A stretch of 64,000 nucleotides of DNA, taken from the NCBI RefSeq assembly GCF_001719615.1, contig NZ_MDVX01000009.1:1-64000 (forward strand), given 5' to 3'. This stretch comes from Neptunicoccus sediminis (lineage in GTDB: Bacteria; Pseudomonadota; Alphaproteobacteria; Rhodobacterales; Rhodobacteraceae). The notes under the pieces were generated by a model. It was not told the DNA's origin, searched no databases, and saw only the letters and a program-made list of their open reading frames with translations. Of this stretch, positions 1 to 64,000 are shown piece by piece. Position 1 is the stretch's first letter. Each line of letters begins with the position of its first letter. Both the position numbers and the translations under genes were made by a program.

Positions 1-22
1 GATCTCCAAAGACCGAGCCACC

Positions 23-1135
23 ATGGACCCCGCCCCCCCAGCACCAGCCGAACACCGCTTTCCCTGCCACACCTGCGGCGCTGACATGCGGTTCGCGCCC
101 GGCAGTGGACAGCTGATCTGCGACCACTGCGGCGCAACAGAGGAAATCACTCCGCCACAGACGCGGGCTGTGATCAGGGAACAGGACTTCCAACAGGCTT
201 TGCGCGCCCAACTGCCCGCCGCCGAAACCGAGGAAATCCGCACGGTCACATGTGAAAACTGCGGCGCACGGATAGAGTTCGACGATAAGACCCACGCCTC
301 CGAATGCCCCTTCTGCGCGACGCCGATCGTCACGGATACAGGCGCACAACGCCAGATCAAACCCCGCGCGCTGGTGCCCTTCGCCCTGACCGAGCCACAG
401 GCACGGGAACGCATGACCGAATGGCTCGGCTCTTTGTGGTTTGCGCCAAACGGCTTGCAGGAATACGCCCGCAAAGGCCGCGCGATGCAGGGAATATATA
501 TTCCTTACTGGACCTATGACGCTGACACCCGATCAAACTACAGTGGGGCCCGTGGAGACATTTATTATGTGACCCAGCGGGTGCAGGTGCAGCGCAACGG
601 CAAGATGGTGACGGAAACGCGGCAGGTTCCCAAAACCCGCTGGACGCCCACTTCGGGTCGGGTAGCCCGTTTCTTTGACGATGTCCTGGTGCTCGGCTCC
701 AGATCCCTGCCCAAAACCTATACAGATGCGCTGGCGCCGTGGGACCTGTCCGAACTCGCGCCCTACGACCCCCAGTTCCTCGCCGGTTTTCGCGCAGAAA
801 GCTACACCGTCACGCTGGACGAGGGCTATGCAGAGGCCCGCAGCTATATGGACCGCATGATCTTGCGGGATGTGAAATTCGACATCGGCGGCGACAAACA
901 ACGGGTGACGCGGGTGGACACCGCGGTCAGTGACGTGACCTTCAAACATATCCTGCTGCCGGTGTGGATGGCCGCCTATAAATACCGCGGCAACACCTAC
1001 CGGTTCGTAGTGAACGGGCAAACCGGAACCGTGCGCGGAGAGCGGCCCTATTCCAAAGTGAAGATTGCCATTGCCGTAATCATCGGGCTGATCATCGCGG
1101 CAGTTGCGGGTGCCTATTTCGCGGCGAACGGCTGA
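23..1135 (+). CDS. Zinc-ribbon protein with C-terminal membrane anchor
   Basis: The 370-residue protein has two four-cysteine zinc-ribbon-like clusters at its N terminus (C15/C18/C33/C36 and C77/C80/C95/C98), a long middle region without a motif I recognise, and one hydrophobic segment at about residues 346-367 that ends the protein. Similar proteins are often annotated as TFIIB-type zinc-finger or PriA-like proteins, but no helicase motif is visible here. It is probably a membrane-tethered, zinc-binding protein with the bulk on one side of the membrane. The rhomboid gene follows after 3 bases on the same strand, so the two are probably co-transcribed. The frame stays open to the window edge, so the true start could lie further upstream. 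Function is unknown. Confidence 0.8.
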   Translation: MDPAPPAPAEHRFPCHTCGADMRFAPGSGQLICDHCGATEEITPPQTRAVIREQDFQQALRAQLPAAETEEIRTVTCENCGARIEFDDKTHASECPFCATPIVTDTGAQRQIKPRALVPFALTEPQARERMTEWLGSLWFAPNGLQEYARKGRAMQGIYIPYWTYDADTRSNYSGARGDIYYVTQRVQVQRNGKMVTETRQVPKTRWTPTSGRVARFFDDVLVLGSRSLPKTYTDALAPWDLSELAPYDPQFLAGFRAESYTVTLDEGYAEARSYMDRMILRDVKFDIGGDKQRVTRVDTAVSDVTFKHILLPVWMAAYKYRGNTYRFVVNGQTGTVRGERPYSKVKIAIAVIIGLIIAAVAGAYFAANG

Positions 1136-1138
1136 TCC

Positions 1139-1891
1139 ATGTTTCCAATCCGCGATCACAACCCCTCCCGCCGCACGCCATTTGTCACCTATCTTCTTCT
1201 GGCCACAAATATCCTGATCTTCCTCGCCTATTATCCTGCGGCCAGTGGTAATGAATATGCGCTTGCAGCGGTCTGGCAGGATTGGGCCACGATCCCGCGC
1301 AATGTCAGTGCGGGGGCAGATCTGCATACGATCTTTACCTCTATGTTCCTGCACGGCGGCTGGATGCATCTGGCGGGGAATATGCTGTTCCTGTGGATCT
1401 TCGGGGACAATATGGAAGACGCGTTCGGACATTTGAAGTTTCTGGGATTTTATGTGCTTTGCGGGGTGGCGGCGGATCTTTTGCAGGTCATGGCCGATCC
1501 CTTTTCGCCGGTTCCCGTCGTTGGCGCCTCCGGTGCGATTGCCGGAGTGCTGGGCGGATACCTGCTGCTTTACCCGCGCGCACGCGTTGACGTCGTGGTC
1601 ATCTTCATCATTTTCTTCAAAACCTTTGCGCTACGTGCATGGATCGTGCTGGGCGTGTGGTTGGGGCTACAGCTGTTTGGCGGATTTGCAACACCCACCG
1701 ACGGGGGCGGCGTGGCTTATTGGGCGCATGTGGGGGGCTTTGTTGCGGGCATCCTGCTGAGCCTGCCCTACTGGCTGTCACGGGGCGGTCTGCGCTTCTG
1801 GAGCGTGACCGAAGGCCATCCACCCCATCCCCCGACCGACACACCGCTGGTCCGCTCCCGCGTGCCGGTTGTACGCCGCAAAAGGCGCTGA
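1139..1891 (+). CDS. Rhomboid family intramembrane serine protease
   Basis: The 250-residue polytopic membrane protein carries the rhomboid signatures: an HxxxN motif (H77, N81) in the second membrane segment, the nucleophile motif GASG with S131, and the partner histidine H197 in the sequence WAHVGG. Rhomboids cut single-pass membrane proteins inside the bilayer with a Ser-His dyad. The soluble C-terminal tail is basic and rich in arginine. The gene starts 3 bases after the zinc-ribbon gene and is followed by a terminator, which suggests a two-gene operon. The substrate is unknown; the membrane-anchored neighbour is one candidate by context only. Confidence 0.93.
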   Translation: MFPIRDHNPSRRTPFVTYLLLATNILIFLAYYPAASGNEYALAAVWQDWATIPRNVSAGADLHTIFTSMFLHGGWMHLAGNMLFLWIFGDNMEDAFGHLKFLGFYVLCGVAADLLQVMADPFSPVPVVGASGAIAGVLGGYLLLYPRARVDVVVIFIIFFKTFALRAWIVLGVWLGLQLFGGFATPTDGGGVAYWAHVGGFVAGILLSLPYWLSRGGLRFWSVTEGHPPHPPTDTPLVRSRVPVVRRKRR

Positions 1892-1985
1892 CAGGTTCCG
1901 CCGGAGATCCCCTTCACAACCTACTGAACAAACCGGCCACCAGCGCGGTCTGTCGAAGACTTGGAAACGGTCGGACACGAAAAAA

Positions 1986-2012
1986 CGCCCCGCGGGTTGC
2001 GGGGCGTTTTTT
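1986..2012. terminator. Bidirectional Rho-independent terminator
   Basis: An 8-bp GC-rich stem (CGCCCCGC/GCGGGGCG) with a 5-base loop is flanked by A5 on the left and T6 on the right. It lies between the convergent rhomboid gene and the small gene at 2043-2354 and can end transcription from both sides. Confidence 0.9.
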
Positions 2013-2042
2013 AATAAAGTCAAAAGCTTACGCTAGGTCAGC

Positions 2043-2354
2043 TTAGGCTGCTTTTGCAGCCTGCTGGCGCTCGCTTTCTTCACGGCTCAGCGCGACAGAG
2101 GTGCGCACACCACGGTCCACGAACTCCATCATGCCTTTGACGCAGCGCTCTGTCGGTTCGATACCGGCGCACATCAGCACCTCACGGCCATCGCGAGAGC
2201 GGGCCCAACGGGCGATGGAATCCACGCCGTTTCCGTATTTCTTGTCATCCGCAATGGCATCATCCAGAGCAGCGAGAACGACCGCAGCGAAAAGCTTCTG
2301 AGAGCGTTTTCCCTGATCGTTATTTATAGCAGTTTCATCAACGTAATCGAACAT
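2043..2354 (-). CDS. Small conserved protein, resembles DUF6280 family
   Basis: This 103-residue soluble, charged protein has no signal peptide or membrane segment. From memory it resembles a small family found mainly in Rhodobacteraceae and annotated DUF6280, with a central run like [25 protein letters not shown] codon directly precedes the chosen ATG; the AGAGGA ribosome-binding site is better spaced for the ATG at 2354. The gene is alone, ends at the shared terminator at 1986-2012, and is divergent from efp. Its function is unknown. Confidence 0.8.
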
Positions 2355-2575
2355 CACGTCCTCTTTACTTTTTAGTTTTACCGGCTGTTACCGCAATATG
2401 GCGTTTCTGTGACGATTCGATAGGCCCGCAAACGCAAGAGAGCCATGCAGCGGACACATACCTTATTCTGTGTCCCTTATCGCAGCCGCCAAGGCCGTAC
2501 TGCGGGTTGAATTGCGCATTGGCACAATATATAGGCTTGAGGGTCCAAAAATCAACCGCGCAAAGGGTAAAATGC

Positions 2576-3139
2576 ATGCCAAAAATCAATGGCAACGAGA
2601 TCAAACCGGGAAATATCCTGGAACATAACGCCGGTCTGTGGATCGCGGTCAAAGTGGATCACGTGAAACCCGGCAAGGGTGGCGCCTTTGCACAGGTGGA
2701 AATGAAGAACCTGCGTAACGGCTCCAAACTGAACGAGCGGTTCCGCTCTGCCGATAAGGTTGAGAAGGTCCGGCTTGATCAGAAAGACCAGCAGTTCCTC
2801 TACGAGACGGACGGGATGCTGGTGTTCATGGACATGGAAACCTACGAGCAGATCGAACTGCCCGCCGATATTCTGGGCGACCGCCGCCCCTTCCTGCAGG
2901 ACGGGATGACAATCCAGATCGAATATTACGAAGCGGAAGCAATTTCGGCAGCCCTGCCCCAGAAAGTGACCTGCACCGTGGTCGAGACAGAGCCTGCGGT
3001 TAAGGGTCAGACAGCGGCCAATAGCTTTAAGCCGGCGGTGCTGGACAATGGCGTGCGGGTCATGGTGCCCCCCTTTGTGGGACAGGACGAAGCCATCGTG
3101 GTGAACACCGAAACCATGGAATACGCCGAGCGGGCCTGA
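2576..3139 (+). CDS. efp: Elongation factor P
   Basis: The 187-residue protein matches the three-domain EF-P architecture: an N-terminal KOW-like domain followed by two OB-type domains. EF-P enters the ribosomal E site and rescues stalling at polyproline stretches. The tip loop reads KPGKGGAF, with K34 at the position that is post-translationally modified in lysine-type EF-Ps. The start at 2576 is chosen because [12 protein letters not shown] is the family N terminus and AAGGG lies about 10 bases upstream; the frame extends further upstream but that part does not resemble the family. A structured region with a strong terminator follows at 3234-3386. Confidence 0.96.
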
Positions 3140-3273
3140 TCACAGGGAAACATCGGGATTCTGCAATTTTTAGTAGAGTACAGGGTCCGGAATTCGGGTG
3201 TTTGTCGAATAACTGCTTGTAAAACCGGAGTAACGTCAAAAACTTCGCCGGTTTTTGACGAACTATTCACGGG

Positions 3274-3291
3274 ATAGTTAACAAGATTTAA
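3274..3291 (+). repeat. 18-bp repeat, copy 1
   Basis: ATAGTTAACAAGATTTAA occurs here and again exactly at 41833-41850. Here it spans the second stem and part of the long-range stem of the structured region after efp. Confidence 0.5.
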
Positions 3292-3350
3292 GTTACCTTA
3301 GGTTAACGACGCGGTGTCGTTATATTTAAGCACCTAAATCTTTTCAAAGG

Positions 3351-3386
3351 ATAGGGGCGGCTCTCCCGGAGCTGCCCCTATTCTTT
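3351..3386 (+). terminator. Rho-independent terminator
   Basis: A 13-bp stem with one G-T wobble (3351-3363 with 3369-3381), loop TCCCG, is followed by TCTTTT. The T-rich tail exists only on the plus strand, so it ends a plus-strand transcript: efp or the candidate RNA upstream. It lies about 210 bases after the efp stop codon. Confidence 0.85.
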
Positions 3387-3446
3387 TGAAGATTGCCCGA
3401 AATGGGACCCTAGTCTGTGACCGTCCTGAAACGGACGCTGCAAACG

Positions 3447-3470
3447 AAAAAAGCCACGACGGATCGCGGC
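3447..3470 (-). terminator. Terminator of rpmG
   Basis: Read on the minus strand, a 7-bp stem (GCCGCGA with TCGTGGC, one wobble) and a 4-base loop precede a run of T residues (the A run at 3447-3452 on the plus strand). It lies about 30 bases after the rpmG stop codon. Confidence 0.75.
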
Positions 3471-3498
3471 TTTTTCAAAAAAGAAAGGATTGGATCAA

Positions 3499-3666
3499 TT
3501 ACTTGATCTTGCCTTCTTTATACTCGACGTGCTTGCGCGCGACGGGGTCATATTTCTTCACGACCATTTTCTCAGTCATAGTGCGCGAATTTTTCTTGGT
3601 CACGTAGAAGTGGCCGGTGTCCGCTGTGGAATTCAGGCGGATTTTGATCGTGGTTGGCTTAGCCAT
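3499..3666 (-). CDS. rpmG: 50S ribosomal protein L33
   Basis: The 55-residue basic protein starts [11 protein letters not shown] and matches L33 over its whole length. It contains no cysteine, so it is the zinc-independent form of L33. The start at 3666 is supported by GAGGAGA about 7 bases upstream, whereas an upstream open extension of 29 codons does not resemble the family. The gene stands alone and ends at its own terminator. Confidence 0.96.
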
Positions 3667-3986
3667 CTGATATCTCCTCGGCAGGCAGCGCTGCGAAATC
3701 TCGAATTGGCGTTCTACACCACTCCTGCCCCCTGTCAACCCAATCGGGGGCAACTTGAACAGGGAAATCCGGTTTTCTGCGTTGGGACGTAAAAATAACC
3801 GGAATTGGCAGCTGTTCCAGCCCGTTTTCAGCGCCGAGGGACTGTGCGAGGGCGGTTTGGTTTTCAGATACTCTATCGGGCGGGGGCGATGGTGGCGGGA
3901 GACAGATTCGGATATTTAAGAGCCAGAAGAAGGCGTGTGCCGGGGCAAGAAACGCTCTGGTCCCAAGGGATCAGAGCGTTCGGTAT
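3667..3986. other. Intergenic region between rpmG and mrp
   Basis: About 320 bases hold the upstream region of rpmG, the mrp terminator, and otherwise nothing I can support. A short open frame at 3805-3990 lacks a ribosome-binding site, has a low-complexity basic product and runs into the mrp terminator, so it is not called. Confidence 0.5.
3951..3980 (-). terminator. Terminator of mrp
   Basis: A long interrupted stem (AACGCTCTG on one arm, CAGAGCGTT on the other, with an inner TCCC/GGGA pairing) lies just downstream of mrp. The minus-strand product ends in TTTCTT. Confidence 0.75.
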
Positions 3987-5066
3987 TTAAGCCATTCCAC
4001 CGGCCACCAGACGGGCCGAGATTTTTGCATAGGCTTCTGCGTGGGGCGAATCCGTGGCGGCGATTGGCGTTCCACCATCCCCCGCAAGCCGGATGTCGAT
4101 GTTCAGCGGGATCTCTCCAAGAAAGGGCAGACCAAGGCGTTCGGCCTCGGATGCGGCACCGCCATGACCGAAGAGGTGTTCCTCATGGCCGCAGTTCGGG
4201 CAGATATAAGTGGACATGTTTTCAATCATGCCGAGCACGGGCGTTTTGGTCTTTTCAAACATGTTGAGCGCCTTGCGTGCATCCAGCAGCGCCACGTCCT
4301 GCGGGGTAGAGACCACAATCGCCCCTGTCACCTTGGCCTTTTGCGCCAGTGTCAGTTGCACATCCCCTGTGCCGGGCGGAAGATCGACGATCAGCACATC
4401 CAGTTCGCCCCATTCCACCTGCCCCAGCATCTGTTGCAGCGCCCCCATCAACATCGGTCCGCGCCAGACCACGGCCTGATCTTCTTCCAGCATCAGGCCG
4501 ATGGACATGATGGTTACGCCGTGGTTCTTCAACGGGATGATGGTTTTCCCGTCAGGCGAGCTTGGCCGTTTGTTCACCCCCATCATACGGGGCTGGGAGG
4601 GGCCGTAGATATCCGCATCCAGCAGCCCCACACGCCGCCCCTGCCGCGCCAGCGCCACGGCGAGGTTACTGGAGACTGTGGATTTGCCAACGCCGCCCTT
4701 GCCCGATGCAATGGCCAGTATCCGGTCCACCCCTGCCACCGGCGCCTGATCCGCGCTTGGCTTGGGATGGCCACCGATTTTAAGCTGTGGTGGTTCTTTT
4801 GACTGGGGGGAAGATTGCGCCGGACCGTGGGCTGTGAGCAGCACGGACGCTTTATCGACGCCATCAAGCCCCGCTACGATCTTTTCCGCCGCCTGACGCA
4901 AGGGTTCCATCGTGGGGCCCAGTTCCGGGGGCACCTCCAGCACGAAACGGACGGTATTGCCCTCAATCGCAAGCGCACGCACATAATCGGCGCTGACAAC
5001 ATCGCGCCCGTCCTGAAGTTTCAGGGTCTTCAACGCGTCGAGAATTTCTGCTTGTGTCGCGGCCAT
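3987..5066 (-). CDS. mrp: Mrp/ApbC family Fe-S cluster carrier ATPase
   Basis: The 359-residue P-loop protein has an N-terminal MIP18-like (DUF59) domain (about 1-90), a deviant Walker A motif GKGGVGKST at 122-130, and a CxxC pair (C289, C292) that binds a bridging [4Fe-4S] cluster in this family. ApbC/Mrp proteins assemble and hand over Fe-S clusters to cytosolic apo-enzymes. The start at 5066 is preferred over the longer open frame because AGAGGAA lies 9 bases upstream and the family N terminus begins here. The gene is divergent from the ABC permease gene at 5176. Confidence 0.93.
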
Positions 5067-5175
5067 GGTGCTATTCCTCTGTTCTGCGGTTGCGCTCTTG
5101 CGCCATTCGACCTTAACTTGTCCATCACAGGCAAAAGGGCAAGAGGCATCCGTTAAAAGCGGTGTTTGAAACGGC

Positions 5176-5877
5176 ATGGATATACTTTCTACCGCAGTGT
5201 CGTTGATTCTCTCCGCGGACCGCGACCTGTTTGCAATTATCACCCTGTCCTTGCAGGTCAGCCTGACCGCCACACTGATTGCCTCGCTGGTCGCCATTCC
5301 TGCCGGAGCCGCGCTGGCGATCCTGCGGTTTCCGGGCCGTCGGCTGTTGCTGGTGGTCGCGACCGCGTTTATGGCACTGCCCCCTGTGGTTGTGGGGCTG
5401 GCTGTCTATCTGCTGTTGTCCCGTTCCGGTCCGCTGGGGCCGCTTGGCCTGTTGTTCACGCCGTCAGCTATGATCATCGCCCAGAGCATTCTGATCCTTC
5501 CGATTGTTCTGTCCCTGACCCATCAGGCGGTGGAGCCTTTGCTGCGGGATTACGACAAGCTGTTCACCGCCCTTGATACGCCCCGCTCCTTGCAGGTTCG
5601 CACGTTGATCTGGGATGCCCGTTTTGCCGTGGCTGTGGCGGTGCTGGCCGGTTTCGGGCGGGCGTTGGCCGAGGTCGGCGCGGTGATCATTGTCGGCGGA
5701 AATATCAACGGTCTGACCCGCGTGATGACCACGACGATTGCGCTGGAGACCTCTAAGGGGAACCTTACGCTGGCGCTGGCGCTTGGGCTGGTGCTGATTA
5801 CCATCGCTTTTGGCATCAACCTGTTGATCCACGCGGTTGCCCGTCGGGGTGAGGTCTATCAGATGGTGCGCAAATGA
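5176..5877 (+). CDS. tupB: ABC transporter permease, tungstate (Tup) type
   Basis: The 233-residue polytopic membrane protein has the binding-protein-dependent permease pattern, with the EAA-like loop around the sequence [12 protein letters not shown] in the C-terminal half, where it contacts the ATPase. Short permeases of this shape belong to the tungstate/molybdate TupB group. The last four bases overlap the ATPase start (ATGA), so the two are translationally coupled. The usual periplasmic binding-protein gene tupA is not next to it, which leaves the substrate assignment tentative. Confidence 0.75.
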
Positions 5878-6575
5878 TCCGGCTTCAGATTGATCAGGCG
5901 AGCCTCAGCTTTAAGGGCACGCGCAGGTTGGGACCGCTTGATCTGGACCTGACGCTTGCGGGGATTACGGCGGTGCTCGGGCCGAACGGTGCGGGGAAAT
6001 CCCTGTTCCTGTCGCTGTGTCATGGCACCTTGCTGCCGGATCGCGGAACAGTGCGATGGCAGGGACAGCCCGCAAGGGACAGTCGGACGTACAGGGGCGT
6101 GATGTTGCAATCCCCTGTGGTGCTGCGCCGGTCGGTTGCGAGGAACATTGAGTTCGCCTTGCAGTCCCGCGGCCTGCCCCGCAAGGCAAGGCAGGAACGG
6201 GTTGAACAGGCGTTACTGCGGGCACGGCTGGAAGATCGCGCCCATGCCCCTGCCGCCACCCTGTCAGGGGGGGAACTGCGCCGGATGAGCTTTGCCCGCG
6301 CGCTTGTTACCCATCCCCGCGCCCTGCTGCTGGACGAGCCTTTTGCCGGGCTTGATCCTGCGGCCAGTCAGGTGATGGAAGCGATGATCATAGAGGCTGC
6401 AGCCACTACGCCGGTTCTGCTGTCCAATCACGATCTGGTCCAGACCCGCCGCATAGCCCGTCAGGTTCTGTTCTTTTCCAAGGGGCAAATGCTGGAGCAG
6501 GCAGAGACCGCTGGGTTTTTCACAGCGCCGCGATGCAGTGCGGCGAAGGCCTTTTTACAGAGCCAGTTGCTCTGA
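5874..6575 (+). CDS. tupC: ABC transporter ATP-binding protein, tungstate (Tup) type
   Basis: The 233-residue ATPase has all expected motifs: Walker A GPNGAGKS (36-43), Q-loop Q79, signature LSGGE (130-134), Walker B LLLDEP (151-156) and H-loop H186. It powers import through the permease encoded by the overlapping upstream gene. The start ATG lies inside the permease stop codon context. The substrate is inferred only from the permease; molybdate or another oxyanion is possible. Confidence 0.8.
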   Translation: MIRLQIDQASLSFKGTRRLGPLDLDLTLAGITAVLGPNGAGKSLFLSLCHGTLLPDRGTVRWQGQPARDSRTYRGVMLQSPVVLRRSVARNIEFALQSRGLPRKARQERVEQALLRARLEDRAHAPAATLSGGELRRMSFARALVTHPRALLLDEPFAGLDPAASQVMEAMIIEAAATTPVLLSNHDLVQTRRIARQVLFFSKGQMLEQAETAGFFTAPRCSAAKAFLQSQLL

Positions 6576-6605
6576 TCCTGCGGCCCTAGCATGCCTGTAA
6601 AACAG

Positions 6606-6650
6606 CTATGCGAAATCTGCATAGCGGGGTTGATTAAACGGGTCTTTCCC
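6606..6650 (+). repeat. Repeat element copy 1 (hairpin + AGCGGGRTTGA)
   Basis: A small hairpin (CTATGC/GCATAG at 6606-6611/6619-6624) continues into GCATAGCGGGGTTGA (6619-6633) and a GGTCTT motif. A second copy with the same layout lies at 6876-6917, just before the DUF1127 gene. This copy stands in front of the CCTCCC hairpins. The paired arms 6626-6634 and 6659-6667 (GGGGTTGAT/ATCAACCCC) can form a further stem. It may be a shared promoter or leader element. Confidence 0.45.
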
Positions 6651-6689
6651 TTTGGCGGATCAACCCCTAGATAAGCCTCAACGCTTCGG

Positions 6690-6742
6690 TGATCTTTGAA
6701 AACTTGCAGTTCCTCCCAATCCACGCAAGTGGGCAGTTTTTA
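6690..6742 (+). ncRNA. Candidate CcsR/cuckoo-like sRNA hairpin 1
   Basis: A hairpin can form either by ACTTGC/GCAAGT (6702-6707/6725-6730) or by a longer pairing of AAAACT and GC with GC and AGTTTT (6699-6707/6733-6740). Either way TTCCTCCC (6710-6717) is in the loop, and TTTTT follows. Loop-exposed CCUCCC motifs are typical of the alphaproteobacterial CcsR/cuckoo sRNA family, which in Rhodobacter is linked to a DUF1127 gene as here. Confidence 0.5.
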
Positions 6743-6757
6743 CAAAGTTACCAAGCT

Positions 6758-6862
6758 GTCAGCCGGTATCGGCTGAACCAACGGATCGCCTTTTTCCTCC
6801 CTGTTGGGGCGATCCGAAGAATAACGGCGGTGCGCCCTCCCTCGCACCGCCGTTTATTTTTT
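6758..6862 (+). ncRNA. Candidate CcsR/cuckoo-like sRNA, two CCTCCC hairpins
   Basis: Three hairpins follow one another: CAGCCG/CGGCTG with a GTAT loop (6760-6775); CGGATCGCC/GGCGATCCG (6782-6790/6808-6816) with CCTCCC at 6796-6801 in the loop; and AACGGCGGTGCG/CGCACCGCCGTT (6823-6834/6843-6854) with loop CCCTCCCT, followed by TATTTTTT as a terminator. Two perfect stems presenting the anti-Shine-Dalgarno-like CCUCCC match the cuckoo/CcsR design known from Rhodobacter and rhizobia. They lie upstream of, not downstream of, the DUF1127 gene. Confidence 0.65.
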
Positions 6863-6875
6863 GAAAACGACATCC

Positions 6876-6917
6876 ATGCGTTTAACGCATAGCGGGATTG
6901 ACCAAATGCGGTCTTCT
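6876..6917 (+). repeat. Repeat element copy 2, upstream of DUF1127 gene
   Basis: ATGCG/CGCAT hairpin (6876-6890) leads into GCATAGCGGGATTGA (6887-6901) and GGTCTTC. It is the second copy of the element at 6606-6650 and ends about 75 bases before the DUF1127 start codon, so it probably belongs to the leader or promoter region of that gene. Confidence 0.45.
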
Positions 6918-6992
6918 CCGAGGGACCTAAATGACTAGGTTCTGTTCAAGAACATGAAACGATAGACACACAACGCCGGAAAGGATCTTCCA

Positions 6993-7208
6993 ATGGCTTC
7001 GATCACTACGAACACAAACACACGTGACTCATTCTTCGCAAACCTGCGCGCCTCTGTTGCAGACGCTTTCCACGCGGCTGTGCAAATGCGTCAGTACCGC
7101 GCAACAGTTACCCAATTGTCCGCTCTGTCCACACGTGAGTTGGAAGACCTGGGCATTTCCCGTTCCGAAATCAAATCGGTTTCCCGCACTGCGGTTTACG
7201 GCGTATAA
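6993..7208 (+). CDS. DUF1127 domain-containing small protein
   Basis: The 71-residue protein ends with the DUF1127 pattern LSALSTRELEDLGISRSEI, an arginine-binding-type small alphaproteobacterial domain. In Rhodobacter sphaeroides a DUF1127 protein (CcaF1) is an RNA-binding regulator of CcsR sRNA processing, and CCTCCC-loop hairpins like those sRNAs lie just upstream here. AAGGA precedes the start by 8 bases. A terminator follows, so the gene is likely monocistronic or co-transcribed with the upstream RNAs. The precise role in this organism is inferred. Confidence 0.88.
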   Translation: MASITTNTNTRDSFFANLRASVADAFHAAVQMRQYRATVTQLSALSTRELEDLGISRSEIKSVSRTAVYGV

Positions 7209-7232
7209 ATTCCGTCCCCTCGGGGATAAGTC

Positions 7233-7269
7233 AAAAAAGGCGCTGCGGTTTCCCGCTGCGCCTTTTTTT
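7233..7269. terminator. Bidirectional terminator
   Basis: AAAAAAGGCGC-T-GCGG pairs with CCGC-T-GCGCCTTTTTTT, leaving one T-T mismatch. It lies between the convergent DUF1127 and uvrD genes, with a T run on both strands. Confidence 0.85.
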
Positions 7270-7299
7270 AAGTCCGACGACAATTCCCATTCGCAAGCC

Positions 7300-9678
7300 C
7301 TAGAACGGGATATCATCCGCGCTGGTGACAAAGCTGGCGACGACTTTCTTCACGCCTGCCTTTTCAAAGGCGACCTCCAGTTTATCCCCTTCAATCCCGG
7401 TCACTGCGCCATAGCCGAATTTCTGGTGGAACACGCGGTCCCCCATCTGGTGAACGGAAACTGCCTTGCTGTCGATCACCAGCCCTTTGGCTTCCCGCGG
7501 CTGGGACATTCCCCGCTGGCTTGAACGGGCCTGCATCCGTTTCCAACCCGGAGAGTTATAGGCATCTGCGCGGCTGGCCTTATCCATCAGATCAGACCCC
7601 TTGCTGACCCCGTCAAACGTCTGACTGCTGGCCGCGGCCCCGAAACCGCCCCCGTACAGGCCGGGCGGTGTCAGCACATCCACATGCTGTTCCGGCAGTT
7701 CGTCGATAAACCTGCTTGGCAGCGATGATTGCCACTGGCCGAACACCCGCCGGTTTGCAGCAAAGCTGATGGTGCAGAAAGCCTCGGCGCGGGTGATCCC
7801 CACATAGGCAAGGCGGCGTTCTTCCTCTACCCCTTTGAGGCCGGTTTCATCCATAGAGCGTTGCGACGGGAACAACCCGTCTTCCCAACCGGGCAGAAAC
7901 ACCACAGGAAATTCCAGACCTTTGGCCGCGTGAAGGGTCATAATGCTGACTTTTTCCACGTCGTCTTCCTGTTCGTTTTCCATAATCAGGCTGACGTGTT
8001 CCAGAAAGCCTTGCAGGTTTTCAAACTCTTCCAGCGCCTTCACCAGTTCTTTAAGGTTTTCCAGACGACCCGGTGCTTCGGGGGTTTTGTCGTTGCGCCA
8101 GTGGTCGGTGTATCCCGATTCTTCGAGCATCTGCTCTGCGATTTCGATATGGCTGGTTTTATCTTCGCGGATCAGGGCAGACCAGCGGTCAAAGCCTTCG
8201 ACCAGTTCACGCAAAGCGGCGCGGGCCTTGGCGGATAATCCGCCTTGGGACACCACGATTCGCGCCCCTTCCAGCAGGCTGACACCGTTTTCACGGGCGG
8301 CCATCTGGATGGTCTGCTGGGCCTTGTCCCCGATGCCGCGTTTGGGCGTGTTGACGATTCTCTCAAACGCGAGCGCATCGTCAGGGCTGACGGCCACGCG
8401 GAAATAGGCCATCGCATCGCGGATTTCCATCCGCTCATAGAATCGCGGCCCCCCGATCACGCGGTAGGGCAGACCGATGGTCAGGAAACGGTCCTCAAAC
8501 GCGCGCATCTGGTGCGAGGCGCGCACCAGAATCGCCATGCTTTCGGGGCTGATCGGATCATGCCCCCGTGTCCCGCGCTGGAAATTCTCGATTTCCTCAC
8601 CGATCCAGCGGGCCTCTTCCTCACCGTCCCAATGACCGATGAGGCGGACTTTCTCGCCCTCGGGCTGGTCGGTCCACAGCGTTTTGCCAAGGCGGTTTTC
8701 GTTGCCCGCGATCACACCGGAGGCCGCCCCCAGAATATGAGGCGTCGAACGATAATTCTGTTCCAGCCGCACGGTCTTGGCGCCCGGAAAATCCTTTTCA
8801 AATCGCAGGATGTTGCCCACTTCCGCCCCGCGCCAGCCATAGATCGACTGGTCGTCATCCCCGACACAGCAAATGTTCTTATGCTCTGCCGCCAGAAGAC
8901 GCAGCCAAAGGTATTGGGCCACGTTGGTATCCTGATACTCATCCACCAGAATATAGCGGAACCAGTGTTGGTATTTGGCCAACACATCGGGGTATTTCTG
9001 AAAGATCACCACCATATGGAGCAGCAGATCGCCAAAATCGCAAGCGTTCAGCACCTTCAGGCGGTTTTGATAGGCCTCGTACAGATCGCTGCCCTTGTTG
9101 TTGAAGGCGCCTGCTTCGGCACCCGGCACCTTATCCGGTGTCAAAGCCCGGTTTTTCCATCCGTCGATCAATCCTGCCAGCATCCGCGCCGGCCAGCGTT
9201 TGTCGTCAATGTGTTCGGCCTGAATAAGCTGTTTTAACAGGCGGATCTGATCGTCCGTATCCAGAATGGTGAAGTTGCTTTTCAACCCCACCAGTTCCGC
9301 ATGGCGGCGCAGCAGTTTCACACACAAACTGTGGAAAGTGCCAAGCCACGGCATGCCTTCGACCATTTCACCGAGCAACCCGCCCACGCGGTTTTTCATC
9401 TCCCGCGCGGCCTTGTTGGTGAAGGTCACTGCCAGAATCTGGTTCGGCTGTGCCCGTCCCGTGTGCATCAGATAGGCAATCCGCGCCGTCAGCGCCTTGG
9501 TCTTGCCGGTTCCGGCACCGGCCAGCATCAAAACCGGCCCGTCCAGCGTTTCAACAGCGTCCCTTTGGGCCGGATTCAACCCGTCCAGATAGGGCGCAGG
9601 CCGTGCCGCCATAGCACGCTGCGACAAAGGAACTGCGGCGGCCGCCTCAAAGGCGTCTGATTCTTCCCAATTGCTCAT
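7300..9678 (-). CDS. uvrD: UvrD/PcrA-family ATP-dependent DNA helicase
   Basis: The 792-residue protein has the SF1A helicase motifs in order: Walker A GAGTGKT (54-60), DEYQDT (246-251), the motif V-type sequence TLHAAKGLEFPVVF, and motif VI EEERRLAYVGITRA. A PcrA-like C-terminal tail with a conserved FHQKFGYGAVTGIEG segment follows. UvrD/PcrA unwinds DNA 3' to 5' in nucleotide-excision and mismatch repair and displaces RecA. A GTG codon precedes the chosen ATG at 9678; no strong ribosome-binding site decides between them. The gene is divergent from pyc. Confidence 0.94.
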   Translation of the reverse strand: MSNWEESDAFEAAAAVPLSQRAMAARPAPYLDGLNPAQRDAVETLDGPVLMLAGAGTGKTKALTARIAYLMHTGRAQPNQILAVTFTNKAAREMKNRVGGLLGEMVEGMPWLGTFHSLCVKLLRRHAELVGLKSNFTILDTDDQIRLLKQLIQAEHIDDKRWPARMLAGLIDGWKNRALTPDKVPGAEAGAFNNKGSDLYEAYQNRLKVLNACDFGDLLLHMVVIFQKYPDVLAKYQHWFRYILVDEYQDTNVAQYLWLRLLAAEHKNICCVGDDDQSIYGWRGAEVGNILRFEKDFPGAKTVRLEQNYRSTPHILGAASGVIAGNENRLGKTLWTDQPEGEKVRLIGHWDGEEEARWIGEEIENFQRGTRGHDPISPESMAILVRASHQMRAFEDRFLTIGLPYRVIGGPRFYERMEIRDAMAYFRVAVSPDDALAFERIVNTPKRGIGDKAQQTIQMAARENGVSLLEGARIVVSQGGLSAKARAALRELVEGFDRWSALIREDKTSHIEIAEQMLEESGYTDHWRNDKTPEAPGRLENLKELVKALEEFENLQGFLEHVSLIMENEQEDDVEKVSIMTLHAAKGLEFPVVFLPGWEDGLFPSQRSMDETGLKGVEEERRLAYVGITRAEAFCTISFAANRRVFGQWQSSLPSRFIDELPEQHVDVLTPPGLYGGGFGAAASSQTFDGVSKGSDLMDKASRADAYNSPGWKRMQARSSQRGMSQPREAKGLVIDSKAVSVHQMGDRVFHQKFGYGAVTGIEGDKLEVAFEKAGVKKVVASFVTSADDIPF

Positions 9679-9871
9679 CACTGTATTCTAGCCCCATCCA
9701 CGCCCGAGTTAAAGCGCGTGTTCTCAAAATGTTCCAACGCCCCGAACTTCACCCGAAAATCCTTCTTTGACAAAATTACCGCTTTTGTTGCGCTGCAGCA
9801 TTTTCCACGCTACGCATTTGTCACCAAAAGTCAGAATTGACGCTGCCCACCCCAACAAGGACCAAGCCCAG

Positions 9872-12800
9872 ATGAAGAACTTCTCCAAGATCCTGATTGC
9901 CAACCGCGGTGAAATTGCCATTCGCATCATGCGTGCTGCAAATGAAATGGGAAAGCGGACGGTGGCCGTTTATGCGGAGGAAGATAAGCTCGGATTGCAC
10001 AGGTTCAAGGCGGATGAAGCCTATAAAATCGGAGAAGGTCTTGGCCCTGTTGCCGCCTATCTGTCGATTGAGGAAATCATCCGCGTCGCCAAGATGAGCG
10101 GTGCCGACGCGATCCATCCGGGCTATGGCCTGCTGTCGGAGAACCCTGATTTTGTGGATGCCTGCACTAACGCGGGCATTACTTTTATCGGCCCCAAGGC
10201 GAAAACCATGCGTCAGCTGGGGGATAAGGCCAGCGCGCGGCGGGTTGCGATCGAGGCTGGCGTGCCGGTTGTTCCGGCCACCGAAGTGCTGCCCGACGAT
10301 ATGGACGAGATCCACCGCATGGCCGCGGAAGTGGGCTATCCCTTCATGCTCAAGGCAAGCTGGGGCGGCGGCGGTCGCGGGATGCGCCCGATCATGTCAC
10401 CGGACGAGCTGGAAGAAAAAGTGCTGGAGGGCCGCCGCGAGGCTGAAGCCGCCTTTGGCAACGGTGAAGGCTATCTGGAACGGCTCGTCCAGCGGGCCCG
10501 CCACGTAGAGGTTCAAATCCTTGGCGATCAGCACGGCGAGATTTATCACCTGTGGGAGCGGGATTGCTCGGTGCAACGGCGCAACCAGAAAGTGGTGGAA
10601 CGGGCCCCTGCCCCCTATCTGTCGCAAGACCAGCGGGAGGAGCTTTGCGCTTTGGGCCGCAAAATCTGCGCCCATGTGGGCTATGAATGTGCCGGCACTG
10701 TCGAATTCCTGATGGATGTGGACACGCAGGAGTTCTTCTTCATCGAAGTGAACCCCCGCGTACAGGTGGAACATACTGTCACCGAAGAAGTCACCGGCAT
10801 TGATATTGTGCGCAGCCAGATCAAGATTGCCGAGGGCGCTACATTGGCCGAAGCCACCGGCGTGGCCAGTCAGGCGGACGTGCAACTGCGCGGCCATGCC
10901 ATGCAGTGCCGTGTGACAACCGAAGACCCGCAGAACAACTTTATCCCCGATTACGGCCGCATCACCGCCTATCGCGGCGCGACCGGCATGGGGATTCGCC
11001 TGGACGGCGGCACCGCCTATTCCGGCGCGGTGATCACCCGCTACTACGATTCCCTGCTGGAGAAAGTCACCGCATGGGCTCCGACCCCGACAGAGGCTAT
11101 CGCCCGTATGGACCGCGCCCTGCGGGAGTTCCGCATTCGCGGTGTGTCCACAAACATTGCCTTCGTGGAAAACCTGCTGAAACATCCGACATTTCTGGAC
11201 AACAGCTATACCACCAAATTCATCGATTCCACGCCCGAGCTGTTCCGCTTCAAAAAACGCCGTGACCGCGCGACGAAAATCCTGACCTATGTGGCCGACA
11301 TTACCGTCAACGGTCATCCCGATGTAGAAGGCCGCCCAAAACCCGCCGCCACCGCCAAGGCCCCCAAGCCCCCCGCGAACCGCGCGGATGCGCCGGCCTA
11401 TGGCACCCGCAACCTGCTGGAAGACAAGGGCGCACAGGCCGTGGTGGACTGGCTGGGGGAGCAAAAGCAACTGCTGCTGACCGACACCACCATGCGCGAC
11501 GGGCACCAGTCCCTGCTGGCGACGCGGATGCGCTCTCACGATATGATCGCGGTGGCCGAAGCCTATTCCCACAACCTGCCGCAACTGTTCAGCATGGAAT
11601 GCTGGGGTGGTGCGACCTTTGATGTGGCCTACCGGTTCTTGCAGGAATGCCCGTGGCAGCGCCTGCGCGACCTGCGGGCGCGGATGCCCAACCTGATGAC
11701 CCAAATGCTGCTGCGGGCCAGCAACGGCGTTGGCTATACCAACTACCCCGATAATGTGGTGCAGGAGTTCGTCCGTCAGGCCGCAGAAACCGGCGTTGAT
11801 GTGTTCCGCGTGTTCGACAGCCTGAACTGGGTGGAAAACATGCGCGTTGCGATGGATGCCGTGGTGGAAAGCGGCAAGATCTGCGAAGGCACCATCTGTT
11901 ACACCGGCGATATTCTGGATGCGGACCGCGCAAAATACGACCTGAACTACTACGTCAACATGGGTAAGGAATTGAAGGCCGCGGGGGCGCATCTGATTGG
12001 CCTGAAAGATATGGCCGGTTTGCTGAAACCCGCAGCCGCCCGCGTTCTGATCAAGGCCCTGAAGGACGAAGTCGGCCTGCCGATCCATTTCCACACCCAT
12101 GATACTTCGGGCATTGCGGGGGCCACAGTGCTCGCCGCCGCCGAAGCGGGTGTCGATGCGGTTGATGCGGCGATGGATGCGTTTTCCGGTGGCACCTCGC
12201 AACCCTGTCTTGGCTCCATCGTAGAGGCCCTGCGCCACACCGACCGCGATACCGGACTGGACATCAAAGCCGTGCGCGAGATTTCGGATTATTGGGAAGG
12301 CGTGCGCGGCCAATACGCGGCCTTTGAATCCGGTCTGATGTCCCCTGCCTCCGAAGTCTATCTGCACGAAATGCCCGGCGGCCAGTTCACCAACCTCAAA
12401 GCGCAGGCCCGTTCCTTGGGGCTGGAAGACCGCTGGCACGAGGTGGCCCAGACCTATGCGGATGTGAACCAGATGTTCGGGGATATCGTGAAGGTTACGC
12501 CAAGCTCCAAAGTGGTAGGCGATATGGCACTGATGATGGTCAGCCAGAACCTGACCCGCGCCGAAGTGGAGAACCCCAAAACGGACGTGGCCTTCCCCGA
12601 CAGCGTTGTCGATATGATGCGCGGCAATCTCGGCCAGCCTCCGGGGGGCTTTCCGCCCAAACTGCAAGCCAAGATCCTGAAAGGCGACACCCCTGCCACC
12701 ACCCGTCCGGGCGCACATATGCAACCCGTCGATCTGGATGAGGCCCGTGCAGAACTGTCGGGCGAATTGGAAGGCTATGCGGTGGATGGCGAAGACCTGA

Positions 12801-13318
12801 ACGGATATCTGATGTATCCCAAGGTCTTCCTCGATTACATGGGCCGCCATCGCACCTATGGTCCTGTGCGCACCCTGCCTACAAAAACCTTTTTCTACGG
12901 GATGGAACCGGGCGAACAGATCAGCGCCGAGATTGATCCGGGCAAGACGTTGGAAATCCGCCTGCAAGCTGTGGGTGAAACCGATGAAGGCGGCGAGGCG
13001 CGTGTGTTCTTTGAACTGAACGGCCAGCCGCGCACCGTGCGTGTCACCGACCGCAAAGCGGCTGCAACCTCGGCAAAACGGGCCAAGGCCGAGGCCGGAA
13101 ACCCCGCCCATATCGGCGCCCCCATGCCCGGTGTGATCTCTTCTGTGGTGGTAAGTGCTGGACAGGCGGTGAAATCCGGCGATATGCTGCTGACTATTGA
13201 AGCCATGAAAATGGAAACTGGTATTTACGCGGAAATGGACGGCACCGTCAAAGCCGTTCACGCGCCAGCCGGATCACAGGTTGACGCAAAAGATTTGTTA
13301 ATCGAATTCGAGACCTGA
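9872..13318 (+). CDS. pyc: Pyruvate carboxylase
   Basis: The 1148-residue protein has the complete single-chain architecture: biotin carboxylase with ATP-grasp fold (about 1-460), carboxyltransferase/HMGL-like domain beginning near LLLTDTTMRDGHQS, and a C-terminal biotinyl domain with EAMKMET, whose K1113 carries biotin. It carboxylates pyruvate to oxaloacetate, an anaplerotic step important in roseobacters. The start at 9872 (MKNFSKILIANRGEIA) is chosen over a longer open frame because it is the family N terminus and AAGGA lies 10 bases upstream. A phosphodiesterase gene follows after 4 bases. Confidence 0.97.
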   Translation: MKNFSKILIANRGEIAIRIMRAANEMGKRTVAVYAEEDKLGLHRFKADEAYKIGEGLGPVAAYLSIEEIIRVAKMSGADAIHPGYGLLSENPDFVDACTNAGITFIGPKAKTMRQLGDKASARRVAIEAGVPVVPATEVLPDDMDEIHRMAAEVGYPFMLKASWGGGGRGMRPIMSPDELEEKVLEGRREAEAAFGNGEGYLERLVQRARHVEVQILGDQHGEIYHLWERDCSVQRRNQKVVERAPAPYLSQDQREELCALGRKICAHVGYECAGTVEFLMDVDTQEFFFIEVNPRVQVEHTVTEEVTGIDIVRSQIKIAEGATLAEATGVASQADVQLRGHAMQCRVTTEDPQNNFIPDYGRITAYRGATGMGIRLDGGTAYSGAVITRYYDSLLEKVTAWAPTPTEAIARMDRALREFRIRGVSTNIAFVENLLKHPTFLDNSYTTKFIDSTPELFRFKKRRDRATKILTYVADITVNGHPDVEGRPKPAATAKAPKPPANRADAPAYGTRNLLEDKGAQAVVDWLGEQKQLLLTDTTMRDGHQSLLATRMRSHDMIAVAEAYSHNLPQLFSMECWGGATFDVAYRFLQECPWQRLRDLRARMPNLMTQMLLRASNGVGYTNYPDNVVQEFVRQAAETGVDVFRVFDSLNWVENMRVAMDAVVESGKICEGTICYTGDILDADRAKYDLNYYVNMGKELKAAGAHLIGLKDMAGLLKPAAARVLIKALKDEVGLPIHFHTHDTSGIAGATVLAAAEAGVDAVDAAMDAFSGGTSQPCLGSIVEALRHTDRDTGLDIKAVREISDYWEGVRGQYAAFESGLMSPASEVYLHEMPGGQFTNLKAQARSLGLEDRWHEVAQTYADVNQMFGDIVKVTPSSKVVGDMALMMVSQNLTRAEVENPKTDVAFPDSVVDMMRGNLGQPPGGFPPKLQAKILKGDTPATTRPGAHMQPVDLDEARAELSGELEGYAVDGEDLNGYLMYPKVFLDYMGRHRTYGPVRTLPTKTFFYGMEPGEQISAEIDPGKTLEIRLQAVGETDEGGEARVFFELNGQPRTVRVTDRKAAATSAKRAKAEAGNPAHIGAPMPGVISSVVVSAGQAVKSGDMLLTIEAMKMETGIYAEMDGTVKAVHAPAGSQVDAKDLLIEFET

Positions 13319-13322
13319 CCCT

Positions 13323-14150
13323 ATGCACAAACTTCTGGCCTTCACCGACATTCACATGACACCTGAAGGCCAGAAGATCATCGGACTCGATCCGTTTGAA
13401 CAATTTCAAAGGGCGCTGGCGCATGGGGTGCGCCACCACCCTGACGCGGAGCGGATCATTCTGATGGGCGATCTGGCCGATACCGGCACCCCTGAAGAAT
13501 ACGACCGTGTGCAGGAAATTCTGCAAGATGTAGACCTCCCCGTCACCCTGATGGCAGGCAATCACGATGTGCGGGACAATCTGGTTGAAAAGTTGCCACA
13601 GGCTGTTTGTGATGCTGCAGGTTTCCTCCAGACCAGCCACATCTACGGAACAGTGCGGGTTCTGACGCTCGACACGCTGTTCGGGCCTCCTGCGGTCTCC
13701 TATGCCCATTTCGGTGCTTATTGTGACCAGCGGTTTGATTGGCTGACAAGACAGCTCTCAGAGGCGAAAGCGGCGGGGCAGCGGGTTGCGCTGTTTTCCC
13801 ACCATCCGCCGTTTCGGGTAGGCTTTAAGGGCATGGACCAGATCCGGATGCGCGATGATGCGCGAATGCTGTCCGTGCTGAAAGATTCCGGCGTGCAGGT
13901 TCATCTGATCTGCGGCCATATCCATCGGACCATCTCGGGGCATTGGGACGGATTCGGCTTTTCCATGTTGAAAAGCACCTGCCACCAGATGCCTCTGGCG
14001 ATTGATACGGCAGAGATGACGCTCGGCACTACGGAACCGGCGGCCTATGGGGTGATCCTGCTGACGGATGACGGGATTATCGTGCATTCAGAGGACTTCG
14101 ATCTGGTGCAAGAGACCCTTAATACCCACTTGCAAACCCCTGTGCCCTAG
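13323..14150 (+). CDS. Calcineurin-like phosphoesterase (CpdA/GpdQ type)
   Basis: The 275-residue cytosolic protein has the full dinuclear metallophosphoesterase motif set: DxH (D9, H11), GD (D50), GNHD (N80, H81), SHHPP (H160) and GHIH (198-201). This layout is that of class III cyclic-nucleotide phosphodiesterases and glycerophosphodiesterases such as CpdA and GpdQ. It starts 4 bases after pyc and is probably co-transcribed with it. Whether it hydrolyses cAMP or another phosphodiester cannot be read from the sequence. Confidence 0.9.
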   Translation: MHKLLAFTDIHMTPEGQKIIGLDPFEQFQRALAHGVRHHPDAERIILMGDLADTGTPEEYDRVQEILQDVDLPVTLMAGNHDVRDNLVEKLPQAVCDAAGFLQTSHIYGTVRVLTLDTLFGPPAVSYAHFGAYCDQRFDWLTRQLSEAKAAGQRVALFSHHPPFRVGFKGMDQIRMRDDARMLSVLKDSGVQVHLICGHIHRTISGHWDGFGFSMLKSTCHQMPLAIDTAEMTLGTTEPAAYGVILLTDDGIIVHSEDFDLVQETLNTHLQTPVP

Positions 14151-14245
14151 CCATTCCGGCCGCGTGGTCTTTTTTCGGGTTTTTGTTCATTTTCCCCTTG
14201 TGCAGGGACTCTGTTTCTCGCTATACGCTGCCTCACGAAAGGGAC

Positions 14246-14320
14246 GCGGGCGTAGCTCAGGGGTAGAGCATAACCTTGCCAAGGTTAGGGTCGTGAGTTC
14301 GAATCTCATCGCCCGCTCCA
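14246..14320 (+). tRNA. tRNA-Gly(GCC), copy 1
   Basis: The 75-base cloverleaf has acceptor stem GCGGGCG/CGCCCGC, anticodon stem TAACC/GGTTA with anticodon GCC, T-loop TTCGAAT and an encoded CCA end. A terminator follows at 14350-14374. Confidence 0.97.
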
Positions 14321-14349
14321 ATTCGCAACCTGCCACAGCAGGATGATAC

Positions 14350-14374
14350 AAAGGCCGCCTTCGGGCGGCCTTTT
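14350..14374 (+). terminator. Terminator after tRNA-Gly copy 1
   Basis: AAAGGCCGCC and GGCGGCCTTTT form a perfect stem with a TTCG tetraloop. Confidence 0.9.
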
Positions 14375-14450
14375 GTGTTTCCGAAGTCCGGTAATTTTCC
14401 CCTTGTGCACCGGCCCTGTTTCTCGTTATACGCTGCCACACGAAAAGGAC

Positions 14451-14525
14451 GCGGGCGTAGCTCAGGGGTAGAGCATAACCTTGCCAAGGTTAGGGTCGTG
14501 AGTTCGAATCTCATCGCCCGCTCCA
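14451..14525 (+). tRNA. tRNA-Gly(GCC), copy 2
   Basis: The 75-base sequence is identical to copy 1, with anticodon GCC and encoded CCA, and lies 205 bases downstream. It has its own terminator at 14555-14579. Confidence 0.97.
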
Positions 14526-14554
14526 ATTCACTCCGTGCCATAGCAGGATGGTAC

Positions 14555-14579
14555 AAAGGCCGCCTTCGGGTGGCCTTTT
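14555..14579 (+). terminator. Terminator after tRNA-Gly copy 2
   Basis: AAAGGCCGCC and GGTGGCCTTTT pair around a TTCG tetraloop, with one G-T change relative to copy 1. Confidence 0.88.
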
Positions 14580-14617
14580 GTTTTTCCACCACGCGCGATC
14601 TGCCCCACGGTACGACG

Positions 14618-14647
14618 AAGGCCGCCTGCGGGATCACAGACGGCCTT
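14618..14647 (-). terminator. Hairpin after dctM
   Basis: AAGGCCG and CGGCCTT form a 7-bp stem 30 bases after the dctM stop. The T tract on the minus strand is weak, so termination is probable but not certain. Confidence 0.55.
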
Positions 14648-14676
14648 GGTGCAAGTTTTGACAGGTGTGGTACGGA

Positions 14677-16068
14677 TCAGCCCGAAATCACCTTGGGCAG
14701 CCACGTCACGATCTGCGGGAACAGGAACAGACAGGCAATGGCCACAATCTGAAGCAGGACAAACGGCAGGATACCCTTGTAAATCGCAGAGGTCGGCAAA
14801 CCGTCCGGCGCCACCCCGCGCAGGTAGAACAGCGCAAAGCCGAAGGGCGGTGTCAGGAAGGAGGTTTGCAGGTTCACCCCCACCAGCACGCCGAGCCAGA
14901 TCGGGTCCACATCCAGCGCCAGCAGGATCGGCGCAGTGATCGGGATCACGATAAAGATGATCTCAAACGTGTCGAGGATAAAGCCGAGCACGAACATGAT
15001 CGCCATCACAACAGCCACCGCCATCAGGGTTCCGCCGGGCAGGTTTGAGAGGAACTCGTGCACCAGTTCATCCCCGCCCATCAGACGGAAGACGATCGAA
15101 AACACCGACGCACCCATCAGAATCACAAAGACCATACTGGTGATCGTAGCCGCAGAAATCACCGTTTCCCGCAGCACCGCAAAGGACAAACGCCAGCGCA
15201 GCGCCGCCAGCACCATCGCGCCAACCGCGCCGACAGAGGCCGCTTCGGTCGGGGTGGCAATACCGCCAAGAATGGAACCGAGCACCGCCATGATCAGCAG
15301 GAACGGCGGCACCAGCGCGACAAAGACCTCGCGGATCAATCCGCGCTTTTCTTCTTCGGGAACCGGCATGGCAGGACAGCTTTGCGGGTCGGTCAGGGCC
15401 TTGAACAGCACATAGGCCATATACAGACCAACCAGCAGGACACCGGGCAACAAGGCACCGGCAAACAGATCACCGACAGAAACTGGCGTGGGCGCAAAGT
15501 TGCCCTTGGCCATCTGCACCTGACTGTTGATACCCGACAGCATGTCGCCCATAAAAATCAGCACGGTAGAGGGCGGGATAATCTGGCCGAGCGTACCGCT
15601 GGCACAGATAACACCGGTCGCAAGCTTGGGATCATATCCCGCACGCAGCATCGCTGGCAGGGAAATCAGCCCCATCGTCACAACGGTCGCCCCGACAACA
15701 CCCGTAGAGGCCGCAAGCATCGCCCCCACGATCACCACCGAAAAACCCAAACCGCCACGCATGGAGCCGAACAGCTTGCCCATCGTCAACAGCAGTTGCT
15801 CAGCAATATTGGAACGCTCCAGCATCACCCCCATGAAGATGAACAGCGGCACGGCCACCAGAACCTCGTTCGTCATGAAACCGATATAGCGGTTGGGCAA
15901 AGAGCCGAAGTTACTGGGGTCGAAGACTCCGAACATCATCCCCAAAAGCCCGAACAACAGGGACACCCCTGCCAGCGTGAACGCCACCGGAAACCCGAGA
16001 AGGAGAAACCCGATAATGCCAAAAAACATCAACCCCGAGAGGAGCTCACCGATAAGTACTGGATCCAT
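14677..16068 (-). CDS. dctM: TRAP transporter large permease DctM
   Basis: The 463-residue, about 12-segment membrane protein matches the DctM large subunit of tripartite ATP-independent periplasmic transporters, with the conserved glycine/proline-rich stretches GASTGVVGATVVTMG and SGTLGQIIPPS. It drives sodium-coupled uptake of an organic acid delivered by the DctP protein encoded upstream. It starts 12 bases after the dctQ stop, so the order on the minus strand is dctP, dctQ, dctM. Confidence 0.95.
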   Translation of the reverse strand: MDPVLIGELLSGLMFFGIIGFLLLGFPVAFTLAGVSLLFGLLGMMFGVFDPSNFGSLPNRYIGFMTNEVLVAVPLFIFMGVMLERSNIAEQLLLTMGKLFGSMRGGLGFSVVIVGAMLAASTGVVGATVVTMGLISLPAMLRAGYDPKLATGVICASGTLGQIIPPSTVLIFMGDMLSGINSQVQMAKGNFAPTPVSVGDLFAGALLPGVLLVGLYMAYVLFKALTDPQSCPAMPVPEEEKRGLIREVFVALVPPFLLIMAVLGSILGGIATPTEAASVGAVGAMVLAALRWRLSFAVLRETVISAATITSMVFVILMGASVFSIVFRLMGGDELVHEFLSNLPGGTLMAVAVVMAIMFVLGFILDTFEIIFIVIPITAPILLALDVDPIWLGVLVGVNLQTSFLTPPFGFALFYLRGVAPDGLPTSAIYKGILPFVLLQIVAIACLFLFPQIVTWLPKVISG

Positions 16069-16080
16069 AGGTCGTCTCTT

Positions 16081-16659
16081 TTATACGTCTGGGGTTTCGG
16101 AAGCGGCGGGCTTTGTGCCTGCGCCATAGCGGATCTGCGGCGGCACAAGGTCAGGCCGCCCGCCAAGTACAAGGATCGAGCGCACGGCCATTGCCAGCCC
16201 CTGAAGCGCCAGCAGGACAGCAAACCCGATGATAAAGCTTTTGAGGATGAACAGACCCGGCATCCCGCCCACATTGGCCGAAGCTTCGTGATAGCCCCAG
16301 GCCCGCGTCACAAACGGCATACTGTAGCTATAGACCACCCAGGTAAAGGGCAGCAGGAACAGCACAACACCGAAAAGGTCCACGATGGCTTTGGTGCGGA
16401 CACTGGCCGGACGGTAAAAAATATCCACCCGCACGTGATCGTTCCGCAGCAAGGCAAATCCGGCCACAGCCGTGAACATCGCGCCGTTCAACCAGATATA
16501 AAGATCCTGCATCCAGACAAAGCTGGTCGCGAACACATATCGCTGCACCACAACCGTGAAACAGACCAGAACAATGCCAAGGGACAGCCAGGCAAATATC
16601 TTTCCCAAACCGTTGTTGATATGGCAAATGATGCTGGCACAAAACGCTAAGAATTGCAT
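16081..16659 (-). CDS. dctQ: TRAP transporter small permease DctQ
   Basis: The 192-residue protein has four predicted membrane segments and the DctQ pattern (VVVQRYVF near the first segments, RNDHVRVDIFY in the middle). DctQ partners DctM in the membrane. The start at 16659 is chosen because GAGGAGG lies 7 bases upstream; a longer open frame exists but has no such site. It belongs to the larger DctQ type often seen with TakP-like binding proteins. Confidence 0.92.
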   Translation of the reverse strand: MQFLAFCASIICHINNGLGKIFAWLSLGIVLVCFTVVVQRYVFATSFVWMQDLYIWLNGAMFTAVAGFALLRNDHVRVDIFYRPASVRTKAIVDLFGVVLFLLPFTWVVYSYSMPFVTRAWGYHEASANVGGMPGLFILKSFIIGFAVLLALQGLAMAVRSILVLGGRPDLVPPQIRYGAGTKPAASETPDV

Positions 16660-16797
16660 AGAGACGCCTCCTCTTTCGCTGTCTTTTCCCCGCTGCCGCA
16701 AGGTGATGCAAGAGCACGAACGCGTGAAACAGTGGTTTTTATAGAAAAACGGCGTTTTTTACCGGAAGACACAATCCTATAGCAGAGCCCTCAAGGT

Positions 16798-16829
16798 AAA
16801 ACACCCGCCGGGGTGAACCAGCGGGTGTT
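16798..16829 (-). terminator. Hairpin with T tract between dctP and dctQ
   Basis: AACACCCGC and GCGGGTGTT form a 9-bp stem with a 12-base loop; on the minus strand it is followed by TTTTACCTT. It probably ends most dctP transcripts and lowers expression of dctQM. Confidence 0.7.
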
Positions 16830-16844
16830 GACAGGGACCGGAGA

Positions 16845-16885
16845 ATTGCGCGGCGCTTTGGAAGCTGTCCCATGCGCCGCGCAAT
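16845..16885 (-). other. Stable mRNA 3'-end hairpin after dctP
   Basis: A perfect 12-bp GC-rich stem (ATTGCGCGGCGC with GCGCCGCGCAAT) around a 17-base loop starts 11 bases after the dctP stop codon. It lacks a T tract, so protection of dctP mRNA from 3' exonucleases is more likely than termination. Confidence 0.6.
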
Positions 16886-16896
16886 CAAATCCGGAC

Positions 16897-17991
16897 TCAG
16901 ATTTTGAAGAATTTTTCCCGTGCGTTCACATAGGCTCCGTCGGTGGACTGGGACCGCTGACGCAGGATGTTGAGCGATTCAATGAAGCTCTCGGCGGTCT
17001 TTTTCACCAGAGCATCGTCGGAGTCGCGCAGGCCGGTCATGATCTCGGTCGCAGCATCCGCACCCGCCTTGAGGATTTCCTCAGGGAACTGGCGGATGTT
17101 CACGCCGTGGTCATTAACCAGCGTTTGCAATGCGCGGGGATCATTTGCGTAGAAGTCGGAAGCAACCTGATCGTATTCCGCCTGACAGACATCACGCACG
17201 ATGGCTTGCAGATCCTCGGGCAGCGCCTGATACTTTTTCTTGTCCACAACCAGTTCGGTGGCCAGACCCGGCTCTGTGAAGCTCGGGAAGTAGTAGTTTT
17301 TGGCGACCTGATAGAAGCCGAGCGCAAGATCGTTGTAAGGGCCAACAAATTCCGCAGCATCCAGCGTACCGGATTGCAGCGCCTGAAAGATTTCACCCGC
17401 CGCCATATTGGTCACAGTGGCGCCGAGTTTTTCCCAAACACGCCCGCCAAGACCCGGTGTGCGGAAGCGCAGGCCGGATACGGAATCAACGCCGGTCAGT
17501 TCGTTCTTGAACCAGCCACCTGCCTGTGTGCCTGTGTCACCCGACAGAAAGCCCTGCAGACCGAACTGGTCGTAGATTTCGTCCCAGATTTCCTGACCGC
17601 CCATGTAGCGGACCCAAGCTGTCAGTTCGCGCGAAGTCATGCCGTAAGGCACGCCGGTGAAAAAGGACAGCGCAGGGGATTTGTTCTGCCAGTAATAGGC
17701 TGCACCGTGACTCATCTCGGCCGCACCGTCGATGACCGCATCAAGGCTTTGAAGCGGTGGAACCAGTTCGCCTGCAGAGTAGACTTTGACGGTCAGACGC
17801 CCACCGGAAGCTGCGGTAATCCGGTCCGCCAGACGCTGCGCGCCCACGCCCAGACCAGGAAAGTTTTTCGGCCATGTCGTGACCATACGCCACGTGATGT
17901 TGCCTTGAGCAACCGCAGGTGCCGCCAGAGTCGAAGCCGCAGCCCCCACGCCCAGCACACCGGCTTTAGAGATAAAAGAACGACGATCCAT
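16897..17991 (-). CDS. dctP: TRAP transporter substrate-binding protein (DctP/TakP type)
   Basis: The 364-residue periplasmic protein starts with a twin-arginine-like signal (DRRSFISKAG, then a hydrophobic run ending in APAVAQ). The mature part resembles the TakP/chloroaromatic branch of TRAP binding proteins (TWPKNFPGLG, then HGAAYYWQNK). These usually bind 2-oxo acids or related carboxylates; the ligand here is not determined. AAAGGAGAT sits 6 bases before the chosen start at 17991, while the open upstream extension is cysteine-rich and unlikely. An IclR regulator gene lies upstream on the same strand. Confidence 0.93.
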   Translation of the reverse strand: MDRRSFISKAGVLGVGAAASTLAAPAVAQGNITWRMVTTWPKNFPGLGVGAQRLADRITAASGGRLTVKVYSAGELVPPLQSLDAVIDGAAEMSHGAAYYWQNKSPALSFFTGVPYGMTSRELTAWVRYMGGQEIWDEIYDQFGLQGFLSGDTGTQAGGWFKNELTGVDSVSGLRFRTPGLGGRVWEKLGATVTNMAAGEIFQALQSGTLDAAEFVGPYNDLALGFYQVAKNYYFPSFTEPGLATELVVDKKKYQALPEDLQAIVRDVCQAEYDQVASDFYANDPRALQTLVNDHGVNIRQFPEEILKAGADAATEIMTGLRDSDDALVKKTAESFIESLNILRQRSQSTDGAYVNAREKFFKI

Positions 17992-18093
17992 AAGTGATCT
18001 CCTTTGGAAGTGGTTACACATTCCACAGCCCTGACACGCTGGCCCGAACATGTGAATTACCCATCTCCGATTGTATTGGCAAAATTGGCATAT

Positions 18094-18108
18094 ATTGTCC
18101 ATGACAAT
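18094..18108. promoter_or_regulatory. Palindrome in the dctP upstream region
   Basis: ATTGTC-CAT-GACAAT is a perfect 6-bp inverted repeat centred 110 bases upstream of dctP, with a TTGGCA-AAA-TTGGCA direct repeat beside it (about 18075-18090). It is a candidate operator for the neighbouring IclR-type regulator. Confidence 0.35.
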
Positions 18109-18235
18109 AGCGCAGCGTTTTATGCGGGGTGCTGTGAAGACGGCGCGTCACTTGGAAAACTTAGTTATTCCGGTCCCTTAGCACGGCCAAACCGCTCTGC
18201 GCAAAACAGTCGGACGGTTTGCGCAGTGACCGGGG

Positions 18236-19090
18236 TTATTGCTGCAAAACCGGCTTTGCCTGCCGCGTCAAACTGACTTGGTCCTTAAGCGCGCCAGCCG
18301 CGCCATGGCCGAAATCCCGCGAGAGCTTGCGGGTAAAAGCCAGCAGTTTTGTCGTTGTCTCGCCCTTTGGATCAAGATCAATCATGCCTGTCGGACCGAT
18401 TGCCGTAACACAGAGTTGCAAGGCGCCGGTATGATCAAAGACCGGCGCGGCCACAGCGGATACGCCGGGAATCGGCATGTCCTGCGTAATGGCATAACCG
18501 GCGGCACGGGTATCCGCCACCGCCCTTTGGTAAGCTGCCTCGTCCACCTCAAACAGGGCACGACGGCGGAAATCCTCATCCGCCATTTCCCGCTTGATCA
18601 CAGGGGAGGTCATGGAGTCTGGCAGGAACGCACCAAAGGCGCGTCCCGTGGCTGTTACGGTCATATTATAGACGCCGCCCACCTGCACATTTGCATGCAC
18701 CCGCGCGGCATATTCCTGAACATAGGTAATCGTTGGTCCCTGCGCCCCCCAAACGGCTACTGTCACCATCAAGCCAAGGCTGTCTACCAGATCACCGACC
18801 CGTGCGATCGTGTCGCGGTAGGCGTTTTGCCCGCGCAACCGTGCCAGCCCGATATGCAGCGCAAACGGGCCGAGTTGATAGGTGCCGCGTGCGGTCTGCT
18901 CGACCATCTCCATCGCGCGGAAACTGACCAGATAGGGGTGAAGCTGCGCCGGTGCCACATTCATCAGCTCTGCAAGATCCCGCAATTTGATCGGGCCTTG
19001 CGCATTGGCCAGCTCGCGCAGAATCCGCCCCCCCGTTTCAATGGATTGCACACCCCGAGAGGCAGGTTCGGATCGGGAGGATTTGGGCAT
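18236..19090 (-). CDS. IclR family transcriptional regulator
   Basis: The 284-residue protein has an N-terminal winged helix-turn-helix (about 15-75, SIETGGRILRELA onward) and a C-terminal GAF-like IclR effector domain with the typical ATGRAFGAFLP segment. IclR proteins regulate catabolic and uptake operons in response to small carboxylates or aromatic acids. It lies directly upstream of dctPQM on the same strand, which makes the TRAP operon the most likely target. The ligand is unknown. Confidence 0.92.
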   Translation of the reverse strand: MPKSSRSEPASRGVQSIETGGRILRELANAQGPIKLRDLAELMNVAPAQLHPYLVSFRAMEMVEQTARGTYQLGPFALHIGLARLRGQNAYRDTIARVGDLVDSLGLMVTVAVWGAQGPTITYVQEYAARVHANVQVGGVYNMTVTATGRAFGAFLPDSMTSPVIKREMADEDFRRRALFEVDEAAYQRAVADTRAAGYAITQDMPIPGVSAVAAPVFDHTGALQLCVTAIGPTGMIDLDPKGETTTKLLAFTRKLSRDFGHGAAGALKDQVSLTRQAKPVLQQ

Positions 19091-19259
19091 GATCGGGCCT
19101 TATGTAACAGGGCCGCACTCAACCGGCCAATTGCGGCCTATTATACATAAAAATCATGACGTCCAAAGGAATAGGTACCTATCTCGCCCGCAATATTCCA
19201 GACTCACAGCCCCCTGTGCGCGACAGGGTAACACAGGCGCAGTCGCGAAAGCCCCCGCC

Positions 19260-19718
19260 CTATCGGTCCCGCGGTCGGAGTTCGGAAAACTCCTGCAACA
19301 GCGCCAGCATCTTTTCCATTTTCTCCTCACTGAAACGTTTTTCGATTTCGCCGTAAATCTGGTTCGACGCTTCGACGCATTGCGCCATCAGATCATGGGA
19401 TTTTCTTGTGGCCCGCACCCAAGAGCGTCGGGAATCGTCCGGGTCGCGCCAGCGTTGCACCATGCCGCCATCCTCCAGCACTTGTAATATCCGCGTTACG
19501 CTTGGCATATGCATTGCTGTTGCTTCGGCCAGACTGGTGATGTCGATCCGGTCCTGTTCAGCCACAACCCGCATCACCCGCCATTGCTGTTCCGTAAAGC
19601 CGATTTCTGACAGTTTCGGCCGCCAATAATAAAGCAGCGTGTCCCGCGCACGGGACAAGAGAACCGGAAGCGATTTATTCATTGGCCTCAACCCTGCCGA
19701 GGCATTTCGATCCTGCAT
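19260..19718 (-). CDS. MarR family regulator, HpaR-like
   Basis: The protein (152 residues from the chosen start) has the MarR winged helix fold, with the HpaR-like N terminus SLPVLLSRARDTLLYYWRPK and the DNA-binding wing around WRDPDDSRRSWVRAT. HpaR-type regulators control homoprotocatechuate and related aromatic pathways, but no such genes are in this window. The start is uncertain: the frame opens with two TTG codons, and ATGs occur at 19736, 19718 and 19682. GGAAGG 10 bases before 19718 favours that one; the family alignment would also allow 19682. Confidence 0.88.
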   Translation of the reverse strand: MQDRNASAGLRPMNKSLPVLLSRARDTLLYYWRPKLSEIGFTEQQWRVMRVVAEQDRIDITSLAEATAMHMPSVTRILQVLEDGGMVQRWRDPDDSRRSWVRATRKSHDLMAQCVEASNQIYGEIEKRFSEEKMEKMLALLQEFSELRPRDR

Positions 19719-20028
19719 GATCGTCAAACCTTCCATGAAGGCGCCAGCATCATTCGTATTCAACAAATCGACGCGATTAGCCTTTTTAATTCAACGGCAT
19801 GGTATTTAGGGTATTAAAATTAAATTGAACAAAAAGGTAACGAATATTTCACATGATAATAAATCGTTAACTAAATTGCAAACTTTTTTCACTTATGAGC
19901 CTTATTTCATGGGCTCATCCGTCCGTTTCTCGCGACGCAGCAAAAGCCACAGTTGCCGGAAAACCCCTTTGAAATATTTACAAATGCCTGACGACAGCTA
20001 GATTTCTCCTATCAGTAAAGGGAACACT

Positions 20029-20646
20029 ATGAAACGACGCGAATTTATAGCCGGGTCAATTGCCGTTGGGGCCTATGCCGCAAGTCCGGCGTTTGCCTAT
20101 GACAATACGATAGCGAAAGAGCCGCCCATTCCGGAGATTCTTGCGCCGCGGGTCGTGAACATCAAAGGCGGTGCGCCCGGTGAAGTTCATGTGGTGCCGG
20201 ATCATTATTCGCTTTACCTCATGCTCGAAGACAATAAAGCGATCCGCTATTATGTCGGGGTCGGTCGCGACAGCCTTTATGAAAGCGGCAGCTTTTATGT
20301 GGGGGCCAAGAAGAAATGGCCAAGCTGGACGCCAACGCCCGACATGATCGAGCGTGATCCCAAATCCTACAAGCAGTTCGAAGACGGTATGCCGGGCGGA
20401 CCGAGCAACCCACTTGGCGCCCGTGCGCTCTATTTGTTTTACCCCGACCGCGGGGACAGTTTCCTGCGCATTCACGGCACTAACAAACCCAAGACCATCG
20501 GGCTGGATGTGTCAAACGGCTGTGCGCGGTTGGTAAACGCCCATATGGTCGATCTCTACCAACGTGTGCAGATGAAATCCAAAGTGGTTCTGCATCCCAA
20601 GGGGCTGTATCCGAAACGGCCAATCGGTTCTGACGTGACGGGGTGA
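20029..20646 (+). CDS. L,D-transpeptidase, YkuD family
   Basis: The 205-residue exported protein starts with a twin-arginine-like signal peptide (KRREFIAGS, cleavage near SPAFA). The YkuD catalytic motifs are present: IHGT with H149 and SNGCARL with nucleophile C165. Such enzymes form 3-3 cross-links in peptidoglycan or attach lipoproteins to it. AAAGGGAA lies 6 bases upstream of the start. The gene is alone, after an AT-rich gap of 310 bases and before a bidirectional terminator. Confidence 0.92.
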   Translation: MKRREFIAGSIAVGAYAASPAFAYDNTIAKEPPIPEILAPRVVNIKGGAPGEVHVVPDHYSLYLMLEDNKAIRYYVGVGRDSLYESGSFYVGAKKKWPSWTPTPDMIERDPKSYKQFEDGMPGGPSNPLGARALYLFYPDRGDSFLRIHGTNKPKTIGLDVSNGCARLVNAHMVDLYQRVQMKSKVVLHPKGLYPKRPIGSDVTG

Positions 20647-20664
20647 TCCCTTGATCTTAAACGG

Positions 20665-20703
20665 AAAAAGGCGCGTCCGGATCTCTCCGCACGCGCCTTT
20701 TTT
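20665..20703. terminator. Bidirectional terminator
   Basis: AAAAAGGCGCGT pairs with ACGCGCCTTTTTT around a 14-base loop, between the convergent L,D-transpeptidase and aspS genes. Confidence 0.9.
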
Positions 20704-20718
20704 AATACTTTCGCCGGT

Positions 20719-22500
20719 TCAACTTTCTTGCGGCAACACCCGCAGGCCCAACTCGCGGAGCTGTTCGTTGGTTGGCTCGGACGGTCCGCCCAGCATCAGG
20801 TCTTCGGCCCGCTGGTTCATCGGGAACATGATGACCTGACGGATATTGCTTTCGTCTGCCAGCAGCATCACCAAACGGTCGATCCCAGTGGCACAGCCCC
20901 CGTGGGGTGGCGCTCCATAGGTGAAAGCGTTGACCATACCGCCGAAACGTTTGTCCACCTCTTCCGCAGGATAGCCTGCAATTTCAAAGGCTTTATACAT
21001 GATTTCCGGCTTGTGGTTCCGGATCGCGCCGGAGATCAGCTCATAGCCGTTACAGGCCAGATCGTACTGATAACCAAGAATATCGAGCGGGTCTTTATTC
21101 TCAAAATCCGCCATTCCGCCCTGCGGCATGGAGAACGGGTTGTGGGAGAAATCAATCTCGCCGGTTTCTTCGTCTTTTTCGTACATCGGGAAATCAACGA
21201 TCCAGCAGAACTCGAACTTGTCCTTGTCGGTCAGGCCCAGTTCTTCACCGATCACGTTCCGCGCACGCCCTGCCACACCTTCAAAGGCACTTGGCTTGCC
21301 GCCGAGGAAAAAGGCCGCATCACCCACACCAAGGCCAAGCTGCTGGCGGATCGCTTCGGTGCGTTCGGGGCCGATGTTCTTGGCCAGCGGGCCGGCAGCT
21401 TCCATGCCCTCGCCCTGATCGCGCCAGAAGATATAGCCCATACCCGGCAGGCCTTCCTGCTGGGCAAATTTGTTCATCCGGTCACAGAACTTGCGGCTGC
21501 CACCTGTGGGGGCGGGAATGGCGCGAACTTCGGTGCCCTCGTTTTCCAGCAGGGAGGCGAAAATCTTGAAGCCGGAGCCGGCGAAATGCTCGGACACCAC
21601 CTGCATCTTGATCGGGTTGCGCAGGTCCGGCTTGTCCGAACCATACCACAGTGCTGCATCTTTATAGCTGATCTGCGGCCAGTCCTGATTGACCGGACGC
21701 CCGCCGCCGAATTCATCCATCACACCCTTCAGTACAGGTTCGATGGTGTCGAAGATATCCTGCTGGCTGACAAAGGACATTTCCATATCCAACTGGTAAA
21801 AGTCGGTGGGCGAGCGGTCGGCGCGCGGATCTTCATCGCGGAAACACGGCGCGATCTGGAAGTATTTGTCAAATCCCGCCACCATGATCAGCTGTTTGAA
21901 CTGCTGGGGCGCCTGTGGCAGGGCGTAGAACTTGCCCGGGTGCAGACGGCTTGGCACCAGAAAGTCGCGTGCCCCTTCAGGGCTGCTGGCGGTGATGATC
22001 GGGGTCTGGAATTCGTTGAACCCCTGCCCTTCCATGCGACGCCGGATCGAAGACACAACCTTGGAGCGCAGCATGATGTTGTCATGCAGGCTTTCGCGAC
22101 GCAGGTCGATAAAACGGTACTTCAGGCGGGTCTCTTCGGGGTATTCCTGATCGCCAAACACCGGCAGGGGCAGCTCGGCTGCTTCGCCCAGCACTTCCAT
22201 ATCGCGGATGAAGACCTCAACCTCGCCGGTGGGCAGCTTGGGGTTCACCAGTTCCGGTGCGCGCGCCATGACAGTGCCGTCGATACGGATCACCCATTCG
22301 GAGCGGACTTTCTCAACGTCTTTGAACACAGGGCTGTCGGGATCGGCCAGAACCTGCGTGATGCCGTAATGATCCCGCAGGTCGATAAACAGGATGCCAC
22401 CGTGATCGCGGACGCGGTGGACCCAACCCGAGAGCCGCACGGTATCACCCACGTTCGACGCGTTTAGTTCGGAACAGGTGTGGCTGCGATAGGCGTGCAT
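20719..22500 (-). CDS. aspS: Aspartyl-tRNA synthetase
   Basis: The 593-residue class II synthetase has an N-terminal OB anticodon-binding domain ([20 protein letters not shown]), class II motif 2 ([19 protein letters not shown]), a bacterial GAD-type insertion and motif 3 ([19 protein letters not shown]). It charges tRNA-Asp; whether it also charges tRNA-Asn cannot be told without comparing with the Asn pathway genes. GAAGGA lies 8 bases before the start. Confidence 0.97.
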
Positions 22501-22745
22501 TTGGATATCCTTCAGGCGTCTTTGTACAGGGGGTTAAATCACTCTGCGCATTGACCGCGTCAAAGCCTCGTTGTCAAGGGAACCTTGGGGTTTTGCCCTG
22601 AAATCCCCGCGATTCCTTGCAATTTCCGCCCTTTCCTGTAATCCCGCCCGGTGCCGGGATTGAAGGCTTTGATAATTACCCCGCGTGGCGGGCGCGAGCG
22701 CAAAAAAGCCATCTTAAGGCGAAGCCGCACATGCGCTAGCCCCGT

Positions 22746-23381
22746 TCAGACCATCTGCGCAGGGATCAGACCGCGAAGGGAATTTCCGACGAAAACCGGA
22801 TTGCCTTGCAGGTCCGGCACCGTCAAGAACGCCTCTTGCGCACGCCCTGTGTCGAGCATCTCCTGCCGCAATACGCCCGCCAGCAGACCACAGGACAAAG
22901 GCGGCGTCAGCAGCACACCGTCCCGTTCAACGAACAGATTGGTAATGGTGCCTTCGCACAAATGGCCGTTTTCATTGAGGAATAACAGCTCGTCCACGGT
23001 GTCGGGCATGGTCTCCCGTGCGGTATCATAGACCGCCCTGTTTGACGTCTTCACCTGCAACCACGGATCATCCGCGCGCAGCACCGTGTCGCTGATCCCG
23101 ACGCGCCAGATCTGGGGCGGCGTTGTCATCTCGCTGGTGCTGACCCCGATACGCCCGTTAAGATCAAGCGTAAGGCGCACACGGGCCGGCAGCATATCAA
23201 CAGAACTTCCAAGACTGTGCAGCGCCTCCCCCCGATCAAAGGGAATCCCCAGCCGCGCACAGGTGGACTCAACGCGGTCCATATGCAGGCCAAGCCGTGC
23301 AAACCCGTCCTTGGGCGAATATCCCAGCGTTTCGATGACTACCAAACCGGCGGGAGCAAGGTCGCGTAACGTGCCTTCCAT
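22746..23381 (-). CDS. pabC: Aminodeoxychorismate lyase, class IV aminotransferase fold
   Basis: The 211-residue PLP enzyme of fold type IV contains a lysine in VKTSNRAVYD consistent with the PLP-binding position and the class IV signature ELLFLNENGHLCEGTITNLF. PabC releases 4-aminobenzoate and pyruvate from aminodeoxychorismate in folate synthesis. It overlaps the 3' end of pabB by 43 bases; the start at 23381 is supported by GAGGAGG about 5 bases upstream. The overlap and order indicate translational coupling with pabB. It is shorter than the E. coli enzyme (about 270). Confidence 0.85.
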   Translation of the reverse strand: MEGTLRDLAPAGLVVIETLGYSPKDGFARLGLHMDRVESTCARLGIPFDRGEALHSLGSSVDMLPARVRLTLDLNGRIGVSTSEMTTPPQIWRVGISDTVLRADDPWLQVKTSNRAVYDTARETMPDTVDELLFLNENGHLCEGTITNLFVERDGVLLTPPLSCGLLAGVLRQEMLDTGRAQEAFLTVPDLQGNPVFVGNSLRGLIPAQMV

Positions 23382-24499
23382 AGGGCCTCCTCATATTCTG
23401 ACGGTGCGGTGCTGTCGTAGACCACGCCGCCCCCTACATTCAGGCGTGCTGTGCCGTCTTCGGCCAGCGACAGGGTGCGGATGGCCACGTTAAAGGCCGC
23501 CGCACCATCCGGTGCAATCCAGCCGATAGAGCCGCAATAAATATCGCGCGGTCCCTGTTCCAGATCGCGGATCACTTCCATCGCGCGGATCTTCGGGGCT
23601 CCGGTAATGGAACCGCAGGGAAACAGGGCGGAAAACAGGGTGAACAGGTCCACATCCTGCCGCATCTGCGCGGTGACAAGTGATGTCATCTGGTGCACGG
23701 TGGCATAGCTTTCGACGGTGAACAGCTCTGGCACCTTTACCGTGCCGAGTTGGGCCACGCGGCTGATGTCATTGCGCAAAAGATCAACAATCATCAGATT
23801 TTCCGCACGGTTCTTCGCGTCATTGGCAAGAAACGCTTTCAGCTCCGCGTCTTCGGCCTCTGTCTTGCCGCGCGGCACCGTGCCTTTCATCGGGCGGGTG
23901 GAAATCCGGCCCGTATCATCCACACGGAAGAACAATTCGGGAGAGCGCGAGACGATCGCATCCCCGACCCCGAGATTGACAATCCCGCCGTAATTCACCG
24001 GCTGTACCCGCGCCAGCGCACCGTATAACCCTTCCGGCGTGCCAGACCATTTGGCCCGCATCGGAAAGGTCAGATTGGTCTGGTAAAAATCGCCCGAGCG
24101 GATGTATTCCGCCACCTGATCAAACGCCTGCCCATAGGTCGCCCCGTCCCAGAGCGGTTCGGGCGCAGACAGTCGCGCACGGGGTTCGTCCTTGCTGGAT
24201 TTTTCCAGCACAACCGCGGTTGCGGCCTCATCCGGCCCGTCAAACACCCCGAAACACAACAAGGGCGCACGGCGGTCCTGCGGCAGGCGTTCGGCCAGTT
24301 TGGGTTCCAGCACATAGCCAAGCTCGTAGCTGGCGAATCCTGCCAGCCAGTGTCCGGCATCCTTGGCGGCCTGAAGCGCTGCAAAGGCGGCGGGAACCTC
24401 CTGCGGGTCACGGGCCACAATCAGGTCAAGCGGCCGTGCAAAGGCCTGCGCCCTGTTATCAGGGCCGAAATCCACGAGTATATAAGGCGCGTCAGTCAT
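23339..24499 (-). CDS. pabB: Aminodeoxychorismate synthase component I
   Basis: The 386-residue chorismate-binding enzyme contains the signature RAENLMIVDLLRNDISRV and PCGSITGAPKIRAMEVI. With a glutamine amidotransferase (PabA/TrpG, not in this window) it converts chorismate to aminodeoxychorismate. The start is uncertain: the frame opens with a TTG at 24517, and the ATG at 24499 is preceded too closely by AAAGGA; I choose 24499 from the family N terminus. pabC overlaps its 3' end. Confidence 0.9.
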   Translation of the reverse strand: MTDAPYILVDFGPDNRAQAFARPLDLIVARDPQEVPAAFAALQAAKDAGHWLAGFASYELGYVLEPKLAERLPQDRRAPLLCFGVFDGPDEAATAVVLEKSSKDEPRARLSAPEPLWDGATYGQAFDQVAEYIRSGDFYQTNLTFPMRAKWSGTPEGLYGALARVQPVNYGGIVNLGVGDAIVSRSPELFFRVDDTGRISTRPMKGTVPRGKTEAEDAELKAFLANDAKNRAENLMIVDLLRNDISRVAQLGTVKVPELFTVESYATVHQMTSLVTAQMRQDVDLFTLFSALFPCGSITGAPKIRAMEVIRDLEQGPRDIYCGSIGWIAPDGAAAFNVAIRTLSLAEDGTARLNVGGGVVYDSTAPSEYEEALWKARYATLLPPVW

Positions 24500-24551
24500 T
24501 CCTTTGCCATAGCCCAAGGTGCGGGCTTTGGGAACAGGAACAAACGACCTG

Positions 24552-25040
24552 TCAGGACACCAATCCGGTCTCTTTCAACATCCCGCGCCGTTTGGCTTCG
24601 TAATAATAACCGCGCGAGTACCATTTCACAGCCGTGCCATGATCGCCATCAGACAGCAGCCAAGCCCCCCGCAGGTATTTCACCGCGTATTTCAGGTTGG
24701 TATCTGCATCCAGCAGATCCGACGGCTGGCCGCGAAACCCCATGGTACGGGCGGTCTGGGGCAGGATCTGCATCAGCCCGTAATAAGGACCGTTACGGGC
24801 ATAGGGGCGGTGGGTGCTTTCCCGCACAATCTGGCGCTGTACCAGAGCAACCGGCACATCATAATGTCGGGCCCATTTTACAATCAGCGCCCGAAGGGCC
24901 GGTGTTTCGTTCGGATAAAGCGGTGCCGCATAGGCCTTTGACACCTGCGCACGGGTCACACCCGCATCACGCCCGCCGCCACAGCCTGCCAGACCGAATG
25001 CGATCAGACCAAGCGCTGCCCTTCTGGAAACCTTGTCCAT
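24552..25040 (-). CDS. Lytic transglycosylase lipoprotein
   Basis: The 162-residue protein has a lipoprotein signal peptide with the lipobox LAGC (C20) after an RR-containing n-region, then an SLT-type transglycosylase domain with catalytic E74 (in VREST) and the GLMQILPQTAR motif. It would cut peptidoglycan glycan strands from the outer- or inner-membrane surface. Two adjacent ATGs are possible; GAGGGG is better spaced for the second, at 25040. At about 160 residues it is a minimal version of the family. Confidence 0.9.
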   Translation of the reverse strand: MDKVSRRAALGLIAFGLAGCGGGRDAGVTRAQVSKAYAAPLYPNETPALRALIVKWARHYDVPVALVQRQIVRESTHRPYARNGPYYGLMQILPQTARTMGFRGQPSDLLDADTNLKYAVKYLRGAWLLSDGDHGTAVKWYSRGYYYEAKRRGMLKETGLVS

Positions 25041-25105
25041 CATTTCCCCTCAAAGCTACGATAAAAGCCCGCGTTGTGTACCATCCTGAGACGTTCGGAC
25101 CAGAC

Positions 25106-25759
25106 TTAAATCAAAGTACGAGCATGAACCCGCTCAGGCAGGTCGAGATGGGGGGTCGCACAGAATTGCAGCAAGTGCAGATCTTCCCCGACGATCTCGA
25201 ACTTGTGAACAGAGGTATGGGCGATGCGCAGAAAGACTTCGGATTTGCGCCGGATGTCCAGATCCAGTGCCACCGCCATCAGGGTTGCAATCACGCCGGT
25301 CGAACTCACCACGATCACCCGATCCTCCGCAGCGGCAATATCGCGAACCGCCCCGAGTATCCGGCCCCGAAAATCCCTGTAGCTTTCCAGATCATCCCCC
25401 ACCTCGGCGCGGGACCACGCCCCGAGCACTTCGGCCACATGGGTCTGGAATTCCAGCTGGCTGGTCGGCGTGGCCAATCCGTGAGAGGTCTCAAGCACAC
25501 CGGCAAGCCCGAAATAGTCCATCTCGTTCAGCCGCGCGTCGGTGTCATAGCCCACCCCGCCCAGATACATTGACCGGCCGGTTTGTATCTGGCGGCGCAT
25601 GGTGCCGGTGACAACGCGGTCAAAGGCATGATCCGCGCCCAGATACTCCCCCAGCCAGCGGGCTTGCTGGTGGCCCAGATCCGACAGGTTGTCATAGCTT
25701 GCTTCGTCTTTTGCCCCGGTCTGCGCCTGTCCGTGACGCACCATGATAATCTCTGCCAT
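25106..25759 (-). CDS. Histidine phosphatase family protein (phosphoglycerate mutase-like)
   Basis: The 217-residue protein begins MAEIIMVRHGQAQTG, the RHG phosphohistidine motif with H9, and later has the second-histidine region VVSSTGVIATLM. In the usual enzyme the second histidine follows SSxG-type sequence; here it reads SSTGVIA, so the canonical second histidine (SHGG) appears replaced and activity is uncertain. The start at 25759 is chosen because AGGG lies 5 bases upstream and the family N terminus begins there, not at the longer open frame. It is divergent from carB. Confidence 0.85.
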   Translation of the reverse strand: MAEIIMVRHGQAQTGAKDEASYDNLSDLGHQQARWLGEYLGADHAFDRVVTGTMRRQIQTGRSMYLGGVGYDTDARLNEMDYFGLAGVLETSHGLATPTSQLEFQTHVAEVLGAWSRAEVGDDLESYRDFRGRILGAVRDIAAAEDRVIVVSSTGVIATLMAVALDLDIRRKSEVFLRIAHTSVHKFEIVGEDLHLLQFCATPHLDLPERVHARTLI

Positions 25760-25934
25760 TTTACCCTGCCTTTTGCTTATGCGGCTTCTTGCCAAATTAG
25801 CAGGGAATCCACAACCAATTCCCCTTGAACCGTCTGTCTTGTGGACTATAACCACGACAATTTGCAATCGCCCCCCGAATCCGCCGCGCATTTCTGCGCC
25901 GTGATGACGGGCGGGCCAAGCCTTGGGGCCGTCC

Positions 25935-28900
25935 ATGCCAAAAAGAACCGATATCGACACCGTAATGATCATCGGAGCCGGGCCTATTATCATTGGTCAA
26001 GCCTGCGAGTTCGACTATTCCGGCGCACAAGCCTGTAAGGCGCTGCGCGAGGAAGGCTACCGCGTTGTGCTCGTGAACTCCAACCCTGCAACCATCATGA
26101 CCGACCCGAATATGGCGGATGCCACCTATATCGAGCCGATCACGCCAGAGGTTGTTGCCAAAATTATCGAACGCGAGACCAAAGCCCGCCCGAATGAGAA
26201 ACTGGTGCTGCTGCCGACTATGGGTGGCCAGACAGGTCTGAACACGGCGCTTTCGCTGGATGAGGACGGCACGCTTGAGAAATTCGGGATCGAACTGATC
26301 GGCGCAGACCGCAAAGCCATCGAAATGGCCGAAGACCGCAAACTCTTCCGCGAGGCTATGGACCGTCTGGGTATCGAAAACCCCCGCGCCACAATCGCTG
26401 AAAGCATGGAAGAAGCGATGGCGGCAATTGACGAAGTCGGCCTGCCCGCGATCATCCGCCCTGCCTTTACTATGGGCGGCACTGGTGGTGGTATCGCCTA
26501 TAACCGCAAGGACTATGAGGAAATCTGCGCCAGCGGTCTCGATGCCTCTCCGACCAGCCAGATCCTGATCGACGAAAGCCTGCTGGGGTGGAAGGAATAC
26601 GAAATGGAAGTGGTCCGCGACAAAGCGGATAACGCCATTATCGTGTGTGCCATTGAAAACGTTGACCCGATGGGCGTGCACACAGGGGATTCCATCACTG
26701 TTGCCCCTGCCCTGACCCTGACCGACAAAGAATACCAGATGATGCGGACCCACAGCATCAACGTGCTGCGGGAAATTGGCGTGGAAACCGGCGGGTCGAA
26801 CGTGCAATGGTCCGTAAACCCTGCGGATGGCCGTATGGTTGTTATCGAAATGAACCCGCGCGTGTCCCGTTCCTCGGCGCTGGCTTCCAAGGCGACAGGC
26901 TTTCCTATTGCAAAGGTCGCGGCGAAACTGGCCGTCGGTTACACGCTCGACGAACTCGACAACGACATCACCAAAGTCACGCCGGCCTCTTTCGAGCCGT
27001 CCATCGACTATGTCGTTACCAAAATTCCACGCTTCGCCTTTGAGAAATTCCCCGGTGCCGAAGCCACGCTGACCACCGCCATGAAATCGGTGGGCGAGGT
27101 CATGTCCATTGGCCGCTCCATCCACGAGAGTATGCAAAAGGCGCTGACTTCTATGGAAACCAGCCTGACCGGATTTGACGATCTGGCGATTGATGGCTGT
27201 CCACCGCTGAGCAGTTGCGTGCGCGAAGACGATCCCGATCAAAGCCTGCCGTTCATCCTGCGCGGGGCCAATGCGGACGACCAGACTGCTATCGACAAAT
27301 CCGTAACCCGCGCGCTGGCCCTGCAGACGCCTGACCGGATGCGCACCATCGCACAGGCCATGCGCTATGGTTTCTCGGACGATGAAATCAACGAAATCAC
27401 CAGCTTTGATCCGTGGTTCCTGCAACGTATCCGCGAAATCATCGCCATTGAACACGACCTGATCCTCAACGGTCTGCCGGATACGGCCAAAGGCCTGCGC
27501 CGCCTGAAATCCTTTGGATTCACCGATGCGCGTCTGGCCAAACTGACCGGCCAAAGCGAACGGGACGTGCGGATCGCCCGCACCAAACTTGGGGTGACAG
27601 CCGTGTTCAAACGCATTGACACCTGTGCCGCCGAATTTGAGGCACAAACCCCGTATATGTACTCCACCTACGAAATGGATGCGATGGGCGAGGTGGAATG
27701 CGAAGCCCGCCCCACCGACCGCAAAAAGGTGGTCATTCTGGGTGGTGGCCCGAACCGGATCGGTCAGGGGATCGAGTTTGATTACTGCTGCTGTCACGCC
27801 TGTTATGCGCTGACGGATGCGGGCTATGAAACCATCATGGTCAACTGTAACCCCGAAACGGTTTCCACCGACTATGACACTTCGGACCGTCTGTATTTTG
27901 AACCGCTGACACTGGAACATGTTCTGGAAATCCTGCGGGTCGAACAGGAAAAAGGCAGCCTGCACGGTGTGATTGTGCAGTTTGGCGGCCAGACGCCGCT
28001 GAAGCTGGCCAATGCGCTGGAAGAAGAGGGCATCCCGATTCTCGGCACCACACCGGATGCGATTGATCTGGCCGAAGACCGCGAACGCTTTCAGCAACTG
28101 CTGGAGAACCTCAAGCTGAAGCAACCCCACAACGGGATTGCCAGCACTGCGGAACAAGCCTTTGAAATCGCCAAGGACGTTGGCTTCCCGCTGGTGATCC
28201 GGCCGTCCTATGTTCTGGGCGGACGCGGCATGGAAATCGTGCGCGATACGGCCCACCTGGAACGCTACATCAACGAAGCGGTTGAAGTCTCCGGCGACAG
28301 CCCTGTGCTGCTCGACAGCTACCTGTCCGGCGCGGTTGAGGTGGACGTGGATGCGCTGTGTGACGGGGAAACCGTGCATGTGGCCGGCATCATGCAGCAC
28401 ATCGAGGAAGCGGGCGTTCACTCCGGTGACAGCGCCTGTTCGCTGCCGCCCTACTCTCTCGGTCAGGACATCATCGACGAGTTGAAACGCCAGTCTACCG
28501 CAATGGCGCTGGCGCTGAATGTTGTGGGTCTGATGAACGTGCAGTTCGCGATCAAAAACGGCGAGATTTTCATTCTCGAGGTGAACCCCCGTGCGTCGCG
28601 GACCGTGCCTTTCGTGGCCAAGGCGGTGAACTCCCCCATCGCAGCCATTGCCGCCCGCATTATGGCCGGTGAAAAACTGGGTGGGTTTGAATTGAAAGAC
28701 CCGCAAACCAAGCATTTCGCCGTGAAAGAGGCGGTGCTGCCCTTTGCACGCTTCCCCGGTGTCGATACGCTGCTTGGCCCTGAAATGCGCTCTACGGGCG
28801 AGGTGATGGGGCTGGACAAGTCCTTTGACCGTGCCTTTCTCAAGGCGCAAATGGGCGCGGGTCACACCCTGCCCTCTGACGGGACCGTGTTTATTTCGAT

Positions 28901-29270
28901 CAAGGATGACGACAAAACCCCGCAGATGATAGAAGCGGCGCAAATCCTGAAAGAAGCCGGGTTCAACATCGTGGCAACACGGGGCACAGCCGCTTTCTTG
29001 AAAGAGGCCGGAATCGAAGCCGAGGTGGTCAACAAAGTGTATGAAGGCCGCCCGAACGTGGTAGATCGTCTACGCAATGGCGATATAAATCTTGTTTTCA
29101 ATACAACCGAAGGTGCTGACTCCATTCAGGACAGCCGCGCGATTCGATCCGAGGCGCTTTATGGCAAAATTGTGTATAACACGACCGCAGCCGCCAGTTA
29201 TGCCGCAGCCCGCGCCATCCGTAATATCCGCGAAGGTGATCTGGAAGTCTCCCCGCTCCAGAATTACTAA
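25935..29270 (+). CDS. carB: Carbamoyl-phosphate synthase large chain
   Basis: The 1111-residue protein has two homologous ATP-grasp halves, beginning [20 protein letters not shown] and [19 protein letters not shown], and a C-terminal MGS-like allosteric domain. It makes carbamoyl phosphate from ammonia, bicarbonate and ATP for pyrimidine and arginine synthesis. The small subunit gene carA is not in this window, as is common in alphaproteobacteria. The start at 25935 (MPKRTDID) is the family N terminus; a TTG opens the frame 12 bases earlier. Confidence 0.97.
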
Positions 29271-29292
29271 GCACCTGTAAAGTCTAAGCTAT

Positions 29293-29327
29293 CACGCCTC
29301 GCGAAACCTTCGCGGGGCGTATTTTTT
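29293..29327 (+). terminator. Terminator after carB
   Basis: ACGCC(T)CGCGAA pairs with TTCGCG(GG)GCGT, followed by ATTTTTTT, 22 bases after the carB stop codon. Confidence 0.8.
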
Positions 29328-29407
29328 TGGGCAGCCCGACATCGGGCGACGGATTTGCCCGCTATAATTCTGCCACATTTTGAACAAAAAACGCGCACAT
29401 TTCATAA

Positions 29408-29426
29408 TTTGCAGGTAGCTTTGCAG
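29408..29426 (+). promoter_or_regulatory. Direct repeat TTTGCAG upstream of the GNAT gene
   Basis: TTTGCAG occurs at 29408-29414 and 29420-29426, starts 12 bases apart (about one helical turn) and about 31 bases before the start codon. It is a candidate regulator-binding or promoter site; it is not a lux-box-like palindrome. Confidence 0.3.
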
Positions 29427-29456
29427 ATATAGAACCGCTCAACGTAGGAGAGTATC

Positions 29457-30005
29457 ATGCAAACCCCGGAAACCAGTGTTTCGATGATCAAAGATCTGTC
29501 AGAAATGCAAATAGCCCACGACATCCGCAGACAAGTCTTTGTGATTGAAGGAGAAGAATCCGAAGACGTGGAATTCGACGGCAATGATTTCTGCGCCGCC
29601 CATCTGCTGGCCTATTGGAAGGGCAAAGCCGTTGGCACCATGCGTCTGAGGATTGTATCAGGCAGCGAAGGCGGCACAATCATCTGGGAGCGTATGGCCA
29701 TTCTTAAGGACGCACGGGAACGCAACCCGTGGATTTTTAGAGCCTTGATGAACAGCGCGCGCCATTATACTGATATTATGGGGCTGAAGAACGTGATCGG
29801 CATCGTTGAAAACCCGAAACTCATGCGGTTTTGGCAGATTTACGGTGGCAAGGAAACCGGAGAAGAGCCGTTGGAATTTCGCGGGCACACCTACCGCCCT
29901 ATCCGTCTGACCATCCAGCGGGACAAACCGCAGGAGGAACTGACACTGCGTCAGGCGATCATGGCGGTTCCCGAAGTCTTTGATGAGACAAGGAAAAATA
30001 CGTGA
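29457..30005 (+). CDS. GNAT-fold acyltransferase, LuxI-like candidate, coupled to a LuxR-type gene
   Basis: The 182-residue protein has the GNAT N-terminal half with R24-x3-F28, D41-x2-D44 and GTMRL (60-64), spacing shared by LuxI homoserine-lactone synthases and other GNATs such as ElaA. The LuxI tryptophan and the E-x2-R pair are not evident, and the usual Gln/Arg-x-x-Gly-x-Gly/Ala acetyl-CoA loop is replaced by KDARERNPWIF after WERMAI (77-82). So it is a divergent acyl- or acetyltransferase, possibly signal-producing. AGGAGAG lies 6 bases before the start. Its stop codon overlaps the next start (GTGA). Confidence 0.7.
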   Translation: MQTPETSVSMIKDLSEMQIAHDIRRQVFVIEGEESEDVEFDGNDFCAAHLLAYWKGKAVGTMRLRIVSGSEGGTIIWERMAILKDARERNPWIFRALMNSARHYTDIMGLKNVIGIVENPKLMRFWQIYGGKETGEEPLEFRGHTYRPIRLTIQRDKPQEELTLRQAIMAVPEVFDETRKNT

Positions 30006-30700
30006 CAGTAAGTTTCGCCCTCTTGATGGAGCGACTATGGCAGTCGGATAGTCCCGAGACAACTCGGGACATAATCCTCAGCCTTGGGTTTAACGGTCTG
30101 GTTTTCCAGCGCTGGTCGCCCGACTATATCGAAAACTGGGAAGGCCGAATCGCTGAAGGGTTTCTGGAGCATTACTACGGCGCCCAGCTTGACCAGCACT
30201 GCCCGATTGCCAAAGCCATTCACACCTGGTCACGCAGCTATACCTTTGGTCAGGCACGCAACCAGCCCGGTGCGGATACAGAAAACGCGCTACGGGTGGA
30301 ACGGTTGTTCCAGCAGTTCGGGATGAAGGACGGGGTGGTCCTGCTGACAGGGCAAAACCATCTGCGGTCCTCGGTCATTCTGACCAATGCCCATAGTGTA
30401 GAGGCGGAATTTGAACGCTTCGGTGGCATGTTATATTTCGCCGCTGACAAGCTGACCCGTCAGTTGCACCCCGGACACCCCCTATTGAACCATGTGCCGC
30501 GGGAAAATCCGACCCTGTCGGATATGCAGACGAAAATCCTGCAAATGCAGATCGACCACCCCGAGCTGAGCAAAAACGAAATGGCGCTCGCCCTTGGACT
30601 GTCGCCTAAAACGCTTCATGCGCACCACAAAAAGATCGCCAAGAAAAACGGCGTGACCACATTTGCCGGTGCTGTGATCAAAAAACTGAAGGAGTCCTGA
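30002..30700 (+). CDS. LuxR-family regulator with autoinducer-domain-like N terminus
   Basis: The 232-residue protein starts at a GTG that overlaps the stop of the GNAT gene (GTGA), so its translation is coupled to it. The N-terminal part resembles the LuxR ligand-binding domain, with the pattern W..Y..HYYGAQLDQHCPIAKAI..WSRSYTF matching the D-P-x-x-x...W positions, though less conserved. The C terminus (about 170-230) has a LuxR-type helix-turn-helix (LSKNEMALALGLSPKTLHAHHKKI) that deviates from the consensus, so DNA binding is probable but should be tested. No other target is evident. Confidence 0.75.
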   Translation: MTVSFALLMERLWQSDSPETTRDIILSLGFNGLVFQRWSPDYIENWEGRIAEGFLEHYYGAQLDQHCPIAKAIHTWSRSYTFGQARNQPGADTENALRVERLFQQFGMKDGVVLLTGQNHLRSSVILTNAHSVEAEFERFGGMLYFAADKLTRQLHPGHPLLNHVPRENPTLSDMQTKILQMQIDHPELSKNEMALALGLSPKTLHAHHKKIAKKNGVTTFAGAVIKKLKES

Positions 30701-30732
30701 CAGACCCGACCTACGCGGCCGCTGCGGACATA

Positions 30733-30768
30733 GAAACCCCGGCTGACTTTGCGGGCAGCCGGGGTTTC
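30733..30768. terminator. Bidirectional terminator
   Basis: GAAACCCCGGCT and AGCCGGGGTTTC form a perfect 12-bp stem between the convergent LuxR-type and XRE genes. T tails are short on both sides. Confidence 0.75.
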
Positions 30769-30840
30769 TTACTCGAATACTCGTTACAAACCGGAACTTT
30801 TCCAGAAATCGGGCGGCGTGGATTACCGCCCGCACCAGGA

Positions 30841-31182
30841 TCAGGTGCAGGCTTTGATCAAGCCGACAATCTGGTTCTTCACAGCCTCGTTCGGGATCTG
30901 GTTGATCTGCGTGGCCAGTTCGATGGTCCGTGTAGAAATCTCCTCGATCTCATGCCCTTCGCCACCGTCCGCGCCGTCAAAGAAGTAGGAAATCTGCACA
31001 CCCAGCGCTTGAGACACTTCCCACAGGCGGCTGGCACTGATGCGGTTGATGCCGCGCTCGTATTTCTGAAGCTGCTGAAAGCTGATGCCCAGCATTTCGC
31101 TTAGCTTTTGCTGGCTGATACCACGGGACGCCCGTGTCAGACGGATTTTTGTACCAACGTGAACATCTACTGGATGAGGCAT
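30841..31182 (-). CDS. XRE family helix-turn-helix regulator
   Basis: The 113-residue protein has an N-terminal XRE/Cro helix-turn-helix (GTKIRLTRASRGISQQKLSEMLGISFQQLQKYERG), followed by a C-terminal region with a GADGGEGHEIEE linker and a short helical tail. This small XRE family is common and conserved in alphaproteobacteria. AGGAG lies 7 bases upstream of the start. The 750-base upstream gap contains direct repeats that could be its binding sites. Target genes are unknown. Confidence 0.88.
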   Translation of the reverse strand: MPHPVDVHVGTKIRLTRASRGISQQKLSEMLGISFQQLQKYERGINRISASRLWEVSQALGVQISYFFDGADGGEGHEIEEISTRTIELATQINQIPNEAVKNQIVGLIKACT

Positions 31183-31932
31183 ATTCGGCTCCTAAAACTG
31201 GGACTCCCCTGTGGGGGTCACACATAATGTTAAAGATTAGCCGAGGGTCGCTGCCGACGGAGCGCCGTTGTGATTGAGTTCACTTGGCGGTGTATAACGA
31301 CAAGTTTAGACCGAGTGTCTTCAAAAATCAATAATTAATATGGGAATTATGCAACCCAAGATAGCGCATTTTTCAGGTTGTTAAGCAGTATGGTTAACAC
31401 ACGCCCCGATTGTCTATGGTTAACTGCCCCCCAAACATGCCGTCATTCGCGCCTCGACCTGTGCTTGCAGGACCCTTCGACCGACCCTGCCCGCCATGTG
31501 TCAATACTCTCAAAAGTATAGGATGTGAAAAACACATAAGCAATTGATAACTAACATGAATTATTGGAAAATCTATTTCTTTATCAAGATAAATAATTGA
31601 TTTCAGCTTCACGGGACGAGCACCGTTACTCAACAGTCAGCCCGCTGTTTCCTCTGTCCGCAGCCGTTCAAAGCCGGCGTTTCAAACGCCCCCTCATCGC
31701 CCGTAAACTGTCGGCCCCGCGAAAGGACTGTGGCAACAGTGTGGCACGGAATTACTACCTTAAGGGGCCATTGGCCACAGTATGGACACAGTTCAACTTC
31801 CGCCTTGGAAACAAAGAATTAAAAATTTTATTGAATTGCATTTTTTTTAGAAGCCGGCATCGCGCCGGACGCCGGAAAATCCGGTGAAACGAATCTCTTG
31901 AACCGCCCCTCCCTGCGGGTAAAAGTCCGGCC
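31183..31932. other. 750-base AT-rich intergenic region upstream of tdk
   Basis: The stretch between the divergent XRE and tdk genes is AT-rich around 31300-31620. It holds a direct repeat of TATGGTTAAC (31389-31398 and 31415-31424) and a short palindrome GGCGTTTCAAACGCC (31676-31690). Short open frames on both strands lack convincing ribosome-binding sites or protein signatures. No RNA gene is recognised. Confidence 0.55.
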
Positions 31933-32532
31933 ATGGCAAAACTCTATTTCCACTATTCGACCATGAACGCCGGTAAATCAACGGCGCTCTTGCAGGCATC
32001 GCATAATTACCGCGAACGGGGGATGGAGACCTATCTTCTGACCGCCCGCTTTGATGATCGTAGCGGTGTCGGAGAGATCGGCTCGCGGATCGGGATTTCC
32101 GCTAGAGCTGACGGATTTGACAGCGAAAGCGATTTGTTTGCGATGATCGAGCGGCGGATGAAAAGCACCACGCTTGCTTGCGTCTTCATCGACGAGTCGC
32201 AATTCCTCTCTTACGAACAGGTCTGGCAACTGGCCCGTGCGGTGGATGATCTGAACATCCCGGTCATGTGCTACGGCTTGCGGGTGGATTTTCTGGGCAA
32301 ACTGTTCCCCGGCTCGGCGGCGCTGCTGGCGATGGCCGATGAAATGCGCGAAGTGCGCACCATCTGCTTTTGCGGCCGGAAAGCGACGATGGTTGTGCGG
32401 CAGGATGGCGATGGCAATGTCATAACAAAGGGCGCGCAGGTGCAGATCGGCGGGAATGAGACCTATGTCTCTCTGTGCCGCCGCCACTGGCGGGACGCCA
32501 CCGGAGAGGGTCTTTCCCCCAAAGCTGGTTAA
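31933..32532 (+). CDS. tdk: Thymidine kinase
   Basis: The 199-residue type II thymidine kinase has the P-loop NAGKST (12-17), the catalytic DESQ motif with E88/E89 region (87-90), and zinc ligands C145, C147, C182 and H185 in the lasso region. It phosphorylates thymidine in pyrimidine salvage. No clear strong ribosome-binding site precedes the start. It is convergent with rpmB. Confidence 0.94.
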   Translation: MAKLYFHYSTMNAGKSTALLQASHNYRERGMETYLLTARFDDRSGVGEIGSRIGISARADGFDSESDLFAMIERRMKSTTLACVFIDESQFLSYEQVWQLARAVDDLNIPVMCYGLRVDFLGKLFPGSAALLAMADEMREVRTICFCGRKATMVVRQDGDGNVITKGAQVQIGGNETYVSLCRRHWRDATGEGLSPKAG

Positions 32533-32664
32533 CGCCACTCCTTGCATCGCTGACGGTCCTGTCTCGTCAAGCCTGTCCCGACACGCGTGTCCCACCAACC
32601 ATCCTTGCAGCTTGCGTCGCCGCAATTTGTGCAATGGCCTGCCATCCGGCACCACACAAACGCA

Positions 32665-32694
32665 AAAAAACGGCCCCGATGCATCGGAACCGTC
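32665..32694 (-). terminator. Terminator of rpmB
   Basis: On the minus strand ACGG-TT-CCGAT / ATCGG-GG-CCGT forms a stem with a short loop, followed by T6 or more. It lies 28 bases downstream of the rpmB stop. Confidence 0.8.
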
Positions 32695-32722
32695 TGATCT
32701 TCAATCGCGCAGGCAGATGCCC

Positions 32723-33010
32723 TTAAGCGGCAGCAGTTGCCTTGGCGATTTCTTTTTTGACCTTCAGCGCAGCGTCCGAAAGTTCAACGTCTTTGGCTTT
32801 GGCCATGAACGCATCCAGACCACCACGGTGATCAACCGTGCGCAGAGCAGCCGCAGAGATGCGGAATTTGAAAGACCGGCCCAATGTTTCGCTGGTCAGC
32901 GTCACATCGTTCAGGTTTGGCAAAAACCGGCGACGGGTTCTGTTTTTGGCGTGGCTGACATTGTTGCCAGACATTGGGCCTTTGCTTGTAAACTCACAAC
33001 GACGAGACAT
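32723..33010 (-). CDS. rpmB: 50S ribosomal protein L28
   Basis: The 95-residue basic protein begins [29 protein letters not shown], the L28 signature. Only one cysteine is present, so the zinc-independent form is likely. AAGGATAT lies 8 bases upstream of the start. Bacterial L28 is often shorter (about 78 residues); alphaproteobacterial forms have this C-terminal Ala/Lys-rich extension. Confidence 0.96.
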
Positions 33011-33171
33011 CGCGTATATCCTTACTCTCTTGTCGCGCGCCCGGAGTGGCCTGCGCTGACATTTGAAATTCGAGCCGCTTCTTTAGGCGCGATTATCCGC
33101 CCCGTCAAGGGCAGCACGCGATCAAACAGCAGTTGGGTTCGTTTGGGGCTTTTGCGCCCGAAATACAACCT

Positions 33172-34167
33172 TTATCCGTCCTGATTTACGGATTTTAATG
33201 CCAAAAGGACCTCTGCGGCGGCCGCATCGGGGCTCAGATGGCCGTTCGTGACCTTTTCGCGCAGTTCTGTCTGTCGTTTTTGCAAGGCTTCGTCCTGATC
33301 GAGCTGCGCCAGAATACCCCTGCGAATCTCATCCTGAAACCAGATCTCTGCCTGACGTGCGCGATTCGCGTCAAATGCGCCGTCTTCCTTGCGCCAGTCG
33401 GTCAGCGTCCGGATCTCGCTCCAGACCTGTTCCAGACCTTCTTCTTCCAGCGCGGACACCGTCATCGCCTTGGGAAAGCCTTTGGGGTCTTGCGGGCGTT
33501 TGCGCAGCAGACGCAGGGCACCGGCGTAATCCGCACAAGTGCGCACGGCGGTGGGTTTCAAATCGCCGTCCGCTTTGTTCACCAGAATAAGGTCGGCAAT
33601 TTCCATAATGCCCCGCTTTACCCCTTGCAGTTCATCCCCGCCCGCAGGGGCGAGCAGCAACAGGAACAGATCGGTCATATCCGCGACCATCACTTCGGAC
33701 TGGCCAACGCCCACGGTTTCCACCAGCACCACGTCAAATCCGGCGGCTTCGCACAGGGTGATTGCCTCGCGGGTGCGCCGCGCCACACCGCCCAGCGCCG
33801 CACTGGACGGGGATGGTCTGATGAAAGCATTGGGATGGCGGGACAGATTGTCCATGCGGGTCTTATCCCCCAGAATCGACCCGCCAGAGCGTTTGGAGGA
33901 CGGATCAACCGCCAGCACCGCTACCTTCAGCCCCTGCTCTACCAGCATCATACCAAAGCTCTCGGTGAAGGTGGATTTACCCACACCGGGCGTGCCGGAC
34001 AGACCGATCCGCAAGGCAGAGCGCCCTTTCTGTGTCAACCTGTCAATCAGCGTAACCGCCTGTGCGCGGTGATCCGCCCGTGTGCTCTCTACAAGGGTGA
34101 TCGCGCGGGCCAAAATCCGCCGATCCCCTGCAAGGATCGACTCCACCATTGCGGCATCAACTTCCAT
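33172..34167 (-). CDS. meaB: MeaB/ArgK-type GTPase, methylmalonyl-CoA mutase chaperone
   Basis: The 331-residue SIMIBI GTPase has Walker A GTPGVGKST (58-66), an MeaB-type VDPSSKRSGG switch and the NKADGD guanine-specificity motif. MeaB protects and loads adenosylcobalamin-dependent methylmalonyl-CoA mutase and related mutases. The start at 34167 matches the family N terminus (ILAGDRRILARAITLVES); the longer frame at 34290 does not. The mutase genes are not in this window, so this copy is unlinked to its client. Confidence 0.92.
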   Translation of the reverse strand: MEVDAAMVESILAGDRRILARAITLVESTRADHRAQAVTLIDRLTQKGRSALRIGLSGTPGVGKSTFTESFGMMLVEQGLKVAVLAVDPSSKRSGGSILGDKTRMDNLSRHPNAFIRPSPSSAALGGVARRTREAITLCEAAGFDVVLVETVGVGQSEVMVADMTDLFLLLLAPAGGDELQGVKRGIMEIADLILVNKADGDLKPTAVRTCADYAGALRLLRKRPQDPKGFPKAMTVSALEEEGLEQVWSEIRTLTDWRKEDGAFDANRARQAEIWFQDEIRRGILAQLDQDEALQKRQTELREKVTNGHLSPDAAAAEVLLALKSVNQDG

Positions 34168-34308
34168 CACGTTGAAAACACTCCATCTTTTCGGCAATCC
34201 GCGAGGTCTGGCAGAATCCTGCCCATCGCGCTGCCCCCAGTTTCCCCAAGTCTTAGTCAATCTTAAACCAGTGGGAAAGCCAGCCACCACAAAAAACGGG
34301 AACTCTTC

Positions 34309-35031
34309 ATGCGTCTGCTCCTTTCGACCCTCGCCCTGCTGAACAGCACCGGATTAGCCTACGGGGGGGATATTGATCAGACGTTCGGGTTTTATGTGGC
34401 CGGATTGAAGGCGGGGACGATCCGGATAACCGGAAACGAACCGGCACAGGGGCAGGATGGTCCCTATGCCCTGCACGGTACGCTGACCCCCACCAGCATT
34501 ATGCGGCGCTTTCACGATGTGGGGTTTGACGGGCGCGTGGATGGCGCGGTCTCGGCCGGTGTTTATGTCCCGCAGAATTACAGCGGGCAGAGTCGTTCTG
34601 AATCAACGCAGACAGATGTGCAGCTTACCTTTCAGGACAACCACCCGCAGGTGCTGCGCTACGCACCGGAACGCGCGGCACGGCCCTATGACATTGATCC
34701 GGCCAAGCAATCCGGCACAATTGATCCGCTGACCGCTGCCCATATGTTGCTGCGGGACCAGCGCGGTGCTGATCTGTGTGACCGGACACTGGACCTGTTT
34801 GACGGGCGCAGGCTGTCCCGTCTGCAAGTTGATCCCCCCGCCCATAACGGCGCAGAGGCTATTTGCGCAGGCCAATACACCCGCGTTGCAGGTTTTTCGC
34901 CGGAAGATATGCAAGAACAGGTGAACTTTCCGTTCACACTTGTATACACCAAGGACAATGCTGACCTTTACACCCTCTCCTTTTTCAAAACCGACACTAC
35001 ATTCGGTCCGGCCGAGGCTGCCCGAAAGTAA
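34309..35031 (+). CDS. DUF3108 domain-containing exported protein
   Basis: The 240-residue protein has a signal peptide (residues 1-19, hydrophobic core LLLSTLALLNSTGLA) and a mature part resembling DUF3108 family proteins. It contains two cysteines (in ADLCDRT and AEAICAG) that could form a disulfide in the periplasm. It starts 7 bases before hrpB, on the same strand. Function is unknown. Confidence 0.8.
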   Translation: MRLLLSTLALLNSTGLAYGGDIDQTFGFYVAGLKAGTIRITGNEPAQGQDGPYALHGTLTPTSIMRRFHDVGFDGRVDGAVSAGVYVPQNYSGQSRSESTQTDVQLTFQDNHPQVLRYAPERAARPYDIDPAKQSGTIDPLTAAHMLLRDQRGADLCDRTLDLFDGRRLSRLQVDPPAHNGAEAICAGQYTRVAGFSPEDMQEQVNFPFTLVYTKDNADLYTLSFFKTDTTFGPAEAARK

Positions 35032-35037
35032 ACGGAC

Positions 35038-37500
35038 ATGACCCGCCTGCCGATTGAAGACGCCCTGCCGGAGCTGGCAGAGGCGCTGGAAACACGCGGG
35101 ATGGCCGTGCTACAGGCGCCCCCCGGCGCGGGTAAAACCACACGGGTGCCGTTGTTTCTGCTCGAACGCGGCGTGATAGAGGGGCGCATCCTGATGCTGG
35201 AGCCCCGCCGTCTGGCCGCCCGCGCCGCGGCCGAACGTATGGCGCAAACACTGGGCGAGGATGTGGGCCGAACGGTTGGCTACCGGATGCGGGGCGACAG
35301 CAAGGTCGGGGCGCATACGCGAATCGAGGTGATCACCGAGGGCATCCTGATGCGGGTGATTCAGAATGACCCCGAACTGGCAGGGGTCGGCTGCATTATT
35401 TTTGACGAATTTCACGAACGCAGTCTGCAAGCGGATACCGGATTGGCCTTTGCGCTAGAAATCCGTGAGGCACTGCGCTCTGATCTGGTGCTGATCGCCA
35501 TGTCCGCCACGCTGGACGCGACGCCGGTTGCGACGCTGATGGGGGATGCACCGCTTGTGACCTCGGCGGGGCGGAGCTATCCGGTGGAACTCCGCCATCT
35601 GGCCGAGCCGTGGAACCGTCCCAACCGGCGCGGCCCCCGCTTTGAGGAAGCGGCCGCAGATCTGATCCGGCAGGCCGCCAGCGAGACAACGGGGGGCATT
35701 CTGGCCTTCCTGCCCGGTGAAGGGGAAATCCGCCGCGTGCAAGGCCTGCTTCAAGGTGCGCTTCCGGCAGGAAGCAACCTACGCCCCCTGTATGGTGCGC
35801 TGCCTTTTACCGAACAGCGCCGCGCCGTGCTGCCCGATCAGGAGGGGCGCAAGATCGTGCTGGCGACCTCTATCGCGGAAACCTCGCTGACCATTCAGGA
35901 TGTCTCGGTCGTGGTGGACGGCGGACGGGCGCGGCGTGCGCGGTTTGACGCGGGCTCCGGCATGTCGCGTCTGGTGACAGAGCGTGTGACCAAGGCTGAA
36001 GCCATCCAGCGGCAGGGGCGAGCCGGTCGGGTGGCGGCAGGCATCTGTTACAAGCTTTGGACCAAAGGCGAAGAAGGCGGGTTTGCACCTTTCCCGCTGC
36101 CTGAAATCCTGTCCGCCGATATTACCAATCTGGTGCTGGAACTGGCGGCATGGGGCACCAGCACCCCTGCGGATCTGCCATTTCTGGACCAGCCCCGCAG
36201 CAGCGATGTCGAACGGTCGCAAGAATTGCTGCGCGGGCTCGGTGCGCTCGATCCGGCAAACCGGATCACGGATCACGGCCGTGCCCTGTTGCGCCATCCG
36301 CTGCACGTGCGTCTGGCTCATATGCTAGAACAGGGCGGGCCGGATGCGGCGCCTCTGGCCGCGCTTCTGGAGAACCGAGACCCCCTGCCCCGCAGCGCAC
36401 CAAGCGATGTTGCCTTGCGCCTGGAGGCCATCCGCGATCCGCGCCGGTTTGCCGACACCCATCCGTTTCAGGCCAATGCAGCTGCCGTAAAAACGATCAA
36501 GGCCGAGGCCAAACGCCTGCGCCAAGGAACCGCCACGCTGTCTGCGACCGAAACACTGGCGCTGGCCTATCCCGACCGGATCGGTCTGCGCCGCAAGGGG
36601 GATGCGCCGCGTTTCGTGCTGTCCGGTGGCAAGGGCGCTGTATTTAACGAAGACGACCCGACCGGAGCCACCCGCCTTGCAGTGATTCCGTCGCTGGACG
36701 GAGACGGGCGCGAGGCCCGTGTGCGTATGGCCCTGCCGCTTAGTCAGGGGGAACTGGCGGCGGTTTATGGCGACCAGTTTGAAACGCGGCATGTGTGTGA
36801 GTGGTCCAAGCGGGAGCGCCGTGTGCTGGCGCGGAAACACCTGTGTTTCGGTGCGCTGGTGCTGGAGGATCAGAACTGGAAGGATTGCCCTGCGGATGCG
36901 TCCTGCGCGGCCATGTGTGACGGGGTTGCGGATCTCGGGCTCGGCTGCTTGCCGTGGAGCCAGCCCGCAACCCTGTTTCGCGCCCGCGCACAATGGTTGC
37001 GCGATCAGGGCCATGAAATGCCGGACCTGTCGGATGAAGGATTGCTTGCGCGGTTGCATGACTGGCTTGAACCCCATCTGGGCGGGATACGCACCCCCGA
37101 AGGGCTGCGCGGGCTGGACCTGCATATGATCTTGCGCACGCAGTTGGACTGGGACGCGTTGCAGATGCTCGATCAGCTTGCTCCGGCGAGCATTACGGCC
37201 CCCACAGGCACCAAGCTGCCAATTGATTACAGTGCTGCGCAACCGAAGGTCTCTGTGCGCCTGCAAGAGCTGTTCGGAATGACGACTCACCCCACGGCAG
37301 GCCCTGAGCACATTCCGCTGCTGATCGAACTGCTCTCACCGGCGCGGCGTGCTGTTCAGACAACAGCCGATCTGCCGGGGTTTTGGAAAAGCTCTTACGC
37401 GGATGTGCGCAAAGACATGCGCGGGCGGTATCCGCGGCATCCCTGGCCGGAAGACCCGACACAGGCGGAACCGACCCGTCGGGTAAAGCCACGCGGGTAG
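35038..37500 (+). CDS. hrpB: ATP-dependent RNA helicase HrpB
   Basis: The 820-residue DEAH-box helicase has Walker A PPGAGKT (28-34), DEFHERS as the DEAH-type motif (123-129), SAT (156-158) and motif VI QRQGRAGR, then the HrpB-specific C-terminal domain. HrpB is a bacterial DEAH helicase with roles in RNA metabolism and, in some species, cell envelope traits; its substrates are not well defined. It follows the DUF3108 gene after 6 bases and probably shares its transcript. Confidence 0.95.
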   Translation: MTRLPIEDALPELAEALETRGMAVLQAPPGAGKTTRVPLFLLERGVIEGRILMLEPRRLAARAAAERMAQTLGEDVGRTVGYRMRGDSKVGAHTRIEVITEGILMRVIQNDPELAGVGCIIFDEFHERSLQADTGLAFALEIREALRSDLVLIAMSATLDATPVATLMGDAPLVTSAGRSYPVELRHLAEPWNRPNRRGPRFEEAAADLIRQAASETTGGILAFLPGEGEIRRVQGLLQGALPAGSNLRPLYGALPFTEQRRAVLPDQEGRKIVLATSIAETSLTIQDVSVVVDGGRARRARFDAGSGMSRLVTERVTKAEAIQRQGRAGRVAAGICYKLWTKGEEGGFAPFPLPEILSADITNLVLELAAWGTSTPADLPFLDQPRSSDVERSQELLRGLGALDPANRITDHGRALLRHPLHVRLAHMLEQGGPDAAPLAALLENRDPLPRSAPSDVALRLEAIRDPRRFADTHPFQANAAAVKTIKAEAKRLRQGTATLSATETLALAYPDRIGLRRKGDAPRFVLSGGKGAVFNEDDPTGATRLAVIPSLDGDGREARVRMALPLSQGELAAVYGDQFETRHVCEWSKRERRVLARKHLCFGALVLEDQNWKDCPADASCAAMCDGVADLGLGCLPWSQPATLFRARAQWLRDQGHEMPDLSDEGLLARLHDWLEPHLGGIRTPEGLRGLDLHMILRTQLDWDALQMLDQLAPASITAPTGTKLPIDYSAAQPKVSVRLQELFGMTTHPTAGPEHIPLLIELLSPARRAVQTTADLPGFWKSSYADVRKDMRGRYPRHPWPEDPTQAEPTRRVKPRG

Positions 37501-37850
37501 TTCAGGGCGCCGGGATATTTTGACAAGACATCAAGTAATTGTTTTACATAGGTTAAACGTATTAACATACTGCATATATGAAGCTTCATATAAGAAGCTT
37601 CATATATGACGCGTCTTGCATGACGCTTCATATTTGCAGGGTGATACCGCCAGATACGACCCGCCCCACCCGTCCGCAGCACCGCCGCCCTAACGCCGGA
37701 AATCACTGATCCAGCGGCTCCGCGCCCGCTGAACCCACTGGGGCGAAGTTGCAACAGCGCTGTGCTTTTGACGCACGCCGATGCAGCAAATCTCTTTCCC
37801 TTGCCGCCTCTGTGGTATTCCTTGGTCAAAAAACGAGACGGAGCAGTACC
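37501..37850. other. Intergenic region between hrpB and the glycosyltransferase
   Basis: Beyond the palindrome cluster at 37573-37608, this stretch shows no supported gene. It probably contains the promoter of the glycosyltransferase gene. Confidence 0.5.
37573..37608. promoter_or_regulatory. AT-rich palindrome cluster upstream of the glycosyltransferase
   Basis: CATATATGAAGCTT (37573-37586) and its exact reverse complement (37595-37608) are separated by 8 bases. GCTTCATAT then occurs a third time further right (about 37625). It could be a cluster of operators for the downstream gene or a cruciform-prone end of the hrpB transcript; no T tract supports a terminator. Confidence 0.4.
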
Positions 37851-38987
37851 GTGACTCTTATTGATCGCAAATTCATGCGCCTGCGCAGAACGCCGGCGCC
37901 GCCGGCGCGTTTCACACTGGTAGCGACCGCCAAAAACGAAGGCCCCTATCTGCTGGAGTGGGTCGCCTATCACCGGTCCATCGGCTTTGACAATATCATC
38001 ATTTTTCAAAATGATTCCGAAGATTTCACCGGCAAGATCCTGACCTGCCTCGACGAAATTGGTGCCGTGCGATACCGCTACAATGCGGCCAAGCGGGGCG
38101 GCCACCAGATCGCCGCCTACAACCGCAGTGTCCGCCATGCCGAATACCAGTCCGCCGATTGGGTAATGGCGCTGGACCTGGACGAATTTCTGGTGATCAA
38201 AACCGGCGATGGCACCCTGCCCGCGCTGCTCTCCGCCGCTCCGAAATTTCACCGCATGTTGATCAACTGGAAGCTGTTTGGCAGCTCCGGTATCGACACG
38301 ATCCAAAGCGGCCTTGTCACGGATCGCTACTCTCTCGCCGAAAAAGACAATTTTATTACAAAACACGTCCAGCCCTACAAAACCCTGTTCAAGCGGGACG
38401 CCTTCTTACGGCCCGGTGTTCACAAGCCGAGCAATTTCTTGCTTGAGGAAGACATGATCACGGTGAACGGGTCCGGATTGGGCGATGACGCCTTTGAGAT
38501 CCGCAACTTCCAGTCCACAGATCCCGGGCTGCGCAGCCTTGCGCAGGTGAACCATTATATCGTGAAAGACCCGCAAAGCTTTGTGTTGAAATCCGCCAAA
38601 GGCAGCGCCCATCAGGCAAATCGCGACATCGGGGAGACCTATTGGGCGCGTCGCAATAAAAACCACGAAGCCGACCATAGCATCCGCGCAAACCGCCCCC
38701 GTCTGATCCGCGAAATGAAGCGTCTGAACAACCTCTCCGGCGGTCGTCTGCGGGCACTGACCGATCAGGCTGTGGCCTATCACCGCGAAAAATTTGCCAC
38801 GGTTCGCAGCGACCCCGACTACGCAAAACTCTACGACTATTGCGCCACCCGCAGCGGGGTCAAACCACCCGAGCCGCGCAGGATTTCCAACTTTCCGATC
38901 AAAGGTGTGCAACTGACCACGGGCGTGAAGAAATCGGATTATGGCGGGTTCAGAATCCTGAACATCAAAGGCCGCCGCGCCTACTAA
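37851..38987 (+). CDS. Glycosyltransferase family 2-like protein (GT92/DUF23-like)
   Basis: The 378-residue protein has an N-terminal GT-A core with VATAKNEGPYLLEWVAYHRSIG and the metal-binding DxD-type motif DLDEF (109-113). This pattern matches the small glycosyltransferase family often annotated as Glyco_tranf_2_4 or DUF23. The GTG at 37851 is chosen because GGAG lies 7 bases upstream; an ATG at 37749 gives a poorly conserved extension. No signal peptide or membrane segment is visible, so it probably acts in the cytoplasm on a sugar acceptor of unknown type. Confidence 0.85.
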   Translation: MTLIDRKFMRLRRTPAPPARFTLVATAKNEGPYLLEWVAYHRSIGFDNIIIFQNDSEDFTGKILTCLDEIGAVRYRYNAAKRGGHQIAAYNRSVRHAEYQSADWVMALDLDEFLVIKTGDGTLPALLSAAPKFHRMLINWKLFGSSGIDTIQSGLVTDRYSLAEKDNFITKHVQPYKTLFKRDAFLRPGVHKPSNFLLEEDMITVNGSGLGDDAFEIRNFQSTDPGLRSLAQVNHYIVKDPQSFVLKSAKGSAHQANRDIGETYWARRNKNHEADHSIRANRPRLIREMKRLNNLSGGRLRALTDQAVAYHREKFATVRSDPDYAKLYDYCATRSGVKPPEPRRISNFPIKGVQLTTGVKKSDYGGFRILNIKGRRAY

Positions 38988-39077
38988 TCGGATGTCAGGT
39001 GGCATTGATACACAGTCAGGGGTGCTGGACTACGCGCCTCTGAATAACTTGCGAAAACAGATATCTATACGGAATTT

Positions 39078-39153
39078 TGGTGCCGCTGAAGGGACTTGAA
39101 CCCCCGACCCATCGCTTACGAAGCGATTGCTCTACCAGCTGAGCTACAGCGGC
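39078..39153 (-). tRNA. tRNA-Thr(CGT)
   Basis: On the minus strand the 76-base cloverleaf has acceptor stem GCCGCTG/CAGCGGC, anticodon CGT in the loop between ATCGC and GCGAT stems, T-loop TTCAAGTC and an encoded CCA end. It reads ACG codons. Confidence 0.95.
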
Positions 39154-39311
39154 TTTCAGACTATTTCCTTTGCCTTGAAATTTCCGGTTTTGCAAGCCTT
39201 TTGGCAGGGTATTTGTGGTCGAACCGGACCGCGCCCAGCCCCAAAGCGCGAAACACGGGGGCACAGGAAATCCGCTTCACCTTCATTGCGCCTTGGCCTA
39301 AACCGGAATGT

Positions 39312-40520
39312 ATGAATCTTATAGCTTTGCGTTCCCCCGAATTTCGTCTTTATTTCATTGGTGCCGTGGCAAATGTGAATGCCATGTGGATTGCGCGTAT
39401 TATTCTGGGATGGCTGGCGTGGGACATCACCCATAGCGCCCAGTTTGTCGGGATCGTGGCGGCCTGTTCGCTATTGCCGACATTGGTCGGCGGGCCGTTT
39501 TTTGGCGTCATGGTGGACCGCGCAGATGTGCGCAAGGCGGCCTATTGCACCAATATCGCCATGATCCTGTGCATCGGGGGCCTGTTAACCCTTCAGGCGG
39601 GCGGGATGATTTCGCAGATCAGTCTGGTTCTTGTATCGCTTGCCATCGGGACGGTGACAGCGGCGCACCATCCGGTGCGACTGTCCCTTGGCCCGCGTCT
39701 GGTAGAGCAGAAACATGTGTCTTCTGTGGTGGCGCTCTCGGCGCTGAACTTCAACCTCGCACGATTGATCAGCCCCGCAGTCGGTGGCATCCTGATTGAT
39801 GTGGTAGGGATCACAACCGCGCTGATTATTACGGTTGCCATGTTCTTCCCCAATCTTGCAGTTCTCTTCCGCCTGCATCCCCGTGCGCTGGAAAAGAGCG
39901 GCGCAGAACGGTTTACCACCGCGATGGCCACCGGACTGCGCTATATCCGGCAGCGGCGGGTGATCGTGGTGATCCTGTTGTCCACGACCGTCTTTTCCAT
40001 CGCCCTGCGCGGCGTGCTGGAGGTGTTGCCCATTGTGGCTGACGGGGCCTTTGGCCGTGGCGCGGTCGGGCTGGGGCAGCTTGGCTCGGCGGTGGGGGGC
40101 GGCGCGCTCTGCTCGGCGGTTTACAAGACCCTGCACCACAGCACACGCCCCGCTAATACCGATGCGCTGTCGCCGTTCAACCTCGGGGTTGCGGTTGCGG
40201 GACTGGTGGCGATCGGACTGATCGGCAACACCCAAAGCTGGATGGTGGCACTGGCCTGCGCTGCCGTGCTCGGGGCGAGCGGCACCTATTTCGGCGTCAC
40301 GATGCAATCGCTGATACAAGCGGACCTGCCGGATGATATGCGCGGACGTGTGATGTCTATCTGGGTGGTTGTGGGGCTTGGTTCTACCGCGCTCGGGGCG
40401 TTTGTGCTCGGGGCGCTGGCCGATATTGTCGGCCTGTCCCTGTCGAGTGCGGGCATGGCCATTTTCGGGTTCGTGACCCTGATGTCCCTGTCGCTTTATA
40501 TCCATCGGGACAAGACGTAA
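39312..40520 (+). CDS. MFS transporter, EntS-like
   Basis: The 402-residue major facilitator superfamily protein has about 12 membrane segments and the loop 2-3 signature VMVDRADVRKAAY. It resembles the EntS/MFS_3 group of exporters. The start at 39312 is chosen because the upstream open frame overlaps tRNA-Thr and does not resemble the family. The exported substrate is unknown; siderophore-type export is one family possibility. It is convergent with the RTX gene. Confidence 0.85.
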   Translation: MNLIALRSPEFRLYFIGAVANVNAMWIARIILGWLAWDITHSAQFVGIVAACSLLPTLVGGPFFGVMVDRADVRKAAYCTNIAMILCIGGLLTLQAGGMISQISLVLVSLAIGTVTAAHHPVRLSLGPRLVEQKHVSSVVALSALNFNLARLISPAVGGILIDVVGITTALIITVAMFFPNLAVLFRLHPRALEKSGAERFTTAMATGLRYIRQRRVIVVILLSTTVFSIALRGVLEVLPIVADGAFGRGAVGLGQLGSAVGGGALCSAVYKTLHHSTRPANTDALSPFNLGVAVAGLVAIGLIGNTQSWMVALACAAVLGASGTYFGVTMQSLIQADLPDDMRGRVMSIWVVVGLGSTALGAFVLGALADIVGLSLSSAGMAIFGFVTLMSLSLYIHRDKT

Positions 40521-40527
40521 CGGAGTG

Positions 40528-40562
40528 TCCGGCAGGCCAGCAAAACACGCCCGCCTGCCGGA
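40528..40562. terminator. Hairpin between convergent MFS and RTX genes
   Basis: TCCGGCAGGC and GCCTGCCGGA form a perfect 10-bp stem around a 15-base loop. There is no T tract on either strand, so termination is uncertain. Confidence 0.5.
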
Positions 40563-40574
40563 TCAAATCTGTGT

Positions 40575-41750
40575 TCAGACAGGCACCAGCGTCAGTTGAT
40601 CCGCCGTCAGCCCTGCACCACCGTTTACAACAACGACAGCCGCACCATTCACAAGAACAGTTGCGCCGGAACCGTCCTCAAGGTCTTCGACCTCTACCAG
40701 CGGCACGCCTGCGTCCGCATCATAGTCGATGAAGATCGAATCCTCATCCGCGACGAAATCCTTGATTATGGCAGCGGTTTCTATCTCGGCACGTACATCA
40801 ATGGCAAAACTGTCGCGGCCTTCACCGCCCGTGCCGCTATCACCGTCCTGCAGGATCATCAGATCATCGCCGTCACCACCAAATAGATCATCACCAGCGC
40901 CATCGTTCAGCACCAAATCAAAGCCCCTCACGCCGGATTCCGCAGCGGCCAGATCAAACCTTGCACCCGTAATCAGGTCGTTTCCGGCCCCACCATAAAC
41001 CTCATCCGCGCCGCCTTCGCCGTACAGCACATCGTCACCATCCGCGCCGAGCATGAAGTCTGCACCGGCACCGCCCAGCAGATCATCGTCCCCGATGCCG
41101 CCGCGCAGTTCATCTTCGCCAAAGCCGCCAAACAGCGTGTCGTTGCCTGCATTGCCGTTAATCAGATCATCGCCAGCCCCGCCATAAAGTTCGTCCCAGC
41201 CGTTATCACCGGAAATCACATCATCATCCGCGCCGCCGCTGATCAGATCGCCGTGTTCGCCGCCAAACAGCGTGTCATTCTCTGTGCCGCCGGAAATATC
41301 ATCCGCGCCGTCACCGCCATAGGCCAGATCAGCCCCTTGCCCGCCGGTCATCAGATCATCCCCCGCCCCGCCGTAGGCAATATCTCGGTATTCGCCCATG
41401 CGCAGCGTATCATCCCCGTCATTACCGTAGAGCACATCCTGCCCCCAACCGCCGTCGATCGAATCGTCGCCGTCACCGCCCGTGATCAGATCGTTGCCGG
41501 TGCCGCCGCGCACTTCGTCATTGCCGCCCTTCATGTCAGCAGTGTCATCACCGCCGTTCAGGATCGCCAGTTCATCCGCGTCTGTGCCGTCAAATGTGTT
41601 GTCGTCGTCGTCCCCCATGTAAAGCGTCGGCTCTTCGACGGTCGGTTCATCCCGGCCAGAGGTATTATCGTCATCGTCATCACGGATTTCATCAATCCCC
41701 CAGATCACGGCACCCAGCCCCACCAGGGACAACAAAACAATCTCGATCAT
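40575..41750 (-). CDS. RTX-repeat calcium-binding protein with N-terminal membrane anchor
   Basis: The 391-residue, highly acidic protein begins with a hydrophobic segment ([18 protein letters not shown], residues 1-18), then DDDDDN-type acidic runs, then a long array of glycine/aspartate nonapeptides (GGxGxDxxx) that bind calcium in a beta-roll. The N-terminal segment is an uncleaved anchor or signal, unusual for RTX proteins, which normally use a C-terminal type I secretion signal. The start at 41750 is preferred for the hydrophobic N terminus, although the ribosome-binding site is weak. It is alone, with no type I secretion genes nearby. Confidence 0.85.
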
Positions 41751-41832
41751 AGCTAATCCATTTCCCAACCGCCAAATCCGGCGCTGTACACACTCTGTCA
41801 TTTTGCGACCGCAAGCAGATACGGTCCCATCA

Positions 41833-41850
41833 ATAGTTAACAAGATTTAA
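41833..41850 (+). repeat. 18-bp repeat, copy 2
   Basis: ATAGTTAACAAGATTTAA is identical here and at 3274-3291, both intergenic. Here it lies about 83-100 bases upstream of the RTX gene start. Confidence 0.5.
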
Positions 41851-42005
41851 CCGAAAGAAACATAAATTCGACACAATCCCGCCGCTTTTCTACCAGAAAT
41901 GGCGTCTGGACGGGGTAACTGTTTCCCACGTCCAAACAATGCAGCGGCAGCTAGGGCATTGTTTTCGCTGGGTCCGGCCGCGCACGAATCGTACGACCGC
42001 GAACC

Positions 42006-42034
42006 AAAAAAGAGGGGGAGCCATTGCTCCCCCC
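42006..42034 (-). terminator. Terminator of nrdJ
   Basis: AGGGGGAGC and GCTCCCCCCT form a 9-bp stem with a CATT loop; on the minus strand it ends in TCTTTTTT. It lies about 95 bases after the nrdJ stop codon. Confidence 0.8.
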
Positions 42035-42128
42035 TAGTCCTGTATTCAGGCTGTTCGTTTTCCGCTCGATCGGTTGCCTGCGCCCGAAGTCGTGGAGGGA
42101 CGGCGCACCGTCCCCCTGTTCCAAAATC

Positions 42129-45100
42129 CTAACTACAGCCCGAGGTCGCGCCGCAGGTGTTGCACTTCATGCAGGTGCCGTTGCGCACCAGAGTGTAGTT
42201 GCCGCAATCCCCGCAGGCATCGCCCTCATAGCCCTGCATTTTCGCCTTTGCCCGATCGTCCATCTGCAGTGGCGCTGCTGCGACCGTGGCAGGCGCAACC
42301 GGAGCAGGCGCAGGCTGTTCGCTAAACCCGCCACCCAAGGACACCTCTGCCTGACCGGACCGGAACAGGCCGGTCTGACTGCCTTGCAGCACCATCAGTT
42401 CCTGTGGCATCCGGTGCCGGTGAAACCCGGGAGAGACCACCTGTTTCAACATAGCAACCGCATCATCAGAGGCCGGACGCACAGTGCTGGAGCCTTCCTC
42501 CACGCCACGGCCCAGATCGTCGAATGTGGTGCCTTGCGGTTTCACATGGGCCAGATCGGTGCGGTCCAGATAGGACACGGCCAGTTCGCGGAAAATGTAA
42601 TCCAGGATGGAGGTCGCATTCTTGATGCTGTCATTGCCCTGCACCATGCCAGCCGGTTCAAAGCGGGTGAAGGTGAAGGCATCGACAAATTCATCCAGCG
42701 GCACACCGTATTGCAGACCAACCGACACCGCGATGGCAAAGTTGTTCATCATGGCGCGGAAACCCGCCCCTTCCTTGTGCATGTCGATGAAGATCTCGCC
42801 CAGATTGCCGTCTTCATATTCGCCGGTGCGCAGGTAAACCTTATGCCCGCCAACGGTGGCTTTCTGGGTATAGCCCTTGCGCCGTTCGGGCAGTTTCGCC
42901 CGTGCCTGTGCCACCTCTTTGATGATGACTTTCTCAACGATTTTCTCGGCCAGTATCTGTGCACGCTCACCCGCAGGGGCTTCGGCCAGTGTTTCTTCCA
43001 GATCCTCATCGTCGTCAATCAGTGCGGCGGACAGCGGTTGGCTCAGCTTGGAACCGTCCCGATAAAGCGCGTTTGCCTTAACACCCAGCGACCAGCTCAG
43101 CTCATAGGCTTTCTGGCAATCCTCAATGGTTGCGTCATTCGGCATGTTGATCGTCTTGGAGATCGCGCCGGAAATAAACGACTGGGCCGCGGCCATCATG
43201 GTGATGTGGCTATTCACCGACAGATAGCGTTTGCCGGTCTTGCCGCAAGGATTGGCGCAATCAAAGACAGACAGGTGTTCGTCTTTCAGGAATGGCGCGC
43301 CTTCCAGTGTCATCGTCCCGCAAACGTGGTTGTTGGCCGCTTCGATCTGTTTCTTGCTAAAGCCGAGGTGGGTCAGCAGGTCAAAGGACGGGTCGTTCAA
43401 CTGTGCCGCTGGAATGCCAAGCGTACCGGAGCAGAACTCCGCCCCGAGTGTCCACTGGTTGAACACAAAGCGAATGTCAAAGGCGGTGGGCAGCGCGGCC
43501 TCTACCTTTTTCAATTCTTCCGGTCCAAAGCCGTGACCGGTCAGCGAAGTATGGTTAATGTCCGGCGCATTGCCCATTGTGCCATGCCCGACAGCATAGG
43601 ACACGATTTCTTCCACTTGCGATGTGGTATAGCCCAGTTTCACCAGCGCAGCCGGAACAGACTGGTTGATAATCTTGAAGTAACCGCCACCGGCCAGCTT
43701 TTTGAATTTGACCAGTGCAAAGTCCGGCTCGATCCCTGTCGTGTCGCAGTCCATCACCAGACCGATGGTGCCGGTGGGTGCAATCACGGATACCTGCGCA
43801 TTGCGGTAGCCGTGCTTCTCACCCAGTTTAACAGCTTCTTCCCAAACGGTTTTTGACAGCGCTGACAATTCTTCATCGGGGCAGCTGGCGTGGTCCAGCG
43901 GCACTGGCGTCACGTCGAGACCTTCATAGCCCTCGGTCGCACCCTGCGCGGCAAGCGCGTGGTTGCGCATCACCCGCAGCATGTGATCGGCGTTTTTGGC
44001 ATGTCCGGGGAAAGCGCCCAGTTCCTTGGCCATCTCCGCAGATGTGGCATAGGCCACCCCCGTCATCACTGCGGTCAGTGCCCCGCACATGGCGCGTCCT
44101 TCGTCAGAGTCATAGGAATAGCCCATGTTCATCAGCAGGCCGCCGATATTGGCATAGCCCAGCCCCAAGGTGCGGAATTTGTAAGACCGTTCGGCAATTT
44201 CCTTGGACGGGAACTGTGCCATCAGCACGCTGATTTCCAGCGTCATCGTCCACAGACGCGAGGCATGCATGTAAGACGCGGCGTCGAATTTGCCATCCGT
44301 GTAGAACTTCAACAGGTTCATAGAGGCAAGGTTACAGGCGGTGTCGTCGAGGAACATATATTCGGAACAAGGGTTTGATCCGCGGATCTGACCGTCTTCG
44401 GGGCAGGTGTGCCATTGGTTGATGGTATCGTGATACTGAACCCCCGGATCGGCACAGGCCCATGCCGCATGGCCAATATCTTCCCACAGCTCCCGTGCGC
44501 TGACGGTTTCGGCCACTGCGCCGTCGGTGCGGCGCAGCAACTCCCAAGGCTGGTCTTTTTCAACAGCGGTCAGAAAAGCGTTGGTGACGCGGACCGAATT
44601 GTTGGAATTTTGCCCCGCAACGGTGCCATAGGCTTCGCTGTCCCAGTCCGTGTCATAGGTGGGAAATTCGATGCTCTCAAAACCCTGCCGCGCGTATTGC
44701 AGCACGCGGTTGATGTAGGTTTCGGGAATACGGGCTTTCTTGGCGGATTTGATCGCGGCTTTCAGACCGGCGTTGGCTTTGGGATCAAACGCGCCCTCTT
44801 CGGAACCGTCCCAGGCACGGATCGCGCCGAAAATCTCGTTCAGCTTGTCTTCGTGCATTTTGGAACCGGCCACCAGAGAAGCCACTTTCTGCTCCTCGCG
44901 CACTTTCCAGTTGATGAAATCTTTAATGTCGGGGTGATCCATATCGCAGATCACCATTTTGGCTGCACGTCGCGTGGTGCCACCCGATTTGATTGCGCCG
45001 GCGGCTCTGTCCCCGATCTTCAAAAAGGACATCAGTCCCGAGGATTTGCCGCCGCCGCCCAGTGGCTCTGAAGCACTTCGCAGGGAGGAGAAGTTTGTAC

Positions 45101-45788
45101 CCGTGCCCGAGCCGTATTTGAACAGCCGCGCTTCGCGGACCCAAAGGTCCATAATCCCGCCCTCGTTCACCAGATCGTCCGACACGGACTGGATGAAACA
45201 AGCATGGGGTTGCGGATGTTCATAGGCTGACTTCGACTTGGTCAGCTTGCCGGTCTTATAGTCTACGTAGTGATGCCCCTGACTTGGACCATCAATGCCG
45301 TAGGCCCAGTGCAGACCGGTGTTAAACCACTGAGGAGAGTTCGGTGCCGCCATCTGATTGGCCAGCATAAAGCGCATTTCGTCAAAATAGGCCCGCGCGT
45401 CCGATTCTGTGTCGAACATGCCGCCTTTCCAGCCCCAATAGGCCCAAGCGCCAGCCAGACGGTCAAACACCTGTTTGGCCGATGTTTCACCGCTATAGGC
45501 GTCTTTGGAAGTGGCCGGCGCGTCACCATCAGGCACAGAGCGCCACAGGAATTCGGGAACACCCTGTTCCTTTACCTTTTTCAATTTTGCTGCCACGCCT
45601 GCCTTGCGGAAATACTTTTGCGCAATCACATCCGCCGCCACCTGACTCCAGCTTTGGGGCACCTCCACCGCATCCAGTGAAAATACGACAGTCCCGTCAG
45701 GGTTCCGGATTTCCGAAGTTGTCGTGTGGAATGCGATGTCCGCATAAGCGTCGCGGTTTTCTTTGGTGAATCGACGGTCGATCTTCAT
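42129..45788 (-). CDS. nrdJ: Vitamin B12-dependent ribonucleotide reductase (class II)
   Basis: The 1219-residue protein has the RNR core with [15 protein letters not shown] near the N terminus, the active-site region [21 protein letters not shown], and a C-terminal cysteine-rich tail with two CxxC pairs ending in [11 protein letters not shown], which re-reduces the active site. It makes deoxyribonucleotides with adenosylcobalamin, without oxygen. The start at 45788 ([20 protein letters not shown]) is the family N terminus, with AGGGG 6 bases upstream. No cobalamin riboswitch is visible upstream; two NrdR-box-like sites are. Confidence 0.96.
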
Positions 45789-46355
45789 CTCTGCCCCTAA
45801 GCGTATCTTGTCGTTATAATGTAATCGGAAAGGCAAAGGCCCTCCCCTAAATGTCTCTGCTACCGATTACTGCACAAATTTTGCCCCTATGACGCGCTAC
45901 TAAATGTAGTGGTGCCTCCGAGAACTGCACACAAACTGTACGATGCACGGGACTCCGTCAACAAAACTTTTTTACAAAAATAGGGAAAATTATGTTGACC
46001 GTGCGGATAAAGAGTCAGCGGCGACGGGGGCGCAAAACAACCCACAGCCGCGCCTTTCGATAAGAGGGCCGGAACAAAGGAAAAATCCGGATCAGATGAA
46101 ATTGCAGCGATGTTTTATGCACAGAATCAACTTGGGGGCGAAGCGGCCACGGGGCAATCGGCTTGGTCCATACGGGTCGGGGTCGCGCGTTCCAGCGGGC
46201 CGGATACAGGTTGTGCTGGGCTGCCAAATGGGCGACCGGACCGCTGCAAAGCGGAGAATCCCGAACGGGGGGGCAATCCTGACGGCCGGACGTAAAATCC
46301 CGACCGCCAGAGAAGTCTCCGGCGGGTCGTCATAGATATATATGAGGGATTTTAC
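45789..46355. other. Intergenic region between nrdJ and tRNA-Pro
   Basis: About 570 bases hold the nrdJ promoter with candidate NrdR boxes and otherwise no supported gene. Plus-strand open frames at 45943-46335 and 46110-46295 lack ribosome-binding sites and family resemblance. Confidence 0.5.
45897..45944. promoter_or_regulatory. Candidate tandem NrdR boxes upstream of nrdJ
   Basis: CTACTAAATGTAGTGG (45897-45912) matches the NrdR-box consensus at 11 of 16 positions, and ACACAAACTGTACGAT (45929-45944) at 9 of 16. Their starts are 32 bases apart, about three helical turns, as in known NrdR-repressed promoters. They lie 110-160 bases upstream of nrdJ. Confidence 0.4.
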
Positions 46356-46432
46356 TGGTCGGGGCGGCGAGATTCGAACTCACGACCCCCTGTACCCAAA
46401 ACAGGTGCGCTACCAGGCTGCGCCACGCCCCG
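46356..46432 (-). tRNA. tRNA-Pro(TGG)
   Basis: On the minus strand the 77-base cloverleaf has acceptor stem CGGGGCG/CGCCCCG, anticodon stem CCTGT/ACAGG with anticodon TGG, T-loop TTCGAAT and an encoded CCA end. Confidence 0.95.
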
Positions 46433-46505
46433 ATCCAGTGAGATGCGATTTACACTGGCCTATCAGGATTGGAAACCCCAAAAATGAAGTGTTTTGGATT
46501 CTGTT

Positions 46506-46997
46506 TCAATTACAGGGCCAGATCGGGTCGGAATCGGCAAAAGCAGGGTGGCGCATCTCTGCCCCGACCGGCACGCCGAGCTTTCTGGACATCCCGCCGT
46601 TTACCTCTAACACAGCAAGGATATTATCGCCGCCGGGGATTGAATCCAGACTGCCGGGCACAGCGTTCTCGTGGATATTTTGCACCACACCGTGACGGTC
46701 CAGAAATATCATGTCGAGCGGGATAAGGGTGTTTTTCATCCAGAAGGAAACACTGAGCGGCTGGTCGTAAACAAACAGCATACCGCCGTAACGTGGCAGG
46801 GATTCGCGATACATCAGACCGCGGGCGCGATCTTCAAAGGTATCCGCGATTTCAACGGTAAACCGGACAGAACCGCCGTCCCAGCGCAGATCAACCGCGC
46901 CCTGTTCACATGCGGCCTGTGCCGCGCCGGTGGTGGCGCAGACAAACAGGATAAGGGCGGCTTTAAGCGTCTTGTGTCGCTTCGTAATCCCACGCAC
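46506..46997 (-). CDS. DUF192 domain-containing exported protein
   Basis: The 163-residue protein has a signal peptide (n-region RGITKRHK, hydrophobic AALILFVCATTGAA, cleavage near AQA-AC) and then the DUF192 fold with the conserved FEDRARGLMYRESLP and FWMKNTLIPLDMIFLD segments. DUF192 proteins are exported and of unknown function. The start is uncertain: GTG at 46997 lies inside the end of the cold-shock gene and gives a clean signal peptide, while an upstream extension of the frame runs further into that gene. It overlaps the csp 3' end by about 35 bases, so the pair is probably coupled. Confidence 0.8.
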   Translation of the reverse strand: MRGITKRHKTLKAALILFVCATTGAAQAACEQGAVDLRWDGGSVRFTVEIADTFEDRARGLMYRESLPRYGGMLFVYDQPLSVSFWMKNTLIPLDMIFLDRHGVVQNIHENAVPGSLDSIPGGDNILAVLEVNGGMSRKLGVPVGAEMRHPAFADSDPIWPCN

Positions 46998-47481
46998 GCA
47001 CTTCGATCGCCATGCGGCCGCGCGGCCCCTGTGCAGTGCGCACACAAATTGCTTCACCCTGTGCCAGTTCTGCCAATCCATAAGCCCTTAGAACCTCCAT
47101 ATGGACAAACACATCTTCCGTGCTGCCAAAGAGGTTAACAAAACCAAAGCCCTTTACTTTGTCAAACCACTTTACCCGTGAAGGGGTCAAAGGTTCGTCA
47201 GATTTTAGGGTCGACAGATCAAAGCCCAGTTCGGGCACGCCGCGCAGGACTACGTCGCTTTCTGCTTCGGGCAGTTCAAGCTGGAGGATCTCCAGCGCCT
47301 GAAATCCCCGTGCACTTTCTGCAACTTCTACTTTGATCCGCGTGCCCTCAACGACAGAGCTGTGACCGTGATTACGCAAAACATTCGCATGCAGCAGTAT
47401 ATCGCGCCCGCCTTCATCATCCGTGATGAATCCGAAGCCCTTTGTGCTGTCAAACCATTTCACGTTGCCGGTTTTAATCAA
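46963..47481 (-). CDS. Double cold-shock domain protein
   Basis: The 172-residue protein carries two cold-shock domains in tandem, each with RNP1 and RNP2 motifs: KGFGFI (14-19) with DILLH, and KGFGFV with DVFVH. Such proteins bind single-stranded nucleic acids; two-domain forms are typical of alphaproteobacteria. The only in-frame start is a TTG at 47481, supported by GGTGGAG with 9 bases spacing; a later GTG (47463) is possible. An 11-base-period direct repeat lies upstream. The DUF192 gene follows with overlap. Confidence 0.88.
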   Translation of the reverse strand: MIKTGNVKWFDSTKGFGFITDDEGGRDILLHANVLRNHGHSSVVEGTRIKVEVAESARGFQALEILQLELPEAESDVVLRGVPELGFDLSTLKSDEPLTPSRVKWFDKVKGFGFVNLFGSTEDVFVHMEVLRAYGLAELAQGEAICVRTAQGPRGRMAIEVRAWDYEATQDA

Positions 47482-47590
47482 AATTGTTCACTCCACCCTC
47501 TGCTGAGCATTGTAAGACATGGCAGGTCAAACTCAAGAATTTATGACCATCCGGTCCATATTACAGTCGGCCGTCCCAACAGAACTGTCC

Positions 47591-47609
47591 TTTACACCTT
47601 GTTTACACC
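47591..47609 (-). promoter_or_regulatory. Direct repeat TTTACACC upstream of the cold-shock gene
   Basis: TTTACACC occurs twice, at 47591-47598 and 47602-47609, with an 11-base period, about 110-130 bases upstream of the cold-shock start. It may be a regulator site or part of the cold-shock leader. Confidence 0.35.
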
Positions 47610-47625
47610 TGAAAAAGTTGACCTA

Positions 47626-48249
47626 TCAAGGATTAAGTCGACTTACCGTCCATTCCATTTCTTTTTCTGTCTTTCGCCACACAAATCGGTCGTGTAGGCG
47701 GTCGGCGCCATCGCACCAGAATTCTATTTCTACGGGGCTGATCCGGAAACCACCCCAGAACGGGGGACGTTCAGGGTTTTCGCCCAGCGTTTTGGTCAGC
47801 TCTGCTGCCCTATTTACCAAAGTCTGGCGATTGTCCAGTGGCGAAGACTGGTCACTTGCCCAGGCCCCGATGCGGCTAAAGACCGAACGGCTTTGGAAAT
47901 AGGCGTCTGACTCTGCTTCTGACACGGTCGAAACCGTGCCGCGCACGCGGATCTGGCGGCGCAGAGTTTTCCAGTGCATAACGAAAGCCGCCTTGCCGGT
48001 GCTGTCCAGTTCGGCAGCTTTGGCGCTGGTATAATTGGTAAAGAAAACGAAACTGTCCGACTGGATTTCTTTCAACAGGACCATACGGACATTGGGCAGG
48101 CCGGCCGCGTCCACGGTGGCCAGCGCCACGGCGTTGGGATCATTCGCTTCCGTTTCGCCCGCCTCTGCCAGCCAGTTCCGTGCAATTTCAAACGGGTCAT
48201 CTCCTGCAAATACACCTTGCCGGTCCGACGATAAATCGGTGGGTTTCAT
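47626..48249 (-). CDS. pdxH: Pyridoxine/pyridoxamine 5'-phosphate oxidase
   Basis: The 207-residue flavin enzyme matches PdxH: FMN-binding RMVLLKEI and [13 protein letters not shown] in the split-barrel core, and the C-terminal signature [21 protein letters not shown]. It makes pyridoxal 5'-phosphate, the cofactor of the PLP enzymes nearby. The ribosome-binding site is weak. It is divergent from fabI, with 241 bases between. Confidence 0.95.
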
Positions 48250-48490
48250 CTATTCATAACCTGTCTTTTCCATGACGTTCCCGTTCGGTTTTCTTACCCC
48301 ACAATATTTTTACTTGCAAAGCAAGTGCCGGAATCCCCGAAGCTTCGCCCCCTTGCGCGAATACTGCGCTGTGATCACGGCAGCGGGCCGGTCGCAACAG
48401 GTCCTGTTTGTTGGTTGAAACCCCAGACTTGCGGCTGGGCCAGCCTTGGATTAAATGTGGATGACCGCAATACCTGCAAGGAACAAGGCA

Positions 48491-49309
48491 ATGACTTCTG
48501 GAATAATGCAAGGCAAACGGGGCCTGATCATGGGCGTCGCAAACGACAAATCAATTGCATGGGGCATTGCGAAAGCCTGCCACGACCAAGGCGCGGAGCT
48601 GGCGTTCTCTTATCAGGGCGAAGCCTTGGGCAAACGGGTCAAACCGCTGGCTGCAAGTGTCGGCTCGGATCTGGTACTGGAATGTGATGTGACCAACGGG
48701 GCGTCGATGGATGCCCTGTTCACAACGCTTCAGGACAAATGGGGCAAACTGGATTTCGTGGTGCACGCCATCGGCTTTTCCGACAAGAACGAACTGCGTG
48801 GCCGCTATGTGGACACCAGCATTGAAAACTTCCGGATGACGATGGATATTTCCGTTTATTCCTTCACTGCCGTCGCCCAGCGCGCCGAACAGTTGATGCC
48901 CGACGGGGGCGCCTTGCTGACGCTGACCTATTACGGTGCGGAAATGGTGATGCCCCACTACAACGTTATGGGGATTGCCAAGGCCGGTCTGGAAGCATCG
49001 GTCAAATATCTGGCGATGGACCTCGGCCCGAAGAACATCCGCGTGAATGCGCTGTCTGCTGGCCCGATCAAGACGCTGGCCGCCTCTGGCATCGGTGATT
49101 TCCGCTACATCCTGAAATGGAACGAGCTGAACTCTCCGCTGCGCCGCAATGTAACCACCGACGATGTTGGCAAGTCCGGCATGTATCTGTGTTCCGATCT
49201 TGCCTCTGGTGTTACGGGTGAGAACCACCACGTTGACGCGGGCTATCATGTGGTCGGGATGAAGGCCGAAGACGCCCCTGACATTGATGTGGTGACTGGG
49301 CGCAAATAA
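48491..49309 (+). CDS. fabI: Enoyl-[acyl-carrier-protein] reductase (NADH) FabI
   Basis: The 272-residue short-chain-dehydrogenase-like enzyme has the N-terminal nucleotide fold (GLIMGVANDKSIAWGIAKAC) and the FabI catalytic Y-x6-K pair in YNVMGIAK. It reduces enoyl-ACP in the last step of fatty acid elongation. The start at 48491 is supported by AAGGA about 9 bases upstream. A strong bidirectional terminator follows. Confidence 0.95.
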   Translation: MTSGIMQGKRGLIMGVANDKSIAWGIAKACHDQGAELAFSYQGEALGKRVKPLAASVGSDLVLECDVTNGASMDALFTTLQDKWGKLDFVVHAIGFSDKNELRGRYVDTSIENFRMTMDISVYSFTAVAQRAEQLMPDGGALLTLTYYGAEMVMPHYNVMGIAKAGLEASVKYLAMDLGPKNIRVNALSAGPIKTLAASGIGDFRYILKWNELNSPLRRNVTTDDVGKSGMYLCSDLASGVTGENHHVDAGYHVVGMKAEDAPDIDVVTGRK

Positions 49310-49323
49310 TCCAGCTCATATAG

Positions 49324-49370
49324 AACGAAAAAAGGCCGGACAGTTGCATGCTGCCCGGCCTTTTTTCGTT
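49324..49370. terminator. Bidirectional terminator
   Basis: AACGAAAAAAGGCCGG pairs with CCGGCCTTTTTTCGTT around a 15-base loop, between the convergent fabI and eda genes, with T runs on both strands. Confidence 0.92.
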
Positions 49371-49383
49371 CATGTGTAAATGA

Positions 49384-50040
49384 TCAGGTGGTCGCTGTCA
49401 GTTCACTACAGGCCGTTTTGGCCAGTTCGGTAATCCGGTCCCAATCGCCGCTTGCCACAGCATCCTTTGGCGCGACCCAGCTACCACCGACACACACCAC
49501 ATTGGACAGCGACAGATAGCTTGCCGCATTCGCCAGCGAGACACCTCCTGTGGGGCAAAATGTGATCTGGGGCAGCGGTGACGCCAGCGAACCCAACGCC
49601 TTGGCGCCGCCTGCGGCCTCTGCCGGAAAGAATTTCTGCGTGGTATAGCCCCGCTCCAGCAGGCGCATTGCCTCGGTTGCGGTGGCTGCACCGGCCAGCA
49701 GGGGCAGACCCTCAGCTTCGCAAGCGTCGATCAGCGCATCTGTCGCACCGGGGGAAACCCCGAAGGTTGCACCAGCTGCCTTGGCGTTTTTCACGTCCTG
49801 CGCTGTCAGCAAAGTACCGGCCCCGACGATCCCGCCTTTGACCTCGGCCATTGCAGCGATCACATCGAGCGCTGCCTTGGTGCGCAAGGTGACTTCCAGA
49901 ACCGGCAGCCCCCCCGCCACCAGCGCCTGACCGAGTGCGGCGGCTGTGTCGGCGGATTCAACCAGCAGTACGGGAATTACAGGTGCGGTCTTGCAGATTT
50001 CCAGTGTCCGCGCACTCGCGGTTTTTGCGTCAATTGCCAT
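49384..50040 (-). CDS. eda: KDPG aldolase
   Basis: The 218-residue class I aldolase has the Schiff-base lysine K136 in QKFFPAEA and the catalytic glutamate E49 region LEVTLRT. It cleaves 2-keto-3-deoxy-6-phosphogluconate to pyruvate and glyceraldehyde 3-phosphate, the final step of the Entner-Doudoroff pathway, and may also act on hydroxyglutarate substrates. It starts 3 bases after the edd stop on the same strand. Confidence 0.95.
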   Translation of the reverse strand: MAIDAKTASARTLEICKTAPVIPVLLVESADTAAALGQALVAGGLPVLEVTLRTKAALDVIAAMAEVKGGIVGAGTLLTAQDVKNAKAAGATFGVSPGATDALIDACEAEGLPLLAGAATATEAMRLLERGYTTQKFFPAEAAGGAKALGSLASPLPQITFCPTGGVSLANAASYLSLSNVVCVGGSWVAPKDAVASGDWDRITELAKTACSELTATT

Positions 50041-50043
50041 AGT

Positions 50044-51861
50044 TCAGGCTTCCTCAAATTTGAATACTGTTGCCCCGTCACGGGCCGCACCGACATTCTG
50101 ACGAAAGGCTGCGAACAGCTCCCGTCCCAGACCGACTTCGTTATCGCCCATTTCCGGATGCGTAATCTCGCGTTCAAAAATACCGGCGTCTTGCGATTCA
50201 AGGTGGCCGTGTTCGGCATCAACCGTCACAATGTCACCGTCGCGCAGATAGGCCAGCGGCCCGCCATCCAGCGCCTCGGGGCTGACGTGAATGGCTGCGG
50301 GCACCTTGCCCGACGCGCCTGACATGCGCCCGTCGCTGACCAGCGCCACTTTGATGCCGCGATCCTGAAGCACCGACAGGCAGGGCGTCAAACCGTGCAG
50401 TTCCGGCATCCCGTTGGCTTTCGGACCCTGATAGCGCACGACGACCACCACATCGGACGTGAACTCTCCGGCGCGGAAAGCAGCGAGCACGGCCTCTTGC
50501 GTGTGAAACACCCGCACGGGCGCTGTCAGCACACGGCGTTCCGGCGCAACAGCAGAGGTTTTCATCACGCCCCGCCCCAGATTGCCCGACAGGTTGGACA
50601 GGCCACCCGTTGTTTGGAATGGTGCTTTGGTGCTGGCAATGATCTTGTCATTCAAAGAGGCGTTCGCCCCCTCCTGCCAGCTCAGCACGCCGTCCACCAG
50701 CTTGGGTTCTTTGGTGTAGCGTTCCAGCCCCTGCCCCATCACCGTCAGCGTATCGTCATGCAGCAAGCCCGCATTCAACAGTTCACTGATGACCAGACCA
50801 AGGCCGCCTGCCGCATGGAAATGATTCACATCCGCCAGCCCGTTGGGATAAATCCGTGTCAGCAGCGGCACCACTTGCGACAGATCGGCAAAATCCTCCC
50901 AGTCGAGCACAATGCCCGAGGCCCGCGCCATTGCGATCAGGTGGATCAGCAGATTGGTAGACCCGCCCGTTGCCATCAAGCCGACAATCCCGTTCACATA
51001 GGCTTTCTCATCGAGCACATGGGACACAGGGGTATAGGCGTTGCCAAGGTCGCTCAGCCCAAGGGCGATGCGGGTGCCTTCTGCCGTCAGCGTTTCGCGC
51101 AGCGGCGTGTTTGGGGCAACAAAGCTGGAACCGGGCAGGTGCAGCCCCATAAACTCCATCAGCATCTGGTTTGTGTTGGCGGTGCCATAAAAGGTACAGG
51201 TGCCTGCGCTGTGGTAACTGGCCATCTCCGCTGCCATCAGCGCATCGCGGTCGCATTTACCTTCGGCAAACTCCTTGCGCACCCGCGCCTTGTCGTCATT
51301 GGCCAGACCGCTCGGCATGGGTCCGGCTGGCAGGAACACCGCCGGAATATGGCCAAAACGGGCGGCGGCGATCACCAGACCGGGAACGATCTTGTCGCAC
51401 ACCCCAAGGTAGATCGAACTGTCAAACACGTTATGGGACAGGCCAATCGCGGCAGACATGGCAATCGCATCGCGGGAAAACAGCGACAGTTCCATTCCCG
51501 TCTGACCTTGGGTGATCCCGTCACACATGGCTGGCACTCCGGCAGCGACCTGCGCAGTGCCCCCTGCCGCCCGTGCCGTGTCCTTGATCAGATCCGGATA
51601 GGCCTGAAACGGCTGATGCGCCGACAGCATATCGTTATAGGCGGTGATGATCCCGATATTAGGGGCCCGTTTCTCTGCCAAGTCGGACTGATCCTGCCCC
51701 ATCGCGGCATAGGCATGGGCCTGATTGCCACAAGACAGATGCGCGCGCTTCGGCCCGTCAGAGCGGGCCTGCTCCATCTGGCGCAAATAGGCCGAACGGC
51801 TGCGCTCGGACTTGATCGCGATGCGCGATGTGACCTCTGTCAAAGTACTGATGACCGACAT
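50044..51861 (-). CDS. edd: Phosphogluconate dehydratase
   Basis: The 605-residue dehydratase of the IlvD/Edd family has the Fe-S-binding and active-site sequences typical of Edd ([24 protein letters not shown] and the [19 protein letters not shown] segment). It converts 6-phosphogluconate to KDPG. AAGGGAG lies 6 bases upstream. A LacI/GntR-type palindrome lies 40-60 bases upstream. Together with eda it forms the Entner-Doudoroff operon, the main glycolytic route of roseobacters. Confidence 0.96.
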
Positions 51862-51901
51862 GGTTGGCTCCCTTTGCGTGTGTGCGTGACTGCCAGTAAG
51901 T

Positions 51902-51921
51902 TTACGTTAGCGATAACGTAA
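51902..51921. promoter_or_regulatory. LacI/GntR-like operator upstream of edd
   Basis: TTACGTTA-GCGA-TAACGTAA is a perfect 8-bp inverted repeat. Its core GTTAGCGATAAC has the central CG expected of LacI-family operators and resembles GntR (gluconate regulator) sites of enterobacteria. It sits 41-60 bases upstream of the edd start codon. Confidence 0.6.
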
Positions 51922-52026
51922 GCCAAGTCGGGCGGCAAAACAAGCGCGAAAACTCGCCCTTTCCAAAAGAACGCCGCCCATAGTATCAATCATGCACAAC
52001 ATTCACCTAAAATGAGTCTCTTGCCC

Positions 52027-52530
52027 ATGTCAGAAAACCGCCTCCCGCACGAAAAAGGCTTCCATATCTCCTGGGACCAGATCCACCGCGACAGCCGCGC
52101 TCTGGCCTGGCGACTGGACGGTCACGGACCGGATGACGGGGCATGGCGGGCCGTAGTGGCCATTACGCGGGGCGGTATGGCGCCGGCCATGATCGCCGCA
52201 CGGGAGTTGGACATCCGCACGGTTGATACGATTTCGATCAAATCTTACGATCACCAGTCCCAATCCGAAGCGCGGGTCCTGAAGAAACCCGACGACGACC
52301 TGATGGGCGACGGCACCGGCATCCTGATTATCGACGATCTGGTCGACAGCGGCAAAACGCTCGAAGTGGTGCGCCGGCTTTATCCGAACGCCCATTTCGC
52401 CACCGTCTACGCCAAACCCAAAGGCCGCCCGCAGGTGGATACATTCATTACCGAAGTCTCTCAGGACACATGGATTTTCTTCCCTTGGGATATGGCGCTG
52501 CAATACGTTGAACCCTATCGGGGCAATTAA
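52027..52530 (+). CDS. gpt: Xanthine(-guanine) phosphoribosyltransferase
   Basis: The 167-residue enzyme has the type I phosphoribosyltransferase PRPP-binding motif [15 protein letters not shown] and the N-terminal sequence [18 protein letters not shown] typical of alphaproteobacterial Gpt. It salvages xanthine and guanine. An ATG 15 bases upstream is possible, but family alignment favours 52027; neither has a strong ribosome-binding site. Its stop codon is immediately followed by the start of the next gene. Confidence 0.9.
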
Positions 52531-53685
52531 ATGGGCCGCAAATCCAACAGGCTGGCACCCGAAACACTGGCCGCGCAAGCGCTGCGCCACATAGACCCCG
52601 CATCTGGCAGCGTGGTGCCACCGATGGTGGCGACGTCAACCTTTGCACGGGATGAAAACTACGACCTGCGCGACGGCTATATCTATGCGCGCTATGGCAG
52701 CCCCACTACGGCCCACGCCGAGGAAATCATCGCCACGCTGGAAGGCGCAGAGGAAAGCCTGCTGGTAAACTCCGGCATGTCCGCATCTGTCACGGTGGTC
52801 GAATCCCTGCCCCCGAACGCCCATGTGGTGGCCCAGTCGATGATGTACCACGTCGGTGTGCACTGGCTGGAGCGTCAGGCCCAGCGCGGTGTGATCCGCA
52901 AAGACCTGTTCCCTGCGGGCGATCTTGATGCGCTGAAAGCCGCGCTGATGCCGGGAGAGACCAAACTGGTCTGGATCGAAACCCCCGCCAACGGCGACTG
53001 GTCGCTGACCGACATTGCCGCTGCTGCCGAACTTGCCCATAGTGTCGGGGCTGTTCTGATGGTGGACAGCACGGCCGCCCCGCCCTGCACCACCAAACCG
53101 CTGGATCTCGGCGCGGATATTTCCTTCCATTCTGCCACAAAATACATGGGCGGCCATTCCGATTTCACCGCCGGCGTTCTGTCGGCCCGCAAGGATATGC
53201 CGCTCTGGGATGAAATCCGGCAGGTGCGCAGCTTTCAGGGCACCATCCTGCCCGCATTTGAATCCTGGCTGCTGATCCGCAGCCTGCGCAGCCTCCACAT
53301 CCGCTATGAGGCCTGCAGCCGTAACGCGATGGCCTTCGCACAGCATTTTGCAGCCCATAGTGAAATTGAGACCGTGCTCTACCCCGGCCTGCCCGATCAT
53401 CCCGGCCATGAAATAGCTGCGCGGCAAATGAAAAACGGCTTTGGCGGCATGATGTCAATCTGCGTAAAAGGCAGCGCCGACCGTGCCTTGGAGATGGCAA
53501 AACAGACCAAAGTCTTCATCCCTGCCACATCGCTTGGGGGCGTCGAAAGCCTGATCGAACACCGCCGCACAGTTGCCGGACCTGACAGCGGCATTCCCGA
53601 AAACCTGCTGCGGATTTCAATCGGCATCGAACATATCGACGATCTGATCGCGGATTTTGAACAGGCGCTTGCCGCTACCATCTAA
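52531..53685 (+). CDS. Cys/Met-metabolism PLP-dependent enzyme (cystathionine lyase type)
   Basis: The 384-residue fold-I PLP enzyme of the cystathionine gamma-synthase/beta-lyase family has the PLP lysine K204 in SFHSATKYMGGHSD and the N-terminal YARYGSPTT signature. Exact specificity (beta-lyase, gamma-lyase or synthase) cannot be assigned from motifs alone. It starts directly after the gpt stop codon, and a RidA gene follows, which suits an enzyme releasing reactive enamines. Confidence 0.88.
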   Translation: MGRKSNRLAPETLAAQALRHIDPASGSVVPPMVATSTFARDENYDLRDGYIYARYGSPTTAHAEEIIATLEGAEESLLVNSGMSASVTVVESLPPNAHVVAQSMMYHVGVHWLERQAQRGVIRKDLFPAGDLDALKAALMPGETKLVWIETPANGDWSLTDIAAAAELAHSVGAVLMVDSTAAPPCTTKPLDLGADISFHSATKYMGGHSDFTAGVLSARKDMPLWDEIRQVRSFQGTILPAFESWLLIRSLRSLHIRYEACSRNAMAFAQHFAAHSEIETVLYPGLPDHPGHEIAARQMKNGFGGMMSICVKGSADRALEMAKQTKVFIPATSLGGVESLIEHRRTVAGPDSGIPENLLRISIGIEHIDDLIADFEQALAATI

Positions 53686-53740
53686 CACAAAACAGCGCGC
53701 AGATGCATTCTTCGCGCCACGACCCTAGAAGGAAAGACCC

Positions 53741-54088
53741 ATGCCAGAAATCACACGCGCCCACGGAAACGGCCGGATGAGCCAGATCGTCACCCACGGC
53801 GATACGATTTACCTCGCCGGTCAGGTCGGCACGGCCGGTGCATCGGTGACACAGCAAACGCAGGACATTCTGGACAAGATTGATGCCCTGCTGGCAGAGG
53901 CCGGCACCGACAAAACCAAAATCCTGCAAGCCATTATCTGGCTGGATGACATGGCCGATTTTGCCGAAATGAACGCGGTTTGGGATGCGTGGGTGCCCCA
54001 AGGCAACGAACCTGTCCGCGCCGCCGGTTCCGCCCATCTCGCGACGCCGGAATACAAAGTAGAGATCATCATCACAGCGGCAAAGTAA
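53741..54088 (+). CDS. RidA family enamine/imine deaminase
   Basis: The 115-residue protein matches the RidA (YjgF/YER057c) family, with NEPVRAAGSA near the C terminus, where the arginine binds the substrate carboxylate. RidA hydrolyses 2-aminoacrylate and other enamines produced by PLP enzymes such as the one encoded upstream. AAGGAAAG lies 7 bases before the start. Confidence 0.92.
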   Translation: MPEITRAHGNGRMSQIVTHGDTIYLAGQVGTAGASVTQQTQDILDKIDALLAEAGTDKTKILQAIIWLDDMADFAEMNAVWDAWVPQGNEPVRAAGSAHLATPEYKVEIIITAAK

Positions 54089-54139
54089 CAACCGCCATAC
54101 AATCATGCCTCCCGCCAAGCGCGGGCGGCACCCGCCCCT

Positions 54140-54751
54140 TCAGACGGCTTTTCGCGCCCGCAACGCAGCTGAAATCGTCCCGTCGTCGAGATAATCCAGC
54201 TCTCCGCCAATGGGCACGCCCTGCGCCAGAGAGGTCACAGAAACCCCTGCATCTTCCAGTTGTTCCGCGATGTAATGGGCCGTGGTCTGCCCGTCCACGG
54301 TGGCATTCAACGCAAGGATCACCTCGGTGATTTCCTCATCCAGCACACGGCGGATCAGGGCGGGGATGCGCAATTCTTCCGGCCCCACCCCGTCGAGCGC
54401 GGACAAAGACCCGCCCAGCACATGATAGCGCCCTTTGAACACGCCGGAACGGTCCATTGCCCAAAGGTCGGCCACATCCTCGACCACGCAAATCTGCCCG
54501 TTGGCACGGCGGGCATCCTCGCAAATGTCACAGCGGTCCCGCGTGCCGATATTGCCGCAGACCAGACATTCCCGCGCAGTGGCAGCCACCGCAAACATGG
54601 CATCCGCCAGCGGGGTCAGCAACAAGGCCCGTTTCTTGATCAGATGCAACACCGCGCGACGGGCCGAGCGCGGCCCCATACCGGGCAGTTTCGCCATCAG
54701 AGCGATCAACCCGTCAATGTCCTGATTCTTGCTGTCCAAGCCCGTCTCCAT
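54140..54751 (-). CDS. recR: Recombination protein RecR
   Basis: The 203-residue protein has the N-terminal HhH region, a four-cysteine zinc finger (C62, C65, C74, C77) and a Toprim domain. RecR works with RecF and RecO to load RecA at gaps. The ribosome-binding site is weak. The gene is downstream of ybaB on the same strand, without dnaX next to it. Confidence 0.95.
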
Positions 54752-54833
54752 CCATTTTCGTCAAATATCCCCCGCGGAGCGATCCCGACACCGCCGGAAC
54801 CGCGCCCTGTCAGGGATGAACCACCCGACCGGA

Positions 54834-55178
54834 TCAGAAGGGCAGTTTCATACCTTCGGGCAGGTTCAACCCTTCGGTCACTTTGCCCATCTCCGCCTGC
54901 GCGGTTTCCGCAGCGTGGGCCTGTCCGTCCTTGATCGCGGCAACGATCAGATCTTCGACCACCTCTTTGTCATCTGCAACAAACAGGCTCGGGTCGATAT
55001 TGATGCCTTTGACATCACCCTTGGCTGTTACGGTGACTTTCACCATGCCAGCCCCGGCTTCACCCTCAACGGTGATTTCGTCCAGCTTGGCTTGTGCTTC
55101 GGCCATCTTGCCTTGCATTTCCTGCGCCTGTTTCATGATCTTGGCCATATCGCCAAGTCCGCCTAAACCCTTCAGCAT
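54834..55178 (-). CDS. YbaB/EbfC family nucleoid-associated protein
   Basis: The 114-residue protein matches YbaB/EbfC: an N-terminal helical region (MAKIMKQAQEMQGKMAEAQAKL) and the conserved VKVTVTAKGDVKGI strand region. These proteins form dimers that bind DNA and can influence gene expression. AGGAG lies 7 bases upstream. The dnaX gene usually found upstream is absent; a MATE transporter gene lies there instead. Confidence 0.92.
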   Translation of the reverse strand: MLKGLGGLGDMAKIMKQAQEMQGKMAEAQAKLDEITVEGEAGAGMVKVTVTAKGDVKGINIDPSLFVADDKEVVEDLIVAAIKDGQAHAAETAQAEMGKVTEGLNLPEGMKLPF

Positions 55179-55270
55179 TGCTTTACTCCTGCAAAATTGA
55201 TCCGCTTCTCATTACCCTGCAATCCAGCGTGTCACAAGATAAGCTCTTAGGTAAGACGTTTACCGGCGGT

Positions 55271-56638
55271 TCAACCCCTTGCGGGAAGGTTGCGCATAAA
55301 ATGTGCGGCCCAGATCATCGCGGCTGTGCCCGCCAGTACCGCCGCCAGCGCCTGTCCGTAGACCACACCGGGGGCCGTCAGCCACTGGCCCATCAGAACA
55401 CAGCACGGAAAGATCAACACCCCGTCCCGCAACCAGTTGCAAACGGTGGAATAGATCGGGCGGCCCAGATTGTTAAACGCCGCGTTAGACACAAACAGTG
55501 CGCCGGTGAACATATAGCCCCCCGCCCCGATCAGCATAAAGGCCGTCAGCACTTCGGCGGCGGTGCCTTCCAGTCCGAACAGGGCGGCCACCGGATGGCG
55601 CAACAGGGCCAGCAGGCTCCAGCTGACCAGCGTGTAAACGGCGCAGAATTTCAGCGCATCGCGATAGGTTTGTTGCACCCGCTCGAACTGCCCCGCCCCG
55701 TAATTCTGCCCGATGATCCCGCCAATCGCCCCCGAAAGCGAGAATATCCCGCCAAAGGCCAGCACTGCCAGACGGCTGACCACCGCCCAGCCTGCCACCG
55801 CTGCATCGCCATAAGCGCTGATCACTTTTGTCAGGATATAGTTGCCAAAGGGCGTGGAAAGCTGGGTCATCACCGCTGGCACGGCAATCATCAGAAAGGG
55901 GCGCAGCAACTGGCGCATGACCCTACGGTTCACCGGCCCGACCATGTCGTAGATATGGATCACGAACCAGACCGACAGAACCGCCGACAACCCGCGCGAA
56001 ATGACGATCCCCCAAGCCGCGCCTTCGAATCCCATGCCCAGTCCGATGATCAGCACCGGATCAATCACCATCGCCATCAATCCTGCGGACATGGTCACAG
56101 CCATAGACCGCACCGCATCCCCGATAGAGCGCAGCACAGCCGAACCCACCATGCCAAGCGCCATGAACGGCAGGCTCGGCACGCTGATCGACAAAAATCG
56201 CGCTGCATCCGCCTGCGTCTGCCCTTCGGCCCCTGCAAAGGCAAGGATTTCAAACCGGAACACCAGAACCAGCGTGGCCATGACAACTTGGAAAACAAAG
56301 GTGAATATAGCCGCGCTGGTGGTCTGCTGGCGGGCCAGATCGGTCTTGCCCTGCCCGATGGACTTGGACACCAACGCCATGCTGGCAATCATCAACCCGA
56401 TGCCGGTAGAGATGGTGAAAAACTGGATGGTCCACGCAAAGCCGAGCGCGGCCACCAGCCCCTGATCCCCAAGCGTGCTGACCCAGAACAGCGTGGCCAC
56501 ATCCACAAGGAACATGAACACCAGCCCCAGCGATCCGGTCAGGGTCATCACCACCACATGACGCATGATAGAGCCGGTCAGAAACCGCGCTTTCCTGTCC
56601 GGCTTTGCAGCCGGTATATCGGTTTCGGTTCCGGACAT
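55271..56638 (-). CDS. MATE family efflux transporter
   Basis: The 455-residue, about 12-segment membrane protein matches MATE (NorM-like) multidrug/metabolite efflux transporters, with a PAVMTQLSTPFGNYI-type segment in the second half. The start at 56638 is favoured over a longer frame that runs into the MFS gene. It begins 4 bases after the MFS stop codon on the same strand, so the two are probably co-transcribed. The substrate is unknown. Confidence 0.88.
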   Translation of the reverse strand: MSGTETDIPAAKPDRKARFLTGSIMRHVVVMTLTGSLGLVFMFLVDVATLFWVSTLGDQGLVAALGFAWTIQFFTISTGIGLMIASMALVSKSIGQGKTDLARQQTTSAAIFTFVFQVVMATLVLVFRFEILAFAGAEGQTQADAARFLSISVPSLPFMALGMVGSAVLRSIGDAVRSMAVTMSAGLMAMVIDPVLIIGLGMGFEGAAWGIVISRGLSAVLSVWFVIHIYDMVGPVNRRVMRQLLRPFLMIAVPAVMTQLSTPFGNYILTKVISAYGDAAVAGWAVVSRLAVLAFGGIFSLSGAIGGIIGQNYGAGQFERVQQTYRDALKFCAVYTLVSWSLLALLRHPVAALFGLEGTAAEVLTAFMLIGAGGYMFTGALFVSNAAFNNLGRPIYSTVCNWLRDGVLIFPCCVLMGQWLTAPGVVYGQALAAVLAGTAAMIWAAHFMRNLPARG

Positions 56639-56642
56639 TCGG

Positions 56643-57872
56643 TTACACGGCCTCCGCTGGCAGGACAGTCCGTGCAAAGACGGTTTCATACCCGATGCGC
56701 GGGTGGCGCGGGATCATCAGGGACAGGACCAGCGACAGTACCGCAACAGAGGCCGCAAAGATGAACACAGCGGCAGGGGACAACAGCCACAGATAGCCCA
56801 GAATCGCCGGCAAAAGAACCGCGCCGATATGGTTGATCGTAAAGGCAACCGCCGCAGTGGGTGCAATATCGGACGGATGAGCGATCTTCTGGAAATAGGT
56901 CTTTTGCGCAAAGGCCAGCGCAAAGAACAGGTGGTCGATAACATACAGGCTTGCCGCGACGACCACACCCCAGCCGAACATATAGATCCCGCCATAGGCG
57001 CAGAAGACGACAATCAGCCCGATATATTCAAAGGCAAGTGCGTTACGCTCTCCGACGCGGGACACAAACCGCCCCATCAGCGGTGCAAAGACCATATTAG
57101 CCACATAGTTGATCAAAAACAGGGCGGTGACTTCGTGGACCTCAAATCCGAACCGTTCCACCATCATGAAGGCGGCAAAGACCATGAATATCTGACGCCG
57201 CGCCCCTGACGCCGCTTGCAGGCTATAGTAAAGCCAATAACGTTTGCGCAGCACCATTTTCTTATGCTGCTTGTGGGGCGCTTCAAAGGTGGGATAGGCA
57301 AACCAGCAAAACAGGGTCAACACAACAGCAACCCCGCCGCCGATCAGGTAGATCGTGTTAAAATCCCAGCCGAGCAGGTTCCAGACCAGCATAATCGCGC
57401 CATAGGCCAGCAGGGAGGCCGCCGACCCGATCGCCACCATCCAGCCGAGCACTTGGGGCGCATGTTCCTTGCTGATCCACTGCAATTCCAACGACATTTT
57501 AACGGTCTCGTAATAGTGAAACCCGATAGAGCCGATGATGGTCGTAACCATCAAGCCCAGAAAGCTCGGGAACCATGCGGTGACAGCAACGGCCACGCCC
57601 AGTGCCAGTAACGATACCACTGCAAGCACCTGTTCACGCACAAACCACAGCACGTAAATCACGCCGATGGCCAGAAAGCCGGGAATCTCGCGGATGGAAT
57701 GGAGCCAACCGATTTTCGCGCCGTCGAAATGCGCGACTTCGATGACAAAATTGTTCAGCAGCGCCAGCCATGTGGAAAAAGCCAGCGGCATGGCAAAGGC
57801 CATGAGACCCAGCAGTACAACGGGCCGCCGCCAGAGCGGGAGCGTATGGGCATTTGCAATTTTTACGGGCAT
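56643..57872 (-). CDS. MFS transporter
   Basis: The 409-residue major facilitator protein has about 12 membrane segments and a conserved loop with GRFVSRVGERNALAFEY in the second half. The start at 57872 (MPVKIANAHTLPL) is supported by AAAGGAT 8 bases upstream; the longer open frame is not. The MATE gene follows after 4 bases, giving a two-gene transport operon. The substrate is unknown. Confidence 0.85.
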   Translation of the reverse strand: MPVKIANAHTLPLWRRPVVLLGLMAFAMPLAFSTWLALLNNFVIEVAHFDGAKIGWLHSIREIPGFLAIGVIYVLWFVREQVLAVVSLLALGVAVAVTAWFPSFLGLMVTTIIGSIGFHYYETVKMSLELQWISKEHAPQVLGWMVAIGSAASLLAYGAIMLVWNLLGWDFNTIYLIGGGVAVVLTLFCWFAYPTFEAPHKQHKKMVLRKRYWLYYSLQAASGARRQIFMVFAAFMMVERFGFEVHEVTALFLINYVANMVFAPLMGRFVSRVGERNALAFEYIGLIVVFCAYGGIYMFGWGVVVAASLYVIDHLFFALAFAQKTYFQKIAHPSDIAPTAAVAFTINHIGAVLLPAILGYLWLLSPAAVFIFAASVAVLSLVLSLMIPRHPRIGYETVFARTVLPAEAV

Positions 57873-57992
57873 GAACGTATCCTTTGCCAACCGCGCGGGA
57901 GGGGCCGGAATTCGTCCATGCCAAAACGGTTCCGTATATGCAATGAACGGAAAGCACGGATAAATCCAGACCAAAAGGCTCTGCTACCCGAA

Positions 57993-58670
57993 TTACGCGG
58001 AGACAATTTCCCCTGCATCCAGCCGCACCATACGATCCATTCTTGCGGCCAGTTCCAGATTATGGGTGGCGATCAAAGCTGCCATGCCAGAGGCCCGAAC
58101 CAGTTCCATCAGCGCCGCGAACACCGTGTCCGAGGTATTGGGATCAAGGTTCCCGGTGGGCTCATCTGCCAGCAAGACACGGGGTTTGTTGGCCAGTGCG
58201 CGGCAAAAGGCAACGCGCTGCTGTTCGCCGCCGGACAGCTCTCCGGGGCGGTGGCTGGCGCGGTTTTTCAGGCCGACACCTTCAAGCAGCACCTGCGCGT
58301 GGGCTTCGGCCTCGGCGCGGCTGACACCATTGGCCAGTTGCGGCAGCACCACGTTTTCAAGTCCGGTAAATTCCTGCAACAGATGGTGGAACTGATAGAC
58401 AAATCCCACATCCTGCCGCCGCAGCCGCGTGCGGGCGCGATCCCCGCCGCCTACAGGTTTACCACCTATTTTCACCTCGCCGCTGTCCGGCGTGTCCAGC
58501 AGCCCGGCGATATGCAGCAGCGTGGATTTACCGGCACCGGACGGGGCAACCATCGCCACGACCTCGCCTTCGGCCAGTTCCAGATCCACCCCGTTCAACA
58601 CGCGGACTTCGGTGGGTTTGCCAAGGTTGTAACCTTTGGTGATCCCGCTCAACTGAAGGGCTTTATTCAT
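57993..58670 (-). CDS. lolD: Lipoprotein-releasing ABC transporter ATPase LolD
   Basis: The 225-residue ATPase has Walker [10 protein letters not shown] (42-50), signature LSGGEQQR (145-152) and Walker B VLLADEP (165-171), and the [14 protein letters not shown] segment typical of LolD. With the permease encoded upstream it detaches mature lipoproteins from the inner membrane for outer-membrane sorting. The start at 58670 matches the family N terminus. It lies 83 bases after lolE. Confidence 0.92.
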
Positions 58671-58753
58671 GACGTAGCGCCTCATCGTACCGGCAAACCG
58701 GCTTGCCTGATCTGCCTGACTGCTGGCCTTTCAGCCGTTTGATGCGAGGCATG

Positions 58754-60037
58754 TTACTCATAACGCAACGCCTCGACAGGGTTCATGCGGGCGGCGCGGC
58801 GGGCGGGGAAATAGGTCGCGCCAAAGGACAGGCCAAGCGACAGGATCACGGCGCTGGCCACATCGCCCAGTTGCAGTTCCGCTGGCAGGGTAGACAGCAT
58901 GCGCACCGAAGGATCCCAGACACCGCCACCGGCCACCAGATTCACGAAGTTGAAAATCGGATCAATGTAGATCGCGAAGAGACAGCCAAGGATCACCCCG
59001 AGGATCGTCCCAACCACGCCAATCGACGCGCCGCAGATAAAAAAGACCCGCAGGATCGACCCTTGGGTCAGCCCCATCGTGCGCAGGATACCCACATCGC
59101 GCCCCTTGTTCTTTACCAGCATGATCAGGCCGGACACGATATTCATCGAAGCGATCAGCACCAGAATGGACAGGATGATGAACATGATGTTGTCTTCCAT
59201 CTCCAGCGCCCGCAGGAAACCGCCGCTGGCGTTTTTCCATGTCCAGACCAGTGTATTTTCCCCCGAAGCCGCCATAAGCGGCTCTACCATTTTGCCAATA
59301 TCGTCAGGATTTTCGACCTGAACCTCAAATTCATCCACGACTCCGTCCCGGTTGAAATAGAGTTGCGCCTCGCCGATCGGCATATAAACGCGGGTGCGGT
59401 CGATGTCATAGCGCCCCACCCCGAAGATATAGACCACCTCGTAGGCGCTGACCCGCGGGCTGGTACCAAAGGCGGTTTTGATCCCGTCAGGAGAGATCAG
59501 CGTGATCTTATCCCCAAGCGCCAGATCCAGTTCCCGCGCGATGCCAAGCCCGATGGCGACACCTTTATTGAAATTCTCAAGATTGCCCAGTTGGGTTTCA
59601 GGGTTCACCACCAGAGGGATGGTCTTGATGTCCTCGAAACGCTCGCCAAAGACCTCGACGCCTGTGTTGCGACCGTTGGCCGAAGCCATCACCTGCCCTT
59701 TGACCACGGGGGCCACCCGCACAACACCGTCCACCGCCCGCAGGTTTTCCGCAATCGGATCGAAATCCGCAAATGTGCGCACAGTGCGGTTGTTCTCATC
59801 CAGATGGGGCGAGACATAGACCGTCGCATGGGCATTCGCGCCTAGGATCGTGTTGGTAAATTCGGTGCGGAACCCGCTGCGCACGGCCATTGTCGCGATC
59901 AGGGCGAAGACAGCCAGCGTAATTCCGATCAGTGAAATCCATGTCATTACCGACACGCCACCTTCACGGCGCTTGGCCCGCAGGTAGCGCCACGCAATCA
60001 GCCACTCGAACGGGGCAAACGGGGGTGTGGTTCTCAT
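58754..60037 (-). CDS. lolE: Lipoprotein-releasing ABC transporter permease LolC/LolE
   Basis: The 427-residue inner-membrane protein has the FtsX/LolE layout: an N-terminal membrane segment, a long periplasmic MacB-PCD domain and three C-terminal segments with the ARRAARMNPVEALRYE motif. A single permease gene suggests a LolF-type homodimer as in many alphaproteobacteria. Its start codon overlaps the stop codon of the DUF2937 gene (ATGA). Confidence 0.9.
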   Translation of the reverse strand: MRTTPPFAPFEWLIAWRYLRAKRREGGVSVMTWISLIGITLAVFALIATMAVRSGFRTEFTNTILGANAHATVYVSPHLDENNRTVRTFADFDPIAENLRAVDGVVRVAPVVKGQVMASANGRNTGVEVFGERFEDIKTIPLVVNPETQLGNLENFNKGVAIGLGIARELDLALGDKITLISPDGIKTAFGTSPRVSAYEVVYIFGVGRYDIDRTRVYMPIGEAQLYFNRDGVVDEFEVQVENPDDIGKMVEPLMAASGENTLVWTWKNASGGFLRALEMEDNIMFIILSILVLIASMNIVSGLIMLVKNKGRDVGILRTMGLTQGSILRVFFICGASIGVVGTILGVILGCLFAIYIDPIFNFVNLVAGGGVWDPSVRMLSTLPAELQLGDVASAVILSLGLSFGATYFPARRAARMNPVEALRYE

Positions 60038-60531
60038 GGTGTCACCTCTGACAAGGGTCGCTTGCGGCGGCCAAACAGCAGGCCCGCCCCGCGCAGCAGG
60101 CCGAAGCCTGCAAAAAATCCGCCCATAGCGAAGAGAAACCCGTCAATGGTCAGGGGCACGGCAGGGCGGTAGTCCTGCCATGCGCGGGTTGCGATCCCCT
60201 GATCCGAAAAGCGGGTGACATGGGCCAGACGTTCAAACGGTCCGGCCCCTTTGAGTACCGCCAGATCCCCTTGCAGCCGGTCCAGACGGGAAAAAGTCTC
60301 TGTCATGTCCCGCTGCCGCGCCTTTTGAAAGGCGTTGCCGGTCATAGAGTCGAGCGCCTGCTGACGGGTCAGCCCAACGCCCTGTGCGCTTTCATCGAAA
60401 TCCGCTGCCACAAGACGCAGTTCATCGACGGCACCGCCAAGACGCTGCACATATTGTTGGGTGTATTCTGGGAATTGCGATGCGGCGACCAACAGGATCA
60501 CCCCACCTCCCAAGTTTAGTATCTGCCCCAT
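60034..60531 (-). CDS. DUF2937 family membrane protein
   Basis: The 165-residue protein has an N-terminal hydrophobic segment and another near the C terminus (FLFAMGGFFAGFGLLRGAGLLF), with a helical region of about 90 residues between, and matches DUF2937. It may be inserted with both ends in the cytoplasm. It lies between proS and lolE and overlaps lolE by 4 bases, so the three are probably co-transcribed. Function is unknown. Confidence 0.8.
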   Translation of the reverse strand: MGQILNLGGGVILLVAASQFPEYTQQYVQRLGGAVDELRLVAADFDESAQGVGLTRQQALDSMTGNAFQKARQRDMTETFSRLDRLQGDLAVLKGAGPFERLAHVTRFSDQGIATRAWQDYRPAVPLTIDGFLFAMGGFFAGFGLLRGAGLLFGRRKRPLSEVTP

Positions 60532-60544
60532 GGGACCGCCTGTA

Positions 60545-61882
60545 TCAAGCGCCCGCGTAAATGTCCTTTACCCGTGCCACTGCTTCTGCCGGTGTCATTT
60601 CCGTGCTTTCCCCCGTCTTACGCGAGGTGAGTTCGACGACACCATTTTTCAAACCTCTGGGGCCTACTGTAATACGCCAAGGCAATCCGATCAAATCCAT
60701 AGTTGCGAATTTGCCCCCTGCCCGTTCTTTCCGGTCGTCATAAAGCGGCTCCAGACCGGCAGCCGTGAACTCTTTATACAGTTGCTCACAGGCGGCATCG
60801 GCTTCTTCGTCGCCCTGTTTCAGGTTCACGATGCCCACATGATAGGGTGTCACGCCCTCGGGCCAGATGATGCCTTTGTCGTCATGGCTGGCCTCGATGA
60901 TCGCGCCAAGCAGACGGGACACGCCAATCCCGTGGCTGCCCATATGAACCGCAACAGGTTTGCCGTCCGGTCCCTGCACCTTTGCATTCATCGCATCGGA
61001 ATATTTGGTGCCGAAGTAGAAAATCTGCCCCACTTCGATCCCCCGCGCGGTGCGGCGGCGTTCTTCGGGAACCTCGTTGAACAAGGCTTCGTCGTGGGTT
61101 TCATCGGTGCGGGCGTATTTGGTGGTGAATTCTTCCATGATGGACTGGCACTGGTCCACATCATCAAAATCAATCTCGCGGTCGCCAAAGGTCAGATCGG
61201 TGACAGCGCTGTCATAAAACACCTCGGATTCGCCTGTGTCCGCCAGCACGAGGAACTCATGGGTGTCATCGCCCCCGATCGGGCCGGAATCCGCGCGCAT
61301 CGGGATGGCTTGCAGGCCCATGCGTTCATAGGTGCGCAGATAACTGACCAGATGGCGGTTATATGCGTGCAGTGCGTCTTCTTTGGTCAGGTCAAAGTTA
61401 TACCCGTCCTTCATATAAAACTCGCGGCCCCGCATCACACCAAAGCGCGGACGGCGTTCGTCGCGGAACTTCCACTGGATCTGATAGAGCGTTAGGGGCA
61501 GGTCTTTGTAGCTGCTGACATGAGAGCGGAAAATATCGGTGATCAGTTCCTCAGCGGTCGGCGTGAACAGCATATCCCGGTCGTGACGGTCCTTGATGCG
61601 CAGCATTTCCTCGCCATAGTCGTCATACCGCCCGCTTTCGCGCCACAGGTCCGCCGACTGGATGGTTGGCATCAGCATCGGCATATGGCCGGCTTTCTGC
61701 TGTTCTTCGTGCACGATGTCTTCGATCTTGCGCAGCACCTTGTAGCCCATTGGCAACCACGAATAAATCCCGGCGCTGGATTGTTTGATCATACCGGCCC
61801 GCAGCATAAGGCGGTGGCTGACAATCGCGGCTTCGGCCGGGTCTTCTTTCAGAACAGGCAGGAAATAACGGGACATGCGCAT
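60545..61882 (-). CDS. proS: Prolyl-tRNA synthetase, short alphaproteobacterial type
   Basis: The 445-residue class II synthetase has motif 2 ([21 protein letters not shown]) and motif 3 ([16 protein letters not shown]) and an anticodon-binding C terminus. It lacks the large INS editing insertion of E. coli ProS, as is usual for the short alphaproteobacterial type. GGAG lies 8 bases upstream of the ATG at 61882. Confidence 0.95.
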
Positions 61883-62063
61883 GGGATAGGCTCCAACTTA
61901 TCTTTGGTTATTGCTCTAGGCCAATCTGCAATGGGGTGCAACATGCGCTGCATCTGCTGCGCTGCGTGCATTCCACGGACTGCTACCCTGAATTGAATTG
62001 TTGCCAGATCACCGTTCCGCGCTTAGGGTTTTGGTATTTCGCACAGGTTTTATTGGGGTCTTC

Positions 62064-63332
62064 ATGGGTTTTACATCAAAAGTTCTACTACTCTGCCTGT
62101 CTCTCCTTGTGGCGGCTTGCGGCGGCATTGACCGCGCCATCTATGCCCCGCCACAGGCCAGCCATTCGCAAATGCAGCCTATCGGATTTCCGGATGTGCG
62201 CTACTTCGGGGATACCGCGCCACAGAGTCTGGATAATGAAGTCGATACATTCGCCCAGCGCCTGCGCACAGTGCGGCGCGAAGGGGACGGTTTGCACATT
62301 CTTGCACTGTCGGGGGGCGGACCGAACGGGGCTTTTGGTGCCGGTGTGATGAAAGGCTGGACGCAATCCGGCACCCGACCGGAATTTGACATCGTTACAG
62401 GCATCTCCACCGGCTCTATCATCGCGCCTTTCGCCTTTCTCGGGCCAGCCTATGACGACAGGCTGGGAGAGTTTTACAAGACCGCCACAACCGACGCGCT
62501 GGTGCGCAAACGGTTTCTGGCTGGTATCTTTGGCGGCGGGTCGCTTTATTCTACGGCACCATTGAAACGGGTGATCGACTCGGTCGTTACCCCCGAATTT
62601 ATCGGCGCATTGGCCGATGAATACGCCCGCGGTCGGCTGCTGCTGATTGGGACCACCAACATGGATGCAGAGCGGCCCGTGATCTGGAATGTCACCGAAA
62701 TTGCCAGCTACCGGAACGAAGAGGCCCGCGCCCTTGTGCGCGATGTGATCCTTGCCTCTGCCTCTATCCCGATCATGTTCACGCCGGTCCGCTTTAACGT
62801 GACCGATGGCACCGAGGAATTTACCGAACTTCATGCAGACGGCGGGCTGACTCAGGAAATCTTTACCTATTCGCCGGAACTGCCCGTGCGCAGCTATTTG
62901 CGCCGTGCGGGGCTGGCCCATCGGGACAACCGCGTCTGGGTAATCCACAACAACCTGATCAATCCGGTCTACCAGCCCCAGAAAACCGGTTTGCGCGATA
63001 TTGGAGAGCGCACCCTATCAACCCTGATCAAAAGCCAGAGCGTCGGGGATTTGCAACGGATCGCAGCCCTTGCGCGGCGCGACGGGTTTTCCCTGCGGGC
63101 GATGATCATGCCCGCCCGTTTCACCGACAAATCCCGCGAGCTGTTCGATCCGGTCTACATGAGCCGCCTCTACGCCCTTGGGGAGTCTATGGGCCGTCAG
63201 CCGAACGCTTGGGGACGCAAGCTCGAAAGCCTGTTCGAGCGGGACAAACGGGAAGGCGAAGCCGCCATCGCCGCGATAAATGCCGCGCAAGAACAGGTAA
63301 TGCAGGGAAAGACGGTTATCGTGTCACAGTAA
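62064..63332 (+). CDS. Patatin-like phospholipase lipoprotein
   Basis: The 422-residue protein has a lipoprotein signal with lipobox LVAAC (C19) and a patatin domain with oxyanion-hole SGGGPNGAFGAG (83-94), nucleophile motif GISTG (S115) and catalytic DGG (D259). It probably hydrolyses phospholipid acyl chains at the cell envelope. The start at 62064 is favoured by the signal peptide and GGGG 6 bases upstream; a longer frame upstream is not supported. Confidence 0.9.
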   Translation: MGFTSKVLLLCLSLLVAACGGIDRAIYAPPQASHSQMQPIGFPDVRYFGDTAPQSLDNEVDTFAQRLRTVRREGDGLHILALSGGGPNGAFGAGVMKGWTQSGTRPEFDIVTGISTGSIIAPFAFLGPAYDDRLGEFYKTATTDALVRKRFLAGIFGGGSLYSTAPLKRVIDSVVTPEFIGALADEYARGRLLLIGTTNMDAERPVIWNVTEIASYRNEEARALVRDVILASASIPIMFTPVRFNVTDGTEEFTELHADGGLTQEIFTYSPELPVRSYLRRAGLAHRDNRVWVIHNNLINPVYQPQKTGLRDIGERTLSTLIKSQSVGDLQRIAALARRDGFSLRAMIMPARFTDKSRELFDPVYMSRLYALGESMGRQPNAWGRKLESLFERDKREGEAAIAAINAAQEQVMQGKTVIVSQ

Positions 63333-63341
63333 GGGGCGGTT

Positions 63342-64000
63342 CTAACAGTAGGTCAGCCGACCCTCACAGCCCATCGACTGCGCCAGTTCCACGAGCCGTG
63401 TTTGCACCACTTCCCCGCCAAAGGCGGCGATGGCGGGGGGGAGTTTCAGTTCCAGCACCCCCTCGGACTGCACCAGTTTCGCGCGGCGCAGCACGCTGCG
63501 GTCGCCCCCTGCCAGTGACGCGCCAAGCCGCATGGCTTTGCCGATAATCTGCGCACCAGTATATTGTTCATCGTTCAGCAAGGGCCGCAGCGCCTTGTAT
63601 TTGTCTAACTTGCCGCTCTTGCGATAGCGGTGCAGCAGCGCCATTGCCAGCAACACACGGCCCGAATGATCCAGCCCGCCAAGGTTGCCGCGCGAAGCGT
63701 TGTCAAAGCATTCCTCGGCACGGGAGCTTGGATCGGAACGCCAACTGACATCATGCAGCAAGGCCGCCGCCAGCGTGATCCGTTCCCAACGGTCCGGGTC
63801 GGGCAGCAAGGGCAGAATCCAGCGGGCCAGTTCCACACCAAACCCCGGAAACCGTGCAGAGGTTCTCTCGTTGAACAAACACGCCTCGATCAGCGGATCG
63901 CGGGCGCGCAGGCCCTCGGGCATCTGTTCGTACAACAGCCCTTCGCGCAATCCGTAGCTGGAAATCGCCACTTCTTTAGGGTCAAACACATCGACCAGAT
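63342..64000 (-). CDS. Ppx/GppA family protein, C-terminal part (truncated by window end)
   Basis: The visible C-terminal part of about 220 residues has the pattern of the Ppx/GppA C-terminal domain: ISSYGLREGLLYEQM, then the HD-like helical region with LLHDVSW and LLHRYRKSGK. These enzymes hydrolyse polyphosphate or guanosine pentaphosphate. The N-terminal sugar-kinase-like part lies beyond the right edge of the window, and the reading frame continues to it. It is convergent with the patatin gene. Confidence 0.8.
   Translation of the reverse strand, partial: LVDVFDPKEVAISSYGLREGLLYEQMPEGLRARDPLIEACLFNERTSARFPGFGVELARWILPLLPDPDRWERITLAAALLHDVSWRSDPSSRAEECFDNASRGNLGGLDHSGRVLLAMALLHRYRKSGKLDKYKALRPLLNDEQYTGAQIIGKAMRLGASLAGGDRSVLRRAKLVQSEGVLELKLPPAIAAFGGEVVQTRLVELAQSMGCEGRLTYC

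Follow-up and report, generated by a model that had tools for sequence, protein, structure and literature searches.

The window, meaning the whole 64-kb stretch of DNA that was analysed, holds a gene for a GNAT-fold acyltransferase-like protein followed by a gene for a LuxR-type regulator, and the two reading frames share the bases GTGA (Table 1). Both open reading frames were confirmed as the sequence-only reading had described them, and their overlap suggests translational coupling; when the first start codon of each ORF was taken, a 4-bp overlap was found in 13 of the 26 pairs of this kind. Because hairpins bound the two genes on both sides, the pair looks like a stand-alone bicistron; the hairpin on the LuxR side was not among the terminators listed by a terminator scan. 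The gene carB precedes the pair in those Amylibacter-clade loci that extend that far, and the contexts differ elsewhere. Near relatives include Amylibacter cionae, with 98% identity in the GNAT protein.

Table 1. Features of the GNAT-LuxR locus and of two related loci (L267, L270). Positions are those of the window unless a locus is named.
Feature	Position	Strand	Remarks
Terminator-like hairpin with T run	29294..29320	+	3' of carB; separates carB from the pair
Direct repeat TTTGCA-N6-TTTGCA	29408..29425	+	Only such repeat in the 64-kb window; likened, speculatively, to the published PraR consensus TTGCAA
Leader of 24 nt that includes the ribosome-binding site	29431..29454	+	Invariant in 6/6 Amylibacter-clade genomes
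GNAT-fold acyltransferase-like gene	29457..30005	+	ATG start, 182 aa; ElaA/YjcF-related clade, without RxxGxG/A acetyl-CoA loop
GTGA overlap of both reading frames	30002..30005	+	4 bp
LuxR-type regulator gene	30002..30700	+	GTG start, 232 aa; ligand domain with F54-Y58-C67-P68 for W-Y-D-P; C-terminal LuxR-type HTH
Strong hairpin in the spacer between the LuxR and XRE genes	30732..30769		z -5.8; terminator-like, T tract short
XRE/Cro-C1 regulator gene	30841..31182	-	113 aa; convergent with the LuxR gene; PraR/CdxA-like by description
GNAT gene overlapping LuxR gene	L267:3799-5156	-
Second, divergent LuxI-like protein of the same genome	L270:3063-3818	+	N-terminal extension; histidine-kinase-like genes near (by eye)

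Upstream of the GNAT gene, the spacer above the leader is in large part diverged among the same six Amylibacter-clade genomes in which the leader itself is invariant, and the leader is a possible regulatory site. The TTTGCA-N6-TTTGCA repeat was found upstream of the pair in the window and in loci L049 and L050 only; at L051, L052, L266 and 17 further loci the region before the pair lacks it, and TTGCAA was present in one of 22 upstream stretches of 200 nt (L050). Since the repeat is confined to these three places and TTGCAA to L050, the repeat was not relied on as a PraR operator.

The XRE neighbour

The protein encoded by the convergent gene carries a Cro/C1 helix-turn-helix (PF01381, E 6.1e-15). 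Among the 25 pairs other than that of the window, an XRE homologue lies within 1.5 kb of 15, compared with 4 of 97 loci where a GNAT relative has no LuxR; when only loci with full flanks were counted, the figures became 15 of 22 pairs versus 2 of 69 LuxR-less loci. The corresponding Fisher values, about 1e-9 and below, overstate the enrichment because the pairs are not phylogenetically independent. The XRE gene is convergent after the LuxR gene in ten pairs (972 bp away in one of them) and divergent before the GNAT gene in five. Considering ORFs of at least 100 aa within 3 kb of the same 25 pairs, XRE was the only neighbour family common to more than two lineages; LysR-type and ABC-ATPase-like families, named by eye, were each common to two. 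XRE homologues are also common on plasmids (734 records).

By description the XRE gene is of the PraR/CdxA kind. PraR is described as a repressor of raiR and rhiR, both luxR-type genes (PMC4149787), and quorum sensing as acting through PraR in Rhizobium and Methylobacterium (PMC10790750). The XRE protein may control the GNAT-LuxR pair.

Distribution and joint inheritance of the pair

Altogether, 26 pairs were found in 22 genomes of four alphaproteobacterial families. The sequence-only reading had suspected a non-standard signalling module of roseobacters: the pair is indeed non-canonical and conserved in its adjacency, but its spread over four families means that it is not a roseobacter speciality. 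In the genus of the window, the GNAT gene was present in 6 of 33 genomes (84-100% identity), each time with the LuxR gene next to it and the same 4-bp overlap. With the best 7 or 8 candidates per genome scored, a sample of 394 genomes from the same family gave a full-length LuxR in the window's own genome only, three others matching partially, and within the class the LuxR profile matched 7 of 385 genomes, one of them by the HTH only. Family f105 had the LuxR in 11 of 14 genomes and the pair in 10. In the order of G678, full-length LuxRs were detected in 5 of 61 genomes, and these five belong to one genus (5 of 9 there), which adds a third family (f155, 5 of 9 with the pair), and a divergent pair (L289) came from one genome of a fourth. 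Among the matches listed in a phylum survey of 398 genomes, none was an additional full-length LuxR of this type and the others were partial and mostly HTH-only, and a plasmid survey gave no match for the LuxR; absences in the large surveys are not firm, because scoring in them covered the best 7 or 8 candidates of each genome. We found no published report of the pair in the open-access papers searched.

Adjacency was then counted from both sides. LuxR searches gave 22 loci (1 from the window's genome, 13 from f105 and 8 from f155), and a GNAT gene lies directly upstream on the same strand in 19 of them, with a gap of -41 to +215 bp; the three LuxRs of the same type with no adjacent GNAT are L253, L265 and L268. 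Adding the five loci of the window's genus that had been found through the GNAT brings this to 24 of 27. Conversely, all seven GNAT matches with E below 1e-38 in the 385 class genomes (best 7 or 8 candidates per genome scored) precede a LuxR gene, as do 25 of 25 in 28 genomes mostly chosen for carrying the LuxR. Scores then drop clearly; of the 29 weaker matches that follow (E 1e-34 to 1e-16), 24 were checked, and one (L289) lies beside a LuxR gene. Adjacency extends outside the Rhodobacteraceae, the group in which a survey had been proposed. In these counts, duplicate loci of one place were counted once (L001/L002/L167/L217/L271; L032-L036 with L049-L052 and L266; L168-L191 and L272-L276 with L247-L264), and L173, an HTH-only match, was left out of the LuxRs of this type.

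Both genes are under strong purifying selection, with dN/dS of 0 to 0.055 for the GNAT gene and 0.032 to 0.046 for the LuxR gene (NG86, species of the window's genus; dS was saturated in many comparisons, which yielded no value). Together with the recurrent adjacency, this makes the arrangement more than a chance one. Protein distances of GNAT and LuxR correlated at 0.977 over 24 pairs (L267 and L289 left out, as in the trees), a value that none of 5000 permutations reached. The two trees contain the same four main groups; they are midpoint-rooted with long branches, and their finer order differs in places and is unsure. These groups cut across families: second copies from the f155 genomes G855, G857 and G860 sit with G805 of f105, and the f105 genome G722 falls together with f155 and Amylibacter. 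Because the trees agree with each other but not with taxonomy, the pair seems to be inherited, transferred and duplicated as one unit.

Family, fold and motifs of the two proteins

The GNAT protein scores under the curated cut-offs of every Pfam family that it resembles (Acetyltransf_5, E 0.013; Acetyltransf_1, E 0.017; FeeM, E 0.042). It carries R-x3-F (R24, F28), D-x2-D (D41, D44) and GTMRL, and R24, F28, D41, D44, R63, Y104, G115 and W126 are invariant in all 26 pair GNATs. A profile alignment sets R24, F28, D41, D44 and R63 opposite LuxI residues R24, F28, D45, D48 and R69, and this shared pattern had been taken as a likeness to LuxI synthases. The residues are there, but they do not discriminate LuxI, because ElaA/YjcF-type GNATs carry them too, among them L045, a paralogue from the same genome. 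LuxI membership on the basis of motifs was therefore rejected, since these same residues are found in GNATs of the ElaA/YjcF type, most of which (24 of 26) have the acetyl-CoA loop. Furthermore, none of 14 pair GNATs matched PF00765 (LuxI) at E<=1 with HMMER filters applied, the PF00765 model finds two places in the window's genome, neither of them the GNAT gene, and LuxI W34, invariant in 13 aligned LuxIs, falls opposite a gap in the pair GNAT. The match to a LuxI profile (75-83%) scored under the usual thresholds and dropped to 2% against two divergent LuxIs alone; by this score, pair GNATs are nearer to LuxI than their relatives are, short of proof.

The nearest solved structures to the GNAT protein are SACOL1063, 3efa, YjcF, PA0115 and ElaA. 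TofI, of the LuxI family, and FeeM had structural scores no better than those of generic GNATs such as RimI and Naa50; TofI is the only LuxI-family structure among the best 50 fold matches shown, an absence from a list and not an exclusion. By nearest fold and by profile, the GNAT protein belongs with the ElaA/YjcF-type enzymes and probably not with LuxI. Clustering with ordinary acetyltransferases, which had been named as evidence against a signalling pair, was accordingly found in part, and the separation of the two genes in relatives, named alongside it, was not found.

What sets the pair GNATs apart from those enzymes is the RxxGxG/A acetyl-CoA loop, whose absence from the window protein agrees with what had been read from its sequence. 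The loop was matched in 1 of 24 pair GNATs (2 of 26 with L267 and L289 added) and 1 of 13 LuxIs, as against 24 of 26 ElaA-like genomic paralogues (ORFs of 130-200 aa from 35 loci). It is kept in 7 of 22 LuxR-less GNAT relatives, and since these have mostly lost it too, its loss cannot by itself be taken as a sign of signal synthesis. None of the 35 ElaA-like loci, of about 3 kb each, contained a LuxR-type ORF. For these comparisons, 78 named GNAT relatives were reduced to 77 that passed and to 60 after near-duplicate, short and stop-containing sequences were dropped; alignment A3 holds 55 of those 60 with the window protein and alignment A11 holds 22, and the LuxI (A9) and LuxR (A10) alignments hold 13 and 11 of 20 loci each. 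A recurrent layout of the wider GNAT family (L061:4195-7152; similar among L053-L126) consists of a divergent LysR gene, a protein of ~205 aa, the GNAT and an isochorismatase-like gene; the ~205-aa protein has no Pfam match, and an ORF of ~410 aa in many loci suggests its fusion to the GNAT.

The regulator also stays under the curated Pfam cut-offs (HTH_24, E 0.00074; GerE, E 0.005; Autoind_bind, E 0.049), with 13.6 bits against 23 for PF03472 and 16.9 against 23.5 for PF00196. Its predicted model (pLDDT 64, five sequences) has RhlR, QscR, CviR, SdiA and LasR as best Foldseek matches (E from 3.4e-7), and the ligand part of this low-confidence model fits CepR2 and LasR at 3.4 A over 137 and 139 residues. 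Both the C-terminal HTH and the full length gave matches in profile comparison. According to the model the protein is a regulator with a quorum-sensing receptor fold, in line with the LuxR-like ligand domain proposed earlier, and the profile matches identify its HTH as LuxR-type. Structure comparison bore out the receptor side of the proposed pair and placed the GNAT nearest to ElaA/YjcF types.

As the model is weakest at residues 37-77, the region of the pocket motif, the register of the motif rests on alignment; it was read, in TraR numbering, by aligning the pair LuxRs together with 11 canonical LuxRs from the same genus. Among 24 pair LuxRs, the W57 column holds Phe in 23 and Ser in one, the Y61 column Tyr in all, the D70 column Cys in all, the P71 column Pro or Ala in all and the G113 column Gly in 21. 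The first four pocket positions accordingly read F-Y-C-[P/A] in 23 and S-Y-C-P in one, where AHL receptors have W-Y-D-P, and the WYDPWG motif of AHL-sensing LuxRs does not occur. The fifth position (W85 column) is ambiguous, with Trp in 13 of 24 in one register and mostly Phe in another. Unpaired LuxRs L253 and L265 have the same pocket motif, and L268 lacks the Tyr. Because the anchoring Trp and Asp are replaced by Phe and Cys, the ligand is probably not an ordinary AHL.

One pair departs from this pattern. The GNAT of L267 belongs to the same clade, but its partner LuxR scores above the PF03472 cut-off and keeps W-Y-D-P, a partnership that ties the GNAT clade to autoinducer-type receptors. 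A ParA-like gene close to L267, recognised by eye, suggests a plasmid. Besides the GNAT-LuxR pair, the window's genome has a canonical LuxR-LuxI pair and a divergent LuxI (Table 1), and other weak LuxI matches and ~205-aa LuxR matches occur in its genus. The Pfam-model searches that detect the canonical pair and the divergent LuxI do not report the GNAT-LuxR pair; both window proteins lie under the Pfam cut-offs, which would explain why surveys have overlooked it.

Possible functions and known systems

We infer that the pair is a synthase-receptor module in which the GNAT supplies its own LuxR with an acylated ligand other than an AHL, and we put the probability of this at roughly one half. 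The ElaA/YjcF-related GNAT, having dropped the pyrophosphate loop for acetyl-CoA, would probably use a longer acyl-CoA or acyl-ACP to acylate a small amine, such as an amino acid or a similar compound, and its product would be the ligand of the co-translated regulator. With the Tyr of AHL receptors kept and the ligand-anchoring Trp and Asp changed to Phe and Cys, the pocket would take something other than an ordinary AHL. The ligand-bound LuxR may then control target genes, possibly its own operon, and the adjoining PraR-like regulator may set when the module is on; use of the ligand between cells would make this a signalling system.

We favour such a module over a private metabolite-sensing operon, in which the LuxR would sense a metabolite from inside the cell or from the environment and the GNAT would acylate the same compound in detoxification or catabolism, as feedback with no cell-cell signalling. 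This alternative, rather unlikely in our estimate, agrees with the ElaA/YjcF type of the nearest GNATs, with a pocket devoid of the AHL-anchoring Asp and Trp, and with the metabolic-operon layout of inspected LuxR-less relatives, which adjoin LysR genes and an isochorismatase-like gene. It accounts less well for the lost acetyl-CoA loop, the receptor-type fold of the ligand domain and the clade member paired with an AHL-type LuxR; moreover, XRE stands alone among neighbours within 3 kb in being common to more than two pair lineages, so catabolic genes do not seem to accompany the pair. The frequent 1:1 pairing, the 4-bp overlap in 13 of 26 pairs and the strongly correlated protein distances would suit regulation at the protein level, with the GNAT acylating or binding the LuxR (or another regulator) and tuning DNA binding without a small-molecule ligand, and protein acetyltransferases (RimI, Naa50) are among the structural neighbours; however, the ligand-domain fold is kept, the pocket motif is near-invariant and three LuxRs of the same type have no adjacent GNAT, which makes this improbable.

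An ordinary but diverged LuxI/LuxR system for AHLs is very unlikely: the common R24/F28/D41/D44/R63 pattern, the 75-83% profile match and the LuxR fold speak for it, but PF00765 matched 0 of the 14 GNATs scanned, LuxI W34 falls in a gap, the equivalents of D70 and W57 are both replaced in 24 of 24 partners, and the same genome already has a canonical LuxR-LuxI pair. Least probable of all is a toxin-antitoxin pair with a GNAT toxin of the TacT kind and the LuxR as antitoxin-repressor. In its favour are the small size of the two-gene module, the combination of a GNAT with a DNA-binding protein and the module's apparent movement between lineages. The known partners of TacT-type toxins are RHH proteins, and the gene order is antitoxin-toxin; here the GNAT comes first, the partner has a ligand domain, and three LuxRs stand without an adjacent GNAT.

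The synthase-receptor reading leads to a broader proposal that we hold tentatively. The pair could represent a new alphaproteobacterial signalling class, a horizontally mobile module in which a non-AHL acyl signal, made by a loop-less, ElaA-related acyltransferase, is received by a dedicated LuxR with an invariant Cys in place of Asp, often with its own PraR-like repressor; it would have arisen in parallel to LuxI from another GNAT branch and been missed by Pfam-based quorum-sensing surveys, since surveys using standard family cut-offs would not count it. Many LuxR-type regulators have no known ligand, and this subgroup comes with a probable ligand-maker attached, so that the ligand can be sought directly by expressing the two genes. 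Should the GNAT prove to make a signal, one could test whether a LuxI-like synthase arose a second time out of ordinary acetyltransferases, and the LuxR-less relatives and the L267 pair, of the same GNAT clade but with an AHL-type LuxR, are natural comparisons.

Among known systems, FeeM-type N-acyl amino acid synthases (PF21926) resemble the pair GNATs in a weak Pfam signal (9 of 14) and a Foldseek rank of 6. However, the window GNAT reaches 14.1 bits against a cut-off of 27, the structural Z-score is no better than that of generic GNATs, and the signal is as frequent in the LuxR-less control (15 of 22), so that it was not taken as evidence of FeeM membership. ElaA/YjcF/SACOL1063/PA0115 GNATs differ in that their genomic paralogues mostly keep the loop and none adjoins a LuxR gene, whereas pair GNATs are loop-less and have a LuxR. 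LuxI/LuxR (PF00765/PF03472) shares the adjacency of a GNAT-fold and a LuxR-fold gene, the R-x3-F, D-x2-D and Arg pattern and the mostly absent acetyl-CoA loop; it differs in the ElaA/YjcF affinity of the pair GNAT, the gap at W34, the position of both window proteins under the Pfam cut-offs and a receptor with F-Y-C-[PA] instead of W-Y-D-P. PraR/CinS control in Rhizobium offers a parallel, by description only, in the XRE regulator beside the pair.

A further comparison is with the non-AHL systems PpyS/PluR and DarABC/PauR of Photorhabdus, which also have LuxR-type receptors with deviating pocket motifs and whose synthases are not known to be GNATs. Synthase and receptor genes can be neighbours in these systems, ppyS being described as adjoining the PluR gene in Photorhabdus (PMC10134790, PMC4414361). 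The motifs reported for PluR (TYDQCS) and PauR (TYDQYI) retain the Asp, which is required (PMC4414361), whereas the same position is Cys in the pair LuxRs. Because even these non-AHL sensors keep and need the Asp, the Cys of the pair LuxRs represents a further step.
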